This document shows positions 1-64,000 of a stretch of DNA of 64,000 bases, piece after piece. The notes under the pieces were generated by a model. The model had not been told where the DNA came from. It did not search any database and worked only from the letters and a program-made list of their open reading frames with translations. This DNA is from Gammaproteobacteria bacterium (GTDB lineage: Bacteria; Pseudomonadota; Gammaproteobacteria; Xanthomonadales; SZUA-36), in the NCBI GenBank assembly GCA_021772915.1, contig JAJFLB010000014.1, forward strand, positions 1 to 64,000. Direction: 5' to 3'. Both the position numbers and the translations under genes were made by a program. Each line of letters starts with the position of its first letter. Positions within the stretch are counted from its first letter, which is position 1.

Positions 1-69
1 CATCCGGATCGCATCGACCAATAAAAAAGCCACCCGCTGGGTGACTTTTGTATTGGTGGAGGCGGCGGG
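1..69. repeat. Outer copy of a 69-bp direct repeat of the tmRNA gene 3' end
   Basis: This segment matches positions 149-217 with only two substitutions (at about 37 and 50). It contains the last bases of ssrA, including the acceptor strand and CCA, and a copy of the terminator. One change interrupts the T run of that terminator. An outward duplicate of a tmRNA 3' end is the usual footprint of a tyrosine integrase using ssrA as an attachment site. No integrase is visible, so this is an inferred att-like site at the window edge. Confidence 0.75.
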
Positions 70-148
70 CCGCTCTCGGGCATCCTGCCCTTCGCGGCAC
101 CTGCACATCCTTGTGCAATGGAATCTCTCCCGCGTCAGGCACGGGCCT

Positions 149-217
149 CATCCGGATCGCATCGACCAATAAAAAAGCCACCCGTTGGGTGACTTTTTTA
201 TTGGTGGAGGCGGCGGG
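149..217. repeat. Inner (gene-borne) copy of the 69-bp ssrA 3'-end repeat
   Basis: This copy is continuous with the intact tmRNA gene. It carries the working terminator plus the 3' acceptor strand. It is separated from the outer copy by 79 bp that contain no gene I can recognise. Confidence 0.75.
168..200 (-). terminator. Intrinsic terminator of ssrA
   Basis: Read on the minus strand, an A run is followed by the stem GTCACCC / GGTGGC around a short AACG loop and then by TTTTTT. It begins 2 nt after the tmRNA CCA. The flanking A and T runs mean it could work in both directions. Confidence 0.8.
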
Positions 218-561
218 AATCGAACCCGCGTCCGCAAATGATCCGCCTTTGGCTCTACATGCTTATCCGACCATTAGTTTAATTGCAGGCTACCCGGTCG
301 GCGGGGAAAACCAGCAACGAGCCTGGATAAGTTTTAACGGATCCACACCAGGCGTGCTTCACCGCGGTCCTGTGTTGGGTGACCCCCGGACTCCGGCGCG
401 CACAGGCACGCATCGGGCGGAGGGCGCTATGCAGGTTATTAGGCTGCTAGTGCGTAGTTGTCATCATTGGCAACTAAAAGTTTGCAGTCAGTTTAACGAG
501 TTAATTGCAGCTCGGCATGCACCTCGGGTTTCACGACCCACGTCGAAGCCAGGTCGCCCCC
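202..561 (-). ncRNA. ssrA: Transfer-messenger RNA (tmRNA, ssrA)
   Basis: One-piece tmRNA that rescues stalled ribosomes together with SmpB, which is encoded at 5784-6236. The 5' end GGGGGCG (from 561) pairs with CGCCTCC before the encoded A-CCA at 202-209, giving the tRNA-Ala-like acceptor stem. The T arm with GGTTCGATTCC is present. The resume codon and tag reading frame lie at 439-471 and encode ANDDNYALAA followed by TAA, a typical gammaproteobacterial degradation tag ending in the LAA protease signal. The length of about 360 nt is normal. The ends are inferred from acceptor pairing. Confidence 0.97.
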
Positions 562-582
562 GGTAGTTTTCTCTCGTGATCC

Positions 583-612
583 ATTTTAACGTCATGCATA
601 GATGATTGCCAA
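583..612 (-). promoter_or_regulatory. Probable sigma-70 promoter of ssrA
   Basis: On the minus strand TTGGCA, an 18-bp spacer and TAAAAT lie just upstream of the tmRNA 5' end. The start site would be about 15 nt before the mature end, leaving a short leader for RNase P to remove. Confidence 0.45.
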
Positions 613-721
613 GCCGGGTATGCGGATAACTGAGTAAGGTACTCCATGAAAGTCATTATCAGTGCCGCAAATGTACCGACGGCTCCCTTGTCTCTTATTG
701 CCAGTGGACATTGTTGTTCAC

Positions 722-750
722 TTGGTAAACTTGACTGTGTGTGGTATAGT
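722..750 (+). promoter_or_regulatory. Probable promoter of the pilin operon
   Basis: TTGGTA, a 17-bp spacer and TATAGT occur 114 bp upstream of the first pilin gene, leaving a leader of roughly 105 nt. I see no sigma-54 type GG/GC element, which is common at major pilin genes, so expression is probably sigma-70 dependent. Nothing else recognisable lies in 613-863. Confidence 0.45.
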
Positions 751-863
751 ATCAGTACTTAGCGGTATGGATGCCGCAAGAAGGATTATGCCAGGTCAGC
801 TGAGATATAGGGGTGGCTGAGTTGGGGTTTTGGGGGTCATCTCTGTAAAAGCAGGGTATTAAA

Positions 864-1277
864 ATGAAAGGATTCACACTAATTGAGCTATTGGTTACGG
901 TCACGATCGTTGCCGTACTTGCCGCAGTAGCATTTCCTAGCTATACCACCTATGTTGAACGTAGCAAACTGGTCTCGGCTACCGAGGAATTAACTTCCTA
1001 CGCCGGATTAATGCAGCAGTACTACGCGAATGAACGCACTTACCTGAATGCAGCAGGCGATTGTGGTGTGACCCCTTCCTCTTCTGAGCATTTCTCAATT
1101 GGCTGCACAGCGCCCAGTAAAACTTCGTTTACGCTGACGGCAACTTCGCTTGCCAACACCGGTTTGGGTGGTGCAGGGAGCTATGTTTACTCGATCGATG
1201 AGGATGGGGATCAAACTACCGGTAAATTCAAGGGTAGTGCCCCCAGCGATACCGATGGTTGGAAACTGCGCAAGTAA
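864..1277 (+). CDS. pilE: Type IV pilin-like protein PilE
   Basis: A 137-residue type IV pilin, a subunit or minor subunit of the pilus fibre in the inner membrane and periplasm. The class III leader is very short (MKG), with prepilin peptidase cleavage before FTLIE. The conserved glutamate is at mature position 5 and is followed by a hydrophobic helix to about residue 25. Two cysteines (about C67 and C81) could form a disulfide. The length and ending resemble minor pilins of the PilE/ComP type. It opens a run of pilin-like genes. In the Pseudomonas arrangement pilE closes the fimU-pilV-pilW-pilX-pilY1-pilE operon, so a first-gene position is unusual. It could also be a PilA-like major subunit; the context favours PilE. 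Confidence 0.85.
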   Translation: MKGFTLIELLVTVTIVAVLAAVAFPSYTTYVERSKLVSATEELTSYAGLMQQYYANERTYLNAAGDCGVTPSSSEHFSIGCTAPSKTSFTLTATSLANTGLGGAGSYVYSIDEDGDQTTGKFKGSAPSDTDGWKLRK

Positions 1278-1288
1278 ACCTGTATGGC

Positions 1289-1822
1289 ATGATGAAAACA
1301 CTCAAATTGACAAAACGGCCATCGTCTAATTCCAGGGGCGTTACCCTGGTTGAATTGTTAATGGGCATAACCATCGTGGCGATTGCGCTGGCACTGACTG
1401 CCCCCACCATGCAGGAGACGTTTGCTCGTGGTGATATACGGGCAACTGCTGAAAATATTTCCCAGGCCATCCGGTTGGCCAAAAATACCGCCAGGTCAAT
1501 CGGTCAACCGGTAACGCTCACCATAAGTGTGGCCACGGCAGATAACTCAATTTCTTTTACTGATGTGGGTGGCAATGCTTTTGTGTTTAAAACGAGTGGT
1601 GTCAGGCTGCCGACAATCCAGTTGCCCGGCAAGGTTTCCGTGGCGGCAACCCAGGCGGCGTTTAGATTTGATTCGATGGGTAAAATCGTCAACTTTAATC
1701 AGCTGACAACGATCGTACTGAAGTCAACGGTGGTGTCTTCGCAAGCGTTGACCGTGAGTGTTGTCAATGAGCTGGGCTATACCACTATGGTGGACGGTCT
1801 CGTAACTTCGGACACCACGTGA
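1289..1822 (+). CDS. fimT: Minor pseudopilin FimT/FimU (GspH family)
   Basis: A minor pilin of about 177 residues, of the GspH/FimT type, that helps prime pilus assembly. The prepilin motif is RG followed by VTLVELLMG, so cleavage falls after the glycine and glutamate is at mature position 5. A long hydrophobic helix runs to about residue 45, and a beta-rich GspH-like domain follows. The start was set at the ATG ATG pair at 1289/1292. An upstream in-frame ATG at 1259 would overlap pilE by 19 nt and add ten residues ahead of an already normal leader. It lies 11 bp after pilE and 7 bp before pilV, in one transcription unit. Confidence 0.82.
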   Translation: MMKTLKLTKRPSSNSRGVTLVELLMGITIVAIALALTAPTMQETFARGDIRATAENISQAIRLAKNTARSIGQPVTLTISVATADNSISFTDVGGNAFVFKTSGVRLPTIQLPGKVSVAATQAAFRFDSMGKIVNFNQLTTIVLKSTVVSSQALTVSVVNELGYTTMVDGLVTSDTT

Positions 1823-1829
1823 GCAATCG

Positions 1830-2420
1830 ATGAGGAAATTATCCCGAAATTCACTCCCGTGTCTGCAGTCCGGTATCGCCCTGGTGGAAAACCTGATCGC
1901 GATTGTATTGTTGAGCGTTGGTGCGGTGGGAATCGCGCTGAGCACGGCAACTGCCATCAAGGTCAACAGTGATAATCAGGCTCGTGCCATGGCGTTGGAA
2001 GCGGCCACCAAGGAATTGGCACCCGTTTTTGCCTTTAGCAAAAAAATTGAGGTGTATGACGAGATCAAGCAAAACGACGCGTATAGCCAGCAGAGCTTTG
2101 CAACCACGCTCAGAACGTACGTTGCTAAAGATGCCGTGCTCAAAGGTAATGGAGATGTAAAGACGCCCGCCTACGATGGAGTGACCGTGCAGGGAAACCT
2201 GTCAGCCGGCGCCAGTGACGATTTTATGGTCAGCATTAGCCAGGCACTTGATGCAAACGATAAGGATGTGCTGAACGAGTCCCCGCCTTATGAATCGCCA
2301 GTGCGCGTAGCTGTCGTGGTTACTTATGCGGGCATTGCCGGCTACGGCAATGCCGATGGTGGTCAGGAGATATCTGATACCAAACGGTTTACGGCCAGTT
2401 TTACCTACGTGCTCAAGTAA
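1830..2420 (+). CDS. pilV: Type IV pilus modification protein PilV
   Basis: A 196-residue minor pilin of the PilV family (GspI-like), part of the pilus priming complex. The leader is MRKLSRNSLPCLQSG and the mature protein starts IALVENLIA, with glutamate at position 5 and a hydrophobic helix over roughly residues 16-40. The C-terminal part has the VAVVVTYAG-type strand common in PilV. Its stop codon overlaps the next start as TAATG, so translation of pilW is probably coupled. Confidence 0.85.
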   Translation: MRKLSRNSLPCLQSGIALVENLIAIVLLSVGAVGIALSTATAIKVNSDNQARAMALEAATKELAPVFAFSKKIEVYDEIKQNDAYSQQSFATTLRTYVAKDAVLKGNGDVKTPAYDGVTVQGNLSAGASDDFMVSISQALDANDKDVLNESPPYESPVRVAVVVTYAGIAGYGNADGGQEISDTKRFTASFTYVLK

Positions 2421-3022
2421 TGGATATTCTTTCTGGAAACACGCTGAGGTCCAGATCGGGATTCACCCTGGTCGAGGTACTGGTTGCCATGGTCATAGGC
2501 ATGTTTGTCAGCCTCGCTGCAATCGCGGCCTTCAGCGCCCACAGTCGGAGCGTTTTCAACCAGATGACATACAGCCAGGCGGCAGAAGATGTCAGCGAAG
2601 CCTATGCCTTGCTATCGAGGCTGATACAACAATCGGAAAACAGCAGCATTACGATATCGGGCGTCACAACCAACAACAATTGTTCAACGGATATTACGAT
2701 TGATCTGAGTGTTCCCGAAGGATTTCCTGTGTGGCCAAATTTGAGCGGACCCGACTACAAAGAAAACTGGGTACGTATTGTGCTGAGCGCGACCGGGACC
2801 AACGCGCACAGCATTACCATTGCCAACGCCGCAGAAGGAGGGTTGGCGGGTGCAACAGCGACCCCGTTTGCAGGTTCGGATTCGGGAAACAATACGAAAA
2901 TCACCTGTCTTGGACTGGTGAAACAAGCGGATGGAACATACGCTTTTTCCGTAGCAGGCTATGCACGCAATTACAGTGACGGCGTTACTGCCTATGAGGG
3001 TGTTATTCTTCCGCGAAATTGA
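2420..3022 (+). CDS. pilW: Type IV pilus minor pilin PilW (short form)
   Basis: A 200-residue minor pilin of the PilW/GspJ type. The prepilin site is SG followed by FTLVEVLVAMVIGMF, with glutamate at mature position 5 and a single N-terminal helix. After it comes the region starting AAEDVSEAYALLSRLIQQSE, where PilW proteins usually continue. PilW proteins are often 250-350 residues, so this one is short, but the reading frame is open with no sign of a frameshift. The placement between pilV and pilX supports the name. Two cysteines (near residues 91 and 161) may pair. Confidence 0.8.
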   Translation: MDILSGNTLRSRSGFTLVEVLVAMVIGMFVSLAAIAAFSAHSRSVFNQMTYSQAAEDVSEAYALLSRLIQQSENSSITISGVTTNNNCSTDITIDLSVPEGFPVWPNLSGPDYKENWVRIVLSATGTNAHSITIANAAEGGLAGATATPFAGSDSGNNTKITCLGLVKQADGTYAFSVAGYARNYSDGVTAYEGVILPRN

Positions 3023-3044
3023 ACAATGGTGACAGGAAATACAA

Positions 3045-3836
3045 ATGAACAGGCATCCATTTAAGACCAGCAAGTATCAGCGGGGGCTTTCCCTGATTCT
3101 GGTATTGGTGTTGTTGACGATCGCCGTGTCTACAAGTCTTTATTTTCACCAGCGTTTGGTGGGTTCAACCGATATTTCAGCGACCACACGGGATAATTCT
3201 ACGTCCTTGATGCTGGCCGAAAGCGCCTTGGAGCACTTGCGTGGCGGGTATCTGAACAAGCTTTGCACCAGTACGGACTGTTCCCTGAAGGATATGGAAA
3301 GGCTGGGAGCTGCCGTTGCCGGGAATATGGATGACGTGGCAGCTCTCGATACGCTTCTGGGAGAGTCCAAGGTAGAGTATGCGTATTACGTCGGTGCAGC
3401 AGACCTCTTTTCTCCGGGTATTTTGCAGCGGGTGGCGAACATTGACGCGGGATCGGGCAGGGCTGCCTGCACCATCAATTCACATGCGGTTCCTGCCGCT
3501 GACTGCAAGCTGGATATCAACGCGTTGTTTGGTGCGGGTTACCGTCCTCAACTGTACACAACCAACGCCAATGGCCTGCTGGTTTCCAGTAGCCTCGCGG
3601 ATTGGAAGGCGGTAACGGAAGCCAGCACTTACAACGACACTGTGGCGGCTGCCTGGATTGAGTTGACGCGAAGTGCGCTTGATGCCGACGACGTCGATGT
3701 GTGGGTGCAGGCGAGTGCCCAGGTGGGGATAGCGAAATCGTATATACAAAGATACGTTGGGACACACAGTCCTCAGTCAAATGTGATTGGAAACCTTGCA
3801 GCCCTGGTTGAGGCCAGCAACATAGACAGAGAATGA
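3045..3836 (+). CDS. pilX: Type IV pilus assembly protein PilX
   Basis: A 263-residue minor pilin in the PilX/GspK slot. The leader ends RG, followed by LSLILVLVLLTIAVSTSLYF. Mature position 5 is hydrophobic instead of glutamate, as is typical for PilX/GspK tip subunits. The motif LMLAESALEHLRGG matches the PilX N-terminal domain (AE.AL..). Four cysteines are present, two of them close together (CTSTDC). Its stop overlaps the start of the next gene by 4 nt (ATGA), so the downstream unknown protein is probably made together with it, which suggests a shared role at the pilus tip. Confidence 0.85.
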   Translation: MNRHPFKTSKYQRGLSLILVLVLLTIAVSTSLYFHQRLVGSTDISATTRDNSTSLMLAESALEHLRGGYLNKLCTSTDCSLKDMERLGAAVAGNMDDVAALDTLLGESKVEYAYYVGAADLFSPGILQRVANIDAGSGRAACTINSHAVPAADCKLDINALFGAGYRPQLYTTNANGLLVSSSLADWKAVTEASTYNDTVAAAWIELTRSALDADDVDVWVQASAQVGIAKSYIQRYVGTHSPQSNVIGNLAALVEASNIDRE

Positions 3837-5710
3837 CCATGAAAAACCGTTCATTGATATTAATTGTGATAGGCGCGCTATTTTTTGCTTTTGCCACGGA
3901 TAGCATGGCAAAAGGGAAGAGTGATGATAGCAGCGACGACTGTAGTAGCGACAGTAGTAGCGACAGTAGTAGCGACGACTGTAGTAGCGACGACGGTAGC
4001 GACGATAGTAGCGACGATCAACCCCGATCCACTTCAGGAATGGTGATTTTTGACATGACCGCCAACCCTGGTGACGTGGCTATTACGACCAACCTGAGTT
4101 TTGTCGCCCCTGGCTCAAAGGCGGATTCTGCCATTGATGATGGCTTTGGTTTCAACACCATCAATATCGAGGATTTTCATGTTTTGAGCCGGGACAGGAC
4201 CAAAACGCCGGAGGCACTGAGGTTGAGAATTGGAGAGAGTTCAGAAACGGTGAGTGAGAATCAACTTGACCAAGCCGGTGAGTCGACATTTTTCGCCGAT
4301 GGAAATCACCTGTTCGATCTCGACCGCATAAGAGCTGCAGCGGATTGGATGGCCAAACCGGGCAACCTGGTACCAGATTCTGGTGTGCCTGCGGGCAGTT
4401 ACGGCACTATCAGCTTCGGGCAGCTTCTGAATAATGTCGACGTGGGCCGCACCATGTACGGAATTGTGAGGGTAAAGGTACCTCTGGAGCTTGGAACCTG
4501 TACGAGTAACGACAATTGTGGCAAGAATTCACTGGGTGCTGTCGTGGATAAGACGACCATTTACGGACTGTGTAAATCCAATGACGGCTTGTGTAGTTGC
4601 GCGCCTGCAAACGGCTACAAGATTCAGGAAGGTAAGAAAAAATGCGATGCCGATCCTGACAAATTGTCAGATCTGCTTGCCACACAAATTCGTGTAAAAG
4701 GGTCATTATTCTGGGATTTCGTGGCTTCTGAGGATAACGCAAGTGCCAATTTGCTTGAGGGCGATCCTGTCCCTTTCAGTTTGCTGCCCTGGGCACCGCG
4801 CGAGCTATACTTCAAGGTTGAGGTTCCCATTGGCGTGAACTGGGAATACGACCTGGATGGAGACGGAGCCATGGACAATATGTTCAATATTGCCAACGTG
4901 AGCGATGGAAGTTCGCAAGGTATTTTGAATTCACCATCAGTCACCTGGGCCATGGTAGCGCCAACCAATAAGGCTGAATTCGAATTCGCCAACAACAAAC
5001 CCCTTACTGAAGTCCTGTTCGATACTCTGGATGACGCGACCAAGTACCACCTGATGATGCCTAATGGTTACACCACGGGATGGGCAGAGGCCTTTGACAA
5101 ACTCAACATAACGGGCTCAATATGGCAAAGTATACCGGTGACGCCGGCCTTTGGGTTGCCAACAGGCTTTGAAAACCAGATTCTTACAGCAGACGTTGTA
5201 CGCAGCGAGAACTTCGAAGATATTCCAGCATATTTGTACAGCGGTGGCCTGATAGATATGCATGATCACGTCAATGTGTCCGGTCTCCTTTATGCCCCAC
5301 AGGGGATGGAGCTTGAGGCAAAAAACTCGACGCCGTCAGCACCGACTCGCCAGTATGTTGCTGGTGCCATAGTCGTTCGCGATACCTTTTTCATTGAAGC
5401 CAAGCAAAATACGGTCACCGTGATTTCTTCCCAACCCACGACCTATTCAACCGCCCTGCGTGAACCGACGCCCGAAACGGATGGTGGAGGTCCTCCGGTG
5501 GTATTTGTCCCTGCCGATGACGGCAGTTCCAATGACGATAGCTCCGATGACGACAGCTCAGATGATGACAGTTCCGATGATTGTAGTTCCGACGACTCGT
5601 GTTCCTCGCCCCCACCTGGTGGGCCCCCAACATCTTCTGGACCCGATCCAAAGAAGAGTCGCTGGATCGAGGTAAGACCACAGGTAGAAGACACGACCGG
5701 GGATGGGTGA
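3833..5710 (+). CDS. Unknown secreted Asp/Ser/Cys-rich protein in the PilY1 position of the pilin operon
   Basis: A 625-residue protein that I do not recognise as a family. An N-terminal signal peptide (hydrophobic residues 7-22, cleavage near MA-KG) indicates export. Residues 30-62 are almost pure Asp and Ser with two Cys. Residues 565-593 form a second tract of SSDDD units with several Cys, followed by a Pro/Gly stretch. Between them lie a small Cys-rich patch (about 221-271, resembling an EGF-like knot) and the calcium-loop-like segment DLDGDGAMDN (about residue 340). A segment near 475-510 (VSGLLYAPQG, then AGAIVVRD) resembles surface or pilus-associated proteins. It occupies the place of the tip adhesin PilY1 but shows no PilY1 beta-propeller features that I can see. 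Calcium binding and tip location are inferences. An alternative start is the ATG at 3839. Confidence 0.75.
   Translation: MTMKNRSLILIVIGALFFAFATDSMAKGKSDDSSDDCSSDSSSDSSSDDCSSDDGSDDSSDDQPRSTSGMVIFDMTANPGDVAITTNLSFVAPGSKADSAIDDGFGFNTINIEDFHVLSRDRTKTPEALRLRIGESSETVSENQLDQAGESTFFADGNHLFDLDRIRAAADWMAKPGNLVPDSGVPAGSYGTISFGQLLNNVDVGRTMYGIVRVKVPLELGTCTSNDNCGKNSLGAVVDKTTIYGLCKSNDGLCSCAPANGYKIQEGKKKCDADPDKLSDLLATQIRVKGSLFWDFVASEDNASANLLEGDPVPFSLLPWAPRELYFKVEVPIGVNWEYDLDGDGAMDNMFNIANVSDGSSQGILNSPSVTWAMVAPTNKAEFEFANNKPLTEVLFDTLDDATKYHLMMPNGYTTGWAEAFDKLNITGSIWQSIPVTPAFGLPTGFENQILTADVVRSENFEDIPAYLYSGGLIDMHDHVNVSGLLYAPQGMELEAKNSTPSAPTRQYVAGAIVVRDTFFIEAKQNTVTVISSQPTTYSTALREPTPETDGGGPPVVFVPADDGSSNDDSSDDDSSDDDSSDDCSSDDSCSSPPPGGPPTSSGPDPKKSRWIEVRPQVEDTTGDG
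3921..4018 (+). repeat. In-frame 12-bp tandem array encoding the N-terminal Asp/Ser tract
   Basis: Imperfect 12-bp units of the form AGTAGCGACRRY are repeated about eight times and encode SSD-S/D-type tetrapeptides with interspersed Cys. Because units are multiples of three, slippage would change tract length without breaking the frame. Confidence 0.75.
5525..5612 (+). repeat. In-frame 15-bp tandem array encoding the C-terminal Asp/Ser tract
   Basis: Imperfect 15-bp units around AGCTCCGATGACGAC encode SSDDD pentapeptides and later SSDDC. The period (15 bp) differs from that of the N-terminal array (12 bp), so the two tracts probably arose independently. Confidence 0.7.
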
Positions 5711-5783
5711 CAGGCTTTGACAAACTGCTATCCGCGCAACGGGGAGTAGCGTGGGGTAGTTTGTAAGCGTTGTGAGTGTCGTA

Positions 5784-6236
5784 TCAGCCGTGCTTGAGTA
5801 TACGCGCTTTTTGTCTCTTCCAGTCACGGGCTTTCTGGTCGGCACGCTTATCGTGTTGCCGTTTGCCCTTGGCGATACCAATTTCTACTTTTACCCGGCC
5901 TCTTGACCAATATAAGGCCATTGGTATGGCGGTATAGCCTTTACGCTCCACCATGACGGTAATCCTTTCAATTTCACGTCGGTGCAAAAGCAACTTGCGG
6001 GTCCGTACAGGATCGGCTGTGATATGCGTGGAGACAGTGGGTAACGGATCGATGCGGCAACCGAACAGAAATGCTTCGTGGTCTTTCAACAGGACATAAC
6101 TGTCGCCGAATTGCAGCCTGGACTCGCGTAGCGACTTGACTTCCCACCCCTGTAACTCCAGGCCTGCCTCGAACCGTTCTTCGACCTTGTACTCAAAACG
6201 CGCACGTTTGTTGCGAGCAATACTTTTAGTACCCAT
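5784..6236 (-). CDS. smpB: SsrA-binding protein SmpB
   Basis: A 150-residue small basic protein that binds tmRNA and mimics the codon-anticodon stem in the decoding centre of stalled ribosomes. It has the N-terminal [11 protein letters not shown], the OB-fold core [13 protein letters not shown] and [10 protein letters not shown], the [11 protein letters not shown] strand, and the basic tail [15 protein letters not shown] that becomes helical in the ribosome. Its partner ssrA lies 5.2 kb away at the window start. The pilin operon sits between them and converges on smpB. It is divergent from ratA, a conserved gammaproteobacterial arrangement. Confidence 0.97.
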
Positions 6237-6392
6237 ATTGCACCCATGTGCTGTCTGCGGTCTGGTGTTTCATCCCCACCTATTTTACGGTGCTTAACCA
6301 CTCCAGAGAACCACCGTGTCAAAGATGCAATTGTAAAGCGTGACCAGGACCCCCAAAATGGCTCTCTGACTCAATAACATTCCAGGACAGAT

Positions 6393-6821
6393 ATGAAGAT
6401 AGAGCGCTCAGCGCTGGTCGCACACAGCGCCGCCAAAATGTACCGTTTGGTTGAGGATGTTCCGTCGTATCCGGAATTCCTGAGCTGGTGCACGGCAACC
6501 CGGGTGTTTGAGCACAACGCCGAGAGTCAGAAGGCCCGTCTTTCGATTTCCATTGCAGGTGTAAAGCAGCAGTTTACAACCCACAACACACTGTGTAGGG
6601 ACGAGCGGGTTGAAATGGCTTTACACGAAGGTCCATTTAAAAGCCTGTACGGACAGTGGTGCTTTACACAATTGGGTGACGCGGGTTGCAAAATCAGTCT
6701 CAAGCTGGATTTCGAAATGGCAGGTAAGCTGGTGACGACCCTGTTTGGAGAGGGCTTTGGACGCATTGCGAACCGTCTGGTCGAGGACTTTTGCAAACGC
6801 GCTGATGAGGTTTACGCCTGA
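6393..6821 (+). CDS. ratA: RatA family START-domain protein
   Basis: A 142-residue member of the RatA / Coq10-like START family (SRPBCC fold). E. coli RatA was described as a toxin that blocks 70S ribosome assembly. Related proteins bind ubiquinone and assist respiratory chains, so the true role may be either. The typical N-terminal pattern is present (IERSALV, then VEDVPSYPEFLSWC), as is the C-terminal helix FGRIANRLVEDFCKRADEVY. ratB starts immediately after the stop codon. The smpB-ratA-ratB neighbourhood is standard in gammaproteobacteria. Confidence 0.92.
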   Translation: MKIERSALVAHSAAKMYRLVEDVPSYPEFLSWCTATRVFEHNAESQKARLSISIAGVKQQFTTHNTLCRDERVEMALHEGPFKSLYGQWCFTQLGDAGCKISLKLDFEMAGKLVTTLFGEGFGRIANRLVEDFCKRADEVYA

Positions 6822-7124
6822 ATGAAACCAGGTGGTGAGCATCAGCAAATTAATGTGGAAGTGGTACTGGCCACGCCACAACAACAAAGAGTGATTCCTG
6901 TGGTGCTTGCCGTTGGTTCGAAACTTGCCGATGCAATAGAGCAGTCGGGAATTCTCAGTAAGTTTGACGATTTTGACTTCGACCCCGACAGGGTGGGTAT
7001 TTTTGGTCGCAAGTCTGACGTTGGCCAGCTATTGCGTGATGGTGACAGGGTTGAGATTTACCGGCCACTGATCGCCGACCCCAAGAAAACAAGAAGGCAA
7101 AGAGCACTGGAGCAGGTCAAATAG
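6822..7124 (+). CDS. rnfH: RnfH/RatB family ubiquitin-like protein
   Basis: A 100-residue beta-grasp (ubiquitin-like) protein of the RnfH/RatB family. The core includes INVEVVLATPQQQRVIPV, FDFDPDRVGIFGRKS and LLRDGDRVEIYRPLIADPKK, which are the conserved blocks. Its ATG directly abuts the ratA stop with no gap, so translation is coupled. It ends 14 bp before the convergent bamE stop. The biochemical function is not firmly known. It was described as a candidate antitoxin partner of RatA, but direct evidence for that is weak. Confidence 0.9.
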   Translation: MKPGGEHQQINVEVVLATPQQQRVIPVVLAVGSKLADAIEQSGILSKFDDFDFDPDRVGIFGRKSDVGQLLRDGDRVEIYRPLIADPKKTRRQRALEQVK

Positions 7125-7138
7125 CCCTACACCTGAGC

Positions 7139-7813
7139 CTACGGCGAGTCACCGTCCCCAACTTCAACGGGAACTGTAATGCCGGCTATGTCCAGCGCCT
7201 CTTCCATGCTTCGAAGTGCAATCCTGGCTTCATCGTAGGTCGAGAAAAGACCGGAACGCACCTGGTAGCGGGTGCCGAGACCGGGCACGACCTGCTCCAG
7301 GGTTTGGCTTTCATAGCCATTTTGACTGGCTTTTTCAACCAGATCCTGGGCCTCGCCAGGGTTGTTGAACGCACCCAGCTGGAGCGTCCAGTTGAGCACG
7401 CCGGAATCTGTTGCCAACTCACTTGTGCTTGCCTGTTGAATATCAGCGGTTTCTGCGGCAGCAGACCGCGTATCGGCCAGTGCCCTTATATCGCCACCTT
7501 TTGAGTCACCTATGCCATCGGTTGCCACCAGCAGGTCATTGTCAAAAATAAGCGTTACAAGACGTCGTACGGGCTCGTTGCCGCGGCGGCTTAATAGTGA
7601 GATATAGTCCCAACGATCCTGATGAAACGGGTCGTGAACGGCGGGTGTTCCCAGCAGGAAAGCAACCTGTTTCTTGGTCATACCAAGCGTAATCTGGTCA
7701 AGATCATCCTGTACGTGGGCGTTTCCCTGCTGAACATTCTGCTTGTAAATGAGATTGCAGCCTGTACTTACTACGAGCGTAAACAGCAGAACAGCAAACA
7801 GGTACCTGGTCAT
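7139..7813 (-). CDS. bamE: BamE lipoprotein with an added C-terminal SPOR domain
   Basis: Outer-membrane lipoprotein of the beta-barrel assembly machine. The signal peptide ends in a lipobox (VSTGC, lipid on C19). The BamE core includes YKQNVQQGN, LGMTKKQVAFLLGTP and the DPFHQDRWDYI strand. The protein is 224 residues, about twice the usual 110. After a linker (about 110-145) the segment WTLQLGAFNNPGEAQDLVEK to YQVRSGLFSTYDEARIALRS has the pattern of a SPOR domain, which binds denuded peptidoglycan glycans at division sites. The fusion would tie barrel assembly to septal wall; that is inference. The position between ratB and fur is the conserved bamE location. Confidence 0.9.
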   Translation of the reverse strand: MTRYLFAVLLFTLVVSTGCNLIYKQNVQQGNAHVQDDLDQITLGMTKKQVAFLLGTPAVHDPFHQDRWDYISLLSRRGNEPVRRLVTLIFDNDLLVATDGIGDSKGGDIRALADTRSAAAETADIQQASTSELATDSGVLNWTLQLGAFNNPGEAQDLVEKASQNGYESQTLEQVVPGLGTRYQVRSGLFSTYDEARIALRSMEEALDIAGITVPVEVGDGDSP

Positions 7814-7925
7814 TTTTTTCCTTCAGCGCTTGCCGATACAAAAGATCAAGGCCGTGAATGATACAATAGTCGGGAGCCCTGAAAAACAGGCCGAACGGAT
7901 TTTTTGGAAACAACAGGATTGATCA

Positions 7926-8333
7926 GTGAACAGTGGAGATCTCCGTAAAGTCGGTTTAAAGGTCACCCAGCCAAGAAAACGTCTGCTTGAATTACTGGAC
8001 GCGGCGGGTACCAAACACATGACGGCGGATGATATTTACCGGGAACTGGTTCAGGCCAATGAGGATATTGGGCTGGCAACGGTTTATCGTGTACTCAACC
8101 AGTTTGAGGCTGCGGGATTGGTTGTCAAACACAATTTTGAGGGTGGCCAGGCATTTTATGAACTGGATTCAGGCGATCACCATGACCACATGGTGTGTGT
8201 GGATACCGGTACTGTTATTGAATTCTCGAGTGAAGAAATAGAACAGTTACAGGCAAAAATTGCAGCTCAGCGCGGTTACGAAATCATGGACCACAGCCTG
8301 GTTTTGTACGTCCGGCCGAAGAAGGATTCGTAG
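7926..8333 (+). CDS. fur: Ferric uptake regulator Fur
   Basis: A 135-residue iron-responsive repressor. It has a winged-helix N-terminus (KVGLKVTQPRKRLLELL, then ATVYRVLNQFEAAGLV in the recognition helix region) and a C-terminal dimerisation domain with the metal-binding HHDHMVC motif. The classic second cysteine of the E. coli CxxC is threonine here (CVDT), as in other Fur proteins that lack the structural zinc pair. The start is GTG. It is divergent from bamE, the usual gammaproteobacterial setting. Its own promoter probably lies in 7814-7925, but I could not assign boxes with confidence. Confidence 0.95.
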   Translation: MNSGDLRKVGLKVTQPRKRLLELLDAAGTKHMTADDIYRELVQANEDIGLATVYRVLNQFEAAGLVVKHNFEGGQAFYELDSGDHHDHMVCVDTGTVIEFSSEEIEQLQAKIAAQRGYEIMDHSLVLYVRPKKDS

Positions 8334-8382
8334 GTTAGAAGCGTTTTGCCCTATAAAAACAGGCAGTTGGCGAGGGCGGTAT

Positions 8383-8446
8383 GACCGACGAGCTAGCTCG
8401 TCGGGAACCCGTGATATTCGCGACGACCAAGGTCTTCGCTCCTACG
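8383..8446. repeat. REP palindromes between fur and recN
   Basis: Copy one (8383-8407) is GACCGACGAGC plus its complement and GGGAA. A second, more diverged palindrome (about 8420-8446) ends in CTCCTACG, the inverted head. It overlaps the recN stop codon. Such an inverted pair between convergent genes may act as a transcription or mRNA-decay barrier. Confidence 0.75.
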
Positions 8447-10127
8447 AGCCGTCGGGTTTGGCAGCGGTGAGTAATTCTATCGCGTGGGCGCGGCTTTGCG
8501 TTGAAATCCGTCCACTCAACATGCGGGCAATTTCATCCACTCTGTCAGTGTTGTTCAGCAGACTTGTATTGACCGCCGTGGTGTCGGGCTCGGCAGTCTT
8601 GCGTACCTGGAGCTGGTGTTGTGCACATACCGCGACTTGTGCGAGATGGGTAACGCAAAGAACCTGATTGCCGGCTGCGAGGCGTTTTAACAGCTGACCC
8701 ACCGAAATTGCTGTGTCACCGCCAATACCTGCATCGACTTCATCAAAAATTTGGATAACTGCCTCACCGCTTGTTGCAGCAGCCTTGATGGCAAGGCTGA
8801 TGCGGGATAATTCTCCCCCGGATGCGATTTTCTGTAGCGGACCGGGCGGGGTTCCGCTGTTGGCACTGATGTTGATCTGCACGGTAGAGTCGCCGTGGAC
8901 AGAAGGCTCGGAATCTGGGTTGAGCTCCACCTCCAGCTCAAATACGCCACCACTCATACCAAGTTCGGCCATCAAAGCACTGACCTGTTTTGACAAATTT
9001 CGAGAATGTACCAGGCGCTTTTGGTGCAGTATTTTTGCGGTTTTGCGGTATTTGTCAAGGTGGTTTGCCAGTTTTGATTCCAGTTGGTTGCGGGTTTCCT
9101 CGAAACCCGCGGCCCGTTGAACGCGCGTGGTCAGCGCGGTTCGGACAGATTCCAGTTCGAGAATCGGTACCTGGTGCTTGCGTGCCAGGTCGCTCAGTTG
9201 ACTGAGTTTTGCGACGGTGCGCTCGAAACGGTCTGGATCAAGGTCAATCCGATCACGGGCCAGCTGGAGGGATTGCGTCGCTTCTGCACAATTCACAGCA
9301 GCCTCCCGCAGCATTTGGCAGGCGTCGCCGATATCCGTGTCCAGGGAAACGAATCCTTCGAGTTGTGCCAATACAGTATTCAGGTCCGCATTAATGCCTG
9401 TGTTGCCTGCTGAAGTTTCACGTTCCAGCTGTTGAATGCCGTTGCTGATTGCGTCCTGCAGCGCATCACCGGCCGCCAGACGATCGTGGGTGGTATGCAA
9501 TGCGGTCACCGAGTCCGCGGCCAGGTCATGTTGCTGCAGCTCATTCAACTGGAAATTGAGAAACTCCAGTTCGGCGGGCGACACCGACACATCCTGTTCC
9601 AGTGCGGCAATTTCGCTGCGGGTTCTCTTCCAGTCAGTATGGGCTGTCTTGACCGCCAGTAATGCGCTTTCATGTTCGCCGCTGCCATCGACCAACCTGA
9701 GCTGCTCGGCAGGTTGATTCAGTCTCAAATGCTCATTTTGGCCGTGAATTTCTACCAACATCTGGCCCAGTGACTGCAATTGCGCAAGGGTTACCGGTGA
9801 TCCGTTGATGAATGCCCGTGATCGGCCATTGCTGCCAATGGTCCGTCTTAGCAGGCAGGATTCACCTGTGGATAAATCCGATTGGTGCAGCCAATCAAGC
9901 GCGTCACTGTTTTGGGCAATGGAAAATTCGGCACTTAACTCAGCGCGTTGTGCTCCCGTAGATACCCAGTTTGCGTCTGCGCGATCGCCAAGCAGCAGGC
10001 CCAGGGCATCCACCAGGATTGACTTGCCCGCGCCTGTTTCACCCGTAATAGCCGTAAAACCCGGACGAAAGTCGAGCTCCAGTTCTGGCACGATGGCAAA
10101 ATTACTGATATGCAGGTGAATGAGCAT
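8442..10127 (-). CDS. recN: DNA repair protein RecN
   Basis: A 561-residue SMC-like ATPase for double-strand break repair. Walker A is GETGAGKS near residue 33, followed by coiled-coil arms (roughly 150-370) and a C-terminal signature LQKIASGGELSRISLAIK with Walker B VIQIFDEVDAGIGG. The start chosen is the ATG giving MLIHLHISNFAIV, the standard RecN N-terminus. A longer frame reaching 10229 would add 34 atypical residues and run through the grpE promoter. I found no convincing LexA box upstream, although recN is often SOS-induced. It is divergent from grpE. Confidence 0.96.
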   Translation of the reverse strand: MLIHLHISNFAIVPELELDFRPGFTAITGETGAGKSILVDALGLLLGDRADANWVSTGAQRAELSAEFSIAQNSDALDWLHQSDLSTGESCLLRRTIGSNGRSRAFINGSPVTLAQLQSLGQMLVEIHGQNEHLRLNQPAEQLRLVDGSGEHESALLAVKTAHTDWKRTRSEIAALEQDVSVSPAELEFLNFQLNELQQHDLAADSVTALHTTHDRLAAGDALQDAISNGIQQLERETSAGNTGINADLNTVLAQLEGFVSLDTDIGDACQMLREAAVNCAEATQSLQLARDRIDLDPDRFERTVAKLSQLSDLARKHQVPILELESVRTALTTRVQRAAGFEETRNQLESKLANHLDKYRKTAKILHQKRLVHSRNLSKQVSALMAELGMSGGVFELEVELNPDSEPSVHGDSTVQINISANSGTPPGPLQKIASGGELSRISLAIKAAATSGEAVIQIFDEVDAGIGGDTAISVGQLLKRLAAGNQVLCVTHLAQVAVCAQHQLQVRKTAEPDTTAVNTSLLNNTDRVDEIARMLSGRISTQSRAHAIELLTAAKPDGS

Positions 10128-10143
10128 CCTGTAAGTATCGCCG

Positions 10144-10171
10144 CTTGAATCGCCGTTGCCAATCCCCATAT
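10144..10171 (+). promoter_or_regulatory. Sigma-32 heat-shock promoter of grpE
   Basis: CTTGAA, a 14-bp spacer and CCCCATAT match the heat-shock consensus almost perfectly. The start site would be about 72 nt upstream of the grpE GTG. On the other strand this is the upstream region of recN. Confidence 0.85.
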
Positions 10172-10249
10172 CAGGGCGTGACAGCAAGCGCGCGCAAAAT
10201 GGGTGCCAGCGGAGCTCCAGCAATATCACCTTGAAGGAGTACTAGGACA

Positions 10250-10834
10250 GTGACAGCAAAAAGAAGCGGCAAGAAGAGCAAGCCTGACAGCGTTGAGGAA
10301 AATGTATTACCACAAGCTGAAGAACCCACCGAGGAAGCGGAAGATGAGGCCGTTGGTGATGATCCGGTAGCCGCACTCGAGGTCGAACTGGACACTGCAC
10401 AGGCCGAGGCTGCTGAAAGCAAGGAAGCCATGTTGCGAATGCACGCTGACATGGAGAACTTGCGCAAAAGATTGCTGCGCGAACATGAAAAATCCCGTCG
10501 GCTGACCTTGGAAAGGTTCATGGGTGACCTGTTACCGGTGCGAGACAGCCTCGAACGGGGACTGGAGGCTGCTGATCAGACAACGACGGTTGAAGCACTC
10601 AGGGAAGGCAAGCAACTGATTATGAAAATGCTGGCCAAAGTCATGGGTGATCATGGCCTGCAGACAATCGACCCGGTGGGTGAACGCTTTGATCCGCAGT
10701 TTCATGAGGCCATGACCATGTTGGCCTCGGAAGAACACGATGAGAACACCGTCATTGAGGTGCTGGAAAAAGGCTACCGCTTGAACGATCGCCTGATAAG
10801 GCCAGCCAAGGTTGTGGTTTCTCGTAAACCCTGA
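10250..10834 (+). CDS. grpE: Nucleotide exchange factor GrpE
   Basis: A 194-residue cochaperone that releases ADP from DnaK. It has an acidic low-complexity N-terminus, a long helix (LRMHADMENLRKRLLREHEK) for dimerisation, and the C-terminal beta domain (FDPQFHEAMT, YRLNDRLIRPAKVVVS). The start is GTG, with a GGAGT-like ribosome site 8-12 nt before it; no ATG fits. It is preceded by a sigma-32 promoter and followed at its stop codon by a second one serving dnaK. Confidence 0.97.
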   Translation: MTAKRSGKKSKPDSVEENVLPQAEEPTEEAEDEAVGDDPVAALEVELDTAQAEAAESKEAMLRMHADMENLRKRLLREHEKSRRLTLERFMGDLLPVRDSLERGLEAADQTTTVEALREGKQLIMKMLAKVMGDHGLQTIDPVGERFDPQFHEAMTMLASEEHDENTVIEVLEKGYRLNDRLIRPAKVVVSRKP

Positions 10835-10861
10835 TTGAAAACATTGGGCCAGACCCCATGT
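10835..10861 (+). promoter_or_regulatory. Second sigma-32 promoter, upstream of dnaK
   Basis: TTGAAA, a 13-bp spacer and CCCCATGT begin at the base after the grpE stop codon, 39 bp before the dnaK start. This gives dnaK its own heat-shock start in addition to read-through from grpE. Confidence 0.8.
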
Positions 10862-10899
10862 TTGAAGCATCAAATTGAGAGTATTTTTGGAGAAGTTAA

Positions 10900-12831
10900 A
10901 TGGGCAAGATCATAGGAATCGATCTGGGCACCACCAATAGCTGCGTTGCGGTCATGGAAGGTGGTGAACCCCGGGTCATCGAGAATGCTGAGGGTGACCG
11001 TACTACGCCATCCATCGTTGCATTTACGAAGGATGGGGAAGTTCTGGTGGGCCAATCGGCCAAACGGCAGGCAGTTACTAACCCTTTAAATACGCTGTTT
11101 GCGATTAAACGTCTGATTGGACGTAAGTTTTCTGAAAAGGTCGTGCAAACGGACCATGAGCTGGTGCCTTACAACATTGTCAAAGCCGAAAACGGTGATG
11201 CCTGGGTGGAAGCGGGTGGCAAGAAAATGGCACCCCCCGAAATTTCAGCCCGGGTGCTGCAGAAGATGAAGAAAACGGCTGAAGACTACCTCGGCGAAGA
11301 TGTCACTGAAGCAGTAATTACCGTTCCGGCATACTTCAATAACAACCAGCGTCAGGCGACCGAAGATGCGGGCAAGATTGCCGGTCTGAAAGTGCGTCGG
11401 GTTATCTCGGAGCCCACCGCGGCAGCGCTGGCCTTTGGGATGGATAAAAAAGGTGGCGAACGCAAAGTTGCCGTCTACGATCTTGGCGGTGGTACCTTTG
11501 ATGTTTCCATCATTGAGATCGCGGATGTTGACGGCGAGCACCAGATCGAGGTGCTATCTACCTCGGGGGACACCTTCCTTGGTGGTGAGGATTTTGACAA
11601 ACGCGTTATCGATTACCTCGTATCTGAATTCAAGAAAGACCAGGGGGTTGATCTGCGAAATGATCCTCTCGCCCTGCAACGTCTGAAAGAAGGCGCCGAG
11701 CGTGCCAAGATCGAATTGTCGACAACCGAGCAGACAGAGATCAATTTACCCTATATCACTGCCGACGCAAGCGGTCCCAAACATTTAAACATCAAACTGA
11801 CCCGCGCCAAGCTGGAGTCACTGGTTGAAGACCTGGTCAAAAAGACCATCGGTCCCTGTCGCACGGCACTGGATGATGCCGGTCTCAAGATCAATGAAAT
11901 CGTTGACGTTATTCTGGTGGGTGGGCAGACCCGTATGCCGATGGTGCAAAAGGCCGTGACCGAATTGTTTGGTCAGGAGCCGCGTCGGGACGTCAACCCG
12001 GATGAGGCTGTCGCACTTGGTGCGGCCGTTCAGGGCGGCGTGCTGTCTGGTGAGGTCAAGGATGTATTGTTGCTTGATGTCACACCGCTGTCACTGGGTA
12101 TAGAGACACTCGGTGGTGTGATGACCAAACTGATTGAGAAAAACACCACGATCCCGACCAAGGCTTCACAGATTTTCTCAACTGCAGAAGATAACCAGAC
12201 TGCAGTAACCGTCCACGTACTGCAGGGTGAGCGGGAGATGGCCAGCGTGAATAAATCCCTGGCCCGCTTTGACCTGGCCGGTATTGCCCCGGCAATGCGT
12301 GGTATGCCGCAGATAGAAGTGACCTTTGACATTGATGCCAACGCGATCATGCATGTGAGCGCCAAAGACAGCGCAACTGGCAAGGAACAAAAGATTGAGA
12401 TCAAGTCTGGATCGGGCTTATCGGAAGCGGAAATCGAAGAGATGATCCAGGATGCTGAGGCGCATGCCGAAGAAGATCGCAAGTTTCACGAGACGGTCAC
12501 GACGCGTAATACGGCCGACGCCATGGTACACGCTACCCGGTCAAGTTTGAAAGAGCTTGGCGAGAAGATTGGTGATGATGACCGTAAGAACATCGAAGCT
12601 GCAATTGAAACTGTCGAAGAAGCCATGAAGTCCGATGACAAGGAGGCCATTGAAGCGGCCACTACCAAGCTGACTGAAGCTGCCCAGGTGATTTACCAGC
12701 AGGCTGCTGCAGAAGCAGAGGCGGCAGCGGAGAGTGCTCCACCTGACGCGCAGGCGACTCCTGACGATGTTGTGGATGCCGAGTTTGAAGAGGTGGATGA
12801 CAACAAGGATGAGGGCGAGGACAAAAGTTAG
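10900..12831 (+). CDS. dnaK: Molecular chaperone DnaK (Hsp70)
   Basis: A 643-residue Hsp70. The nucleotide-binding domain has [33 protein letters not shown] and [13 protein letters not shown]. The linker [16 protein letters not shown] is intact and is followed by the substrate-binding beta domain and helical lid. The tail is rich in Ala/Glu and ends in acidic EEVDDN-type residues, as in proteobacterial DnaK. Its usual partner dnaJ does not follow directly; a SAM riboswitch and metB intervene. A terminator lies 183 bp downstream, so dnaK probably ends its own transcript. Confidence 0.99.
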
Positions 12832-12918
12832 TCATTGAACTTCGCATGTCCCGGTCCAGCCTCTCAACCGGTTCCCGGCGGCCCAGGCCGACTTCTCGAC
12901 CGGCTCCCGGGTCTTGAC

Positions 12919-12947
12919 GTAGGACCGACGAGCATGCTCGTCGGGAA
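12919..12947. repeat. REP palindrome downstream of dnaK
   Basis: Full-length copy with the head GTAGGACCGACGAGC, a short loop, and the complement ending GGGAA. A degenerate partial copy (TTGGACCGATTCATCCCGACGG) lies at about 12971-12992. The rest of 12832-13013 holds only GC-rich spacer with short direct repeats around ACCGGYTCCCGG. Confidence 0.85.
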
Positions 12948-13013
12948 TTACTGAAAGGAAGGTCTCAAAATTGGACCGATTCATCCCGACGGTTCAATGA
13001 GATTTGAAACTGA

Positions 13014-13040
13014 CCCCGGCATCTGCCGGGGCTTTTTTTT
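13014..13040 (+). terminator. Intrinsic terminator after dnaK
   Basis: The stem CCCCGGC / GCCGGGG with an ATCT loop is followed by eight T. It separates dnaK from the metB promoter. Confidence 0.9.
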
Positions 13041-13054
13041 GGCTGTATTTTCGA

Positions 13055-13082
13055 TTGACTTTTGTTTTGGGTGCGCTAGACT
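13055..13082 (+). promoter_or_regulatory. Sigma-70 promoter of the riboswitch-metB transcript
   Basis: TTGACT, a 16-bp spacer and TAGACT. The predicted start at about 13089 falls just ahead of the first base pair of the riboswitch P1 stem, which supports both assignments. Confidence 0.7.
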
Positions 13083-13092
13083 GCAGTTGTTA

Positions 13093-13206
13093 CTCATTGA
13101 GACCGGCTGAGGGACAGGCCCTTTGAAGCCGGGGCAACCTTCGGGACTAACCATCCCCTAAAGGTGCCAACTCCTGCGGAGTCCATCGCGACTACCGACA
13201 AATGAG
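13093..13206 (+). promoter_or_regulatory. SAM-I (S-box) riboswitch controlling metB
   Basis: P1 is formed by CTCATT (13093) and AATGAG (13201). Inside are the conserved S-box blocks GAGGGAC, GGCCC, TGAAGCC and GGCAACC, and then GGTGCCAACTCC. S-adenosylmethionine binding to this fold turns off methionine genes. No T-tract terminator follows before metB. Instead a second AATGAG at 13271-13276 and CTCATC at 13285-13290 lie close to the ribosome-binding site, so control may act by alternative pairing and translation. That mechanism is inference; the aptamer is directly visible. Confidence 0.92.
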
Positions 13207-13312
13207 CGGACAGACAGCACATTCACAATGTGATGGGTCAGTCCCCTGCTAGCGGCTACGCCGGGTTTCCAATGAGATTTGTAACTCATCATCAGGAAAC
13301 AAGGCGACAATC

Positions 13313-14512
13313 ATGGAAACCCGAAAAATCACCAAGGCCGTGCGTGCCGGCGTAAATGCAGATGGACAACACGGGTCTGTCATGCCACCGCTCTACCTGT
13401 CGTCGAACTACAGCTTCGAAGGCCTGGGCGGTAAACGTGAATATGACTATTCCCGAAGTGGTAACCCAACCCGCGATGTGCTCGGTCGTGCGATTGCCGA
13501 GCTCGAGGGGGGGCATGGTGCTGTGGTTACCAATACGGGAATGTCGGCCGTGGTACTGGTGACTTTGCTCCTCAAAGCGGATGACACCATCATTGCGCCA
13601 CATAATTGCTATGGTGGTTGTTACCGGGCGTTCTCATCCCTGGCCGATGCCGGGCACTTCAAAACTCGATTCGTGGACTTTGGCAACGCCCACAAGGTGC
13701 GTCAGGCTTGCTTGAGGTATCGTCCGAAGATCATCTGGGTAGAAACCCCAAGCAACCCATTACTTCGCGTTACAGACATCCGTGGTATGGCAACCCTGGC
13801 ACGTGAGTGTGGGGCGCTGTTGGTGGTGGACAACACGTTTTTAACACCCCTGTACCAGCAGCCACTCACGCTCGGAGCAGATATTGTTGTGCACTCCACG
13901 ACCAAATACATCAACGGACACAGTGATGTAGTCGGCGGGGCCGTGGTGGCCAAGACCCCCGCGCTGCTCGAAGAATTGTCCTGGTGGGCCAATTGCGTTG
14001 GTTCGACCGCCTCGCCCTGGGACAGCAATCAGACCATGCGTGGGTTGCGCACCTTGCATGCAAGGTTACGTTGCCATGAGGAGAACACGGCTGCATTGGT
14101 CAAGGTTTTGAACACGCACGCGGCGGTTAAGCATGTTTACTATCCTGGATTGCCCGACCACCCGGATCACCACCTGGCGAGGGCACAGCAAACAGGGTAT
14201 GGCGGTATTGTCAGTTTTGAACTGGATGGCGGCGAAACAGAATTGCGGGCGTTCCTGGATGGTTTGAGTTATTTCACTCTGGCCGAGTCCCTGGGTGGTG
14301 TGGAGAGCCTGATCTCCCATCCCGCCAGCATGACGCACGCAGCAATGAGTGAGGAAGCCCAGCAAGAGGCCGGAATCAGCCCAACACTATTACGGCTTTC
14401 AGTGGGCATTGAGCACATGGCTGACCTGGTAAGTGACCTATCAACTGCCCTGGAGCGCGCCAGTTCGGCGCCAAGGCGCAGTCTGAGGATCGCGGGTGCT
14501 TCCTCAAGGTAG
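13313..14512 (+). CDS. metB: Cystathionine gamma-synthase (MetB)
   Basis: A 399-residue PLP enzyme of the Cys/Met metabolism family. It condenses an activated homoserine ester with cysteine to form cystathionine. Motifs include DYSRSGNPTRDVL, NTGMSAVVLVT, the cofactor region VETPSNPLLRVTDI with VVDNTFLTP, and the Schiff-base lysine in HSTTKYINGHSDVVGG. The alignment by eye follows E. coli MetB closely throughout (for example LAESLGGVESLISHPASMTHA). The last ~15 residues are an extra tail. The SAM riboswitch upstream confirms a methionine role. Use of sulfide (MetZ/MetY-type activity) cannot be excluded from sequence alone. It sits between dnaK and dnaJ, an unusual place. Confidence 0.92.
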   Translation: METRKITKAVRAGVNADGQHGSVMPPLYLSSNYSFEGLGGKREYDYSRSGNPTRDVLGRAIAELEGGHGAVVTNTGMSAVVLVTLLLKADDTIIAPHNCYGGCYRAFSSLADAGHFKTRFVDFGNAHKVRQACLRYRPKIIWVETPSNPLLRVTDIRGMATLARECGALLVVDNTFLTPLYQQPLTLGADIVVHSTTKYINGHSDVVGGAVVAKTPALLEELSWWANCVGSTASPWDSNQTMRGLRTLHARLRCHEENTAALVKVLNTHAAVKHVYYPGLPDHPDHHLARAQQTGYGGIVSFELDGGETELRAFLDGLSYFTLAESLGGVESLISHPASMTHAAMSEEAQQEAGISPTLLRLSVGIEHMADLVSDLSTALERASSAPRRSLRIAGASSR

Positions 14513-14621
14513 TAATTTCAGATTCAGGATGTGAGGACCGACATGGTGTGACGTTTAACAGGCTTGAATTACAGCCCGGTTGACCGCAAATCTGCTGCAG
14601 GTTAAGCGAACTCACCGAAAT

Positions 14622-15746
14622 ATGTCTAAACGTGATTATTATGAGGTTCTGGGTGTACAGCGAAATGCGGACCACGCTGAGCTGAAAAAGGTCTATCGCA
14701 AGCTGGCGATGAAGTATCACCCTGACCGTAACCCGGATGACGCTGAGGCCCAGGAGAAATTCAAAGAGGCGCAGGAAGCATACGGCGTCCTCAAGAATGA
14801 GAAAAAGCGCGCAGCCTATGATCAGTTTGGACATGCGGCAACTCAACCGGGTGCACGTGGGCCGGGGGGCTTTGATGGCGATGTCGGTGATGTTTTCGGT
14901 GATATTTTCGGTGATATTTTCGGCGGTCGGGCCCGTGGCGGTCGACAACAGCAGCAACGTGGTTCCGACCTGCGTTTTTCCATTGAGCTGGACCTGGAAG
15001 AGGCCGTATCAGGGATAGAACGTGAAATCCGTATCCCAACGCTGGGTGAGTGCAAGAAATGCACTGGCAGTGGTGCGGTAGACGGCGAGAAAACATCTTG
15101 CACGACCTGTGGCGGTGTGGGCCAGGTGCGTATGCAACAGGGGATTTTTTCGGTGCAACAAACCTGTCCGGGCTGTAAAGGAATGGGGCAGGTGATCAAA
15201 AACCCCTGCCCATCCTGTAATGGCCAGGGCCGAACCCGCGAAACCAAGACCTTATCGGTCAAGATACCCACAGGCGTTGACAATGGTGACAGGATAAGAC
15301 TTGCCGGGGAGGGCGAAGCCGGTATGGCAGGTGCACCTCCGGGTGATCTTTATGTCGAGATACGCGTCCGGCCGCATCGGCTGTTCGAACGTGATGGCGA
15401 TGACCTGTATTGTGAAGTGCCGATTCATTTCACCACCGCCGCAATCGGTGGAAGTCTGGATATCCCCACCCTCAACGGCCAGGTGAAGTTGAAAATCCCC
15501 TCAGAAACCCAGACCGGTCGCATGTTTCGCCTGCGTGGCAAGGGTGTCAAGTCGGCGCGCAGTCACCGTCAGGGTGACCTGCTTTGCAAAATCGTGATTG
15601 AAACGCCAGTCAAGCTTTCCCGGGCGCAAAAGGATTTATTGCAGCAGTTTCAGGATTCATATGAGTCCAGTAATACCGAGCACAATCCGAAATCCAGTTC
15701 CTGGCTCAGTGGGGTCAAGGATTTTTTTGACCGGATGACTTCGTGA
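14622..15746 (+). CDS. dnaJ: Chaperone protein DnaJ
   Basis: A 374-residue Hsp40 cochaperone. The J domain has the HPD motif ([10 protein letters not shown]) and is followed by a Gly/Phe-rich linker. Four CxxCxGxG zinc repeats follow ([32 protein letters not shown]), then the C-terminal substrate domains. The start chosen is ATG giving [11 protein letters not shown]; a TTG 42 nt upstream would add non-conserved residues. It overlaps dapB by 4 nt. No strong heat-shock promoter lies directly upstream, only a weak CTTGAA match. Confidence 0.98.
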
Positions 15747-16459
15747 CCCGGATTCTGTTGCATGGGGCGGGACGCATGGCCCGGAGAGTCGCCCGACAAA
15801 CGCGCACCTGTAACGAGTTTGAATTGCTGGGTCTGGTTGCGAGGTCAGAACCGGCTAATGTCCAGGAGCACGATTACTATGCTGCCCTGGACGAGATCGA
15901 CCGGCCTGTAGACCTCCTGATTGATTTTACATTGCCCGGTGGCACCCGGGTCGCGGCACAGTGGTGTGGACGCAAAGGCGTGGCACTGCTCAGTGGCACA
16001 ACGGGTCTTTCAGTTGAGGACACCCACGCACTTGAGCTTGCGGCTTCTAAGGTGCCGGTGCTGTGGGCGCCCAATATGAGTCACGGTGTTGCGTTGATGA
16101 CCAGGCTTGTACGTCAGGTGGCCAGAGATTTCGGTGCCGGTGCAAAAATCAAGATCCGGGACATCCACCACAAGCATAAAGTCGATGCCCCTTCCGGTAC
16201 CGCGTTGACATTGGGTGAGGAAGTGAAGGCGGGGCTTGCTGAGCCTCCCACGGCCGACCTGGAGTTTGCCAGCGTTCGTGAAGGCGAGCTTGTTAGTGAG
16301 CACACCGTCAGTTTTACAGCTGCTGATGAAGTTGTCGAAATCACCCACAAAGCACTCAACCGCGATGTATTTGCCCGTGGTGCATTGAAGGCCGGCGCCT
16401 GGCTCGTCAATCAACGGCCCGGTTATTACACCACCAGCGACTGGTTGAAATCAGCGTAG
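15743..16459 (+). CDS. dapB: 4-hydroxy-tetrahydrodipicolinate reductase DapB
   Basis: A 238-residue NAD(P)H enzyme of lysine and diaminopimelate synthesis. The N-terminal Rossmann loop is GAGRMARRV, and the catalytic and substrate motif [14 protein letters not shown] is intact. The protein is shorter than the E. coli enzyme (273), mainly in the N-terminal half. The GTG start overlaps the dnaJ stop (GTGA), so translation is coupled. Its TAG stop codon lies inside a REP palindrome, the stop being part of the GTAG head. Confidence 0.95.
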
Positions 16460-16566
16460 GACCGACGAGCTCGCTCGTCGGGAATGTTACCTTGGGATCA
16501 CACCACTTCGACCGCGAGTGGGTCTTTCCGCGAAATGTTCCCGATGAGCAAGCTCATCAGTCCTAC
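16456..16566. repeat. Inverted REP pair between dapB and carA
   Basis: Forward copy 16456-16485 (GTAGGACCGACGAGC, complement, GGGAAT) and inverted copy 16538-16566 (TTCCCGATGAGC to TCCTAC) form a BIME-like pair. The second copy keeps its stem through paired substitutions (GATGAGC with GCTCATC). 16567-16722 has no further feature I can support. Confidence 0.9.
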
Positions 16567-16722
16567 GGGAAAATTCGTTAGACAGCTCAATAGTGATCCA
16601 GTAAAATTCTGACGCTTAGAGCAACATTTGAGCCGGAAGCGTCCGGCACATTGAACACTCATCGAATCTAAGCGGGAATGGCTGCCACGGTATTCCCGTT
16701 TTGTGTGTCCGGAGACAGGAAT

Positions 16723-17877
16723 TTGACTCAAAAGGCAGTGCTGGCATTGGAAGATGGTAGCCTGTTCTTCGGTCAAAGCATTGGGTCTACCGGTGATGCG
16801 ACCGGAGAGGTGGTCTTCAATACCTCAATGACCGGCTACCAGGAAATTCTGACCGACCCGTCTTACGCAAAGCAACTTGTAACACTCACTTTTCCTCATA
16901 TTGGCAATACTGGCTGCAATGCGGTTGATGAGGAATCCGACCGGGTGATGGTGGCCGGTCTGTTGGTACGTGATACGGCCATGTTGCACAGCAATTGGCG
17001 CAGTGGGGGGTCACTGCATAGCTACCTGCAGCGTTTTGGCGTGGTTGCTATTGCAGGTATCGATACACGTCGATTAACGCGGATTCTGCGAGAAAAGGGA
17101 GCCCTGGGTGGCTGCCTGATGAGCTTCGGGCCAAAAGAGGCAGATCAGGCCCCTGTGCTGGCCCTTGAGAAGGCGAGAGATTTCCCGGGCATGCAAGGGC
17201 AGGATCTTGCCCGCGAAGTGACGACCGCCGATGCCTATGAGTGGAAACAGGGCAGTTACGATCTTGACACGCAGGTCTGGAGACCAGGCAAGGCTGCGCT
17301 ACACGTGGTTGCCTATGATTTTGGCATCAAGCGCAATATCCTGCGTATGCTGTGCGACCGTGGTTGTCGTGTAACAGTGGTTCCGGCCACCACACCTGCC
17401 AACGAGGTCCTGGCCATGCAGCCTGATGGTGTGTTCCTGTCCAATGGCCCCGGTGATCCCGAGCCCTGCGGCTATGCTATCGCCGCCATTCAGGAAATAC
17501 TGCAAACCAGCGTGCCGGTTTTCGGAATCTGCCTGGGTGTCCAGCTGCTGGGTCTCGCAGTGGGTGCCCGGACGGTCAAAATGACGGTTGGCCATCACGG
17601 TGCCAATCACCCGGTGCAGGACCTCGCCAGCAAGCAGGTCATGATTACGAGTCAGAATCACGGCTTTGCATTGTCCGAGGACAGTTTGCCGGCAAACGTC
17701 CGGGCTACGCATCGTTCATTGTTCGACGGCAGTTTGCAGGGTGTGGAATTGATCAACGGCCGGGCCTTTGGTTTTCAGGGCCATCCTGAGGCCAGCCCCG
17801 GCCCCCATGACGTCGCGCCCTTATTCGACCGTTTTGTTGCCATGATGAAAACCGATAATGAAGGCTCCCAGGGCTAA
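16723..17877 (+). CDS. carA: Carbamoyl-phosphate synthase small subunit CarA
   Basis: A 384-residue glutamine amidotransferase subunit that supplies ammonia for carbamoyl phosphate (arginine and pyrimidine synthesis). The N-terminal half has [20 protein letters not shown]. The GATase domain has the nucleophile in [14 protein letters not shown] and the His/Glu pair in [15 protein letters not shown]. The start is probably TTG at 16723, after a GGAGACAGGA ribosome site, giving [13 protein letters not shown] in line with known CarA. An ATG at 16678 would add 15 unrelated residues. The TAA stop overlaps the carB ATG by one base. Confidence 0.96.
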
Positions 17878-20800
17878 TGCCGGGCAGAACTGACATAAAG
17901 ACCATCCTGATCATCGGTGCTGGTCCGATCGTAATCGGTCAGGCATGTGAATTCGATTACTCCGGTGCCCAGGCCTGTAAGGCCCTGCGTGAGGAAGGCT
18001 ACCGAGTGGTGTTGGTCAATTCGAATCCGGCGACCATCATGACCGATCCGGAAACCGCTGATTCCGTCTACATCGAACCCATTGAGTGGCGTACGGTTGA
18101 GCGTATTATCGAACAGGAAAGACCCGATGCATTGCTGCCTACCATGGGTGGCCAGACGGCCTTGAATTGTGCCCTGGATCTTAATCGCAAGGGTGTGCTC
18201 AAGAAGTTTGGTGTGGAGATGATCGGTGCCTCAAGGGCAGCCATTGACATGGCTGAGGATCGTGACCTGTTTCGTCGTGCCATGGCTGAAATCGGCCTGG
18301 AGACACCGGAAGCAGAGTTGGCCCATAGTCTCGATGAAGCGCTGACGATACTGGAAACAATCGGGTTCCCTACCATCATCCGGCCATCCTTCACCATGGG
18401 TGGCTCCGGTGGTGGAATTGCTTACAACCGTGAAGAATTTGTCGAGATTGTCAGTAACGGACTGGAGCAGTCGCCTACCACCGAGGTGTTGCTGGAAGTA
18501 TCCGTACTGGGCTGGAAAGAGTATGAAATGGAAGTCGTACGTGACAACCAGGACAACTGCATCATCGTTTGCTCCATAGAAAATGTCGATCCAATGGGTA
18601 TCCATACGGGTGATTCCATAACGGTGGCACCGGCGTTGACCCTGACCGACAGGGAATACCAGCGACTGCGTAATGCCTCGATCGCGGTACTAAGAAAAAT
18701 TGGTGTGGATACGGGGGGTTCCAATGTGCAGTTTGCAATTAACCCCGAAGACGGCAAGGTTGTCATCATCGAGATGAACCCGCGGGTTTCCCGTTCCTCT
18801 GCTCTGGCTTCAAAGGCTACCGGATTTCCGATCGCCAAGGTCGCGGCCAAGTTGGCGGTTGGTTTTACCCTCAATGAACTGCGCAATGAGATTACCGGTG
18901 GTGCGACACCTGCTTCATTCGAGCCCAGCATTGATTACGTGGTGACCAAGATACCGCGTTTTGCCTTTGAGAAATTTCCGGCGGCCAATGACCGTCTGAC
19001 TACGCAAATGAAGTCAGTGGGTGAGGCCATGGCCATTGGCCGGACATTTCAGGAGTCCCTGCAAAAGGCACTGCGTAGCCTGGAAACTGGCCGGGACGGT
19101 TTTGATACGGTGCTGCAGGCCACCCATGCGCGTGATCGCGCCACCGAACTGAAGCGTGAGTTACGTGAGGCTGGTGCGGAGCGCTTGTGGTATGTGGCAG
19201 AAGCTTTTCGGGAGGGTATGGAGGCGCAGGAAGTGCATGCGTTGACATCTATTGACCCATGGTTCCTGGCTCAGATTGAAGACCTGATGCGGACCGAGGC
19301 CGAGCTTGTGCAACGCGGTGTGTCAGCGCTGAACAGGCCATATTTGTATCAACTCAAGCAAAAGGGATTTTCCGATGCACGATTAGCCACGCTGCTCGAT
19401 TGCAGCGAACAAGAGCTGCGTGAGTTGCGGCATGAGCTTGATATTCGGCCAGTTTACAAGCGCGTCGACACCTGCGCAGCAGAATTTGCCACAACCACGG
19501 CCTATCTGTATTCAACCTACGACGAGGAATGTGAATCTGAACCTACCCTCAAACGCAAGATCATGGTTCTGGGTGGTGGTCCGAACCGCATAGGGCAGGG
19601 CATTGAATTCGACTACTGTTGTGTGCATGCGGCGCTGGCATTGCGGAAAGAGGGTTTCGAGACCATTATGGTCAACTGCAATCCCGAGACGGTTTCCACT
19701 GATTACGACACCTCCGACCGTTTATATTTTGAACCCCTGACATTGGAAGACGTGCTGGAGATCGTCCACTGCGAGCAGCCTGAAGGCGTAATTGTTCAGT
19801 ATGGCGGGCAGACGCCATTGAAGCTGGCACATCCCCTGGAGGCGGCCGGTGTGCCCATTATTGGCACCTCGCCGGACTCTATTGACCTGGCCGAAGACCG
19901 GGAGCGTTTCCAGAAACTGTTACAGAAGCTGGACTTGCGGCAACCGCCAAACCGCACGGCAAGCAGTGCTGAGCAGGCGGTATTGCTGGCCGATGAAATC
20001 GGCTATCCGCTGGTAGTGCGGCCGTCCTATGTGCTGGGTGGCCGGGCCATGGATGTGGTCCACGATGAGCAGGACTTACACCGCTACATGCGTGATGCCG
20101 TAAAGGTTTCCAACGATTCGCCGGTATTACTGGATCATTTTCTGGACCACGCCATCGAGGTGGATATTGATGCCATCTGTGATGGCCGTAATGTACTGAT
20201 CGGCGGCATCATGGAGCATATTGAGCAGGCCGGGGTGCATTCAGGTGATTCTGCATGCTCAATTCCTCCCCACTCCCTCTCTGTGGAAATCCAGGACGAA
20301 ATGCGGGAGCAAATGAGGATCATGGGACTGGAGCTCGGTGTGGTCGGTCTGATGAATGCCCAGTTTGCTGTTCGTGGCAAGGATATTTACATCCTTGAGG
20401 TAAATCCCCGGGCTTCACGAACCGTACCGTTTGTGTCCAAGGCTACCGGGCGACCCCTGGCCGCGATATCCGCCCTATGCATGATTGGAAAAACACTTAA
20501 AGATCAATTCAATATGGAAGAAATAGTACCTAAATTCTATTCTGTAAAAGAAGCAATTTTTCCATTTCTCAAATTCCCGGGTGTGGATCCGATCCTGGGG
20601 CCGGAAATGCGCTCAACGGGTGAGGTGATGGGTGTGGGTAGAAGTTTTGGATCTGCCTGTGCACGTGCCATGAAAGCGGCCAATTATGGTATTCCCAAGC
20701 CTGGACGGGCATTTTTGAGCGTACGTGATGCGGATAAGGAGTCCCTGGTGCCAGTGGCACAGGATCTGGTCGAGAGAGGCTACTCCCTGCTTGCAACCGG

Positions 20801-21119
20801 GGGGACATGTGAGTACCTGTGTAACCACGGGTTTGAGTGTGAACGGGTCAATAAGGTCGCTGAAGGTCAGCCCCACATTGTTGACGCCATCAAGAACGGT
20901 GAGGTTGAATTCATTGTAAACACCACCGAAGGCCGCCAGGCGATCGCTGATTCCTACTCCATTCGTCGTGAGGCCCTACAATACAAGGTAAGCTATACCA
21001 CAACGATTGCACGTGGCTGGGCCACTCTGCAGGCGATTGACCACGAGTTTGATCCGGCGGTGCGCAGTCTGCAGCAGTTGCACAATGTGGCCGGCGAAAA
21101 AGAAGCATTGAAAGAGTAG
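17877..21119 (+). CDS. carB: Carbamoyl-phosphate synthase large subunit CarB
   Basis: A 1080-residue synthetase with two homologous ATP-grasp halves: carboxy phosphate formation in the first and carbamate phosphorylation in the second. Each half begins with a glycine-rich block ([19 protein letters not shown] and [19 protein letters not shown]). A C-terminal MGS-like regulatory domain (from about 940) carries [10 protein letters not shown]. The full length equals that of the family. A stretch at about 20490-20575 is locally AT-rich with many rare codons, unlike the rest of the gene. It is translationally coupled to carA. Confidence 0.99.
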
Positions 21120-21127
21120 GCTCCTGT

Positions 21128-21604
21128 ATGAAAAGAACTCCGTTAACACGACAAGGAGCCGAGCGCTTGCGCGCCGAAGCCCTGCATTTGAAAAAAGTGG
21201 TACGCCCGCAAATCATAGCTGCCATTGCTGAAGCACGGGCGCACGGGGACTTGAAAGAGAACGCAGAATACCACGCAGCCAGGGAACAACAGGGGTTTGC
21301 CGAGGGCCGCATACAGCACCTGGAGGCAGCACTTTCCGGCGCGCAGATCATTGACATCACCAAGTTGAACCCCGGTGGAAAAGTGGTTTTTGGGGCGACT
21401 GTCACCTTGTATGACGACTCTGCCGATGCCCAAACAACCTACCAGCTAGTGGGCGATCTTGAATCCGATCTCAAGGAAAACCGTATCGCAATTACCTCAC
21501 CCATTGCGAGGGCGATGATCGGTCGCGAAGAAGGCGATGAAATTGTTGTTGACGCGCCTGCGGGCGAAATAGTCTATGAAATTGTCAGCGTTGAGTACCT
21601 CTGA
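21128..21604 (+). CDS. greA: Transcription elongation factor GreA
   Basis: A 158-residue factor that stimulates transcript cleavage by backtracked RNA polymerase. The N-terminal coiled coil (residues 1-75) bears the acidic tip [14 protein letters not shown], whose Asp and Glu reach the active site. The C-terminal FKBP-like domain contains [10 protein letters not shown] and [16 protein letters not shown]. It follows carB by 8 bp in the conserved gammaproteobacterial order and overlaps the recJ start by 29 nt. Confidence 0.97.
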
Positions 21605-23333
21605 GGGTCGTACGCTCCGGCAGCGTGAGCTTGATGTAGAGTCCGGTTGCCTGCCGGATTCACTGCACCCGGTTATCCAGCGTATCCTGCTGGCTCGCAA
21701 CATCATGAACGAGGAATCCATGGATTTGCAGCTGGGTCGTTTGCAGCCACCGGCGACATTGTCCGGAATTCGTGCGGCTGCGATGATCGTTGCGGACGCC
21801 GTGGTCACTGGACAAAGCATCCTGATCGTTGGTGACTTTGATGCCGATGGTGCTACGGGTACGGCGGTTGCGGTAAGGGCCCTGCGGCTGATGGGTGCGA
21901 CAAATGTAGACTTTCGCGTCCCCAACCGCTTTGAGTTTGGATATGGGCTTAGCGTGGCACTGGTTGAGACACTGGCAGAGCCGCCTCCACAGGTATTGGT
22001 GACGGTGGATTCCGGCATCAGTTCAATCAACGGGGTGGCGCGGGCAAGGGCCCTGGGTTGTAAGGTCGTGGTGACCGATCACCACCTGCCTGGCGAGGTG
22101 GTGCCTGAAGCGGATGCCATCGTTAACCCCAATTGTGCTGGTGACCGGTTTCCCAGCAAGGCGCTGGCTGGTGTGGGTGTTGTTTTTTACCTGATGAGTG
22201 CAGTCCGGGGTGTCCTGCGTGAACGTGACTGGTTTACCCTGCCGCGCCGGGATCCGAACCTGGGACGCCTGCTTGACCTGGTGGCATTGGGGACAGTGGC
22301 TGATCTGGTCCCGCTGGATAACAATAACCGCATCCTGGTCCGTCAGGGGATGGACCGTATCCGCCAGGGTCTGTGCAGTCCCGGTTTGCTGGCATTATTG
22401 CGGTTGGGGAAACGTGATTACCGCCATTTGGTGGCCGGTGACCTGGGTTTTGCCGTGGCACCCCGGCTAAATGCCGCCGGGCGTATGGAAGACATGGGTG
22501 TGGGTATCCGTTGCCTGCTTACCGATGACCGCGAAGAGGCAATGGTGCTGGCTACTGAACTGGATGAACTGAACCACCAGCGCCGCGCCAGACAGAAACA
22601 GATGCAGACTGAAGCATTGGCCCAGATAAAGACTTTGTTGGCGAGCCTGGAAGGTGAGACTCTACCGGTCGGTTTATGCCTGCACGATGACCGCTGGCAC
22701 CAGGGTATTGTCGGTTTGGTCGCGGCCCGGATCAAGGATGCCGTACACCGTCCTGTGATTGCATTCGCACCTGAGTCAGAGGGCTCTGCCGTACTGAAAG
22801 GTTCAGCCCGCTCGGTCACTGGATTGCATATCCGTGATGTGCTCGCACACGTGGACGCACTCAACCCTGAAATGATGACCGCATTTGGCGGACATGCCAT
22901 GGCCGCAGGTCTGACCTTGCCGGCCGTCTCGCTGGAGTCCTTCAAACAGGCTTTCACTGCCGCCACTGAGTATTTTATGCAGGGCAAGACACTTGATAAC
23001 GATATCCTGACCGATGGTGAATTGGCACCGGAAGACATCAATTTGGGATTTGCGGAGGAATTGCGTGCTCTCGGACCATGGGGTCAGCATTTCCCCGAGC
23101 CCGTATTTGCGGGACGTTTCGTGGTGGAAGAGCATCGCGTTGTGGGTGGTGCACACCTGAAAATGCAGCTCAGGCCAGTTGATGGAGAAGCCAGCATTGA
23201 CGCCATTGCATTTGGAAAGTTGCCGGAAGACCTGCCAGATACTGATACGGCCGGCTTTGTTTACAGGCTCGATGTCAATCATTTTCGAGGTCACAAAACC
23301 TGCCAGCTGATGGTGGAGCAGATTCTTGCCTGA
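21576..23333 (+). CDS. recJ: Single-strand DNA exonuclease RecJ
   Basis: A 585-residue 5'-3' exonuclease of the DHH superfamily, acting in recombination (RecF pathway) and mismatch repair. Metal-binding motifs in order: [49 protein letters not shown]. The C-terminal DHHA1 and OB regions include [13 protein letters not shown]. Translation starts inside greA, giving a coupled greA-recJ pair. Other start codons a few residues downstream cannot be excluded. Confidence 0.96.
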
Positions 23334-23363
23334 TCTGCTGTTAATCTTGTAACCTGAGATCAG

Positions 23364-23392
23364 CGGTTCCGCGGGTTGAATGTAGTTATAAT
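23364..23392 (+). promoter_or_regulatory. Possible promoter of prfB-lysS
   Basis: A perfect TATAAT (23387-23392) lies 45 bp before prfB. The -35 box (CGGTTC) is poor. A small hairpin GCCAC / GTGGC follows at about 23397-23413 in the leader. Confidence 0.4.
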
Positions 23393-23437
23393 GCACCGCC
23401 ACGAACTTGTGGCTCGAACAGATTTGGAAGTCGGCGT

Positions 23438-24545
23438 ATGGAAACCAACCAGATCAGCAACCAGCTTGAAGACCTGCAACGCCGACTGGATGCGTTAAGG
23501 GGGTACCTTTGACTATGCGGGCAACAAAGACCGTCTGGAAGAGGTCGGTCGCGAATTAGAAAACCCCGAAATCTGGAATGAACCCGCGCGTGCGCAGGCA
23601 CTGGGGCGTGAGCGGGCGTTGCTGGACGGTATTGTCACGACTTTGGACCGGGTTTCACAGGGTCTGACAGACAATACGGGGATGCTGGAGATGGCCATCG
23701 AGGAGGACGATGCAGAGATCGTCGAATTTGTTCGGGTGGAACTCGGTGGTTTGCAGGACCAGGTTGAAAAACTCGAATTTCAACGGATGTTCAATGGAGA
23801 AATGGACCCCAACCCCTGTTACCTGGATATTCAAGCCGGCTCCGGCGGTACGGAGGCGCAGGACTGGGCTGAAATGCTTTTACGCATGTACCTGCGCTGG
23901 GTTGAGCGACGTGGATGGAAGGCCGACCTGGTCGAGGTTTCTTCAGGTGATGTGGCAGGTATAAAAAGCGCCACCGTTCACATCACGGGAGATTATGCCT
24001 TTGGCTGGTGCAAAACAGAAACTGGTGTGCACCGGCTGGTTAGAAAATCGCCATTTGACTCAGGAAATCGTCGGCATACTTCGTTTGCGGCGGTCTATGT
24101 GTCACCGGAAATTGATGATGACATTGATATTGAAATCAACCCGGCTGAGCTGCGAATTGATGTTTACCGGGCCTCGGGGGCGGGTGGGCAGCACGTGAAC
24201 CGTACCGAATCGGCAGTCCGCATCACCCATCTGCCCAGCAATACCGTTGTGCAATGCCAGAATGATCGTTCACAGCACAAAAATAAAGCCCACGCAATGA
24301 AGCAATTACGTGCCAAACTGTACGAACTGGAACTACAAAAGCGTAATGCTGAAAACCAGCAACTGGAAGACTCCAAGTCAGATATCGGCTGGGGCAGCCA
24401 GATTCGCTCCTATGTGCTGGATCAGTCCCGTATCAAGGATTTACGCACCAACGTGGAGACGGGAAATACCCAGGCCGTGCTGGATGGCGATCTGGATCAA
24501 TTTGTAGAGGCTTCCCTCAAGCAGGGTTTGTCGAGAGCTAGCTAA
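23438..24545 (+). CDS. prfB: Peptide chain release factor 2 (programmed +1 frameshift)
   Basis: Release factor for UGA and UAA stops. The gene is in two frames: codons from ATG 23438 to CTT 23507-23509, an in-frame TGA at 23510, then translation resumes at GAC 23511 to the stop at 24545, about 368 residues in total. The anticodon-mimic tripeptide SPF (about 204-206) and the peptidyl hydrolysis motif GGQ (about 249-251, [14 protein letters not shown]) identify RF2 rather than RF1. It is followed 12 bp later by lysS, as in E. coli. An annotation starting at 23619 would miss about 60 residues. Confidence 0.97.
23498..23512 (+). promoter_or_regulatory. prfB autoregulatory frameshift site
   Basis: An internal Shine-Dalgarno-like AGGGGG stands 3 nt before CTT TGA. 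This is the classic RF2 sensor: when RF2 is scarce the ribosome pauses at UGA and slips +1 on CUUU. Confidence 0.97.
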
Positions 24546-24557
24546 ACAGGAAACATT

Positions 24558-26084
24558 GTGAGCAAACAAGACACAAAAAACACTGATGGTCAGCATAAAG
24601 CAGATGAAAATCGCCTGGTTGCGGAACGCCGGGATAAATTGCGTGCCATAAAAGCGACTTCCATTGCATTTCCGAATGATTTTCATCCCAATGTACACGC
24701 TGCCCAATTGCACCAGCGCTTTGCGGATGATGACGTCGATGTGCTGGCCAATGTTGAAGAGACATTTGCACTGGCCGGTCGAATGCTGGCCAAACGGGTC
24801 ATGGGCAAGATCGCATTCGTCAGTATTCAGGATGGATCCGGGAGGATACAGTTTGTCGTACAGCGTGATAACCTGCCGGAAGGTTTGTACCAGCAGTTCA
24901 AGCAATGGGATATCGGTGACATTATTGGTGGTAGTGGCTCGATATTTCGCACCCAGAAGGGTGAATTGTCAGTCAAACCATCTGAGTTGCGTTTGTTGAC
25001 GAAGTCGCTGCGGCCGTTACCTGAGAAATATCATGGATTAACCGATACAGAAACCCGCTACCGGCAACGTTATGTTGATCTAATCATGAATGAAAACACG
25101 CGAACTATATTTCGTACCAGGGCGAAAATAATTAGTTTTATACGTGGCTTTATGGAGGCTCCGGGAAGGGAGTTTCTGGAGGTGGAAACCCCAATGATGC
25201 ATCCCATCCCGGGTGGAGCGACCGCCAGACCGTTTATTACCCATCACAATGCCCTGGATCTGGACATGTATCTGAGGATTGCGCCGGAACTGTACTTGAA
25301 ACGCCTGACGGTTGGAGGTCTGGACCGTGTTTATGAAATTAACCGCAATTTCCGCAATGAAGGTGTTTCTACCCGGCATAACCCGGAATTCACGATGCTG
25401 GAGTTCTATTGGGCCTATGCCGATTACAGCGACCTGATGGATTTGACCGAAGCCATGCTACGTGAACTGACCAAAACTGTTATCGGCGCTACTCAGGTGG
25501 AGTATCAGGGCAGAAGCATTGATTTTGGCGGCCCTTATGAGCGTGTCAGCGTCGAGCAGGCGGTCCGCAAGTTTAACCCGCAACTGGCGGACGCCGATTT
25601 GTGGGATGTGTCAACGTTGCAGTCTGCGTGTGCTGAGCTATCCATTCAGCCTGAAAAAAGTTGGGGTGCGGGAAAGTTGTTGCTGGAAATATTTGAAGCT
25701 ACGGTTGAGTCAAAACTGACCGATCCCGTATTTGTGACCCAGTACCCGACCGAGGTTTCTCCGCTTTCACGGCGAAACGACCAGAATCCCCTGGTTACGG
25801 ATCGCTTTGAGTTGTTTGTCGCCGGTCGTGAGATTGCCAATGGATTCTCGGAACTTAACGATCCGGAAGACCAGGCAGAGCGGTTCCGGGAGCAGGTGTT
25901 AAACAAGGACGCGGGTGATCTTGAGGCCATGCATTATGACGCCGACTATATCCGTGCACTGGAATACGGCATGCCACCCACGGCGGGCGAGGGCATCGGT
26001 ATCGACCGTCTGGTAATGCTTTTAACCGATGCGGCCTCGATCCGCGATGTATTGCTGTTTCCGCATATGCGACCGGAGGCCTAG
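24558..26084 (+). CDS. lysS: Lysyl-tRNA synthetase, class II
   Basis: A 508-residue class II synthetase charging tRNA-Lys. The N-terminal OB-fold anticodon domain ([20 protein letters not shown]) precedes the catalytic core with motif 1 near [16 protein letters not shown], motif 2 [20 protein letters not shown] and motif 3 [11 protein letters not shown]. The start is GTG with AGGAAA upstream. It is cotranscribed with prfB. There is no obvious T-tract terminator; a complex repeat region follows. Confidence 0.98.
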
Positions 26085-26126
26085 GCAAAAGAACTCGGGT
26101 CCACCTTATACAGGCGGGCGCCGTGC

Positions 26127-26218
26127 CGGATGTTTGCTTCCGGGACCCGCCATGAACCCATCCTTGGGGGCTCGGTCGTTTCATCCCTGAAACTCACCTT
26201 CCCGAAAGCAAACATCCG
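26127..26218. repeat. 19-bp inverted repeat downstream of lysS
   Basis: CGGATGTTTGCTTCCGGGA (26127-26145) is the inverse of 26200-26218 with one mismatch, spaced by 54 bp. It is the left half of a composite repeat unit in the lysS-xdhB gap (26085-26431). No gene is visible in that gap. Confidence 0.85.
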
Positions 26219-26293
26219 ACCCAGCTTTGCCGTCACCTTCATCCTTCGACTCATCCAAAAAGAACCAGTGGTTAGCGCTACATTGACTTAGCA

Positions 26294-26401
26294 GTGGGGG
26301 TGCAGTATCTCCCTTCAGGACTGTATGCAACAGGGAAGTTGCATCCAAGTCCCCAGGGAGGGGTTCACGACGGGTCCTGAAGGGAGATACTGCACCCTCA
26401 C
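26294..26401. repeat. 28-bp near-perfect inverted repeat with nested hairpin
   Basis: The arms 26294-26321 and 26374-26401 pair over 28 bp with one mismatch; the inner 24 bp are perfect. The loop of 52 nt carries its own hairpin ATGCAAC / GTTGCAT. There is no T run, so it is not a simple terminator. Between convergent lysS and xdhB it would fold in RNA from either strand. Its nature as a non-autonomous mobile repeat is inferred. Confidence 0.9.
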
Positions 26402-26431
26402 AGTGGACCGTCACCGAAAACCATTACTTCC

Positions 26432-28741
26432 TCAACCATTGGAATTCAGGCGGTTGAGGATGGCTTCTGGCGTTGCAGGGGTGTCCAATGAGGGTAATTG
26501 TTTGGCACCCGTTTTACTGGCAATGGCCTGGTTGATGGCGCTGTGTACAGAAATTGCCAGCATCAGCGGTGGTTCGCCCACGGCCTTGGAGCGGTGGATG
26601 GTCTTTTCCCTGTTTCTGCCCTTATCCCAGATGCGTACGTTGAACGCTGCAGGAACGTCGCCAATCGTCGGGATTTTGTAAGTCGAAGGGGCGTGGGTGC
26701 GAAGACGGCCCTTTTTGTCCCAGTAAATCTCCTCGGTTGTTAGCCAACCCGCGCCTTGCACGAAGCCGCCTTCGATCTGACCGATGTCGATAGCCGGGTT
26801 CAGGGAGTTGCCGGCGTCATAGAGGATGTCGACCCTTGTGATGCGTTGCTCACCGGTCAGGCAGTCCACTTCGACCTCGGAGACGGCCGCGCCATAAGCA
26901 AAATACAAAAAGGGCCGGCCGCTGAGCGTTTGTGGGTCGTAATTTATTTTTGGTGTGCGGTAGAAGCCGGTTGCAGACAGGGAGATTCGTGCCCGCCAGG
27001 CTTGTTCCGCCAGTTCGGAAAAACTTACTTTGTGCTTGCCGGTGTGTACGTGGTTGGCGGCAAACCTGATATCGGACTTGTCCACAGAAAATTTCTTGCT
27101 GGCAAACTTTATCAGCCGTTTTTTAATTTTGCGAGCAGCTCTCTGGGCCGCCATACCATTCATGTCGGTGCCGGCGGAAGCGGCAGTGGCGGACGTGTTG
27201 GGGACCTTACCAGTGTTCGTAGCGGTAATTTTGATTGTCTCCAGGTCTACCTGGAACTCATCGGCCACGATTTGGGCAATCTTGATCATCAGACCCTGAC
27301 CCATCTCGGTGCCACCGTGATTAAGGTGGACGCTTCCATCCCTGTAGACGTGCACCAGTGCACCGGCTTGGTTCAGAAAGGTGGTCGTAAAAGAAATTCC
27401 GAACTTGGCCGGTGTCAAAGCGATGCCTTTGCGGATAATCGGGCTGTGCCGATTAAAATCTTCGATTTGTTGGCGTCTGTCTTTATACGCAGATGAGTCC
27501 ACCAACTCCCCGATCAACTCGTGCAAGACGTTGTCTTCAACCACCATGTCGTAGGGCGTAACGTTGCGCTCGTTCAGGTCATACAGATTAGCCGTTCGGA
27601 CCGTGAGCGGATCTTTCCCAAGCTCGTGTGCGATCTCGTCCATGACCCGCTCGATACCGAGCATGCCCTGTGGGCCCCCAAACCCGCGGAATGCGGTATT
27701 TGATACCGTATTGGTCTTGCAACGGTAGGATGTGATGGTGACGTCCGACAGAAAATAAGCGTTGTCGCTGTGGAACATGGCGCGGTCAGCGATGGGTCCG
27801 GACAGGTCGGCCGACATGCCACAACGTACGGCGTGCATGAACTCGATTCCGAGGATACGGCCCTGCATGTCGAAACCGACGTCGTAACGGATCAGAAAAT
27901 CGTGCCGTTTCCCGGTGCTGAGCATGTCGTCGTCCCGATCCAGTCTCAGTTTGACGGGGCGACCGGTAGTGTCTGCCATTAAAGCGGCAATGACGGCCCA
28001 CTGTGCTGCCTGGGTTTCCTTCCCGCCAAAGGCGCCACCCATGCGGCGTACTTCGACGGTAATGGCATTATTGGGTCTGCCCAGACAATGGGCGATGATG
28101 TGCTGGACCTCAGACGGGTGCTGGGAGGATGTCAGGACCAACATATCGCCGTCTTCCTGGGGTTGAGCCATGGAGACCTGTCCTTCCAGATAGAAGTGGT
28201 CCTGTCCGCCCGTACGTAGCTTGCCCTGCAAACGATTGGCCGCGGTCTCCAGTGCTGTTTTCGAGTCTCCTCGCTGTATGACCTGAGGGTCGAGCACATA
28301 GGATTCTTGTTCCAGTGCCGTTTCGATATCGAGGACCGCGTCCAGTTCTTCGCATTCGACTATTGCCAGGTGGGCCGCCCGCCTGGCGATCTTGCGGGAT
28401 TTTGCAGCCACTGAAAATATCGGTTGCCCTGCGAACTGGATCAAATCGGTCGCAAGCACAGGTTCGTCTTGCTGCTGTACCGGGCTGATATCGTTGCGGC
28501 CGGGAATATCATCAGCGGTCATGACCCTGACCACACCCGGGTACTGAATAACTGCGGACAGGTCCAAATTGAGGATGCGCGCGTGGGCGTAAGCGCTGGT
28601 GCCCACGTAACAGTGCAGCAGTCCTTCAGGTTCAGGCAGGTCGTCAACATACAAGGCAGTGCCTGAAACGTGTTTGCGGGCGCTGTCGTGGGCGACGCTG
28701 GTGTGGACCTGCCGGGTTGAATCAGGACGATTGTCAGACAT
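26432..28741 (-). CDS. xdhB: Xanthine dehydrogenase, molybdopterin-binding subunit XdhB
   Basis: A 769-residue large subunit that binds the molybdenum cofactor and oxidises hypoxanthine and xanthine to urate. N-terminal ferredoxin-like fold (HVSGTALYVDDLPEPEG). Cofactor motifs: GGAFGGKETQA, AFRGFGGPQGMLGIE, GGTEMGQGLMIK. The catalytic glutamate lies in the C-terminal KAVGEPPLMLA. The length is normal for two-subunit bacterial enzymes. It overlaps xdhA by 8 nt. No XdhC chaperone gene is near; the cofactor would come from the moa genes at 57-61 kb. Confidence 0.95.
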   Translation of the reverse strand: MSDNRPDSTRQVHTSVAHDSARKHVSGTALYVDDLPEPEGLLHCYVGTSAYAHARILNLDLSAVIQYPGVVRVMTADDIPGRNDISPVQQQDEPVLATDLIQFAGQPIFSVAAKSRKIARRAAHLAIVECEELDAVLDIETALEQESYVLDPQVIQRGDSKTALETAANRLQGKLRTGGQDHFYLEGQVSMAQPQEDGDMLVLTSSQHPSEVQHIIAHCLGRPNNAITVEVRRMGGAFGGKETQAAQWAVIAALMADTTGRPVKLRLDRDDDMLSTGKRHDFLIRYDVGFDMQGRILGIEFMHAVRCGMSADLSGPIADRAMFHSDNAYFLSDVTITSYRCKTNTVSNTAFRGFGGPQGMLGIERVMDEIAHELGKDPLTVRTANLYDLNERNVTPYDMVVEDNVLHELIGELVDSSAYKDRRQQIEDFNRHSPIIRKGIALTPAKFGISFTTTFLNQAGALVHVYRDGSVHLNHGGTEMGQGLMIKIAQIVADEFQVDLETIKITATNTGKVPNTSATAASAGTDMNGMAAQRAARKIKKRLIKFASKKFSVDKSDIRFAANHVHTGKHKVSFSELAEQAWRARISLSATGFYRTPKINYDPQTLSGRPFLYFAYGAAVSEVEVDCLTGEQRITRVDILYDAGNSLNPAIDIGQIEGGFVQGAGWLTTEEIYWDKKGRLRTHAPSTYKIPTIGDVPAAFNVRIWDKGRNREKTIHRSKAVGEPPLMLAISVHSAINQAIASKTGAKQLPSLDTPATPEAILNRLNSNG

Positions 28742-30218
28742 CGGCTATGACCGGCACAAAGCGCGATCCCAATCGCACGGGGAATGTGTTGCTGGTATTT
28801 TCAAGGTAAAAACGCTGTAGCAGGTTCTGTGCCACGCGCATCCGGTAGTCGGCACTGGCACGAACATCCGTAATCGGCGTAAAGTCTTCAACAATTGCCG
28901 CCATGGCGCATTCAATGGTCTCCTGGCACCAGGTGTTGCCACTCAGGACCTGTTCACAGGTGGTGGCTCGTTTTGGGGTTTCTGCCATACCGCCGAAACA
29001 GACTCGTGCAGCCATGATCAGGCCGTCATTGACTTGCAGGGAAAATGCAGCACAAACAGAGGATATGTCCTGTTCAAAGCGTTTGGATATTTTGTAAGTA
29101 GCGAAGATCTGTTGAGCCGATGGTAGGGGCAGGAGGATTTGCTCAACACATTCACCGGCGCGCAGGTCCTGTTTGCCATAGCCTATGAAATAGTCTTCAA
29201 GATCGATAGTGCGCTGACCGTGCGCACTGCGCAGTGTTAACCTGGCACCGGCGACGATCAGCCCGGGTGGCATATCACCGATCGGTGAACCGTTGGCGAT
29301 GTTACCGCCTATTGTGCCGGCGTTACGGACCTGGGTGGCGCCTATACGTTCGATCAAGGGCATGAATCCCGGATAGAGTACGGTGATGGCCTCTTTTGCG
29401 TCGGTGTAGGACACCGCAGCACCGATGGAAAGCCAGTCATCGGCGCTATCGATAGCCCCCAATTCCTCTACGGCACCAAGATAAATCACTGACTCCAGCT
29501 CACGCAATTGTTTGGTCACCCACAGACCCACATCGGTTGCGCCAGCGATCATTACGGCATTCGGGTGTTGCTCCAGGAGCGTGCATAACGTTGCCATTGA
29601 ACGGGGTGCGTAAAAATGCCGTTCACCACACACGATCTGCAAAGATTCGACGGTCTGGATTGCCTGTAGTTGTTCTAGTCGCTGTTTTCGCTCGGCAATG
29701 AAACGGTCTTGCCTGTGGGCGGTCAGGACTTGCTCCGCGGCCCGCACAATGGGGGCATAGCCGGTGCAGCGGCACAGATTACCCGCCAGGCCTGATTCAA
29801 TATCGGACCGTGTTTTGGCATTATCAGGGTCATCAAGGAACATGGCGAGCAGTGACATGATGAAACCCGGGGTGCAAAAACCACATTGGGAGCCATGCTG
29901 CGCGACCATCGCCCGCTGAATTTCATGCAGTTCTCCGTGTGGTTCACAGAGGTCTTCGACGGTGAGCAATAACTTGCCGTCAAGGGTCGCCAGGAACTGG
30001 ATGCAGGCATTGACGGCCTGGTAGCGAATACCGTCCCCCCTAAGCTCACCGACAACCACCGTACAGGCACCACAATCACCCTCGGCGCAACCCTCCTTGG
30101 TGCCTCTAAGGGCTTTGCTTTCGCGCAGGTAGTCCAATACGGTCAGGGTGGGATCACAGTGACTGATTTCCTCGATCCGGCCAGCCAGAATGAATCGAAC
30201 GGTAGTGTGCATCGACAA
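28734..30218 (-). CDS. xdhA: Xanthine dehydrogenase, FeS/FAD subunit XdhA
   Basis: A 494-residue small subunit that moves electrons from the Mo centre to NAD. The N-terminal plant-type 2Fe-2S domain has CAEGDCGACTVVV, and the second cluster domain has CGFCTPGFIMSL with CRCTGY. From about residue 200 a FAD-binding domain has IAGATDVGLWV and NAGTIGGNIANGSPIGD, and a CO-dehydrogenase flavoprotein C-terminal domain follows. It is first in the xdhA-xdhB operon. 30219-30442 upstream separates it from a divergent amidase and probably holds both promoters. Confidence 0.95.
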   Translation of the reverse strand: MSMHTTVRFILAGRIEEISHCDPTLTVLDYLRESKALRGTKEGCAEGDCGACTVVVGELRGDGIRYQAVNACIQFLATLDGKLLLTVEDLCEPHGELHEIQRAMVAQHGSQCGFCTPGFIMSLLAMFLDDPDNAKTRSDIESGLAGNLCRCTGYAPIVRAAEQVLTAHRQDRFIAERKQRLEQLQAIQTVESLQIVCGERHFYAPRSMATLCTLLEQHPNAVMIAGATDVGLWVTKQLRELESVIYLGAVEELGAIDSADDWLSIGAAVSYTDAKEAITVLYPGFMPLIERIGATQVRNAGTIGGNIANGSPIGDMPPGLIVAGARLTLRSAHGQRTIDLEDYFIGYGKQDLRAGECVEQILLPLPSAQQIFATYKISKRFEQDISSVCAAFSLQVNDGLIMAARVCFGGMAETPKRATTCEQVLSGNTWCQETIECAMAAIVEDFTPITDVRASADYRMRVAQNLLQRFYLENTSNTFPVRLGSRFVPVIADV

Positions 30219-30442
30219 GTGTCCGCTTAGCCGACCGGAGAGCGGTTGACAACGTCTTGTTTCGTCAGGCTTCCCATACTGTTGTTGCCCGTCCCCAGTG
30301 TGTCATGGTTGCAGCTTGTAGCGACAGTCAATAATGGACTATCTTTGTAGCAGCTCAGATTGTATCAGTTAAGGAACTTCTGATTTACCCTGATTGGAGG
30401 GGATAAACACCCTCGACGATAAACCATACCCCGGAGCCAAAC

Positions 30443-31216
30443 TTGAAAAACATTCGTTGCCTGATCGTTCAAACCCATCTGCATTGGGCCGATGCAGAAG
30501 CCAACCGACGCCATCTGGAAAGTGTGGTAGAGAGCCGGGGGAGCGGCTGTGACCTGGTCGTGCTTCCGGAGACCTTCACCAGTGGATTTCTTGGCGACAG
30601 TGAAGGTGGTCTGGAGAGCATGACGGGTTTGACCCTGGAATGGATGAAATCGCTGGCAAGGGATTTTGATGGCGTGCTTGCCGGCAGTGTGGCGGTGCAA
30701 ACTGAAAAGGGCCCCGTTAACCGGTTCTTATGGGTTCAGCCGGATGGTGACGTCAGGTTCTACGACAAGGTTCACCTTTTTTCATTTGGCGGGGAAGACA
30801 AGCGCTACGTTGCGGGTACAGAGCGGAAAGTGTTTGCCTATCAAGGCTGGCGTGTATGTCCGCAAATTTGTTACGACCTGAGGTTTCCGGTCTGGTGCCG
30901 AAGTCGCGACGATTATGATGTCCTGCTATTCGTTGCTAATTGGCCGAAGCCTCGAACTGCGGCTTGGACAGCCTTGCTCAGGGCCAGAGCAATCGAAAAC
31001 CAGTGCTATGTAATCGGTGTTAATCGTGTGGGTACGGATGGACGCGGTCTGGGGTACGCAGGCGCCAGTGCCGTGTTTGATCCCCTGGGCGAGACCGTAC
31101 TGGATTTGGGTTCAAAAGAGGGCAACGGGGTGGTCGACTTGCAGCTTGAAAAAGTCCAGACCACGAGACGTGACTTACCATTTCAGGCAGATGCTGACAA
31201 CTTCGAGATTCTATAG
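30443..31216 (+). CDS. Nitrilase-family omega-amidase (YafV/NIT2-like)
   Basis: A 257-residue carbon-nitrogen hydrolase. The catalytic triad is visible: E43 in VVLPETFTSGF, K109 in FYDKVHLF, C143 in CPQICYDLRFPVW. The last motif with DLRFPVW is typical of omega-amidases such as YafV, which hydrolyse alpha-ketoglutaramate or alpha-ketosuccinamate, by-products of glutamine or asparagine transamination. The start is TTG after CCGGAG; no ATG fits. It is divergent from xdhA; a link to purine breakdown is possible but unproven. Confidence 0.85.
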   Translation: MKNIRCLIVQTHLHWADAEANRRHLESVVESRGSGCDLVVLPETFTSGFLGDSEGGLESMTGLTLEWMKSLARDFDGVLAGSVAVQTEKGPVNRFLWVQPDGDVRFYDKVHLFSFGGEDKRYVAGTERKVFAYQGWRVCPQICYDLRFPVWCRSRDDYDVLLFVANWPKPRTAAWTALLRARAIENQCYVIGVNRVGTDGRGLGYAGASAVFDPLGETVLDLGSKEGNGVVDLQLEKVQTTRRDLPFQADADNFEIL

Positions 31217-31274
31217 AACCTTTTTACGCGCACCCGGGGGTAGGTATTGACCGGGACCGGCAGTTCTCCCGCCC

Positions 31275-32984
31275 TTATTTACGGTCAGATAACCAGCGCC
31301 ACAAGGCCCCGCGTGGTAATTGCTTGCCGGTGACGTTACCCAACAATGAATGGCTGTCCCGCAAAGTCCACAACATTTGCTTGCGGGCGTTGTCGCGGCC
31401 AGCGAACAGCAGTCGGTCGTTAGCCTGTAGCTCAGTTTCAGGTCCGGGTAGAAACAGTCTTTGTGCGCCACGTTCAAGTGACAGGCAAACACAAGGTAGT
31501 GGCTGATAGTCCTCGCTGCTGCTGTGGCTAATGTGTTCAAGTTGCACATTACGGGATCTCGCCAGTGCAAAGCGGACGTTATCTGCGATATCACCCTCTA
31601 AGGCCAACACCCAGATGTTGGGTGCACGGTCATTCAATACGGCTTTTAGTCTGGTCGCAGTGTGCTCGGCAAACTCATCGTCGGACCTTATCAGATGCTG
31701 CAGGAATGCTTGCAGCAACGGGGTGGTCACAATGGATAAAATCCGGCGTGCCACTATCAGGCTGCGACGGGCGACAAGGTCTGCTCCTGAAGCGTCAAAT
31801 AATTCTTCATTTTGCCGGCGTTCCTGTCGGGCAATAACAAACAAATCGGGGTTGAGTTGCTTCGCGGTCATTACGATGGACAAATTGTCTACATCATCAC
31901 CGGTGGCGGCAATTATCCCAACGGCAGAAATCACACCTGCCTCTTTCAGCGTATGGGCTTGCGTACCTCTTCCCAGCACTGTGAGCTCGTGATCGATGAG
32001 TCTGTCCGCGTGGACGTCGACCACCGTGTATGGCAAACCACTGGCTTGTAGTTGTTCAGTCATTCGGGTGCCAAAGCGCCCGTTACCGCATACTATCCAG
32101 CAGCCCGTGGGCGGTTTTACAACTTCTCGCAATTCGCTGCCCGGCACGCAGATTAGCCAGTCCTGTACCAGGTATTTGATCGGGGAACTCAAAGCCAGTG
32201 AAAATCGCTGTGCAAATATCCGATAGGGGTCAATCACTGAGTCCGTGCCAAATGAGGCCATGTTGTCACTTACACGTTGGTTTTCACTGCGTGCGAGAAC
32301 TATCAATTCCGGTCGCAGTAATTTAACGGTAATGGCAATCGTAAGGTTGGAGTGATCGTCATTGGTTGAAGCTATGACACCCCTGCAGTTCTCACGCTGC
32401 AGACCGGCCAACTCCAGCATGTGGCGGTCACGGGCACGACCGGCCAATGCAGGGACGCGTGCATGCTGACTTTCCAGTGACATCAGACGCACCGTATTTT
32501 CGTCACGTTCTATCACCACAGCCCGTATGCCACGTGCCAACAATCCAGAAACAATCATGCTGCCGGTGTTACCAAATCCACAAACGATAAAAAAGGGCTC
32601 CTTTAACCACCTGACCTGTCTGCTGAAGCGACTGCGGTGAAACGCGGCCTGAAACTGCTTATCAAGAAACAGCCCCAGTAAAGTGCCGATGGAATACAGC
32701 CACGCGACGACGTTGGGTAACAACAACGCGTAGACCAGCATACGTTGCGCCGGGGTAAAGCTGTAGGGTATTTCCCCGAATCCGATGGTGCTTTGCAGGA
32801 TGGCCATGAAATAGGCAGCATCCAGAAAAGTCATGCGGTACGGAACGCCCGCAGCATCGACCCCGGGTACTGTGACCATGGCCAGTGTTGAGAAAAAGTA
32901 GACCAGCACCAGGACGATTAACGGCGTACGCATACGTCGCATCGTCATCCAGACGATGTCGTTCATTGGTGAATGGCGGGGCAA
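31275..32984 (-). CDS. Potassium channel with two RCK (TrkA-N/TrkA-C) modules
   Basis: A 569-residue membrane protein. Residues about 20-40 and 80-107 are transmembrane helices flanking a pore loop with the filter TIGFG (66-70). Two cytoplasmic nucleotide-binding RCK units follow, opening with FFIVCGFGNTGSMIVSGLL (about 131) and CWIVCGNGRFGTRMTEQL (about 295), and a C-terminal TrkA-C-like part follows (PGPETELQANDRLLFAGR). This matches two-RCK potassium channels or castor/pollux-like channels in which ligand binding gates the pore. It is cotranscribed with the small membrane protein 15 bp upstream. Confidence 0.88.
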   Translation of the reverse strand: MPRHSPMNDIVWMTMRRMRTPLIVLVLVYFFSTLAMVTVPGVDAAGVPYRMTFLDAAYFMAILQSTIGFGEIPYSFTPAQRMLVYALLLPNVVAWLYSIGTLLGLFLDKQFQAAFHRSRFSRQVRWLKEPFFIVCGFGNTGSMIVSGLLARGIRAVVIERDENTVRLMSLESQHARVPALAGRARDRHMLELAGLQRENCRGVIASTNDDHSNLTIAITVKLLRPELIVLARSENQRVSDNMASFGTDSVIDPYRIFAQRFSLALSSPIKYLVQDWLICVPGSELREVVKPPTGCWIVCGNGRFGTRMTEQLQASGLPYTVVDVHADRLIDHELTVLGRGTQAHTLKEAGVISAVGIIAATGDDVDNLSIVMTAKQLNPDLFVIARQERRQNEELFDASGADLVARRSLIVARRILSIVTTPLLQAFLQHLIRSDDEFAEHTATRLKAVLNDRAPNIWVLALEGDIADNVRFALARSRNVQLEHISHSSSEDYQPLPCVCLSLERGAQRLFLPGPETELQANDRLLFAGRDNARKQMLWTLRDSHSLLGNVTGKQLPRGALWRWLSDRK

Positions 32985-32998
32985 GAGCTTTTCGCCCG

Positions 32999-33382
32999 CT
33001 AACGGCGGATACTGATGGTTTCTGCAATCAACAGAGTTACAGAAACCAGATTTGCCAACAAGGCGCCACCGGACAGCGAAACGATGCGGGAAATAATTTC
33101 CGCAGAAATACCAGGCTCAGAGACGTTGGCTGCCCAGGTCCAAATTCCCGCGGCGATTAATAGCTGCAAATCAGCGACCAGGCTGGTGGCCAGTAAAACC
33201 GCTCCCATTTGGGATCGGTCGCCAAACTTCAAAATCGTGGCGATCAGGCTGACCGCCAATGCGGCGGCCAACTCCAGGCCATCGTGGTGCTCCGGGTTAT
33301 CAATGTCACCAATAAAAAAACCAAAGTTGAGCGTGAGTGCCAGGACGATAAAAAAGGCGAACATTACTTTTTCAAAATTCAC
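32999..33382 (-). CDS. DUF6394-like small membrane protein
   Basis: A 127-residue protein with about three or four hydrophobic helices and the charged loop GDIDNPEHHDGLELAAAL followed by TILKFGDRSQMGAVLLATS. I recall this pattern as a small conserved proteobacterial family (DUF6394) often placed next to RCK potassium channels. The adjacency, same strand and 14-bp gap here fit that. A role as channel partner or ion-homeostasis accessory is inference; no catalytic motif is seen. Confidence 0.75.
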   Translation of the reverse strand: MNFEKVMFAFFIVLALTLNFGFFIGDIDNPEHHDGLELAAALAVSLIATILKFGDRSQMGAVLLATSLVADLQLLIAAGIWTWAANVSEPGISAEIISRIVSLSGGALLANLVSVTLLIAETISIRR

Positions 33383-33414
33383 GGCAGATTGCTCCTTTTT
33401 CTGTTGATTCCAGC

Positions 33415-33481
33415 GTAGGAGTGACGACCGGGGTCATCGCGAACATAAAAGGTTCCCGACGAGCAAGCTCGTCGGTCCTAC
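33415..33481. repeat. Inverted REP pair between DUF6394 gene and M16 peptidase
   Basis: A diverged forward copy (33415-33443, GTAGGAGTGACGACC, ending GCGAA) and a canonical inverted copy (33453-33481, TTCCCGACGAGC to TCCTAC) are separated by 9 bp. The pair lies just upstream of the DUF6394 gene and just past the peptidase stop. Confidence 0.85.
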
Positions 33482-33485
33482 AGGC

Positions 33486-36236
33486 CTATTCTATGATATT
33501 ACCATCCACATCCATGATGGCGACCTCGCCCAGGTTCATACCACGAATTTTTTCTTCGATTTCCGTACGGTCACCAACGATCAGCCAGGTCAACTTTTCT
33601 GGATGCAACACCTGCTCCGCTGCACCTTGTACATTTTCAAGATTGATTGATGCATAACGTGTCTTGAGTGTGGAGACGTAATCGTCAGAGCGTCCAAAGC
33701 GCTGGTTTGACAGCAAGGCACGCATTACGGCTCTACCGGTCTCGTATTGGCCGGGTAGACTGTTGACATTGTTGTGTACGCTCTTTTTCAGTTCATCCAC
33801 GGTTGCGGGTCTGGTGGCAATGTACTGCTCAAATTCACGCCCAAGCTCCTGCAAAGACTCTTTCGTTTTATCCGTTTGTACGGGTGCGTAAGCCATCCAT
33901 GGCCGCTGACCGCGTGCGTCGAACATAAATGTATAAGCGCCATAAGACCAGGCCTTGTCTTCCCGCAGATTCATATTCACACGCGCACTGAACTGACCAC
34001 CGAGTATGTCATTCATGGTCGTAATATCCAGGTTACTGTCTACACCGGTAGGCGGGGCAATGTGACCACCCAGTATCAGGGATTGTGGTGAATCCGGTTT
34101 GTCGATAATAAATACGCGGCCGCCGGCGGGAAGGTCAACCTCCGCCAGGTTTTTGGCGGGTACCTTATTACCATTTTCTCGCCAGTTACCAAAGGCCTCT
34201 TCAAGCAGTGGCAGAATTTCTTGCATGTTGGTGTCCCCGACTATAAACAAGGTGCCGTTGCTGGGGCGTAGCCAGGTTTCATGAAATGCCTGCAAATCGT
34301 CACGTGTCAGTGACTTGATCGAGTCTTCAGTTCCTGATCCCGTCAGGGGAATGCCGTAAGCGTGGTCGTTTCCGTAAAGTAAGGGCGGCAGGTTGCGGAG
34401 GGCAAGCGCAACCGGCCGGCTCTTCTCCTGCTTAATCTGTGCCAGCCAACGCGGACGCAGACGATCAATTTCGGTTTGAGTAAAAGCCGGGTTGCGGACA
34501 ACGTCGGCAAACAACGTCAGGGACTCGGAGAGTTTGTCATGAATTGCGGACAGACTCAGTGTCGACATGTCGAGGTTCGAGTTGGTAGAAATGTTGGCAC
34601 CCAGCTTTTCGGCCTCAAGACTGATATCCAGTGCAGAACGTTTCCTGGTGCCTTCATCCATCATGGAGAGGGTGAAGTCCGCTGTGCCCAGTTTGCCGAA
34701 GGAATCCGCGGCATAACCCGCGTCAAACTGCAGCGAGATATTGACGACGGGTACGGCGTGGCGTTCCGCAAGCACCACGTCCAGTCCGTTTTGTAACTTG
34801 GCGCGTTGAACCTCCGGAAAGCTCAGGTCGGGAAGCTCGCCCACCGGTGGCAGACCTTTGCTGCGGTCAACTTGCGAGGCGCCGACGCTGTGCTCTGCAA
34901 ACGGCACCACATCGAGCTGGTAACGGCCAGTGCCCAGCCACTTGTCTGCGACTGACCGTACAGCCTCTGTGTCTGCCTCGTTCATCCAGTCAATACTGGT
35001 CTTGAAAAAGCCCGGATCACCGGCGTATAACTCGCCTCTTGCCAGTGCAGTGGCCTTGCCGGAAAAGCCCCCGATCTGTTCCAGTCCGCGAATCAAGGTC
35101 GCATTGGTGTTTGCCTTGACACGACTTAGCTCCTGGCTTGTAGGACCCTTGTCCCGAAAAAGGGCCATCTCGGTGTCAATGATGTCGTTGACTTCATCCA
35201 GTGATGAACCTTCCTTGAGTGTTGTGTCAATTGTGAACATGCTTGCCAGTTCATGGTCTTCGACAGACACGGAAACATTGGTCGCCAACTGGCTTTTGTA
35301 AACCAGTGCCTGGTACAGACGGGAGTTCTTGCCCGTGCCCAATACAGAGGCAGCCAGGCCCAGTTGGATGTTCGCTTTTTCCGTACGACCGGGAACCGCC
35401 CAAATGCGGTAGCTGCGGGTGTGGGGAACACGGTCATACATGAGCTCACGACTATCCCTCGTGTGTTCCGGAATCATGGCCTGCATGCGTTTGACAGGTG
35501 GGCCGGATGGGATGTCTCCGAAGTATTTTTCTGTCAGGGTGCGGGCCGTTTCCGTGTCAATATCACCAGCGAGCACCAGTACAGTATTTGCTGCACCGTA
35601 ATAGTCTTTGAACCATTGGTGTACATCGTCCAGCACAGCGGCGTCCAGGTCGGCCATTGAACCAATGGTGCTGTGTCGATAAGGGTGACCCGGTGGGAAC
35701 ACACCTTCCAGTTGTCGGTATTCAACCAGGCCGTACGGTTGCGAATCACCCTGGCGTTTTTCATTTTGCACAACGCCACGCTGCTCATCCAGTTTTTCCT
35801 GGGTGATGGCGCCCAGCAGATGGCCCATGCGGTCCGATTCCAGCCACAGCGTCATATCCAGGGCCGGTGTGGGTACGTTTTCGAAGTAATTGGTGCGGTC
35901 AAACCAGGTCGTGCCGTTCATGGCGGTTGCGCCGACTTGTTCAAGTGGCTCAAAAAACTCACCGTCGTGATTTTCAGAACCATTAAACATCAGGTGCTCG
36001 AACAAGTGTGCAAAGCCGGTTTTTCCGCTTGGCTCGTCCTTGGAGCCCACGTGATACCACATACTGACGGCGACAATTGGGGCCTTGCGGTCTTCATGGA
36101 CAACGACCGTAAGACCGTTTTTCAGTTTGAATTTATCAAACGGGATATCGATCCCGGCAGCACCGGCTGCCAATGCCGCGTTGGCGGATAACGTAGCAGT
36201 TAAAAGCATGGCTTGGATGGGTCGCAAAAACTTCAT
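33486..36236 (-). CDS. Periplasmic M16 (insulinase/pitrilysin) zinc peptidase
   Basis: A 916-residue secreted peptidase. A signal peptide occupies residues 1-24. The inverted zinc motif HLFEH (H77, E80, H81) and the third ligand in VVQNEKRQ (E159) make the N-terminal M16 unit catalytic. A second M16-like half begins near residue 490 (KLQNGLDVVLAERHAVPVVN) and lacks the motif, as is usual for two-domain M16 enzymes. Probable periplasmic degradation of peptides or signal-peptide fragments. Its upstream neighbour (csiV-mfd) lies on the same strand but 164 bp away, so it has its own transcript or reads through. Confidence 0.92.
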   Translation of the reverse strand: MKFLRPIQAMLLTATLSANAALAAGAAGIDIPFDKFKLKNGLTVVVHEDRKAPIVAVSMWYHVGSKDEPSGKTGFAHLFEHLMFNGSENHDGEFFEPLEQVGATAMNGTTWFDRTNYFENVPTPALDMTLWLESDRMGHLLGAITQEKLDEQRGVVQNEKRQGDSQPYGLVEYRQLEGVFPPGHPYRHSTIGSMADLDAAVLDDVHQWFKDYYGAANTVLVLAGDIDTETARTLTEKYFGDIPSGPPVKRMQAMIPEHTRDSRELMYDRVPHTRSYRIWAVPGRTEKANIQLGLAASVLGTGKNSRLYQALVYKSQLATNVSVSVEDHELASMFTIDTTLKEGSSLDEVNDIIDTEMALFRDKGPTSQELSRVKANTNATLIRGLEQIGGFSGKATALARGELYAGDPGFFKTSIDWMNEADTEAVRSVADKWLGTGRYQLDVVPFAEHSVGASQVDRSKGLPPVGELPDLSFPEVQRAKLQNGLDVVLAERHAVPVVNISLQFDAGYAADSFGKLGTADFTLSMMDEGTRKRSALDISLEAEKLGANISTNSNLDMSTLSLSAIHDKLSESLTLFADVVRNPAFTQTEIDRLRPRWLAQIKQEKSRPVALALRNLPPLLYGNDHAYGIPLTGSGTEDSIKSLTRDDLQAFHETWLRPSNGTLFIVGDTNMQEILPLLEEAFGNWRENGNKVPAKNLAEVDLPAGGRVFIIDKPDSPQSLILGGHIAPPTGVDSNLDITTMNDILGGQFSARVNMNLREDKAWSYGAYTFMFDARGQRPWMAYAPVQTDKTKESLQELGREFEQYIATRPATVDELKKSVHNNVNSLPGQYETGRAVMRALLSNQRFGRSDDYVSTLKTRYASINLENVQGAAEQVLHPEKLTWLIVGDRTEIEEKIRGMNLGEVAIMDVDGNIIE

Positions 36237-36366
36237 GGTTTTATCTCCGATGAGCTAATGTGCCAGACGGGTGAGAATACCCGCACCGCGGGAAAATAGG
36301 TGCTTATCATGCCCTCATCCAGGCGTGCTGAACAGCCTCGAAAGTCATGCATGGCTTATTTTCAGG

Positions 36367-36388
36367 CACACCAGCGCAGACTGGTGTG
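36367..36388 (-). terminator. Hairpin downstream of csiV-mfd
   Basis: Perfect 8-bp stem CACACCAG / CTGGTGTG with a 6-nt loop, 12 bp after the csiV stop. There is no T run, so termination is only possible; it may stabilise the 3' end. Confidence 0.3.
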
Positions 36389-36400
36389 TGAGAACGGCCC

Positions 36401-37285
36401 CTAGGGGCTTGTGACTGCTGTGACGTCACGACTTGATATTGCGGTGACCCAAACCAGGGCGCCAAGAGAAGGCGTATCGAAGTACTGCATTTGCCCGGTG
36501 CGTATCTGACGGTTTTCCTGCAGCTCAAATACGGTTGGGCCCGTGACATCCTTGATTGCAGACTCGGTATCGCCTGCATCAGGGCTTACTGGTTCTGCGC
36601 CGGGTTCTTCTGCGCCGGGTTCTGTCATTTCATTTCTATAAACGAGGTCGAGATACAGGTGTAGAAAACGGCTGCGTCGAAGTTGCACACTGCCATCCAG
36701 GCGGTAAAAATAACTGCGATAAGCTGCCAGTGGATCGCGATCCACCAGGTCTGCAACCATGATTTGGGTCGGGGGTCGCAGTTGAACATCGATGACTTGT
36801 TGGTCGTGTATGCGCACGGGCGGATAATAATCCGTACGATTCTGCTCCCACGCGCCGAAAACAATTGGCTGGAAGTCCCTGCTGGAACGCAACCTTGTCC
36901 AGACGTCGCGCATACGTCTGCTCAATTCAGTAATAGGCAGCAGATCATCAGGTAAATCACTTACAGTATTACCGGGAGAATTATCTGCGGGTCCATCGAT
37001 GCTGTCCTCGACCGGCGTTTCAATCCGGGTTTCGGGTAATTCACTGGTCACATCTGCAGCTGGATTGGTAGAAAAACCCGGCGTCGGGCCAGGGGGCCAA
37101 AGATCGAATGGTTGATCCTTTTCCAGCGCCGGAAATTGTGAAAACTTGCGGAGCTCGCCGATCTCGGCAGGTTTCGCTGTTGTCTGCAAATGGCGAAATA
37201 TGATGACTTCAACGCGGTAGGCACCGGACTCGGCCAGTGTTGGCGAACTACTCAGCAACAGAAAAAGGGGCAACAGGCGTTTCAT
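36401..37285 (-). CDS. CsiV-like periplasmic protein
   Basis: About 294 residues with an N-terminal signal peptide (MKRLLPLFLLLSSSPTLAES). Conserved-looking blocks are YRVEVIIFRHL near the mature N-terminus and a C-terminal part with LHLYLDLVYR. The middle is low in complexity and rich in Pro, Asp and Glu. This layout, directly downstream of mfd, matches the CsiV family, reported as a peptidoglycan-binding protein that activates LpoA/PBP1a in Shewanella or Acinetobacter-type bacteria. The start was placed at the internal ATG because the longer frame (to 37321) overlaps mfd and disrupts the signal peptide. Function by family resemblance only. Confidence 0.7.
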   Translation of the reverse strand: MKRLLPLFLLLSSSPTLAESGAYRVEVIIFRHLQTTAKPAEIGELRKFSQFPALEKDQPFDLWPPGPTPGFSTNPAADVTSELPETRIETPVEDSIDGPADNSPGNTVSDLPDDLLPITELSRRMRDVWTRLRSSRDFQPIVFGAWEQNRTDYYPPVRIHDQQVIDVQLRPPTQIMVADLVDRDPLAAYRSYFYRLDGSVQLRRSRFLHLYLDLVYRNEMTEPGAEEPGAEPVSPDAGDTESAIKDVTGPTVFELQENRQIRTGQMQYFDTPSLGALVWVTAISSRDVTAVTSP

Positions 37286-37311
37286 TCTCTGCAGTTTAGA
37301 GGTTTTGTTTC

Positions 37312-40300
37312 CTAAGGGCATCCCTGATTTTGTGATTCTGCAGGCGTCAATTGCACCAAAATGTCGTTACTGATCCGGATGCGTTCGTCGGCAGAATCTT
37401 CGTCTATCATGATGCTCAGTTTGTGTGGGCCCTGCAGTTTGTAATCGAGCGGATGACTTTGAATCATTTTGAGCAAGGCAGCGGGGTCAGCCCGGGTATT
37501 TTCGGTAAACTCCATCCGGCCGCCGGTCGGGCCGAAATCAATCCGGCTGACACCGATGGCACGGGCTTTCTGGCGCAAGTCAGCAATCTGGAATAGGTGC
37601 TTGGTGGGCGCCGGCAAGAGACCGAAGCGGTCGATTATTTCGACCTGTAAATCTCTCAGACCCGCTTCGTCAGTGGCGCTGGCAATGCGTTTGTACAGGG
37701 TCAGGCGCAGGTGGATATCGCCTATCCAGTCGTCGGGGATCAGGGCGGCACTGTGCAGCTCGATGTCGGTCTCCTGATGCAGGTTGCCTTCAAGGTCAAT
37801 ATCCTCTCCCTTACGCAGTGCATTCACAGCACGCGCCAGCAACTCGCTGTATAGACTGAAGCCCACCGATTGAATTTCACCGCTTTGCTCTGCACCGAGT
37901 AGTTCGCCGGCACCCCTGATTTCCAGGTCGTGGGTGGCGAGGGTAAAACCGGCGCCCAGTTCTTCCAGCGAAGCAATGGCTTCAAGGCGCTTATGGGCAT
38001 CGCGGGTCATACTGCGTTTGTCCGGAACCACCAGGTAGGCATAGGCCTGGTGGTGTGAGCGCCCTACACGTCCTCTGAGCTGATGTAACTGGGCGAGTCC
38101 GAACTTGTCGGCCCGATTAACAATGATGGTGTTGGCGGTAGGTACATCGATACCATTCTCAATAATCGTCGTACACACCAACACGTTGAATCGCTGGCGA
38201 TAGAAATCCAGCATGACTTTTTCAAGTTCGTGTCTGGGCATTTGTCCATGTGCCACGCGAATACGGGCCGTTGGCACCAAGGTGCCCAGTTCGCGGGCAA
38301 TTTGCTCTATATTTCTTACTTCGTTATGCAGGAAGAATGCCTGGCCCCCACGCTGGATCTCCCGCTGAAGTGCTTCACGAAACAGCGCCGAATCCCACTG
38401 TGAGACCAGTGTCTTGACCGCCATGCGGCGGGCCGGCGGGGTCGCGATGATTGACAGATCACGTAAACCTGACATGGCCATATTCAAGGTTCGGGGAATG
38501 GGTGTGGCAGTGAGTGTCAGCATGTCCACTTCGGCACGCAGTTGTTTCAACCGTTCTTTCTGACGGACACCAAAGCGTTGCTCTTCATCAACTATGACCA
38601 GGCCCAGGCGCTTAAAGCCGATGTCCCGTTGCAGTAACTTGTGAGTGCCTATGACAATATCGACCTTGCCTTCAACAAGGTCTGCAAGCGTGTTTTTGAG
38701 CTGCTTTCCAGTGCGGAAACGTGACAGCAGTTCAATGCGTACCGGCCAATCGGCGAAGCGGTCGCTGAACGAGGAAAAGTGTTGCTGAGCCAAAAGCGTT
38801 GTGGGTACCAGCAGTGCGACCTGTTTTTCAGCCTGCACGGCCACGAACGCGGCCCGTAACGCCACTTCTGTTTTGCCGAATCCCACATCGCCGCAGATCA
38901 CCCGATCCATTGGACGGCTACAGGTCATGTCCTCCAGGACCGCATCGATTGTTTGCTGTTGGTCAGGTGTTTCCTCAAATGGGAAATCTGAGCTGAACTC
39001 AGCATACATGGGCTTGTCCAGCTTAAACTCAAACCCTTCGCGTGCCTGTCTGGTGGCATACAGGTCCAGTAGTTCTGCTGCCACATCACGAATCTTCTTG
39101 GCAGCGCGTTTGCGAGTCCTGGCCCACTGTTCGCTGCCAAGGCGGTGTAATGGTGCAGTTTCTGCTGCACCACCGGTATAGCGGGAGATCAGGTGCATGG
39201 CGGAGACCGGCACGTACAATTTGTCTTCACCGGCATACTCAAGCATCAGGAATTCGGCTTCGCGCTTATCAATCTCCAGTGATTGCAGCCCACGATAACG
39301 ACCGATGCCATGGTCTTCGTGGACCACGGGATCGCCTAATTCCAGATCTGACAGGCTGCGTATGATTGCCTCGGGGTCACGCTCCGACAGTTTACGTGTG
39401 GTCTTGGGGCGTGCCCTGCCGCCAAACAGCTGACTCTCTGTCAAAATGGCCAGCTCTTGACCAACAACGAAACCCTGATCTACCGGCATGACGATCAGAC
39501 CGAGTCGGGTTGTGGACTCTTCAAAGTCCGCCCAGGACTCAAACCGGTCCGGTCTTAACCCGAATGCCTGCAGGGTTTGAGCGAGCACCTCACGCCGCCC
39601 GGTGGTGTCGGCGGCGAACGTGACCCGACCCGGAAATGCGCCAATAAACTCAAGCAGGGCATTTGCCGGCTCGTTACCACGTTCGTGGATATGCAGGTCG
39701 GGGGCCGGCTGCGTGTCGAATTGAACATCACCGGCTTGCTGGTTACCATCCAGCAGGCTAACGGTTGAAAACCCGGATAGTTCCTTTTGGATATCTTCAG
39801 CACTGAAAAATAGTTCGGCGGGATCCAGAACCGGTCGTTCTACGTCATGGCGCCGCTGTTCCCAGCGCTCTGTCGTTGAGGTCCAGAAATCGGCTGCTGC
39901 CGTGTCAAGACCACTTTGGGCGACAACGAGTGGTGACGAGGGCAGGTAGTCGAGAAGGCTTTCGGTCTGCTCGTAGAACAGTGACAGGTATTGCTCCAGT
40001 CCCTGCGGGTGTAGACCGTTGCGCAAATCCTGGTAAAGGGAAACATTGCGGGTATCGACAGCGAAACGAAAGCGGAAGGCCTTGCGAAAGGCTTCAAAAT
40101 TCTTGCTGTCACAGGGGTACTCACGTGCGGGGAGCATGTCGAAGTATTGAAGTTCCCTGATCGAGCGTTGGGTCTCGATGTCGAATTCCCGTAATGAGTC
40201 AATTTCTTCGTCAAACAGGTCAATACGCAGGGGATGTTGCCGGCCGGTTGGGTACAAATCGACCACCGACCCGCGTACCGTAAACTGACCGGCCTGGTAG

Positions 40301-40791
40301 ACCGGCTCGGCATGGTTGTAGCCCGCTTGCTGCAAGCGTTGACGAAATTCGTCGATAACCAGTGTTTGCCCCGTTTTGAGCTGCAGGTTCTGACCCAGCA
40401 CATGGCTTCTGGGTGGTAATCGCTGCATCAGGGTTGCCATTGACAACAGCAATATACCGCGCTTCATCCCGGCTAGCGCGGAAAGTGTTGCCAGTCGCTC
40501 GGCAATGATTTCCGGGTGTGGTGAGAACGGATCGTAGGGCAATGTTTCATGATCCGGGAAATGCAGTAGCGGTATATCCCCGGTTCCGAACAGGTGGATA
40601 TCCTGCTCCAGCGTGTGCGCCTGGTGGCTGGAACGCACGAGTATCAGGACAATGCCATCGTGGGCCCGTGCTGCGGTTAAAAGCGCTAATGCAGCGCTGC
40701 TACCGTGCAAACCGGACCAACTGGAAACCCCGGAGTTAGTGCCATCAAAACGGGCGTTTAAAGGAATCGTAGGACCGATGAGCGTACTCAT
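37312..40791 (-). CDS. mfd: Transcription-repair coupling factor Mfd
   Basis: An 1159-residue ATPase that removes RNA polymerase stalled at DNA damage and recruits UvrA. Order of parts: UvrB-homology region (DHETLPYDPFSPHPEIIAER), RNA polymerase interaction domain (HEDHGIGRYRGL), RecG-like motor with Walker A ICGDVGFGKTEVALRAAF, the DEEQ box VIVDEEQRFGV, TATPIPRTLNM and the TRG region HQLRGRVGRSHHQAYAYL, then the C-terminal regulatory domain. The first ten codons (MSTLIGPTIP) are encoded by a REP palindrome, so the annotated start may be recruited; no other ATG occurs for about 100 codons. Confidence 0.97.
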   Translation of the reverse strand: MSTLIGPTIPLNARFDGTNSGVSSWSGLHGSSAALALLTAARAHDGIVLILVRSSHQAHTLEQDIHLFGTGDIPLLHFPDHETLPYDPFSPHPEIIAERLATLSALAGMKRGILLLSMATLMQRLPPRSHVLGQNLQLKTGQTLVIDEFRQRLQQAGYNHAEPVYQAGQFTVRGSVVDLYPTGRQHPLRIDLFDEEIDSLREFDIETQRSIRELQYFDMLPAREYPCDSKNFEAFRKAFRFRFAVDTRNVSLYQDLRNGLHPQGLEQYLSLFYEQTESLLDYLPSSPLVVAQSGLDTAAADFWTSTTERWEQRRHDVERPVLDPAELFFSAEDIQKELSGFSTVSLLDGNQQAGDVQFDTQPAPDLHIHERGNEPANALLEFIGAFPGRVTFAADTTGRREVLAQTLQAFGLRPDRFESWADFEESTTRLGLIVMPVDQGFVVGQELAILTESQLFGGRARPKTTRKLSERDPEAIIRSLSDLELGDPVVHEDHGIGRYRGLQSLEIDKREAEFLMLEYAGEDKLYVPVSAMHLISRYTGGAAETAPLHRLGSEQWARTRKRAAKKIRDVAAELLDLYATRQAREGFEFKLDKPMYAEFSSDFPFEETPDQQQTIDAVLEDMTCSRPMDRVICGDVGFGKTEVALRAAFVAVQAEKQVALLVPTTLLAQQHFSSFSDRFADWPVRIELLSRFRTGKQLKNTLADLVEGKVDIVIGTHKLLQRDIGFKRLGLVIVDEEQRFGVRQKERLKQLRAEVDMLTLTATPIPRTLNMAMSGLRDLSIIATPPARRMAVKTLVSQWDSALFREALQREIQRGGQAFFLHNEVRNIEQIARELGTLVPTARIRVAHGQMPRHELEKVMLDFYRQRFNVLVCTTIIENGIDVPTANTIIVNRADKFGLAQLHQLRGRVGRSHHQAYAYLVVPDKRSMTRDAHKRLEAIASLEELGAGFTLATHDLEIRGAGELLGAEQSGEIQSVGFSLYSELLARAVNALRKGEDIDLEGNLHQETDIELHSAALIPDDWIGDIHLRLTLYKRIASATDEAGLRDLQVEIIDRFGLLPAPTKHLFQIADLRQKARAIGVSRIDFGPTGGRMEFTENTRADPAALLKMIQSHPLDYKLQGPHKLSIMIDEDSADERIRISNDILVQLTPAESQNQGCP

Positions 40792-40857
40792 CGGGAATCT
40801 TTGTTGAGGTTGGGTCCGGTCATATCCAGTTCCCGACGACGAGGTCGTCGCTCCTAC
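40769..40857. repeat. Inverted REP pair at the mfd start
   Basis: Forward copy 40769-40798 (GTAGGACCGATGAGC, complement, GGGAAT) overlaps the first codons of mfd. Inverted copy 40830-40857 (TTCCCGACGACGAGGTCGTC, ending CTCCTAC) lies in the gap to the antiporter gene. A further remnant (GGTCCTATGC) is at about 40888. Confidence 0.85.
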
Positions 40858-40881
40858 GCATATTTTGCGAGGTCGTGGGTC

Positions 40882-42576
40882 CTATGCATGTTCCCCGTTA
40901 CCGGTCGCGTCTACATGTTTGCCAAAGACCTTCAGGACTACCATCAACACACCCAGCCCCAATAGCATACCCAACCACCAGGGTGAGCCAAGTGCAGTTA
41001 GCAGGCTGCCCGCGAGCAGGGATGTCACACCCACCACCATGGCGTAAGGCAGCTGGGTCCGTACATGCTCAATATGGTCACAACCAGAGGCCAGCGAAGA
41101 CAAGATTGTCGTGTCCGAAATCGGCGAACAGTGATCGCCCCAGACACTGCCCGCCAGCACGGCGGCAATGGATGAGTACAGCAGGTGCATATGCTCAGGC
41201 CCGGTATGGCCTTGGGACTGCATAACCGCCCAGGTCAATGGTATGGACAAGGGCAGTAAAATGCCCATCGCGCCCCAACTTGAACCGGTCGCAAACGCAG
41301 TGGCAGCCGCGAGCACAAAAACGATGACAGGCAGGGTATACGAGGGCAGGGAATCACCCAGTGCGGTGACCAGGAAATCTGCAGTCCTGAGCACGTCGGT
41401 AATTTCACCCATTGACCAGGCCAGTACCAGGATAATAAGTGCATAAAGCATGGCACGGAGACCCTGGAACCAGGCGTTGACCACCTCTTCCAGATCCATG
41501 ATGCGCTGACCGAGCGTGAGCACGGCTGCGGTCATCATGGACAACAGGGAGGCCCACATCAGGGCCTTGTAGGAGTCAGCTTTGCCGATGATGTCACGTA
41601 AGGTCGCCTGGTCGACATCCTCGACGGCGGCCCTGCCGGTAACGTAGAGTCCACCAATTACACCAAGAATCATTACCAGAACCGGGATGTAAGCGTTGAA
41701 TGCGCGTTGCGGCTTACCCGCAATGGGTTCAATCGGCTCACAGTCCTGGAGGTTGCCAGTGACAGTTTCTTGTTCCGCAACGCCATTTTTGCGCGCGTGG
41801 GTTTCAGCCTGGAGCATGGGGCCGAAATCCCTTCCACTGGCCGAAACCATGAAAACGAAAGCAATGGCCAGCACCGGATAGAAGCTGTAGGGGATGGTGT
41901 TTAAAAATATCAGATAGGCTTCTTCATTCAAATCCGGGAGTTTGTTGACGGCATCGCCGATCAGACCTACTTCATAGCCAATCCATGTGGTTACCAGTGC
42001 AATGCAGGCAACGGGTGCAGCGGTTGAGTCGACGATATACGCCAGTTTGGCCCTCGAGATGCGCATGGAGTCAGTTACCGGCCGCATGGTATTGCCGACC
42101 ACCAGGGTATTGGCGTAATCGTCGAAAAAGATCGCAATCCCCAGCGCGGAAGTGGCCAGACAGGCATGCCGGGCCGTATCTGCCCACTTGACGATATGGT
42201 TAACAATGCCTTGCATACCCCCATTTCGTGAGATTATCCCGACCATGCCTCCCACCATTAAGGAAAACAGGATGATGGCTGCACGGCTCGGGTCCGCCAA
42301 CGCGCCAAGCACATATACCTGAAACAAATCGAGCAAACCGACCCAGAGTCCAAAGAGGTCAAAACCATTGATTGCCCATGCCCCCAGCCAAATTCCTAAA
42401 AACAGGGCGGGTATCACCTTTTTCCACAACAACGCAAACACGATCGTCACCAATGGTGGTAATACCGCCAGCCAACTACCGGCCGCTGCAGGTTCGGTAT
42501 CCGCGTTGACGGCGAAGCTAAGAGTTAAAAGATAAATAACATAAAGAATATACTTTAATTTATTGTAATTAAACAT
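40882..42576 (-). CDS. NhaC-family Na+/H+ antiporter
   Basis: A 564-residue polytopic membrane protein with about 11-13 hydrophobic segments. Family-like motifs: ALFLGIWLGAW, GGMVGIISRNGGMQGIV, FFDDYANTLVVGNTMRPVTD and WGDHCSPISDTTILSS. The FDDYAN and DHCSPISDT motifs are characteristic of the NhaC/YheL group. The first 25 residues look like a cleavable signal (AVNADTEP) and are encoded by a strikingly AT-rich stretch (42520-42576) unlike the rest of the gene. It overlaps the upstream DUF349 gene by one base (TAATG), so translation is coupled. Confidence 0.88.
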   Translation of the reverse strand: MFNYNKLKYILYVIYLLTLSFAVNADTEPAAAGSWLAVLPPLVTIVFALLWKKVIPALFLGIWLGAWAINGFDLFGLWVGLLDLFQVYVLGALADPSRAAIILFSLMVGGMVGIISRNGGMQGIVNHIVKWADTARHACLATSALGIAIFFDDYANTLVVGNTMRPVTDSMRISRAKLAYIVDSTAAPVACIALVTTWIGYEVGLIGDAVNKLPDLNEEAYLIFLNTIPYSFYPVLAIAFVFMVSASGRDFGPMLQAETHARKNGVAEQETVTGNLQDCEPIEPIAGKPQRAFNAYIPVLVMILGVIGGLYVTGRAAVEDVDQATLRDIIGKADSYKALMWASLLSMMTAAVLTLGQRIMDLEEVVNAWFQGLRAMLYALIILVLAWSMGEITDVLRTADFLVTALGDSLPSYTLPVIVFVLAAATAFATGSSWGAMGILLPLSIPLTWAVMQSQGHTGPEHMHLLYSSIAAVLAGSVWGDHCSPISDTTILSSLASGCDHIEHVRTQLPYAMVVGVTSLLAGSLLTALGSPWWLGMLLGLGVLMVVLKVFGKHVDATGNGEHA

Positions 42577-45275
42577 TAATTAGGTTCCGATAAAGTGGAT
42601 AAGGTCAATTTGATCCGATCTCCGAATTTGCTAAACCAGGGCTCTGGCAGTGAATACATACCCAGCCAGAGTATTTCTTCATCACGGGCCTCTTCAATTG
42701 CCGGTCGACGGGTCAGTTCACCGGACATGAATGCGGCCAGCCGGTCTACCTGGTATTGCATACGCTGATCCCGGTCTTCGGCCGGAGACGGCAATCCGGA
42801 GATGAATTCCAGACGGATACACAAAGCCCGGGCCAGTGTCTCCAGGTCATCATTGTCGGTATCCTGCGTCTTGTCGGTCTTGAATCCTTCCAGGGCCTTG
42901 TCCATGGATTGTTCGACCGGCTCATCAGAGCTATCTGCTGGCCATTTCTTCTCGATTTGCGTCAGCAGCTTGCTCGTCACGGAGTCTGCTGTCGCCAGTT
43001 GATGCAGTAATTCTGATTTTGCCCACCAACGCTTTAGCGCAGTACTGTGGGCCTGCTGTTCAATACTGCCAACCTTTTGGTGGTAGTCTTTCAGCAGCCG
43101 CTGAAAAGACTCCTGCAGTTTGCGGTCAGGACGGTTGATATCCTTCCAGCTATCCTGCAATCCCTGAACCCTTCCCGCGTGTTCGCGTAGGTCCTCTTGT
43201 GACTTGAGTAAGTCCTGCAATGTTGCACACAAGGATTTTTGTTCCGTAAGTTTCTCTTCAATGACAGCCCGCTCGGTCTCCTGTTGCTCCTTGAGTTGTG
43301 TAAACAACGGATTCAGGTGTTCGCGAAACTGATCCCACAATGTTTGCTCGCGGCTGCGCCACAGGCTACCGGCCTTTTGCCATTGTGACTGCAGCTCTTT
43401 GGCCTGGGTTATAGCCTCGCTGCGTTCCGGCAGGTGAACCAACTGACTGGCTGACCTGATCAGTTTCATTTTCGCCTTCTCCACCTCCTGGTAATGGCCC
43501 TGCATGGCCTTGTTCGCCGTATCCAGAGCGGCTTTGAGCTTTCGGGCCAGTTTCTGACGCTGATTTACCGGGATATTCTTTAACTCGTGGAGTTTTTTTC
43601 GACCTCGATTCAGAGCCTTGCCCAGGGTTGGCCAATCGGGGGGGGCGGAGTTGGCCAGTTGTTTCAACTCTACGCAGAATTTGGCGAGGGATTCCGCGTG
43701 CCGCGACTGGACTTCGCTGCGTTTGTCCAGAAATTCACGTGCCGTATCAAAAGCGGCATTGCCGGCGGCCTTGAATTTCCGCCACATCCAGGGCGTTGCG
43801 GCAAAATGCTTATCGCCCGGGATTTGTTCACTAACCCCCAGGGATTTCCACTCTGCCTGCAGACTCTTTATACGATCGAGCAGGGCGTCCGGGTGTAGAT
43901 CTGCCGCCGGCAATACTTCCATTTCAGCGATCAGGCGTTTGCGTATTTTGTTGTTGGACCAGTGGTGCCAGTCGCGTAATTCGCGCAGACGTGTCTGGTG
44001 GGTGGCAAGTTTCTTGTTGATCTGCTGCCAGGCCCCCTTGTGACTTCCGGATCTGTTTAGCTTTTTCCCCTTTTGTTGTAATTTTGAGCGACTTGACAGC
44101 GCCTTTTGCAACTCACCCTCTTCCAGCTCCTGCTCAAGTTGCTCCAGCAACTGATCGGCATCGGTGAGGGCTTGGTCCAGTTGCCAGTGTTGTTGCTCCA
44201 GCTTGCTTTCCAGTTCCTGGAGAATTGCAGTTGCCTCAGATTGGCATAGCAGATCGTCTGGATGTGGGGACTTGATGGATTGCCACACATTTTCCAGCTG
44301 GCGACTCAGCTTTTTCAGCTGCGCGGCACTGGGTTGGGATGCATGTTCGGCCTGGTAGAGGCGAATGGCATTACCCGCCTGCGTCAATATCTCATTGGCC
44401 TCTGGGGAGGCATCATCCTCAGATAACACAACTTCAGGGCTGGGTGGTGCAACGGTCTTCTCGTCAACCGATGGTGTCTCCGCTGACACCGTGCGAACCG
44501 GGGCCGGTGCGGATAGCCGCTCGAAAATGCGTTGGTAACGATCCGCCATTTCGGTCGTAACCCTGGGTGCAATCTGCTCCCAGGCTGAGTACAGCGCAGG
44601 TATTTCTGCACTGGTCTGTTGGTCTGAATCGATGGCCTGTTTTTCCAGTAAGACGCAGATGTTAAGCGCTTCAGATTGCACCGCCTCCGGATCTGACTGT
44701 TGGAGCAACTGCTGATGCAGTCTTGCCCTCAATTCAGTGTACAGCGCCTTGTCATGTTTCCTTAAGGCCCCGATGACCCGCTTCAGCGTGGTCTGCTGGC
44801 TGATCCTGCTGGCTGCAAAGCGGCGATTTTTTGCATCGTCATCGCCAATGGCGCAGTCTCCCAGCAAACCCTGTCGCTCCACCCTGGCCAATGCGGCATG
44901 GCGGAGCTCCGCTTCCGGTGCGTGGCTGGCCAATTGCTCAATTAAGTTTCTGTCGTCGGTACTGTTTGCAACCTGCTTACGCAGCTCGAGTGGTGCTCGT
45001 TGCTCGGAGTGCGAGGTAGCCAGGTGGTAGATGCGGGCTTCCAGCAGTTCTCTTGTTGCAGCGTCCGTTTCTTTGGCGCTTAGCGGCAGAATATTTTCCA
45101 GTTTTCGCAGCCGTCTGATGGCAGCGCGTCGAACCCTGCTGTCTTCATCTCCACCTGCAATGTCAACCAGACTGTTGATCAATTCCGGGTGTTGTTCAGT
45201 GGTGACGGCCCCACGACGGATGGCAGCGTCCTTGTGCTGCCATTTTGGCTTGAAAAGACTATGTTTCCAGTTCAT
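42576..45275 (-). CDS. Large DUF349-repeat coiled-coil protein
   Basis: An 899-residue cytoplasmic protein. The N-terminal part (1-110) has alpha-helical repeat character with RRAAIRRLRKLE. From about 320 onward are long charged helices with repeated W-spaced modules such as WKSLGVSEQIPG..WRKFKAA, LQSQWQKAGSLWRSREQTLWDQF and LQDSWKDINRPDRKLQESF, matching DUF349 units (at least three). DUF349 proteins are widespread in gammaproteobacteria, and their function is poorly known. No enzyme motif is seen. It follows dusB by 6 bp and is coupled to nhaC, so an operon dusB-DUF349-nhaC is likely. Confidence 0.82.
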   Translation of the reverse strand: MNWKHSLFKPKWQHKDAAIRRGAVTTEQHPELINSLVDIAGGDEDSRVRRAAIRRLRKLENILPLSAKETDAATRELLEARIYHLATSHSEQRAPLELRKQVANSTDDRNLIEQLASHAPEAELRHAALARVERQGLLGDCAIGDDDAKNRRFAASRISQQTTLKRVIGALRKHDKALYTELRARLHQQLLQQSDPEAVQSEALNICVLLEKQAIDSDQQTSAEIPALYSAWEQIAPRVTTEMADRYQRIFERLSAPAPVRTVSAETPSVDEKTVAPPSPEVVLSEDDASPEANEILTQAGNAIRLYQAEHASQPSAAQLKKLSRQLENVWQSIKSPHPDDLLCQSEATAILQELESKLEQQHWQLDQALTDADQLLEQLEQELEEGELQKALSSRSKLQQKGKKLNRSGSHKGAWQQINKKLATHQTRLRELRDWHHWSNNKIRKRLIAEMEVLPAADLHPDALLDRIKSLQAEWKSLGVSEQIPGDKHFAATPWMWRKFKAAGNAAFDTAREFLDKRSEVQSRHAESLAKFCVELKQLANSAPPDWPTLGKALNRGRKKLHELKNIPVNQRQKLARKLKAALDTANKAMQGHYQEVEKAKMKLIRSASQLVHLPERSEAITQAKELQSQWQKAGSLWRSREQTLWDQFREHLNPLFTQLKEQQETERAVIEEKLTEQKSLCATLQDLLKSQEDLREHAGRVQGLQDSWKDINRPDRKLQESFQRLLKDYHQKVGSIEQQAHSTALKRWWAKSELLHQLATADSVTSKLLTQIEKKWPADSSDEPVEQSMDKALEGFKTDKTQDTDNDDLETLARALCIRLEFISGLPSPAEDRDQRMQYQVDRLAAFMSGELTRRPAIEEARDEEILWLGMYSLPEPWFSKFGDRIKLTLSTLSEPN

Positions 45276-45281
45276 TTCAAA

Positions 45282-46259
45282 TCAAGCTACCAATTTGGGC
45301 CGGTTCAGAAAGTATTGCTCCAACAATTCGTGTTGTGCTTTCGCGGTTGGTACACGCATTAAATCATAAATCCGGGGTTTAGACCTGCTACAGGTCTGCA
45401 GGTACCAACCGATATGTTTGCGGGCAATACGGACACCCGCGGTTTCTCCGTAAAAGCGGTACAGCTGTTGCAGGTGCTCACGCATCACGGTGTGAGTCTC
45501 CTTTAACGTGGGTGGGCTCAGTGCCTTACCGGCTTGCAGATAATGGGTGATTTGCCTGAATATCCAGGGATTACCCTGGGCTCCCCGACCAATCATCAGG
45601 CCGTCGGCACCGGTGTAGTCCAGTACTCTACAGGCCTGTCCAGGTGTGGTGATGTCGCCATTGGCGAATACCGGGATCGAAAGGTGGCGGCAGATGTTAC
45701 GGATGGTTTGGTACTCCGCGTCGCCACGAAAGCGATCTTTGCGGGTGCGGCCATGTACCGTCAATGCCGAAATTCCGCATTGTTCCGCAAGCTTGGCAAT
45801 ATCTACACCATTGCGGTTTGCGGGGTCCGGGCCTGTGCGGATTTTAAGTGTGACCGGTACATCCACTGCTGCAACCACAGCTTCAAGTATTCGCTTCACC
45901 AACGCGGGATCAGAAAGCAATGCTGAGCCGGCCAGTTTGTTGCAGACTTTTTTGACCGGGCAGCCCATGTTTATATCAATGATCTGGGCACCCAGGCCAA
46001 CGTTGTAGCGGGCGGCTGATGCCAACAGGCCGGGATCACTACCCACGATTTGTACGGCTATTGGAGCAGGCTCCGACTCAAAATTGCTGCGCCACAGGGT
46101 TTTTCTGGAGTTTCTTAACCGCGGATTGGCGCTGACCATCTCGGCGACCGTATAACCTGCGCCCAACTCCCGGCAAATTTTTCGAAATGGCAGATCACTC
46201 ACACCCGCCATGGGAGCCAGGGCAATTGGGTTAGGCAATATGTAGGGTCCGATCTGCAT
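45282..46259 (-). CDS. dusB: tRNA-dihydrouridine synthase B
   Basis: A 325-residue FMN enzyme reducing uridine in the tRNA D-loop. TIM-barrel motifs: LAPMAGVSDLPFR, the catalytic cysteine in INMGCPVKKVCNKLAGSALL, LKIRTGPD, ALTVHGRTRKDRF, and the phosphate-binding VFANGDITTP and GADGLMIGRGAQGNPWIF. In many gammaproteobacteria dusB is followed by fis; here it is followed by the DUF349 gene instead. Confidence 0.95.
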   Translation of the reverse strand: MQIGPYILPNPIALAPMAGVSDLPFRKICRELGAGYTVAEMVSANPRLRNSRKTLWRSNFESEPAPIAVQIVGSDPGLLASAARYNVGLGAQIIDINMGCPVKKVCNKLAGSALLSDPALVKRILEAVVAAVDVPVTLKIRTGPDPANRNGVDIAKLAEQCGISALTVHGRTRKDRFRGDAEYQTIRNICRHLSIPVFANGDITTPGQACRVLDYTGADGLMIGRGAQGNPWIFRQITHYLQAGKALSPPTLKETHTVMREHLQQLYRFYGETAGVRIARKHIGWYLQTCSRSKPRIYDLMRVPTAKAQHELLEQYFLNRPKLVA

Positions 46260-46276
46260 ACTTGAGTACGCTAACT

Positions 46277-47506
46277 TTAGCTCAATGCATCAAAAATTTG
46301 AAAGCCCGCCACCCAGGTGCCGATTCCCGAGCCCAGGTTGGAGAAGAAAAATACCAGCAGAATCCGGGTTGCCGGATTTTTAAACCAGCCTTTGACCGTT
46401 GTGGCATCTTCACGCAGACGCTCCAGGTCAGAGACCTTGGGTTTACGCAGCCAGGATTCCACTACACCAGTGACCATGCCGGCGGCGATGGCCGGGTTCA
46501 GAGATGTCAACGGGGCGGCAAGCATGGCACTCAAAATTGTTAAAGGGTGACCCCGCGCTATCAGCGCACCCAGCGCCGCCAGACCACCATTGATCGCCAC
46601 CCAGAGCGTAATCAACTGCCAGCCAAGTTCCGGGCTACGGGAGAAGCCTATCCAGAAACCCGTTAACACCAGTGCGGCAATGAGCCAGGGTATTAGTTTG
46701 GGCCAGCGTTTCGGGGCGGGTACACGGGACAGCTTTGCGAGCTCGGTGTCCGGGCTTAGCTGATCTGAACTGAGGTGTTTCTCCAGACCTTCAAGGTGAC
46801 CCGCACCGATCACCACCAGGATTCGTTTGCCCGCATTGTCATGGTTGTCCTGGCGTAGTCGTGCAGCCATGAAACGGTCCCGCTCGGTAATCAGTGCCGC
46901 GTAGAGTTCAGGTGACTGTGCGGCAAATTCCGTGAATGTAGCCTCCAGGATGTCACCCTCTTTGAGCTTCTCTATCTGGTCTTCGTCGATCTCCTCGGAG
47001 CTGACCGTTCCCATCACCAACCCGGTTGTCATGATCATGCGCTTGTACCAGGGTACGGCTCGATAGCTGCGTTTTAGCGTGGTTGCAAGGTCACGATCGA
47101 TGAGCTGAATGGGCAAGTCCTGGGCCTCGGCCGCATCGGCAGCGGCTTTGAGCTCTGCTCCCGGTTCAATGCCAAATTGCTCCGCAATGCGACGCTGGTA
47201 AGCACCCAATGCCAGGTTCGCCATTACCAAACCTGCCTTTTTCTCACGAATGATGCGGTAGAGGTCCATTTCCCTCCACTGCTGTGGTTTTGTCAGGGAC
47301 TGGAATCGGGCCGGGCAGAGCTCCACAGCTATGGCATCAAAATCGCCGCTATTGGCCATCACCTTGACCGCTTCAACACTGGCACGGGAAACGTGCGCGG
47401 TGCCGAGCAGAACGTAGTGCACACCGTCGCGGGTCACTTCCCTTACGGGTTGCGCTTCAACGGTAGTTTCAGCATCCGTGGTTGATGTAATCTCTGGATC
47501 AGGCAT
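46277..47506 (-). CDS. TraB/PrgY family membrane protein
   Basis: A 409-residue protein of the TraB (pheromone-shutdown) family. The N-terminal domain has YVLLGTAHVS, IAVELCPARFQ, MANLALGAYQRRI and the conserved VIGAGHLEG, the EreA/ChaN/TIKI-like hydrolase signature. The C-terminal 170 residues contain about four membrane helices (PKLIPWLIAALVLTGF, LITLWVAINGGLAALGALIA). Bacterial members have no firm function; metal-dependent protease activity is proposed for relatives. It lies 17 bp upstream of dusB on the same strand. Confidence 0.85.
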   Translation of the reverse strand: MPDPEITSTTDAETTVEAQPVREVTRDGVHYVLLGTAHVSRASVEAVKVMANSGDFDAIAVELCPARFQSLTKPQQWREMDLYRIIREKKAGLVMANLALGAYQRRIAEQFGIEPGAELKAAADAAEAQDLPIQLIDRDLATTLKRSYRAVPWYKRMIMTTGLVMGTVSSEEIDEDQIEKLKEGDILEATFTEFAAQSPELYAALITERDRFMAARLRQDNHDNAGKRILVVIGAGHLEGLEKHLSSDQLSPDTELAKLSRVPAPKRWPKLIPWLIAALVLTGFWIGFSRSPELGWQLITLWVAINGGLAALGALIARGHPLTILSAMLAAPLTSLNPAIAAGMVTGVVESWLRKPKVSDLERLREDATTVKGWFKNPATRILLVFFFSNLGSGIGTWVAGFQIFDALS

Positions 47507-47624
47507 GCAGATTAACGTTCCTTAATATTGACCAACAAAGGGTTTTCCTCGCAGTGAACTCGCACGTGGTAACAGGCCCTGTATTTTGCAGTGCGCAAGG
47601 ATAGCGCAGAAGTGTGGCCGGTGC

Positions 47625-47912
47625 CTATTTCTCTATCACCACGTCCCGGTGCAAAACTGAAAATAACACCAGGTCATATTCGAAGTAGACACTGAAATCT
47701 GCGTACTCCCAGCGTGATATTGGCGGCTCACCCACGGCCGGGTGTTTTTGGGTAGGGGGCCCGAAGTCTGTTTCTATGTCGGTCTTGCTCTGTCCATTTG
47801 TGGGGAGGTCTCTACGCTCTGATTCCCGCACTTCCTCGATCAGGAGCACATCGGCGCTGGCTACCTGAATGGCAAAAGCTAACGCTAATGCCGCAACAAT
47901 CCGTGTCATCAT
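47625..47912 (-). CDS. Small secreted protein of unknown function
   Basis: A 95-residue protein with a signal peptide (MMTRIVAALALAFAIQVASA). The mature part reads through IETDFGPPTQKHPAVGEPPI and RWEYADFSVYFEYDLVLFSV. The FGPP..VGEPPI..W.Y..F.VYFE layout recalls the small BamE/OmlA-like fold (GxP turn, then WxY strand), but this is resemblance only. The start is the first of two ATGs, preceded by GGAGAG; a longer frame to 48053 runs through a REP palindrome and is rejected. 47507-47624 upstream of traB holds nothing clear. Confidence 0.7.
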   Translation of the reverse strand: MMTRIVAALALAFAIQVASADVLLIEEVRESERRDLPTNGQSKTDIETDFGPPTQKHPAVGEPPISRWEYADFSVYFEYDLVLFSVLHRDVVIEK

Positions 47913-47964
47913 TACTCTCCATTTTGGATCCCGGTCGAGAATACCATAGATCCGGTTGTCGGCC

Positions 47965-48094
47965 GTAGGACCGACCAGCTTGCTGGTCGGGAATAGCAAC
48001 CAACGTTTAGGCACACACCAACGCACCCTGCCAAACCGACAAGTTCCCGACAAGTTCCCGACAAGTTCCCGACGAGTAAACTCGTCGGTCCTAC
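47965..48094. repeat. REP pair with 11-bp tandem triplet
   Basis: Forward copy 47965-47994 (GTAGGACCGACCAGC, complement, GGGAAT). Inverted copy 48066-48094 (TTCCCGACGAG to TCCTAC). Just before the latter, ACAAGTTCCCG is repeated three times in tandem (48039-48071), looking like stuttering of the REP foot. The inverted copy contains the rsgA stop codon. Confidence 0.9.
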
Positions 48095-48996
48095 GAATTC
48101 TGCTTTAACAAACGCAGGTAGGATTGATACCGCCAATCAAGAATCTGGCCCGTAGAAACTGCCGCCTTGATCGCGCAGTCCGGTTCTGACGAATGCAGAC
48201 AGTCATTGAAGCGGCACTGGCCAAGGTGAGGTCTGAATTCGGTATAACCCGACGCCAACTCACCGTTGTCCAATTTCCATATTCCGTATTCCCAAACCCC
48301 GGGTGAGTCAATGATATGGCCCCCACCGGTGAATTGGTAAAGCATGGTTGATGTGGTGGTGTGTGTCCCTTTGCCGGTTGCATTGGACAGGGCCCCTGTT
48401 TGTAGGTCCAGGTCAGGTAGCAGACAGTTGATCAACGACGACTTGCCAACACCCGATTGCCCAACAAAGATGCTGGTACGGTTCTTGAGTATGGGTGGCA
48501 GCCCTGCGATCCCCGGTGCTGATTTGCATGAAGTTCGAATGACGGTATAACCCAGATTTTCATAGTCTGGCATGTGTGCCAATACCTGCGTGCCACGGGC
48601 GCTCGTAATTGTTTCCAATTTCAGGTCGGTCTTGTTAACCACAATGACCGGTTCAATGCCCAGGCTGTGTACCGCAAGCAGGTAACGTTCCGTTAGATCG
48701 AGTGACGGCAGGGGGCGGGCGGCAACCACGATCAGGACCTGGTCGAGGTTGGCTGCAATAACGTGTTGGCGTTGACGTTCATCTGTTCGAACGAAGTAAT
48801 TTGTACGTTCAAGGATGGATTCAACCACCAGGGAGTCGTCATCTGCACGTCCCACCAACACCCTGTCACCGCAATACGGCCGCCCGACCCGGCGCCGAAA
48901 CTTACAGGGCTGACGTCTGCCATCGGGCAACAGCACGACCCCCTGGCCGCCATACGAAACCAGCACCAGGGCCTCCTGTCGGGTCTCGGTGGTCAC
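48091..48996 (-). CDS. rsgA: Ribosome small subunit-dependent GTPase RsgA
   Basis: A 301-residue circularly permuted GTPase that checks late 30S assembly. An N-terminal OB domain is followed by G4 VNKTDL (about 125), then G1 GQSGVGKSSLINCLL, the switch with THTTTSTML, and G3 IDSPGVWEYG. The C-terminal zinc knuckle is CRFNDCLHSSEPDC. It is shorter than E. coli RsgA (350), mainly in the N-terminal extension. It is divergent from orn, as in E. coli. Its TAG stop lies within a REP copy. Confidence 0.95.
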   Translation of the reverse strand: MTTETRQEALVLVSYGGQGVVLLPDGRRQPCKFRRRVGRPYCGDRVLVGRADDDSLVVESILERTNYFVRTDERQRQHVIAANLDQVLIVVAARPLPSLDLTERYLLAVHSLGIEPVIVVNKTDLKLETITSARGTQVLAHMPDYENLGYTVIRTSCKSAPGIAGLPPILKNRTSIFVGQSGVGKSSLINCLLPDLDLQTGALSNATGKGTHTTTSTMLYQFTGGGHIIDSPGVWEYGIWKLDNGELASGYTEFRPHLGQCRFNDCLHSSEPDCAIKAAVSTGQILDWRYQSYLRLLKQNS

Positions 48997-49109
48997 ATGG
49001 TTTTCCTGGATGTTTGCATGACGTTATTGTACCTGTACCCAATCAACCGAGTGTGGCGTGTAGCCGGTTGGGTCGGTATAGTGCGTTTAACGTGGACGTT
49101 CAAGAACCT

Positions 49110-49688
49110 ATGCCAAGCAAAAACAACAAGCGACTGATTTGGATTGATCTGGAAATGACCGGTTTGAATACCGTCACTGACAGCATTCTTGAAATCGCGA
49201 CCATAGTGACTGACAGTGAGTTGAATATATTGGCTGAAGGGCCGGTTAGCGCCGTTCACCACGATGAAAGTATTCTCAAGGCAATGGATCGCTGGAACCG
49301 TACCCATCATACGGACACCGGTCTTTGGCAGCGCGTAGTGCACAGTCAAAACAGCCTGCAAGATGCTGAGACCGAAACCCTTGGGTTTCTGCAAAAGTGG
49401 GTGGGTAAACGTGAGTCACCAATGTGTGGCAACAGTATCTGCCAGGATCGAAGATTCATGGCTCGGTTGATGCCAGAACTGGAAAGCTGGTTTCATTACC
49501 GTCATCTGGACGTCAGCACAATCAAGGAACTTGCCAGTCACTGGATGCCGAGTACATATGCCAGTTTCCGCAAAGAAAATCGACACGAAGCTCTGTCCGA
49601 CATACGGGAGTCCATCGAAGAGCTGCGATACTATCGGCAGTTTATGGGTGAATTCAGCGGCTTGAAAAATAAAGGCGAAACGGCCTAG
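49110..49688 (+). CDS. orn: Oligoribonuclease
   Basis: A 192-residue DEDDh 3'-5' exonuclease that degrades two- to five-nt RNAs and pGpG. Metal ligands appear in [10 protein letters not shown] (D, E), [10 protein letters not shown] (D) and [18 protein letters not shown] (H, D). The family signature [11 protein letters not shown] is intact. The start at ATG 49110 gives [13 protein letters not shown]; the frame is open far upstream but through the divergent rsgA region. Its stop overlaps the convergent ppsA stop by 4 nt. Confidence 0.97.
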
Positions 49689-52069
49689 CCACTTTCCTTG
49701 TGTTCCGCCAGATGCAACCAGCTTGCAACGACTGTGTCCGGGTTGAGTGAAATACTTTCTATTCCCTGGTCCATCAACCAGACCGCCAGTTCCGGATGAT
49801 CGGAGGGGCCCTGCCCACAGATACCGACATACTTACCCCGTGCTTTGCAGGCCTTGATGGCCATTGACAGCATGGTTTTGACTGCTTCATTTCGTTCATC
49901 AAACAGGTGGGCGATCTCACCCGAGTCCCTGTCCAGGCCCAGGGTTAGCTGGGTCAGGTCGTTCGAGCCAATTGAAAATCCATCAAATATATCCAGGAAC
50001 TGATCTGCGAGAATGGCGTTCGATGGCAGTTCGCACATCATGATCACCTTCAGGCCATGTTTACCCTGCTCCAGGCCAAACTCTTTCATCACCTCGATGA
50101 CGCCCCGGGCTTCTGCAGTGGTGCGCACAAACGGGATCATGACCCAGACATTTATCAATCCCATGTCCTCACGAACCTTGCGCACCGCACGGCATTCCAA
50201 CTCAAAACATGCACGGAATTCTTTCGAGACATAGCGACTGGCGCCACGGAATCCCAGCATTGGGTTTTCCTCATAGGGCTCGTAGTCCCGGCCACCGACC
50301 AGGTTGGCGTATTCGTTTGACTTGAAATCGGACAGACGCACAATAACCGGTTCAGGTGCAAATGCGGCCGCGATGGTGGCAATGCCCTCGGTCAAACGCT
50401 CGACATAATACTCAACCGGACCTGCGTATCCAGCCATCCGTTGGTCAATTTGCTCACGTACGCTTTCGGGTTGTGTGTTGTATTCCAGCAGTGCCCGGGG
50501 GTGCACACCGATCATCCGGTTGATGATGAACTCTAACCTGGCAAGGCCTACACCGGCATTTGGAATCCGGGAAAAATCAAAGGCGCGGTCGGGGTTACCA
50601 ACATTCATCATGATTTTCAGTGGAGCATTTGGCATGGCCTGCAGGTCATCGCGCTGAACGTTGTAATCCAGCTTGCCGGCGTAAACAAAACCGGTGTCAC
50701 CCTCACAACATGAAACCGTGACTTCGGTCTTACCCGGTATCACCCGTGTCGCATTGCCACAACCAACCACGGCCGGGATACCCATTTCGCGGGCGATGAT
50801 TGCCGCGTGGCAGGTGCGTCCCCCACGATTGGTGACAATTGCCGCGGCACGTTTCATTACCGGCTCCCAGTCGGGGTCGGTCATATCGGTGACCAATACC
50901 TCGCCCTGGCGGACCTCTGACATATTGTCGACAGAGTCGATCACGCGGGTTCGCCCAATGCCAATTTTTTGCCCGATACTGCGGCCCTCACACAGAATTT
51001 CTCCACGGGATGGCAGTTGGTAGCGCTCTATTGATTGCCCGCGCGCCTGGCTTTTGACTGTCTCTGGCCGTGCCTGGACGATATACAGTTGCGTGCTTTG
51101 ACCATCCTTGGCCCATTCGATATCCATGGGGCGGCCGTAATGCTGTTCGATGAGAACAGCTTGCCTGGCCAGTGCTTCAATGTCGGGGTCTGTCAGGCTG
51201 AAGCGTGCCCGGTCCTGTGGCTCAACATCCACGGTTGCTACACCGCCACCAGAGTCCGTGCCCTGCGTGGTGGCATAAATCATCTTGATCGCTTTGCTTC
51301 CCAGACTGCGGCGCAGGATGGCTGGCTTGCCCTGTGTCAGGTTGGGCTTGTAGACATAGAATTCATCCGGATTGACTGCCCCCTGCACGACCATTTCACC
51401 CAGACCCCAGGACGAGGTAATGAAAACGCTGTCCTTAAAGCCGGATTCAGTGTCGAGTGTAAACATGACACCGCTGGATGCCAGGTCAGAACGCACCATG
51501 ATCTGCACACCAACAGATAAGGATACCGTGGCGTGGTCAAAACCCTGGTGAACGCGGTAGGCAATGGCACGATCGTTGTACAGGGACGCAAAAACTTCAA
51601 GTATTTTTGCCTTAACATCGACCAGTCCCCTTACGTTCAGAAAAGTCTCCTGTTGACCGGCAAATGAGGCATCTGGAAGGTCCTCGGCGGTGGCTGAAGA
51701 ACGCACGGCAACGGCAGGCTCGGCACCGGCCTCGGCTTGGAGTTCCGTCCACGCCCGGGAAATGGCCTTATCCAGCGCCACTGTTAATGGTGTATCCAAC
51801 ACGGCCTGGCGAATCTCTTTACCCGCCTGTGCCAAAGTTTGCACGTCTTCAACGTCAAGTGCTTTGAGCTTGGCATCGATACGGTCCTTCAGACCGGACT
51901 GGTTAAGAAATTCCTGGTAGGCAAATGCTGTTGTCGCGAACCCGCCTGGAACCCGTATGCCCAGCTCACTGAGCTGGCTGATCATTTCACCCAACGAGGC
52001 GTTCTTTCCTCCAACCCTGTCCAGATCATCCATACCGAGTTCATGCAGCCACGCAACATATTGATTCAT
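49685..52069 (-). CDS. ppsA: Phosphoenolpyruvate synthase
   Basis: A 794-residue enzyme making PEP from pyruvate and ATP (gluconeogenesis). The N-terminal ATP-grasp domain has [20 protein letters not shown]. The swivelling domain has the phosphohistidine in [20 protein letters not shown]. The C-terminal TIM barrel has [17 protein letters not shown] and [18 protein letters not shown]. It is divergent from ppsR, whose product regulates it by phosphorylation of the threonine next to the catalytic histidine (TCH, seen here). Confidence 0.98.
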
Positions 52070-52108
52070 TGTTTTTCCACGAGCGACAGGTGATTATAAA
52101 AAGGGTAT

Positions 52109-52136
52109 TTTACAAGCGAGTGGAATCACTTACTAT
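52109..52136 (+). promoter_or_regulatory. Probable sigma-70 promoter of ppsR
   Basis: TTTACA, a 16-bp spacer and TACTAT lie 37 bp before the ppsR start, within the 103-bp gap shared with divergent ppsA. Confidence 0.5.
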
Positions 52137-52172
52137 TCTGAACCGGCTTCTTGTGCTTTCGAGATTGCAAAT

Positions 52173-52988
52173 ATGATCAGGACCGTGTTTTTTGTTTCCG
52201 ATGGCACCGCCATTACCGGCGAGACAGTAGGCCACAGTATGCTGACCCAGTTTGCAGATGTTGATTACAAGCAAGTGAGGGTGCCCTTTGTAAATGATCG
52301 AGCAGCGGCGCTGGAAGCAGTTGCACAGATAAACGCTGCGCGCAAACAAGATCAGGCCCAACCCATCGTATTCAATACCATCGTGGACGAGGAGCTTTCT
52401 GCAGTTATCCGCAGCAGTAGTGGCGTGGTACTTGATCTGTTTGCAACTTTTCTGCAAACCCTGGAAAACGCACTGGGTGTAAAACGTCAACCCAGGGTAG
52501 GGCACGGGCATGGTGTGCGTGATTTCGAGGCATACGAAGATCGTATGAAGGCCACCAATTATGCACTTGCCCATGATGATGGTATCAGCCTGGAGTTCGG
52601 TCAGGCCGATCTGGTCCTGGTCGGTGTTTCACGTTCAGGGAAAACCCCTACCTGTCTGTTCATGGCGCTCCACTACGGCGTGAATGCGGCCAATTATCCA
52701 TTGACCGAGGACGACCTTGACGAGATGCGTTTGCCGTCTTTCTTGCGCCGGCACAAGCATAAAATTGTTGGCCTGATGATCGAGCCAGAACGTCTGGCCC
52801 AAATCCGCGAAACACGCAAACCCGGCAGTCGTTATGCCTCGATCAAGCAGTGCCGTAAAGAAGTTGAGCTGGCAGAAAGTCTGTTGCGGATGGAAGGGAT
52901 TCCAATATTCCAGACCACGCACAGTTCGATTGAGGAAATATCCAGCCGCGTAATGATGGAATTGGGCGTACAGCGCGAGATGTTTTAA
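52173..52988 (+). CDS. ppsR: PEP synthase regulatory protein (kinase/pyrophosphorylase)
   Basis: A 271-residue bifunctional ADP-dependent kinase and Pi-dependent phosphorylase that switches PEP synthase off and on (DUF299). N-terminal FFVSDGTAITGETVGHSML, P-loop VLVGVSRSGKTPTCLFMAL near residue 150, and the C-terminal block YASIKQCRKEVELAE are all typical. Divergent pairing with ppsA is the standard arrangement. Confidence 0.96.
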   Translation: MIRTVFFVSDGTAITGETVGHSMLTQFADVDYKQVRVPFVNDRAAALEAVAQINAARKQDQAQPIVFNTIVDEELSAVIRSSSGVVLDLFATFLQTLENALGVKRQPRVGHGHGVRDFEAYEDRMKATNYALAHDDGISLEFGQADLVLVGVSRSGKTPTCLFMALHYGVNAANYPLTEDDLDEMRLPSFLRRHKHKIVGLMIEPERLAQIRETRKPGSRYASIKQCRKEVELAESLLRMEGIPIFQTTHSSIEEISSRVMMELGVQREMF

Positions 52989-53038
52989 CGCGTGCTCGTT
53001 TTCACTACCCACTACATTAACCAGAGTACTTAATACCC

Positions 53039-54358
53039 ATGAATCCAATCAAAATTGCACTACTCTCCCTTATGCTTGTTCTTGTTACATTGCTGGCGAA
53101 CACAGCCAACGCCGGTGTGGAAGAACTTGACCCGACAGAACGCGCAATGGTCGCCTGGAGTGAAGCACATTCCGAGGAGGCCATAGAGTTGCTTGAAAGC
53201 TTGGTAAACATCAATAGCGGAACCCTGAATGCAAAGGGTGTGCGTAAGGTTGGGGATATCTTGCGCAAGGAGTTAGACAGCCTGGAGTTCGAGACCCGTT
53301 GGGTCGAATTACCCAAAGCGATGCAGCGGGGAGCACACCTGTTTGCCAGCCACCAGGGTAAGCGTGGTAAGAAATTGCTGTTGATTGGGCACCTCGATAC
53401 GGTGTTTGAGCCCGAGGATGCTTTTCAAGAATTTGTCCGTGACGGGTCAACCGCCACCGGACCGGGGGTTGAGGACATGAAATCGGGGGACGTCATCATT
53501 ATTTATGCGCTTAAGGCGTTGCAGCACGCGGGTGTGCTGGATGGAACACAGATCAGGGTGGTCTACACCGGGGACGAAGAAGAGCCGGGAAGACCCCTTG
53601 CGGTGAGCCGCAAGGAATTGATCGAAGCCGGTAAGTGGGCGGATATAACGCTGGGTTTTGAATCTGGGATCGATCTGGACGGGCAGGAGTGGGCGACCAT
53701 TTCCCGACGCAGTTCCAGCGGATGGTGTTTGGAGGTTACGGGAAAACAGGCCCATTCTTCCGGTATTTTCGGTGCGGAAACGGGTGCCGGGGCGATTTTT
53801 GAGACCGCCAGAATTCTGGGCTCGTTTTACACCGAGGTCAGGGGAGAGGAATACCTGACCTTCAATGCCGGAACCATTCTGGGTGGTACCGAGGTCGATG
53901 GTGATTGTGAACAGGCGAGTGGCGGGGCCTTTGGAAAAACCAATGTGGTTCCCAACCGGGTGGTGGTGCGTGGCGGCATCCGCACCATCTCGGACGCACA
54001 GTTACAACGTGCACAGGTCGCCATGCGTGGGGTGGTAGCGCAGCACCTTCCGGTGACAGATGCGACCCTTAGTTTCACCGAGGGCTATCCGGCGATGGCA
54101 CCGAGCGAAGGCAATCGTGAACTGCGGAATATGTTGTCGTCGATCAATCAATCACTGGGTCGTGAAGCCATGCCCATTCTTGATCCTTCGCGTCGTGGTG
54201 CCGCGGATATTTCATTTGTCGCGGCCTACAGTGACTCCCTGGCCGGGATGGGGGCTTATGGCGATGGCGGACACACACCGCAGGAATCGCTGGATCTGGA
54301 TTCACTGCCGCTGGCGATACAACGAGCCGCCATCATGATATATCGCCTTAGCCGTTAA
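53039..54358 (+). CDS. Secreted M20 family metallopeptidase (carboxypeptidase G2-like)
   Basis: A 439-residue peptidase with a signal peptide (cleavage near ANA-GV). Two-zinc site: H118 and D120 in LLIGHLDTVFE, D146 in GPGVEDMKSGD, the catalytic and ligand glutamates E180/E181 in YTGDEEEPG. A central lid domain (QAHSSG) and a C-terminal zinc histidine in GDGGHTPQE follow. It resembles glutamate carboxypeptidases of the M20A group; the actual substrate (folate-like or peptide) is unknown. It starts 50 bp after ppsR and may share its transcript. Confidence 0.88.
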   Translation: MNPIKIALLSLMLVLVTLLANTANAGVEELDPTERAMVAWSEAHSEEAIELLESLVNINSGTLNAKGVRKVGDILRKELDSLEFETRWVELPKAMQRGAHLFASHQGKRGKKLLLIGHLDTVFEPEDAFQEFVRDGSTATGPGVEDMKSGDVIIIYALKALQHAGVLDGTQIRVVYTGDEEEPGRPLAVSRKELIEAGKWADITLGFESGIDLDGQEWATISRRSSSGWCLEVTGKQAHSSGIFGAETGAGAIFETARILGSFYTEVRGEEYLTFNAGTILGGTEVDGDCEQASGGAFGKTNVVPNRVVVRGGIRTISDAQLQRAQVAMRGVVAQHLPVTDATLSFTEGYPAMAPSEGNRELRNMLSSINQSLGREAMPILDPSRRGAADISFVAAYSDSLAGMGAYGDGGHTPQESLDLDSLPLAIQRAAIMIYRLSR

Positions 54359-54444
54359 CCAATCACACCCAAGATCCCCGTGGGATAGTATTGAATCCGG
54401 CGATTGCCGGTGGTGATTGTCGTGTCTGTTTAACGGTGGTGTTA

Positions 54445-54990
54445 CTAATAGTTCATCCGCTGCTCAATTGCCGCGTGTAATGTGGCTGCTTTTCGTTGTG
54501 CTTTACTTAGTGAATTTTTAGAGAGTTTCCTGGCTTCCTTGTCACGGAACTCCACTGCGCCGTCATGACCCGATGAGACTGCGAGACTGAACCAGACGTA
54601 GGCCTCAAAATAGTTTTGACGGACACCCACACCCTTGTAGTACGCCGTCCCCAAATTATACTGAGCTGTCCCAAGCCCCTGCATCGCAGCTTCGCGATAC
54701 AATTCAACAGCCTCGGCACGGTTTCGCCGCACGCCCCTTCCGTATCGGTACATGAGTCCCAGGTTATTTTGGGCCTGTGCATACCCCTGGGCAGCTGCCT
54801 TGCGATACCATTTGACGGCTTCTGCATAGTTTTCCGGCACGCCCTTACCCGAGCTGTACATGACGCCCAGGGTGTGCTGGGCGGCCGCATTTCCCTGTTC
54901 CGCAAGATGCATAGTATCTGCGAACTCAAAAGCACCGACAGAGAAGTTCGCCAGCAGGCCAAGCACAGCAATTAAAGCAAGTCGTTTCAT
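54445..54990 (-). CDS. Sel1-repeat (TPR-like) secreted protein
   Basis: A 181-residue protein with a signal peptide (residues 1-20) and three to four Sel1-like repeats, for example AAQHTLGVMYSSGKGV, AQAQNNLGLMYRYGRGV and TAQYNLGTAYYKGVGV, followed by EAYVWFSLAVSSG. Such repeats form alpha-solenoids that bind partner proteins in the envelope. No specific partner can be named. It stands alone, convergent with the M20 peptidase and followed upstream by repeat DNA. Confidence 0.85.
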   Translation of the reverse strand: MKRLALIAVLGLLANFSVGAFEFADTMHLAEQGNAAAQHTLGVMYSSGKGVPENYAEAVKWYRKAAAQGYAQAQNNLGLMYRYGRGVRRNRAEAVELYREAAMQGLGTAQYNLGTAYYKGVGVRQNYFEAYVWFSLAVSSGHDGAVEFRDKEARKLSKNSLSKAQRKAATLHAAIEQRMNY

Positions 54991-55085
54991 GGTGGATTAC
55001 CTCCAATTTATGCACATAAGCATACACGACACTGGCGAACTGCACCGGTTTAGGCCAATTGTCGGCGGTCCGTCGGGGGGACCCT

Positions 55086-55219
55086 CCATGGTCCTCGCCC
55101 TGCGGGCGTCTTCGCTGCGCTCGACGTCCAAATCGGCATTCCTGCCGATTTGTCGACCCCAGTCGGGCTTTGCCCGACTAGTGGTTCGAATCGCTTTACG
55201 AAATGTCAGATGATAAAAA
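55086..55219. repeat. First copy of a ~134-bp direct repeat
   Basis: Nearly identical to 55300-55434. Each copy holds two or three hairpins: CGCCCTGCGGGCG, AAATCGGC/GCCGATTT and GTCGGGC/GCCCGAC, followed by TGGTTCGAATC. No coding region is credible in 54991-55462. Confidence 0.85.
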
Positions 55220-55299
55220 GTTTGCTGCAGGAGTGGGGGTGCGACAGATGAGTATGTCGACAGCGTTGCGATTGTACCCAGGGGATTGACTCGGACCAT

Positions 55300-55434
55300 C
55301 CTTGGTCCTCGCCCTGCGGGCGTCTTCGCTGCGCTTGACGTCCAAATCGGCTTTCCTACCGATTTGTCGACCCCAGTCGGGCTTTGCCCGACTAGTGGTT
55401 CGAATCCATTCACGAAATGTCAGACAATAAAAAA
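55300..55434. repeat. Second copy of the ~134-bp direct repeat, abutting the tRNA terminator
   Basis: Same hairpins as the first copy. Its end (AGTGG TTCGAAT CCATT) can fold as a tRNA T arm on the plus strand, which the first copy cannot because its 3' arm has changed. It may be a remnant of a tRNA-associated duplication or attachment site. Confidence 0.85.
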
Positions 55435-55459
55435 CCCGCCACCTGGCGGGTTTTTTATT
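55427..55459 (-). terminator. Intrinsic terminator of the tRNA operon
   Basis: Stem AACCCGCCA / TGGCGGGTT flanked by an A run on one side and a T run on the other, 3 nt after the tRNA-Glu 3' end. It can work in both directions. Confidence 0.9.
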
Positions 55460-55462
55460 GTA

Positions 55463-55538
55463 TGGCGTCCCCTAGGGGATTCGAACCCCTGTTGCCGCCG
55501 TGAAAGGGCAGTGTCCTAGGCCTCTAGACGAAGGGGAC
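55463..55538 (-). tRNA. tRNA-Glu (UUC)
   Basis: A 76-nt gene reading GTCCCCTTCGTCTAGAGG on the minus strand, with anticodon TTC in the loop CTTTCAC, a T loop TTCGAAT and an encoded CCA. The acceptor stem GTCCCCT/AGGGGAC is perfect. It lies 2 nt after tRNA-Ala and is cotranscribed with it. Confidence 0.98.
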
Positions 55539-55540
55539 GT

Positions 55541-55616
<76 letters not shown>

Positions 55617-55628
55617 GCACGGCGCGCA

Positions 55629-55657
55629 ATCTTACGCAGTTAAACCGGGTCTGTCAA
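55629..55657 (-). promoter_or_regulatory. Strong promoter of the tRNA-Ala/tRNA-Glu operon
   Basis: TTGACA, a 17-bp spacer and TAAGAT, followed by the GC-rich discriminator TGCGCGCC, typical of stringently controlled stable RNA promoters. A second TTGACA-like box lies 14 bp further upstream. Confidence 0.8.
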
Positions 55658-55665
55658 ACACGCTG

Positions 55666-56175
55666 TCAAGTGACTGTCTCGGCAACCGGGTTTGCTTGTT
55701 TGTCACTGATCCTGTCGTTCGCGGGTTGCATGGTGACTACGCTGTGCCCCTGATGCAGCAGGTATCCCAGCCACTTGTCCAAAGCCAGGTTTTGGCGCCA
55801 GCTGCGTTGTAACATCTGCTGCTGAGGATACCACGGATTGGCGAGACGCCTGAAGCCCTGCGCGGGGTTGAACGAGGTCACTTCGGCCAGGCGTGCATCC
55901 AGATAAACCCGTATATGTGCATCCGGCGAAATCTCCGTTTTTTGGTTATCATCAAACTGGTAAGTCAGACGCATGAAGTGCGTGTACGGGTGCCGTTCAA
56001 GTATATCCATCCTCAGCAGGGGTGAGCCACTGACTCTGGACTGGAATGAACTGTAGTGCGCAACCTTGTCCGGGATCAGCAACAGTAACTGCCGGAAAAT
56101 CTCCGCCTGCATCTCCTGCAACCTCCTCAGACGGGGCTTGAAAAACAAGCCATGTTTTACCCGGAATGAAACCAT
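55666..56175 (-). CDS. DUF1249 family protein (YqiB-like)
   Basis: A 169-residue cytoplasmic protein of the DUF1249/YqiB family. Typical pattern: FKPRLRRLQEMQAEIFRQLLLLIP at the start, then LERHPYTHFMRLTYQF, IRVYLDARLAEVTSFN, and the C-terminal LDKWLGYLLHQGHSVV. The function is not known. In other gammaproteobacteria it often sits near nudF and cpdA, which are absent here. The gene ends just upstream of the tRNA promoter, on the same strand. Confidence 0.82.
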   Translation of the reverse strand: MVSFRVKHGLFFKPRLRRLQEMQAEIFRQLLLLIPDKVAHYSSFQSRVSGSPLLRMDILERHPYTHFMRLTYQFDDNQKTEISPDAHIRVYLDARLAEVTSFNPAQGFRRLANPWYPQQQMLQRSWRQNLALDKWLGYLLHQGHSVVTMQPANDRISDKQANPVAETVT

Positions 56176-56274
56176 GCAAAAAGCATATCACATCCGGGAC
56201 TGATTGCTTTCTGGGCGTGGCAGCCCAATATTACATGGTTCATAATGCCGCCCTTCATTCACGAGGGTCCAGCG

Positions 56275-56370
56275 CTCCTTCAATGCTATAACTACGGATT
56301 CAGAGGTCGCCAGATGTACCAGGACAAGACGCAGCTCGCAGGAAATCACTGGTCCTTTTCGAGGGAGCAC
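56275..56370. repeat. Diverged copy of the right-end MITE-like element
   Basis: 56288-56334 matches 63724-63770 at 43 of 47 positions. Weaker similarity extends left into the terminal repeat (CTCCTTCAATG versus CTCCGTCCATG) and right to GAGGGAGCAC, ending immediately before the TauE start. The element may thus provide that gene's ribosome site (GAGGGAG). Confidence 0.7.
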
Positions 56371-56374
56371 TGAT

Positions 56375-57151
56375 ATGCCGCTGTTGCTTATCGCCGGTCT
56401 GTTCTTTCTGACTGCGGTTGCATACTCATCTGTTGGTTTTGGGGGTGGGTCCACCTACAACGCACTGCTGGTTCTGTCAGGTATGGACTACCGGTTGGTA
56501 CCGGCCATTGCACTGAGCTGCAATATTCTGGTTGTAGGTGGTGGTGTCTACCACTACATGCGCGCCGGGTACTTGTCGCTGTCAGGCTTGTTGCCTTACA
56601 TTGTGCTGTCGATTCCACTGGCCTGGCTGGGTGGACGTCTACAGGTTTCAGAGCAGCTATTTGTTGGTTTGCTGGGTTTCAGTCTGCTGCTGGTGACGGC
56701 GCAAATGTTGCGGAAACCGAGTGCGGGATTTAGCCCGGAAAGACACAGCAAGTCGGGATTGTGGTTAAGAGCCGCACCCGTCGGTGGGTTGATCGGCTTT
56801 CTGGCCGGGGTTACCGGTATTGGCGGGGGGATATTCCTGGCTCCGGTCATCTACCTGTTCCGCATGGCGCCGCCACGGGAGGTTGCGGGTATCACCAGTG
56901 GCTTTATCCTGGTTAACTCCCTGGCCGGTCTTGGTGGTCAGGTGTTCAAAGCCGGCGACTACTCTCCGCTGCAAGACACACTGGGGGCCTGGCCGTTATT
57001 CATTGCTGTCATTATCGGTGGCCAGCTCGGCAGCCGGCTGGGGGCTTATAAGCTGCCGGAAAAATGGGTCAGACAGCTTACCGGCTTGCTAATTCTCTAT
57101 GTGGCAGTCAGGTTATTATGGCGTTGGGTCGATATGGTATTGCCGGGATGA
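56375..57151 (+). CDS. TauE/SafE family (sulfite exporter-like) membrane protein
   Basis: A 258-residue permease with about eight hydrophobic segments. The N-terminal motif VAYSSVGFGGGSTYNALLV and the mid-protein repeat GFLAGVTGIGGGIFLAPVIYL are the paired TauE/SafE signatures. Substrates of the family are sulfite, sulfoacetate or similar organosulfur anions; none can be assigned here. It lies 4 bp before moaA on the same strand, so it may be cotranscribed with molybdenum cofactor genes. It may help handle sulfite or oxyanions, by inference. Confidence 0.9.
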   Translation: MPLLLIAGLFFLTAVAYSSVGFGGGSTYNALLVLSGMDYRLVPAIALSCNILVVGGGVYHYMRAGYLSLSGLLPYIVLSIPLAWLGGRLQVSEQLFVGLLGFSLLLVTAQMLRKPSAGFSPERHSKSGLWLRAAPVGGLIGFLAGVTGIGGGIFLAPVIYLFRMAPPREVAGITSGFILVNSLAGLGGQVFKAGDYSPLQDTLGAWPLFIAVIIGGQLGSRLGAYKLPEKWVRQLTGLLILYVAVRLLWRWVDMVLPG

Positions 57152-57155
57152 TAGA

Positions 57156-58166
57156 TTGAAGCCACTTGTTGACACTTTGGATAGACCGCTGAGAGATCTC
57201 AGGATTTCGGTGCTGGATCGTTGCAATTTACGCTGCGCCTACTGTATGCCGGAAGAATCTTTACACGCCAAGGGAGTTTTTCTGCCCCCTCAGAACCTGC
57301 TTAGTGATGGTGAAATTGAGTTTCTAGTGCGGGTATTTGTTGAGCTTGGAGTACACAAGGTGCGTTTAACGGGCGGGGAGCCTCTTTTGCGCCCGGGATT
57401 TACTGAGCTGGTCAGCCGGATTGCCTCAATTCCCGGCTTGAAGGATTTTGCGCTGACGACTAACGCGATTTTACTGCCGCGTCACGCCGACGCACTGAAA
57501 GAGGCCGGACTGGGCAGGATTACGATCAGTCTGGACAGTCTGGATGAGACGGTGTTCCGGAAAATGGCGGGCGGCCGCGGCACGGTGCGGGAAGTCCTGG
57601 ACGGAGTTGCTGCAGCGGAAGTTGCCGGTTTCAAATGTCTGAAAATCAACACGGTGGTACAACGTGGCGTCAATGACCGCACGATCATGGAGTTGGTAAG
57701 CCATTTCAGAAATACGCCGCATACTGTAAGGCTTATCGAGTTTATGGATGTAGGAAATGTCAATCACTGGAATCGGGGGCTGGTCGTTCCGGGTACAGAG
57801 TTGTTAAAGGCCATCCATGACCGCTGGCCTTTACGACCCGCGGCTGGTCAATACGCAAGCGAGACAGCAAGGCGTTACGCTTTCGAGGATGGGGCGGGTG
57901 AAATCGGTTTCATCAACTCGATCTCCGAGCCTTTCTGTGGGGATTGCTCACGCGCCAGGATTACCGCAGATGGTGCACTCTACAGTTGTCTGTTTTCTGC
58001 ACGCGGCACCGGATTACGCGATAAAATCCGTCTGGGAATGGGCGCCACGGAGATGGCGGAAGAGATTCGAGGTCTGTGGTCACGACGTGCGGATCGTTAC
58101 AGCGAGTTGCGCAGCCGTTTACCGCAGCACCAGCCACATGTGGAAATGTACAGGATGGGTGGTTAA
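57156..58166 (+). CDS. moaA: GTP 3',8-cyclase MoaA
   Basis: A 336-residue radical SAM enzyme for the first step of molybdopterin synthesis. The N-terminal cluster CNLRCAYC has C23, C27 and C30. LTGGEPLLRP follows, then the C-terminal cluster FCGDCSRARITADGALYSC and the terminal GG needed for activity. The start is probably TTG at 57156 (LKPLVDTLDRPLRDLRIS); no ATG fits without overlapping the exporter gene. The stop overlaps moaD as TAATG. Confidence 0.96.
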   Translation: MKPLVDTLDRPLRDLRISVLDRCNLRCAYCMPEESLHAKGVFLPPQNLLSDGEIEFLVRVFVELGVHKVRLTGGEPLLRPGFTELVSRIASIPGLKDFALTTNAILLPRHADALKEAGLGRITISLDSLDETVFRKMAGGRGTVREVLDGVAAAEVAGFKCLKINTVVQRGVNDRTIMELVSHFRNTPHTVRLIEFMDVGNVNHWNRGLVVPGTELLKAIHDRWPLRPAAGQYASETARRYAFEDGAGEIGFINSISEPFCGDCSRARITADGALYSCLFSARGTGLRDKIRLGMGATEMAEEIRGLWSRRADRYSELRSRLPQHQPHVEMYRMGG

Positions 58167-58405
58167 TGAAAGTGTGTGTGCGCTATTTCGCATTGTTCCG
58201 GGAACAGACCGGTTGTAGTTCCGAGTCCGTGGAGTGGCAGGGCGGTACGGCTGCTGAGCTGTTTCAAACGATGGCCGGGGAGCATTCAGACTTGCAAGCG
58301 GAGGCCGCTGCACTGGTGGCTATCAACGACGAAATGGCGGGCTGGACTACGGTTTTAAAAGAAGGTGATGAGGTCTTGTTTTTTCCACCGGTGGCGGGCG
58401 GATGA
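58166..58405 (+). CDS. moaD: Molybdopterin synthase sulfur carrier subunit MoaD
   Basis: A 79-residue ubiquitin-like protein ending in the essential FPPVAGG, whose C-terminal Gly is thiocarboxylated after activation by MoeB. N-terminal VCVRYFALFREQTG. It overlaps both moaA (TAATG) and moaE (ATGA). Confidence 0.95.
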   Translation: MKVCVRYFALFREQTGCSSESVEWQGGTAAELFQTMAGEHSDLQAEAAALVAINDEMAGWTTVLKEGDEVLFFPPVAGG

Positions 58406-58860
58406 GGTTTTCAGTCAGCACTACGGCAATTGATGTCGCTGCGGCGCGTAAGTCAGTGGCTGATACCAGCTGTGGTGCCCTGGTGGTCTTTGAGGGTTGG
58501 ATCCGTGACCACAACGAGGGCCGGCAGGTTGAACGGCTTGAGTATGAGGTCTATAAACCGCTGGCTGAAAAAGAAGGCGCACGAATTATCGAAGAAGCCG
58601 GTACCCGCTTTGCGGTCAGTAATGTCGTTTGCATACACCGCGAAGGCCTGTTGGAGTTAAGTGATGTCGCAGTCATCGTGTGTGTGACCTCGGCCCATCG
58701 TGCTGCGGCCTTTGACGCCTGTAGATACGTCATTGATGAGCTTAAATCACGTTTGCCAATCTGGAAGAAAGAGCACTACGTAAACGGTATCTCCGAATGG
58801 GTGAATTGCCAGAACTGTGCACGGGCGGGTCAATCAGCCGGAGCGCACAGGCATGACTGA
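58402..58860 (+). CDS. moaE: Molybdopterin synthase catalytic subunit MoaE
   Basis: A 152-residue catalytic subunit that transfers sulfur from MoaD to precursor Z. Conserved VVFEGWIRDHNEGRQVERLEYE, VVCIHREGLLELSDVAVIV, and the catalytic lysines in LKSRLPIWKKEHY. Its end overlaps the SufU-like gene by 8 nt. Confidence 0.95.
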   Translation: MRFSVSTTAIDVAAARKSVADTSCGALVVFEGWIRDHNEGRQVERLEYEVYKPLAEKEGARIIEEAGTRFAVSNVVCIHREGLLELSDVAVIVCVTSAHRAAAFDACRYVIDELKSRLPIWKKEHYVNGISEWVNCQNCARAGQSAGAHRHD

Positions 58861-59308
58861 TGACCGCAGGCAGCGGTTCAGTGAAATCATCATTGAGCAC
58901 AGCCAGTTTCCACGTTGTCATGGTTCACTGGAATCGCCCACACACGAGGGCACGGGTGAGAACCCATTTTGCGGCGATCGGATCAAGCTGCAGCTTACGC
59001 TTGACGCCGATGGTTCGATTACGGAAGTGGCCGTTGAGAGTGTCGGCTGTGCGATCTCAATGGCGTCGGGGTCACTGCTGGCCGCCAATCTGCAGGGTCT
59101 TAGTTTTAAGCAGGCTGACGTCCTGTTTGAGCAGATCCGAGCGGTGATCATGGCGGGCCCCACTGCCGAAACGGAAGAAAGCCTGGGAGAGCTTGCCGCG
59201 CTCGCGTTTGCCGGTCTATATCCTGCCCGGGTCAAGTGTGCAACCTTGCCCTGGCATGTTCTAAAGCACGTATTAACAGGGGATGAGTCAGTAGCGACCA
59301 CGGAGTAG
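58853..59308 (+). CDS. SufU/NifU-like iron-sulfur scaffold protein
   Basis: A 151-residue protein of the IscU/SufU group. The three cysteines and the aspartate of the SufU zinc/Fe-S site are present: C40 and D42 in NPFCGDRI, C66 in VGCAISMASGSLL, C129 in RVKCATLPW. N-terminal IIEHSQFPRCHG replaces the usual HxxPRN. A long insertion as in SufU (about 80-110) is kept. There is no SufS cysteine desulfurase next to it. It overlaps moaE, so it is probably made with the moa genes. It may supply clusters or sulfur for MoaA or MoaD; that is inference. The start at 58853 gives MTDDRRQRF. Confidence 0.85.
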   Translation: MTDDRRQRFSEIIIEHSQFPRCHGSLESPTHEGTGENPFCGDRIKLQLTLDADGSITEVAVESVGCAISMASGSLLAANLQGLSFKQADVLFEQIRAVIMAGPTAETEESLGELAALAFAGLYPARVKCATLPWHVLKHVLTGDESVATTE

Positions 59309-59362
59309 ACTCCACCCACGTACAGCACCATTTCCAATGCACCCCGCGTCGCATCAACTCGC

Positions 59363-59467
59363 GTAGGACCGACCAGCTTACTGGTCGGGAATGGTTCTGC
59401 AAAGGATCTAGAAAGGTTCCGGAACGGTTCTGAAATGGTTCCCAACCAGCAAGCGGGTTGGTCCTAC
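59363..59467. repeat. Inverted REP pair between SufU-like gene and moeB
   Basis: Forward copy 59363-59392 (GTAGGACCGACCAGC, ending GGGAAT), inverted copy 59439-59467 (TTCCCAACCAGC to GGTCCTAC). Between them GGTTC occurs three times at about 11-bp spacing (59415-59440). Confidence 0.9.
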
Positions 59468-59482
59468 GGCAAATTCTTGTTG

Positions 59483-60229
59483 TTAACTACGCTTCCCACA
59501 GTCCTGGCAGTCAGGGTTTCGCTTTGGTTTCAGCGTTTGCCAGTCCCAGTTGGTAGCATCAAGCAGGTGCAAACCCACGGGTACCGATAAACCTGCCAGA
59601 CATGCGAGGGCAAAATGGGCGGCCGAGGTGCCGACGACACCTGCTACCGGGGCGAAAATACCCGCACCCGGGCAGTCCTCGAGCGTGTCCGGGGCCTGAC
59701 CATAGGTGCAGCGGTAGCAGGCGTTCTCTGGCTGATCAGGACGTAACAGCATCAATTGGCCTTCCATGCGAATACACGAAGCCATCAGCCATGGCTTTCC
59801 CAGTGAAAGACATACCCGGTTGACCGCCAGGCGGGTCCCATAGTTGTCACTGGCATCAAGCACAAAATCACAGGCAGGGAAAGACGACAGCATGCGGGTG
59901 TCATCCATCCGCTGAGTTTCCAATTCCAGGTTTGTTTCGGGATTAAGGATGTGTAGAGACTCTTTTGCCACCTCCACTTTCAAGCGTCCCAGGTCTTGCG
60001 AACGGTACAGGATTTGCCGCGCGAGGTTACTCTCAACCACTGTGTCGAAGTCACACATTGTTAACTTTCCGACACCGCTGGAAACGAGATACTGGGCGGC
60101 TGCACAGCCCAGCCCACCCATACCTATCAATATCACGTGACTATCCCGGATGCGCGCCTGACCGGCAGCGCCTACTCCTTTGATTGGCAGATGGGATGCG
60201 TAACGCATACGGGTACCGTCAGATTTCAT
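59483..60229 (-). CDS. moeB: MoeB/ThiF-type adenylyltransferase
   Basis: A 248-residue E1-like enzyme that adenylates the C-terminal glycine of MoaD. ATP-binding VILIGMGGLGCAAAQYL, FDTVVESNLARQILY, VLDASDNYGTRLAVN, and a zinc site made by CYRC and CQDC. There is no rhodanese domain. ThiF (for ThiS) is an alternative, but the placement between moaE and moaC on converging operons favours MoeB. It overlaps the 3' end of moaC by 11 nt. Confidence 0.9.
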   Translation of the reverse strand: MKSDGTRMRYASHLPIKGVGAAGQARIRDSHVILIGMGGLGCAAAQYLVSSGVGKLTMCDFDTVVESNLARQILYRSQDLGRLKVEVAKESLHILNPETNLELETQRMDDTRMLSSFPACDFVLDASDNYGTRLAVNRVCLSLGKPWLMASCIRMEGQLMLLRPDQPENACYRCTYGQAPDTLEDCPGAGIFAPVAGVVGTSAAHFALACLAGLSVPVGLHLLDATNWDWQTLKPKRNPDCQDCGKRS

Positions 60230-60737
60230 CCAGAATGGATTGGGCTACGGCCGATAAACCGTCCGGATGTGTCCAGTCACCACGTTTGCCTCCGGACTTG
60301 TGCAGCAGTCTTACATTCTTGATTTCCAACGCGGCGTTAATTGGTTTGGTCAAATCCCAAATGGTCAGAAGTGCAAGGTTCAGTCCGCACAGAGCTTCCA
60401 TTTCCACACCGGTTTGGGCGTTGATCTCGGCCACGGCGTAGACATCTACTGCGTATTCTTCCTCATCCAGACAGGTATGGATGGCTACACGGTTGAGTGA
60501 AATTGGATGGCAGAGGGGGATCAGTGCAGGTGTTTGCTTGGCCGCCTGGATACCGGCAAACTCCGCCAGTGCCAGCGCATCACCTTTTGGTAACGCTTTG
60601 TTTTTCAGCAATATAAATGCCTCCTTACCCACAGTGATACTGCCGCCGGCCAGGGCGCAACGGTAGCTGACCGGTTTGGTGGCCACATCGGCCATGGAAA
60701 ATCCGTGCTGGGTCTTTTTGGGTTTAGTGGAGGGCAT
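60219..60737 (-). CDS. moaC: Cyclic pyranopterin monophosphate synthase MoaC
   Basis: A 172-residue enzyme completing precursor Z. Motifs: FSMADVATKPVSYR, AEFAGIQAAKQTPALIPLCHP, TGVEMEALCGLNLALLTIWD, and the C-terminal LLHKSGGKRGDW. The start at ATG 60737 gives MPSTKPKKTQHGFSM; it overlaps the adenine deaminase end by 14 nt. Operon: deaminase-moaC-moeB. Confidence 0.95.
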   Translation of the reverse strand: MPSTKPKKTQHGFSMADVATKPVSYRCALAGGSITVGKEAFILLKNKALPKGDALALAEFAGIQAAKQTPALIPLCHPISLNRVAIHTCLDEEEYAVDVYAVAEINAQTGVEMEALCGLNLALLTIWDLTKPINAALEIKNVRLLHKSGGKRGDWTHPDGLSAVAQSILDEI

Positions 60738-61728
60738 TGATTTGTTCCAGGTAGGCGTTCTTGCTTGACTCTTCCATAAATGAAGATTCGAACCCATTGA
60801 TTACCAGTTGCAGGATTTCTTTCCGATTGAGGTCGAGGGCGTCGATTAAAGCATGGAAGTTCCCGCTTATATAAGCACCAAAGTAGGCCGGATCGTCAGA
60901 ATTGACACAGGCATTCAGGCCCAGGGCCAGCATCTTGCGAATCGGGTGCTCGGACATATCGTCTATCACGGCCAGCCGCAGGTTGGATTGCGGGCAGACT
61001 GTCAGGGGCATCTGCGTTGCGACCAGCCGCTTGACCAACTCCGGGTCCTCAAGTGCACGGTTACCGTGGTCGATGCGGTCTACCTCCAGCACGTCCAGTG
61101 CCTCGTAGATGTACCCAGGTGGTCCTTCCTCACCCGCATGGGCAACCCGCTTGAGTCCCAGTTTGGCGGCCTGTCTAAAGACTTCGCCAAACAGTGCAGG
61201 GGGGTGACCCAGCTCCGAAGAATCAAGACCCACGCCCTCGATTCTGTCCAGGTAAGGTTTAGCGGCATTCAGCGTTGCGATTGCGTTTTCTTCATCCAGG
61301 TGACGCAAGAAGCACATGATCAGCTTACTGCTGATACCCAGCTCGGCCCTGGCCTTGTCCAGGGCTGAGCAAATTCCGTGCATGAAGGTGGCAAAATCGA
61401 TCCCCCGTTCAGTGTGCCCCTGCGGATCAAAGAATATTTCGCAATGAACAACGTTCTGCTGTTTACAACGCAACAAGTATGCCCAGGTCAGGTCGTGGAA
61501 ATCCTGCTGCGTCAGTAGTACCGACATACCTTTATAATATAGATCAAGAAAGTCTTGTAAACAATTGAAATTGTAAGCATTAGAGACTGCATCAATATCT
61601 GCATAAGGGAGTGAGACATTATTGCGGGCCGCCAGATCCAACATCATGGACGGCTCCAGGCTGCCCTCGATGTGAATATGCAGTTCGGTCTTGGGAAGTT
61701 GCTGAACCAGTTGCTTGAGGTCACTCAT
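60724..61728 (-). CDS. Adenine deaminase type 2 (adenosine deaminase family)
   Basis: A 334-residue zinc hydrolase. Metal ligands HIH in TELHIHIEGSLEP, H in VAHAGEEGPP and DD in NSDDPAYFG. The signature GLDSSELGHPP, in place of the adenosine deaminase DLAGDE-type block, is the mark of the Aah1-like adenine deaminases, which convert adenine to hypoxanthine. Annotation as adenosine deaminase (add) would be common but less likely. The start is ATG 61728; a longer frame passes through a REP. A locally AT-rich, rare-codon patch lies at 61510-61620. Hypoxanthine could feed XdhAB. Confidence 0.88.
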   Translation of the reverse strand: MSDLKQLVQQLPKTELHIHIEGSLEPSMMLDLAARNNVSLPYADIDAVSNAYNFNCLQDFLDLYYKGMSVLLTQQDFHDLTWAYLLRCKQQNVVHCEIFFDPQGHTERGIDFATFMHGICSALDKARAELGISSKLIMCFLRHLDEENAIATLNAAKPYLDRIEGVGLDSSELGHPPALFGEVFRQAAKLGLKRVAHAGEEGPPGYIYEALDVLEVDRIDHGNRALEDPELVKRLVATQMPLTVCPQSNLRLAVIDDMSEHPIRKMLALGLNACVNSDDPAYFGAYISGNFHALIDALDLNRKEILQLVINGFESSFMEESSKNAYLEQINALH

Positions 61729-61770
61729 ACTGATTAATTCTCTGTTGACTCCGCATCTTGCAATGATACC

Positions 61771-61828
61771 GTAGGACCGATGAGCATGCTCATCCGGAAA
61801 CGTTCCCGACCCGCTGGCTGATCGGTCC
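61771..61828. repeat. REP pair between adenine deaminase and the secreted protease
   Basis: Forward copy 61771-61800 (GTAGGACCGATGAGC, complement, CGGAAA) and a decayed inverted copy 61803-61828 (TTCCCGACCCGCTGG to CGGTCC), separated by only 2 bp. Confidence 0.8.
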
Positions 61829-61866
61829 GGACTTGAGTTGTCCACAACCGCGATGAGTCAGGTAAC

Positions 61867-62895
61867 ATGCTTTTTACCAGGACCCCAGGATCACCACTTA
61901 TCCAAGTGATTACCCACCACATCATATCTGTTCGTGCCATCAAAATTGGGTTGATGTGCGCGTTACTGACCCTGATTGCGGGTCATACGGGGGCTCAAGG
62001 CCAACGGGGGACAGCTGTAAGTATCTTCGGCGACGGTAATCCCGCAAATGGCGTGGAAGATGATCGCAGACAGATTTTTGACCGGCATCGTGAAAGGGGA
62101 AACGGTACGACCCAGGGTCTCGGCGTTGGAACGATCAAATGCGATGGCCGGATACGTGGTACGGCTATGGTGCTCAACACCCGTCAGTTTGCACCAGCAC
62201 TCGATGGCGCAGTACTGATCAGTGCCGCACACGTACTTTACGACCTGAAAAAGAAACGTCCCTTCAAACGCTGTGACTTTCATTATCTGGCACTGGGTGA
62301 GATTTCCAGGTACCGGGCGAGAATTGACCTGGGACAGGTAAGGACGGGAGGGTTCGATCCCTCGAAAGCTACTGACAGCAAGTCGTTTGGCGTGGGAGAC
62401 TGGGCCTTCTTGTATGTACCGCGACCGTGGCGGGGGTTTAGGATGGCAGAGGCCATACAGGCACAAGCACTTTCTTTTCCAGAGCTGGAAGCCTTTCGCC
62501 AATCTGGAGGTGAGTTGCGGCTCATCGCCTATGATGCGGTTAGCCGCGCCATCAGTATCAGTGGGAATTGCACCGTAATTGAAAGTCAGCACGACGACCT
62601 GGGTGGTGGTGCCTGGAAGGGTCAGTTACTGGACAACTGCGATTCCGGTGGCGGTGCTTCCGGTGGGGGTATCGTCGCTGTGTTAAAGGGAAAACAGGTC
62701 CTGGTAGGAATTCGGAGTGGCTCGCACTGGAGCGAAGAAGTCTTTCCGGTCAAAAAGTATCCTGCGGGACCACCGGCCGGATCGCTGTGGGACCGCAAGG
62801 CAAACACCAATTTTGGGCGTGCCATCGATACACATTTACTGCGTGAACTGGAGTTGTTCAGCCGCAAGCTGGAGTCCGCCCATAAGCAGCTTTAA
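61867..62895 (+). CDS. Secreted trypsin-like serine protease
   Basis: A 342-residue protein with a hydrophobic export segment at about residues 25-43 (IGLMCALLTLIAGHTGAQ). The chymotrypsin-fold triad is readable: H122 in VLISAAHVLYD, D178 in FGVGDWAFLYV, S265 in CDSGGGASGGGIV. GTAMVL before the His and cysteine pairs fit the fold. The N-terminal 24 residues before the export segment are unusual, so the true start may be internal. Similar stand-alone secreted proteases are found in marine gammaproteobacteria; the substrate is unknown. It is isolated, convergent with the SRAP gene. Confidence 0.8.
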   Translation: MLFTRTPGSPLIQVITHHIISVRAIKIGLMCALLTLIAGHTGAQGQRGTAVSIFGDGNPANGVEDDRRQIFDRHRERGNGTTQGLGVGTIKCDGRIRGTAMVLNTRQFAPALDGAVLISAAHVLYDLKKKRPFKRCDFHYLALGEISRYRARIDLGQVRTGGFDPSKATDSKSFGVGDWAFLYVPRPWRGFRMAEAIQAQALSFPELEAFRQSGGELRLIAYDAVSRAISISGNCTVIESQHDDLGGGAWKGQLLDNCDSGGGASGGGIVAVLKGKQVLVGIRSGSHWSEEVFPVKKYPAGPPAGSLWDRKANTNFGRAIDTHLLRELELFSRKLESAHKQL

Positions 62896-62909
62896 GCTCT
62901 ACACGGGGT

Positions 62910-63665
62910 TTAGTGCTTCTGGACACTGTCCGGGATGGAGACCTTTTCATTTCCCGGTATCTTGATACCCATGGGAACCGCTTCCACACCCATGCTTTCG
63001 TTGCTGAACGGGCGCAGCAAAGCCAGAGCCTCCGGTTTCGGCGCGCGCAGCCAGTGTGCGGCTTCATCCGGATTTCTGACAATGGCCGGTGATCGGTGGT
63101 GTCCAACAGATTTCAGCACCTCGTTGGGTTCGACGGTGATGATGCTGACGCTTAATTGCTGAATGCCGTCGGGGTTGGTGAATGTGCTTGCCAGCCCACA
63201 GAGAAACCAGAACGGGGCATGCAAGGGAAACACAGCGTAGGGCACTTGCGGATGCACGCGGCCGTCGAATTCGTAGAACCACGACACGGCTACCAATACC
63301 CGAAAGTCCTGTGACCAGGCACCCATATAGGAGGGTGCAAATGGCCTGTTCGGGTCGTGACGCAGTCTCGCGTTGGCGGTGGAGAGAGTTTTGCCATCCT
63401 TGTTACGCGGAAGACGCCCTGCGGACCAATGGGGCAGAAACGGCCATATCGCCTCTGTTGGCTGGTCAATATTCTCTTTGGCGTAAATGGTTGGCAAAGT
63501 CTCCCAGACCATGGAGTCCGGCTCTGACTTACGACGCAGACGCGAGGGTGAGACGTTGACCCGATTAGCGGGATTCGAGGGCATTGCAGCGGGTGGCGTT
63601 AAACTGGTCGCCCAGGCGAAAACGTCCTTCCACGACAATTTCAAAACCGCTGCCTTTCCACACAT
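62910..63665 (-). CDS. SRAP (HMCES/YedK-like) protein
   Basis: A 251-residue protein of the SOS response-associated peptidase family, which shields abasic sites in single-stranded DNA through a covalent bond at Cys2. Active residues: C2 in MCGK, N98 in STANAR, E132 in WFYEF, H190 in GHHRSPAIV. The motifs are variants of the usual MCGR, GFYEW and HDRMP, so this is a divergent member. The start was placed at the MCG codon, because the initiator Met must be removed to expose Cys2. There is no LexA box that I can identify. Confidence 0.88.
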   Translation of the reverse strand: MCGKAAVLKLSWKDVFAWATSLTPPAAMPSNPANRVNVSPSRLRRKSEPDSMVWETLPTIYAKENIDQPTEAIWPFLPHWSAGRLPRNKDGKTLSTANARLRHDPNRPFAPSYMGAWSQDFRVLVAVSWFYEFDGRVHPQVPYAVFPLHAPFWFLCGLASTFTNPDGIQQLSVSIITVEPNEVLKSVGHHRSPAIVRNPDEAAHWLRAPKPEALALLRPFSNESMGVEAVPMGIKIPGNEKVSIPDSVQKH

Positions 63666-63707
63666 TTTCCAACCCCGCAAGGATTATCGATATTTGAGAA
63701 GCTTCTG

Positions 63708-63890
63708 GTACTCCGTCCATGTGATAACTACGGATTCAGAGGTACCCAGATGTTTCAGGACAAGACGCAGACAGCAGAGAATGGCCCGGTCCTTCTCAAG
63801 GGCTGCACCAAGAGTAGGCGCCCTCAAGCGACCCCACGGTCAACCACTTCCCAACTCGCTGAACTCGCAGTTATCACATGGACGGAGTAC
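63708..63890. mobile_element. 183-bp MITE-like element
   Basis: Terminal inverted repeats of 25 bp (63708-63732 and 63866-63890) match at 24 positions, starting GTACTCCGTCCATGTG. The interior has no coding potential. A diverged relative lies at 56275-56370, so the sequence is repeated. I see no clear target-site duplication. No transposase is in the window. The last 110 bp (63891-64000) show nothing I can support. Confidence 0.75.
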
Positions 63891-64000
63891 TAGTTTAAAG
63901 TCCCTGTCATAATACCTCGTGTTACCAATATGACCATGAAACCAGGACGGCCTCATCAGTAACAACAATTCCATAGCCCGGAAGCATACCCTCATTACGT

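Follow-up and report, generated by a model that had tools for sequence, protein, structure and literature searches.

A SufU-family gene in the molybdopterin synthesis locus of a gammaproteobacterial lineage, a candidate sulfur donor to MoaD

The closest described relatives of the gene considered here are the SufU proteins of Bacillus subtilis and Mycobacterium tuberculosis, zinc-dependent sulfurtransferases that work with the cysteine desulfurase SufS. In the SufS-SufU complexes treated in passages of PMC10216065, a histidine of SufS (His354 in M. tuberculosis) takes the zinc of SufU and frees the persulfide cysteine, and the Escherichia coli SufS, with a tyrosine at this position, gave no transfer to the M. 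tuberculosis SufU. The same His/Tyr contrast is discussed in part of a preprint (PMC12803347). The residues of M. tuberculosis SufU that contact SufS are Leu5, Tyr9, Cys40, Gly41, Asp42, Gly66, Cys67, Ser68, Arg128, and Cys131. Sulfur for molybdopterin is delivered in described systems by proteins of other kinds: the TusA of E. coli brings persulfide to MoaD-AMP on MoeB, and the rhodanese domain of MOCS3, coupled to the E1 enzyme that activates MoaD, is likewise a dedicated source of persulfide (both in excerpts of PMC5372717).

The window, i.e., the whole stretch of 64,000 nucleotides that was analyzed, contains a sufU gene that is away from sufS and accompanied by moaA, moaD, moaE, and moeB, unlike the sufU genes of SufS partners. 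The features of the locus are as follows.

56375 to 57151, plus strand: TauE/SafE family permease, upstream of moaA
57099 to 58166, plus strand: moaA, GTP 3',8-cyclase (radical SAM), TIGR02666 at 359 bits (cut-off, 284)
58166 to 58405, plus strand: moaD, molybdopterin synthase sulfur carrier of the ThiS family, C-terminal GG
58402 to 58860, plus strand: moaE, molybdopterin synthase catalytic subunit, MoaE at 127.5 bits
58853 to 59308, plus strand: sufU (moa type), ATG at 58853, stop codon ending at 59308, 151 codons
59362 to 59468, no strand: imperfect inverted repeat, 30-nt arms that are 87% complementary and 47 nt apart, between the stop codons of sufU and moeB
59483 to 60229, minus strand: moeB/thiF-type adenylyltransferase, with a ThiF domain only and without a rhodanese domain
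60219 to 60797, minus strand: moaC, overlapping moeB by 11 nt

The start of moaD shares one base with the stop of moaA, moaD and moaE overlap by 4 nt, and the 3' end of moaE overlaps the start of sufU by 8 nt. The true start of moaA may lie 3' of its first ATG, since residue 23 is the first to match the family model. MoaD reaches 58.1 bits with TIGR01682, slightly short of the cut-off (66.15). Directly downstream of sufU, and convergent with it, are moeB and moaC; moeB, being on the opposite strand, belongs to a separate transcript. The ATP-binding and zinc-cysteine regions of this MoeB align with those of E. coli MoeB, the protein passes the cut-off of neither the MoeB nor the ThiF model, and in the PDB E. 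coli ThiF scores slightly above E. coli MoeB. The permease is probably not part of the system because it adjoins moaA also in relatives without moa-sufU (L264 and, weakly, L263). No promoter or terminator signal exceeding chance was found near sufU. The inverted repeat consists of one pair of copies of an element that is dispersed over the window and has TAGGACCRACCNGCTTGCTGG as its core; six matches with up to three mismatches were found (12920, 16457, 33460, 47966, 59364, and 59446), against zero expected by chance. An Rfam scan of the window also detected a tmRNA (RF00023, 202 to 561) and a SAM riboswitch (RF00162, 13091 to 13208).

By sequence, the product of the gene is a SufU, with a predicted zinc site. 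The family-model search gave 115.9 bits with the NCBIfam SufU model TIGR01994 (curated cut-off, 92.5), and five further moa-type members scored 111.1 to 127.2 bits. The Pfam superfamily NifU_N, shared with the IscU and NifU scaffolds, matched at 67.4 bits; in contrast, the equivalog models of IscU (42.4 bits; cut-off, 192.4) and NifU remained far under their cut-offs. The nearest solved structures are those of SufU and SufU-like IscU proteins, and an AlphaFold2 model (mean pLDDT, 93.3) found SufU/IscU-type chains as top PDB matches, among them the SufU of B. subtilis (6jzv, TM of 0.84 by model length) and that of M. tuberculosis. The metal-site residues C40, D42, C66, and C129 are all kept. 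Among the moa-type proteins, the first three were found in 13 out of 13 and C129 in the 12 with letters there, and Arg126 is intact. Family model, fold, C/D/C/C site, and position of the persulfide cysteine are therefore those of the SufU proteins that serve SufS. The earlier note on this DNA had described a SufU-like scaffold with this metal site inside the moaA-moaD-moaE operon and overlapping moaE; family, site, overlap, and location are confirmed here, whereas the term scaffold seems doubtful, as the published tests of the M. tuberculosis SufU, in the passages of PMC10216065 that describe them, favor a zinc sulfurtransferase.

The moa linkage is conserved well outside the window. We scanned a genome collection and used the best 80 loci of a larger set of SufU relatives. 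Nine loci from eight genomes were 68 to 73% identical and all of them were moa loci; the other 71 among the matches listed were at most 45% identical and had a sufS neighbor in every case (71/71), which bears out the statement that SufU is normally found beside sufS. Within the host order (299 genomes), SufU of the window type was present in nine of the ten members of the genus, which by their contig coordinates are the window genome and the same eight genomes of the collection scan; in the tenth (G160, 82% complete) none of SufU, SufS, and MoaA was found. Four members of three more genera had SufU relatives with 47 to 56% identity in the same moa locus, and in these four the moa-type SufU was the only SufU found. 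Altogether, 13 genomes belonging to four genera share the arrangement moaA-moaD-moaE-sufU facing moeB-moaC, at SufU identities as low as 47%, and such a recurrence indicates that it is not due to chance. Directly after moaE is where sufU was found in all 12 loci with upstream sequence, and moeB was its convergent neighbor in 11 of the 12 with downstream sequence (the exception is L004). The start of sufU was 26 nt or less from the moaE stop in the seven further loci measured. A survey of the neighborhoods of close homologs, proposed in the earlier note, thus found the moa linkage kept. That note had also set against its own reading a suf operon without sufU elsewhere in the genome, coupled with a gene not conserved near moa; such an operon does exist (see below), yet the gene has stayed next to moa in each of the 13 genomes where it occurs. 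A quick-search SufU tree placed the 13 moa-type proteins in one clade (SH-aLRT, 99); left out of this tree were L009 (a second piece of the L007 genome) and, from the 40 loci L160 to L199, L174, L188, L189, L191, and L193. Short-flanked loci among L131 to L159 were used only if suf or moa genes lay inside or after longer stretches were read. The NG86 dN/dS of moa-sufU was 0.06 to 0.15 in the 6 of 15 pairs with estimable dS, with dS near saturation.

In the host family, all 16 examined relatives with moaA and no moa-sufU have neither sufU nor moeB at the moa locus, within a stretch that extends at most about 9 kb to either side and is shorter near contig ends, and in 12 of them moaE and moaC are directly convergent. 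At the moa locus of this family, and apart from L004, sufU and moeB thus appear to have entered the interval between moaE and moaC together. The MoaA tree puts the moa-sufU genomes in one clade (98/94). The SufS tree has two switches of moa-sufU, both coinciding with the SufS asparagine described below, and the one-clade tree was rejected (p 0.011). With two independent pairs, too few for significance, a test of joint change along the tree was discarded. The change in the locus represents one or two evolutionary events, mostly within one lineage.

The host genome is 4.68 Mb in size and 98% complete. Its sufR-sufB-sufC-sufD-sufS operon lies on a different contig and is without sufU, and sufE is at a separate place. 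The window sufU is the sole NifU_N gene over the cut-off; a second sufU or an IscU elsewhere was sought and rejected, the next NifU_N match having 12.6 bits, under the cut-off. A single NifU_N gene was found in all nine genomes of the genus (in G006 the gene, split across two contigs, was counted as one). SufE was also found in 9/9, so that SufS has another partner. TusA exceeded its family cut-off in seven of the nine, including the host genome, so that its absence had to be dismissed as a reason for the presence of SufU. Among the class V aminotransferases of the host we recognized two desulfurases: besides SufS there is a NifS/IscS-like enzyme of type I (L099, 4634 to 5779), encoded directly 5' of genes that, from their sequence, resemble those of a xanthine-dehydrogenase-type molybdoenzyme. 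This NifS/IscS-like desulfurase is a possible donor of a sulfido ligand or of sulfur for moa-SufU. Between an elongation-factor-like gene and sufS (L098, about 5667 to 5969), there is a short tandem repeat whose minus strand reads as a Pro-Thr-Gly repeat.

The SufS proteins of these genomes have also changed. Position 354 (M. tuberculosis numbering; we take the B. subtilis counterpart to be His342) was located by the spacing H-x-H-D-(12)-R-x-G-H-x-C, and an alignment with E. coli SufS agrees; L120, a weaker SufS paralog of one genome, was excluded from the counts. The host SufS has an asparagine there, as do all 12 sequences from 11 moa-sufU genomes. In G003 and G007, no SufS was found at the search threshold. 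Members of the host family without moa-sufU have the histidine in 17 genomes out of 17, with sufU located at suf in 3, next to an Exo_endo_phos gene (in most cases also close to uvrB) in 12, and not found in 2. Histidine is also present in the SufS linked to sufU in all 71 collection loci among the matches listed. Since SufS keeps it in the two relatives in which no SufU was found, absence of SufU alone is not the cause of its loss. Neither the neighborhood of sufS nor a SufS with the zinc-taking histidine was found for the host SufU and, judged by these two features, the SufS-SufU partnership that defines the known role of SufU appears to be absent from the host genome. Asn354 as an exclusive mark of moa-sufU genomes holds in the host family and fails in the order: in family f9, outside the host family, SufS has asparagine in 3/3, with sufU near suf and its third cysteine lost. 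This looks like a joint decay of the zinc-swap mechanism in f9.

Residues of SufU on the opposite side of this contact are altered as well, namely, at positions 5, 8, and 9 of the N-terminal helix that faces SufS. Compared with the contacts of the M. tuberculosis protein, the window SufU differs at Leu5 and Tyr9 and keeps the others save the position of Ser68, which is alanine, as it is in 71/71 suf-linked rows among the matches listed. Position 8 is leucine in 70 of these 71 rows and in the 31 other rows from the same order; in the moa rows it is arginine, threonine, or serine (13/13) and never leucine (0/13). Tyrosine occupies position 9 in all 102 other rows and in 6 of the 13 moa rows, the remaining 7 having phenylalanine or tryptophan. 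Arginine was found at position 5 in the eight rows of the genus, where M. tuberculosis and most others have leucine. The N-terminal motif, reported earlier as altered, does depart from that of suf-linked SufU at otherwise nearly fixed positions and, as SufS-contacting residues are among those changed, it falls in the part that docks on SufS.

Other unusual forms of SufU exist in the order. A second home outside suf was found in the host family (L160 to L168, L171, L173 to L177, and L179), adjoining an Exo_endo_phos gene. This neighbor was present in 16/16 of the non-suf, non-moa loci read, with uvrB within the stretch in 13. The SufS histidine was kept in the 12 genomes checked, and the metal ligands were intact in the rows checked. 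Location alone is accordingly insufficient to judge whether a SufU is a partner of SufS, given these sufU genes outside suf in genomes that retain the histidine. The third zinc cysteine is replaced by asparagine or serine in L196 to L198 (f9), L184 (f7), and L186, L190, L194, and L195 (f8), as well as in L169, L170, L172, and L178 (genus g9).

A chemical center that is kept, docking altered on both sides, the presence of SufE, and the E1-like and carrier neighbors make sulfuration of MoaD the simplest reading. To this reading, in which SufU has been redirected from SUF to MoeB/MoaD and acts as a zinc sulfurtransferase for molybdopterin synthesis, we give about an even chance. Cys40 would be loaded with a persulfide, either by a cysteine desulfurase or by another persulfide carrier of the cell, the SufU persulfide would attack MoaD-AMP on MoeB to yield the MoaD thiocarboxylate, and MoaD/MoaE would finally transfer this sulfur to cPMP, the cyclic precursor. 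SufU would stand in the place held by TusA in E. coli and by the rhodanese domain of MOCS3 in humans, differing from TusA in protein family and from MOCS3 in that the donor is a separate protein and the local MoeB has a ThiF domain only. The family, the metal site, the conserved locus, the pairing with moeB within the family, the loss of the SufS histidine, and the helix change can be read directly; zinc binding, persulfide chemistry, the MoeB/MoaD target, and the source of sulfur are what we infer. The co-location with moaD and moeB expected for a MoaD donor was found (sufU after moaE in 12/12, moeB in 11/12). Against this role is the presence, in most of these genomes, of TusA, the protein known to supply MoaD in bacteria. 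Weighing against it as well are the small number of evolutionary events behind the locus (one or two), the place of moeB outside the sufU transcript, the occurrence of Asn354 in f9, where sufU lies near suf, and the histidine retained by SufS in the two relatives in which no SufU was found. The literature searched, which lacks most subscription papers, yielded no account of a SufU acting in the synthesis of Moco.

One alternative, which is unlikely, is a sufU that has moved but continues to serve SufS and general Fe-S assembly, its place in moa setting only expression. The sole SufU of the host, a suf operon without any, and the intact metal site and Arg126 would fit it; besides, other genera of the family have sufU away from suf while SufS retains its histidine, so separation of the genes need not by itself break up the pair. 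However, in the 11 moa-sufU genomes with SufS sequences asparagine replaces the histidine that swaps the zinc, SufE is present throughout the genus, the positions of SufU that contact SufS are changed, and the moa linkage persists to 47% identity. Quite unlikely too is a scaffold or carrier dedicated to MoaA, the holder of two [4Fe-4S] clusters, which was one of two roles offered in the earlier note. The common operon would fit, as would the membership of SufU in the IscU superfamily, the PDB entry 9dcl, titled as a [2Fe-2S] SufU from M. tuberculosis, and the binding and transfer of a cluster reported for B. subtilis SufU (cited in part of PMC10216065), but cluster binding by the M. tuberculosis protein was judged nonspecific in passages of the same paper, and a suf operon is present. 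MoaA without an adjoining SufU in 16 of 16 family relatives argues that MoaA has no general need of it, and the pairing with moeB, which acts on MoaD, would be left unexplained. The other role offered, a sulfur relay to MoaD, is the one favored by that pairing and by the loss of the SufS histidine.

A different client of a MoeB/ThiF-type enzyme (ThiS, a tRNA, or a sulfido-cofactor step), with an incidental moa location, has a similarly small probability. The slight preference of MoeB for E. coli ThiF in the PDB, the two missed cut-offs, and the NifS-like desulfurase adjoining molybdoenzyme-like genes would speak for it, while the conserved cluster consists of moaA, moaD, moaE, moaC, and moeB, and no thi gene was seen in it. 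That sufU is a hitchhiker, kept by chance after insertion and with no Moco function, seems very improbable: most of the evidence does come from one or two events, but dN/dS is low where estimable, none of the metal ligands varies in the 13 genomes, and sufU starts no more than 26 nt from the moaE stop in the seven further loci measured.

Returning to the donation of sulfur to MoaD, we tentatively suggest, with somewhat less confidence than in the redirection itself, that SufU is the third type of protein to donate sulfur to MoaD, after TusA and rhodanese domains. Recruited together with MoeB, it would no longer depend on the SufS histidine, and its zinc site would be opened by a different protein, for which MoeB, MoaD, and a type I desulfurase are candidates. 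The known SufU proteins work for SufS alone, and a switch of pathway, with SufS changing in step, would, if true, show that sulfur carriers can be re-routed by altering a single metal-binding residue and the helix used for docking. Two questions become testable in this way: which protein opens the zinc site of SufU, and how MoaD is supplied with sulfur where MoeB has no rhodanese domain. For annotation, it advises caution, as the sole SufU of a genome is not necessarily part of the SUF machine.

Follow-up and report, generated by a model that had tools for sequence, protein, structure and literature searches.

The window, the whole 64,000-nucleotide stretch of DNA that was analysed, carries a small repeat element close to its right end, a decayed relative of it directly upstream of tauE and a solo element end upstream of grpE. 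The features considered here are:

63708..63890, no strand: 183-bp miniature inverted-repeat element (MITE), an internal-deletion derivative of a 289-bp form
63708..63739, plus strand: left terminal inverted repeat (TIR), 29 of 32 positions complementary to the right arm, folding as the outer stem
63859..63890, minus strand: right TIR and outer stem
63739..63835, plus strand: remnant of the first hairpin unit, matching covariance model R1 (38.5 bits, E 6e-8)
63802..63807, plus strand: GCTGCA, the direct repeat where the 289-bp form lost 106 nt
63806..63830, plus strand: optional 23-nt module ACCAAGAGTAGGCGCCYTCARGCG, seen in the length classes 264, 287 and 310
63891..63892, plus strand: TA, right copy of the target dinucleotide
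56272..56370, plus strand: 99-bp decayed short form immediately before tauE, absent in the congeners G004 and G005
56363..56367, plus strand: GGGAG of its right TIR, the probable tauE Shine-Dalgarno sequence, 7 nt before the ATG at 56375
56375..57151, plus strand: tauE (PF01925), downstream of the short copy
~10221..10242, plus strand: solo right element end, 7 nt upstream of the grpE GTG
10236-10239: GGAG of the solo end, 10 nt before the grpE GTG
10250..10834, plus strand: grpE (PF01025), translated from the GTG adjoining the solo end

The earlier note had described the 183-bp unit as MITE-like, with 25-bp terminal repeats agreeing at 24 positions around a non-coding core. Examination of the arms (63708-63732 against 63866-63890) gives the same count, and the agreement extends to 29 of 32 positions. 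Two occurrences of the 22-nt arm in the window stand against none in 100 shuffles, and the arm is thus not a chance expectation. The core is indeed non-coding, with neither coding content nor a transposase gene across the elements of 183-310 bp. In the window copy only the right TA is intact, the left one having decayed to TG at 63706-63707. Positions 1-100 and 95-183 of the unit align to positions 1-100 and 201-289 of a 289-bp copy (L013), so that the short form is this longer one minus 106 nt between the GCTGCA repeats. It is found at three different loci, the other two copies being 96-98% identical to that of the window; hence the deletion form has itself moved.

A search of the own genome (G000; 4.68 Mb in 71 contigs) with the 183-bp unit recovered dozens of places, including 56275-56365 at tauE. 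Several contigs (C10, C43, C44, C48, C51 and C70) start or stop within an element, as is expected of long repeated hairpins that break assembly. The terminal repeat of the window subfamily begins GTRCTCC, with ends CTAGTRCTCCNTNCA, and the TIR-paired copies fall into fixed lengths of 183, 264-266, 287-289 and 310. The full elements of about 264, 287 and 310 nt contain 0, 1 and 2 copies of a 23-nt module, the steps being mostly copies of ACCAAGAGTAGGCGCCYTCAGGCG, and the location of the module varies between the two hairpins and between the two sides of the apex. The predicted fold of a full element consists of an outer stem of about 31 bp enclosing a first hairpin, a small central CCC..GGG hairpin and a second hairpin. 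The two large hairpins are about 97 nt each, very stable in predicted folds, and form an inverted pair, the second being a relative of the first read on the other strand. Six very divergent copies (L036, L038, L040, L044, L082 and L148) share this plan with other stem sequences. At the opposite extreme, a remnant of about 35 nt (G000:C41:42430-42468) retains the nearly fused ends of the window subfamily, CTAGTGCTCTGTCC..GGACAGAGCACTAG.

The decayed relative noted earlier in front of tauE is real: its borders lie at 56272-56370 (99 bp), it is 79% identical where aligned to the 183-bp unit, and its TIRs read GCGCTCC..GGGAGCAC. The corresponding site is empty in the congeners, with G005 aligning across without 101 bp and G004 likewise lacking the element. 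As the copy is decayed and the congener spacers vary, a TA duplication is not readable from this alignment. The G004 tauE gene is preceded, a few bases away, by an AAGGA of its own; the G000 insertion falls between the position homologous to this AAGGA and the ATG. The idea that the short copy carries the tauE ribosome site fits these sequences well, and the pattern recurs at a dozen other genes.

The ends of the window subfamily read outward as GGAGYAC|TA, a sequence that could act as a Shine-Dalgarno element for a gene starting just outside. An open reading frame starts within 9 nt at 23 of 99 G000 ends, against 9-19 (mean 13.6) in neighbouring 9-nt windows, a modest excess. Fourteen gene starts in G000 with domain-confirmed products lie no more than 9 nt from an element end, with GGAG at Shine-Dalgarno distance: tauE, grpE, an aminotransferase (probably hisC), T2SSF, ferredoxin, prepilin peptidase, a response regulator, a XerC-like recombinase, ParA, NUDIX, FdsD, a MaoC-type hydratase, the complex I 30-kDa subunit (nuoC-like) and ZapA. 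In some cases the start codon reaches into the junction or adjoins it, as in CTA|GTG at L018 and L034. The simplest reading of these junctions is that the element would supply the Shine-Dalgarno sequence, for example at tauE and grpE. The terminal GGAG recurs where grpE, nuoC-like, hisC-like, parA, xerC-like, zapA and tauE genes begin, which suggests how insertions beside start codons could, by a simple route, be tolerated at first and later be incorporated into gene expression. Before the grpE GTG (10221-10250) the solo-end GGAG is apparently the sole Shine-Dalgarno sequence. At two other G000 loci (L005 and L035) the upstream genes, which by eye look Mrp/ApbC-like and PspC-like, apparently use the TAG of the CTAG junction as their stop codon.

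Among the 61 genomes of the relatives search, 14 contain the DNA unit, the own genome counted, and all but one of these belong to the same family. A search with one divergent copy (L048) reached genomes of other families, in which the plan is identical. Furthermore, R1, a covariance model of the hairpin unit, had matches at E <= 1e-4 in 112 of the 369 Gammaproteobacteria genomes, representing 87 of 272 genera. Most of the R1 loci checked are bounded by TIRs that match at 23-28 of 28 positions and are spaced 261-268 or 286-293 nt apart, and the TIRs of the checked loci are unrelated to one another (GTACTCC, GTGTCCTG, GTGGGCC, CTAAGACAAACG and GGGAACCG). Plasmids supplied the named hosts Azotobacter chroococcum, Halomonas sp. 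PA16-9 and Pseudomonas aeruginosa PA83; searches of plasmids, phages and viral contigs with the G000 subfamilies yielded no element and one chance TIR match. The repeat in the window belongs, as a shortened form, to a widespread superfamily of double-hairpin elements of about 264 bases, and is itself a small non-autonomous transposon. A literature search, with ISfinder outside its scope, found no description of this family, and we provisionally regard these elements as a superfamily of MITEs that is new, broadly distributed and unusual in its structure.

For the hairpins, 27 module-free units were aligned, the 5' hairpin as read and the 3' hairpin reverse-complemented, giving 33 pairs. Compensatory, double-sided changes occur in 30 of these, 93.5% of the alignment cells pair, and the covariation score of 0.787 compares with 0.249 for shuffled and <=0.17 for slid alignments. 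Sequence conservation is found mainly near the apex (CAAGGCG, AATGGCC..GTCCTT and GCAACGC). Mismatch-type pairs in unit orientation comprise 94 G-U against 11 A-C, with G-U favoured in 26 of 27 rows; constraint therefore seems to act on the 5' hairpin of whichever strand is read, and the wobble bias points to folded single strands, be they RNA or DNA. Part of this signal may stem from shared ancestry, arm homogenisation or mutation bias. Columns 18 and 85 of the alignment (A1) form a U-G wobble in 17 of 27 hairpin units and C-A in none, a possible recognition feature.

These properties raise the alternative that selection maintains the core as a functional RNA or as a structure bound by protein, and that mobility does no more than spread it. 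The strong covariation, the conserved apical AATGGCC..GTCCTT, the fixed lengths and the strand-biased wobble pairs all agree with such a function. However, active, nested and freely deleted copies act as mobile elements, arm homogenisation or inheritance could also preserve the pairing, and Rfam gave no match at gathering score, its only hits being weak miRNA-hairpin matches far below their gathering scores. A known RNA family is excluded as the identity of the core on the latter basis, and we consider selection for a function of the core a rather unlikely account.

The flanks of the elements point to a preferred target. TA is present on both sides of 77 of 126 paired copies; of the remaining self-complementary dinucleotides, AT is found in 11, CG in 11 and GC in 27. 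Decisive examples come from the complete genome G183, where three nested insertions place two subfamilies inside each other's terminal repeats, and sister copies display the unoccupied sequence. With the inserted element in brackets, these are: 1) GATACTA[GGGCCTGTTAAC..GTTAACAGGCCC]TAAGACAAACG, short form CTA[GGGCC..GGCCC]TAAGACAAACG; 2) GTTTGTCTTA[GGGCC..GGCCC]TAG, short form GTCTTA[GGGCC..GGCCC]TAG; 3) GGGCCTGTTA[CTAAG..CTTAG]TAACACT, short form GTTA[CTAAG..CTTAG]TAAC. The TA is duplicated in each; the target duplications that the earlier note had suggested looking for are thus proven in sister subfamilies of that in the window. The superfamily accordingly shows TIRs, lengths below about 600 bp without a transposase gene, many dispersed copies, TA duplication (from the G183 sister subfamily and the flank counts) and an empty site (from the tauE copy). 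The proposal of a non-autonomous transposon family likewise stands, on the dozens of G000 copies, the copies in 14 of 61 genomes, the TA that flanks most copies on both sides and the tauE insertion absent in congeners. G183 also contains TA-flanked 18-bp palindromes, GGGCCTGTTAACAGGCCC or close variants (L256, L259 and L260), which are scars of elements reduced to their fused ends, probably via deletion at the palindrome.

An IS with nearly the same terminal repeats, as the earlier note had envisaged, was recovered for sister subfamilies. In G183 an 812-bp IS occurs twice; its ends read TAGGGCGTGTTAACACTA and those of the G183 elements TAGGGCCTGTTAACACTA, 15 of the first 16 TIR bases being identical. 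The IS has two overlapping ORFs, which match the two halves of NF033580 with scores a little under the whole-protein cut-off, and which also match PF13340 and PF01609. On Azotobacter plasmid pAcX50d an annotated IS5 transposase, which apparently adjoins an inserted IS4 element, lies between ends CTAGGGGCTGTTGACGTTTC and CTAGGGTCTGTTGACGTTTTG, and the Azotobacter elements on pAcX50f start with CTAGGGTCTGTTGACGTTTTG. ISPa67, an annotated IS5-like IS, has ends CTAGGGTCTGTTGCCRTTT. The interiors of the IS searched with R1 gave no match, so that the core is no shortened IS. The expectation failed for the window's own GTRCTCC repeats: no IS with such ends was found among the matches listed for G000, in plasmids or in the eight relatives that were scanned for this TIR, nor were TIR pairs 0.7-3 kb apart seen among the listed G000 and relative matches. 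The IS5 assignment of the window subfamily is therefore carried over from its sister subfamilies, by comparison with which it was probably moved by an IS5-type transposase. The one IS5-type relic in G000 (G000:C28:26338-26568) has an end, GAGCCTGTTAACACTG, unlike the TIR of the window; this end is close to that of the G183 IS.

The TA duplication and the CTAG preference would also suit a transposase of the IS630/Tc1 type, enzymes that duplicate TA and favour CTAG and one of which, IS630-Spn1, is the proposed mobiliser of RUP in Streptococcus pneumoniae (PMC2229807). The matching domain, PF13358, is present in 4 of 39 genomes of the family, but it is missing from G000, the IS630 loci of the relatives lack GTRCTCC ends, and the sister subfamilies pair with IS5. 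IS630 was rejected as the partner on the first two of these points, and mobilisation of the window subfamily by such an enzyme is in our view unlikely.

Still less probable, to the point of being a marginal option, is that the hairpins are substrates of Y1/RAYT transposases, as in REP/BIME systems, with the terminal repeats being incidental. The inverted pair of hairpins resembles a BIME, the G-U over A-C bias (94 vs 11) implies folded single strands, and PF01797 is more frequent in element-positive genomes (93 of 112) than in element-negative ones (148 of 257), in counts uncorrected for genome size. Against this, Y1 enzymes are not known to generate 2-bp TA target duplications, whereas the duplication here is exact. 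Moreover, 7 of 55 multi-copy genomes, including the complete G422, lack PF01797, and the ten best PF01797 loci have no R1 match nearby. The Y1 enzymes are thus associated with the elements and not required, and were set aside as the partner. A linked PF01797 gene, as a REP/BIME system would have, was seen in one case: in G372 (L241, contig C159) about 600 bp separate a 321-aa Y1_Tnp gene from a full element bearing an extra hairpin insert. That these are ordinary palindromic repeats or terminators alike by chance, as their very stable hairpins might suggest, can be dismissed with near certainty, being refuted by the G183 nested insertions and contrary to full-length conserved copies at unrelated loci with constant length, TIRs and TA duplication.

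We propose, with a probability of roughly 0.72 for the reading as a whole, that a TIR-bound transposase, TA insertion, an IS5-type partner, a conserved core and GGAG supply together account for the family. A transposase encoded elsewhere would bind the terminal repeats of about 27 bp and then cut, and the element would be inserted at TA, preferably within CTAG, with duplication of the TA. Where found, in two subfamilies, the partner appears to be an IS5-family transposase of the IS427 type (NF033580); we infer that the corresponding enzyme of the window subfamily has been lost from, or is unassembled in, G000. The core is no shrunken IS but a conserved two-hairpin structure with two-fold symmetry, common to subfamilies with unrelated terminal repeats throughout the Gammaproteobacteria. 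A single core with unrelated terminal repeats implies that cores have changed their repeats, and hence their transposase partners, over time. As the window subfamily has an outward GGAG..YACTA at each end, an insertion beside a start codon could supply a Shine-Dalgarno sequence. More tentatively, and with the balance tilting somewhat against it, one core of two inversely symmetrical hairpins, under selection for folding as a single strand, might have spread through much of the Gammaproteobacteria by repeatedly taking local IS5-type ends, some copies being domesticated as translation starts of core genes; if so, it would be a modular parasite of transposons.

MITEs are commonly viewed as genus-specific deletion remnants of a single IS. 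Here, unrelated ends notwithstanding, elements in about 30% of the sampled Gammaproteobacteria are joined by one covarying architecture, so that one can directly test why bacterial MITEs have conserved folds. With the covariance model, annotators would be able to find many unlabelled copies, and it helps to explain contig breaks.

Among comparable known systems, IS of the IS5 family IS427 group (ISPa67 and the 812-bp IS of G183) have TIRs that start TAGGGYSTGTT.. with TA flanks and would provide the mobilising enzyme; unlike our elements, they are autonomous, code for a transposase and have interiors without a hairpin-model match. RUP, like our elements, is a short non-coding TIR element with a TA target, matches the TIRs of a resident IS and enters other mobile elements. 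It differs in pairing with IS630, where the pairing found here is with IS5, and in that the present core is a conserved two-hairpin structure in at least 87 genera with exchangeable TIRs. The Correia/NEMIS elements of Neisseria have size classes arising from internal deletion. They resemble our elements in TIRs, intergenic placement near gene starts and very stable RNA folds (PMC10969869). However, their sequence and architecture are different, and their published effects concern promoters, IHF sites and RNase III cleavage, with no supplied Shine-Dalgarno sequence. ERIC of Enterobacteriaceae is an imperfect, intergenic palindrome for which we know of no partner IS. It is 127 bp long (RU-1 in PMC2759123), has reported effects on transcript stability (PMC2229807, PMC10969869), and lacks both the inverted-pair two-hairpin architecture and the 23-nt module. 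The QMITE1/2 of Coxiella burnetii are also gammaproteobacterial MITEs with very stable folds (PMC5896051); going by their descriptions only, they are set apart by a length of about 400 bp with an IHF site (QMITE1) and by direct repeats of 7-9 bp (QMITE2). REP/BIME repeats share the inverted pairs of hairpins between genes, but REPs measure 20-40 bp (PMC3733652), in contrast to the present hairpins of about 97 nt, which lie within long TIRs and are accompanied by TA duplication.
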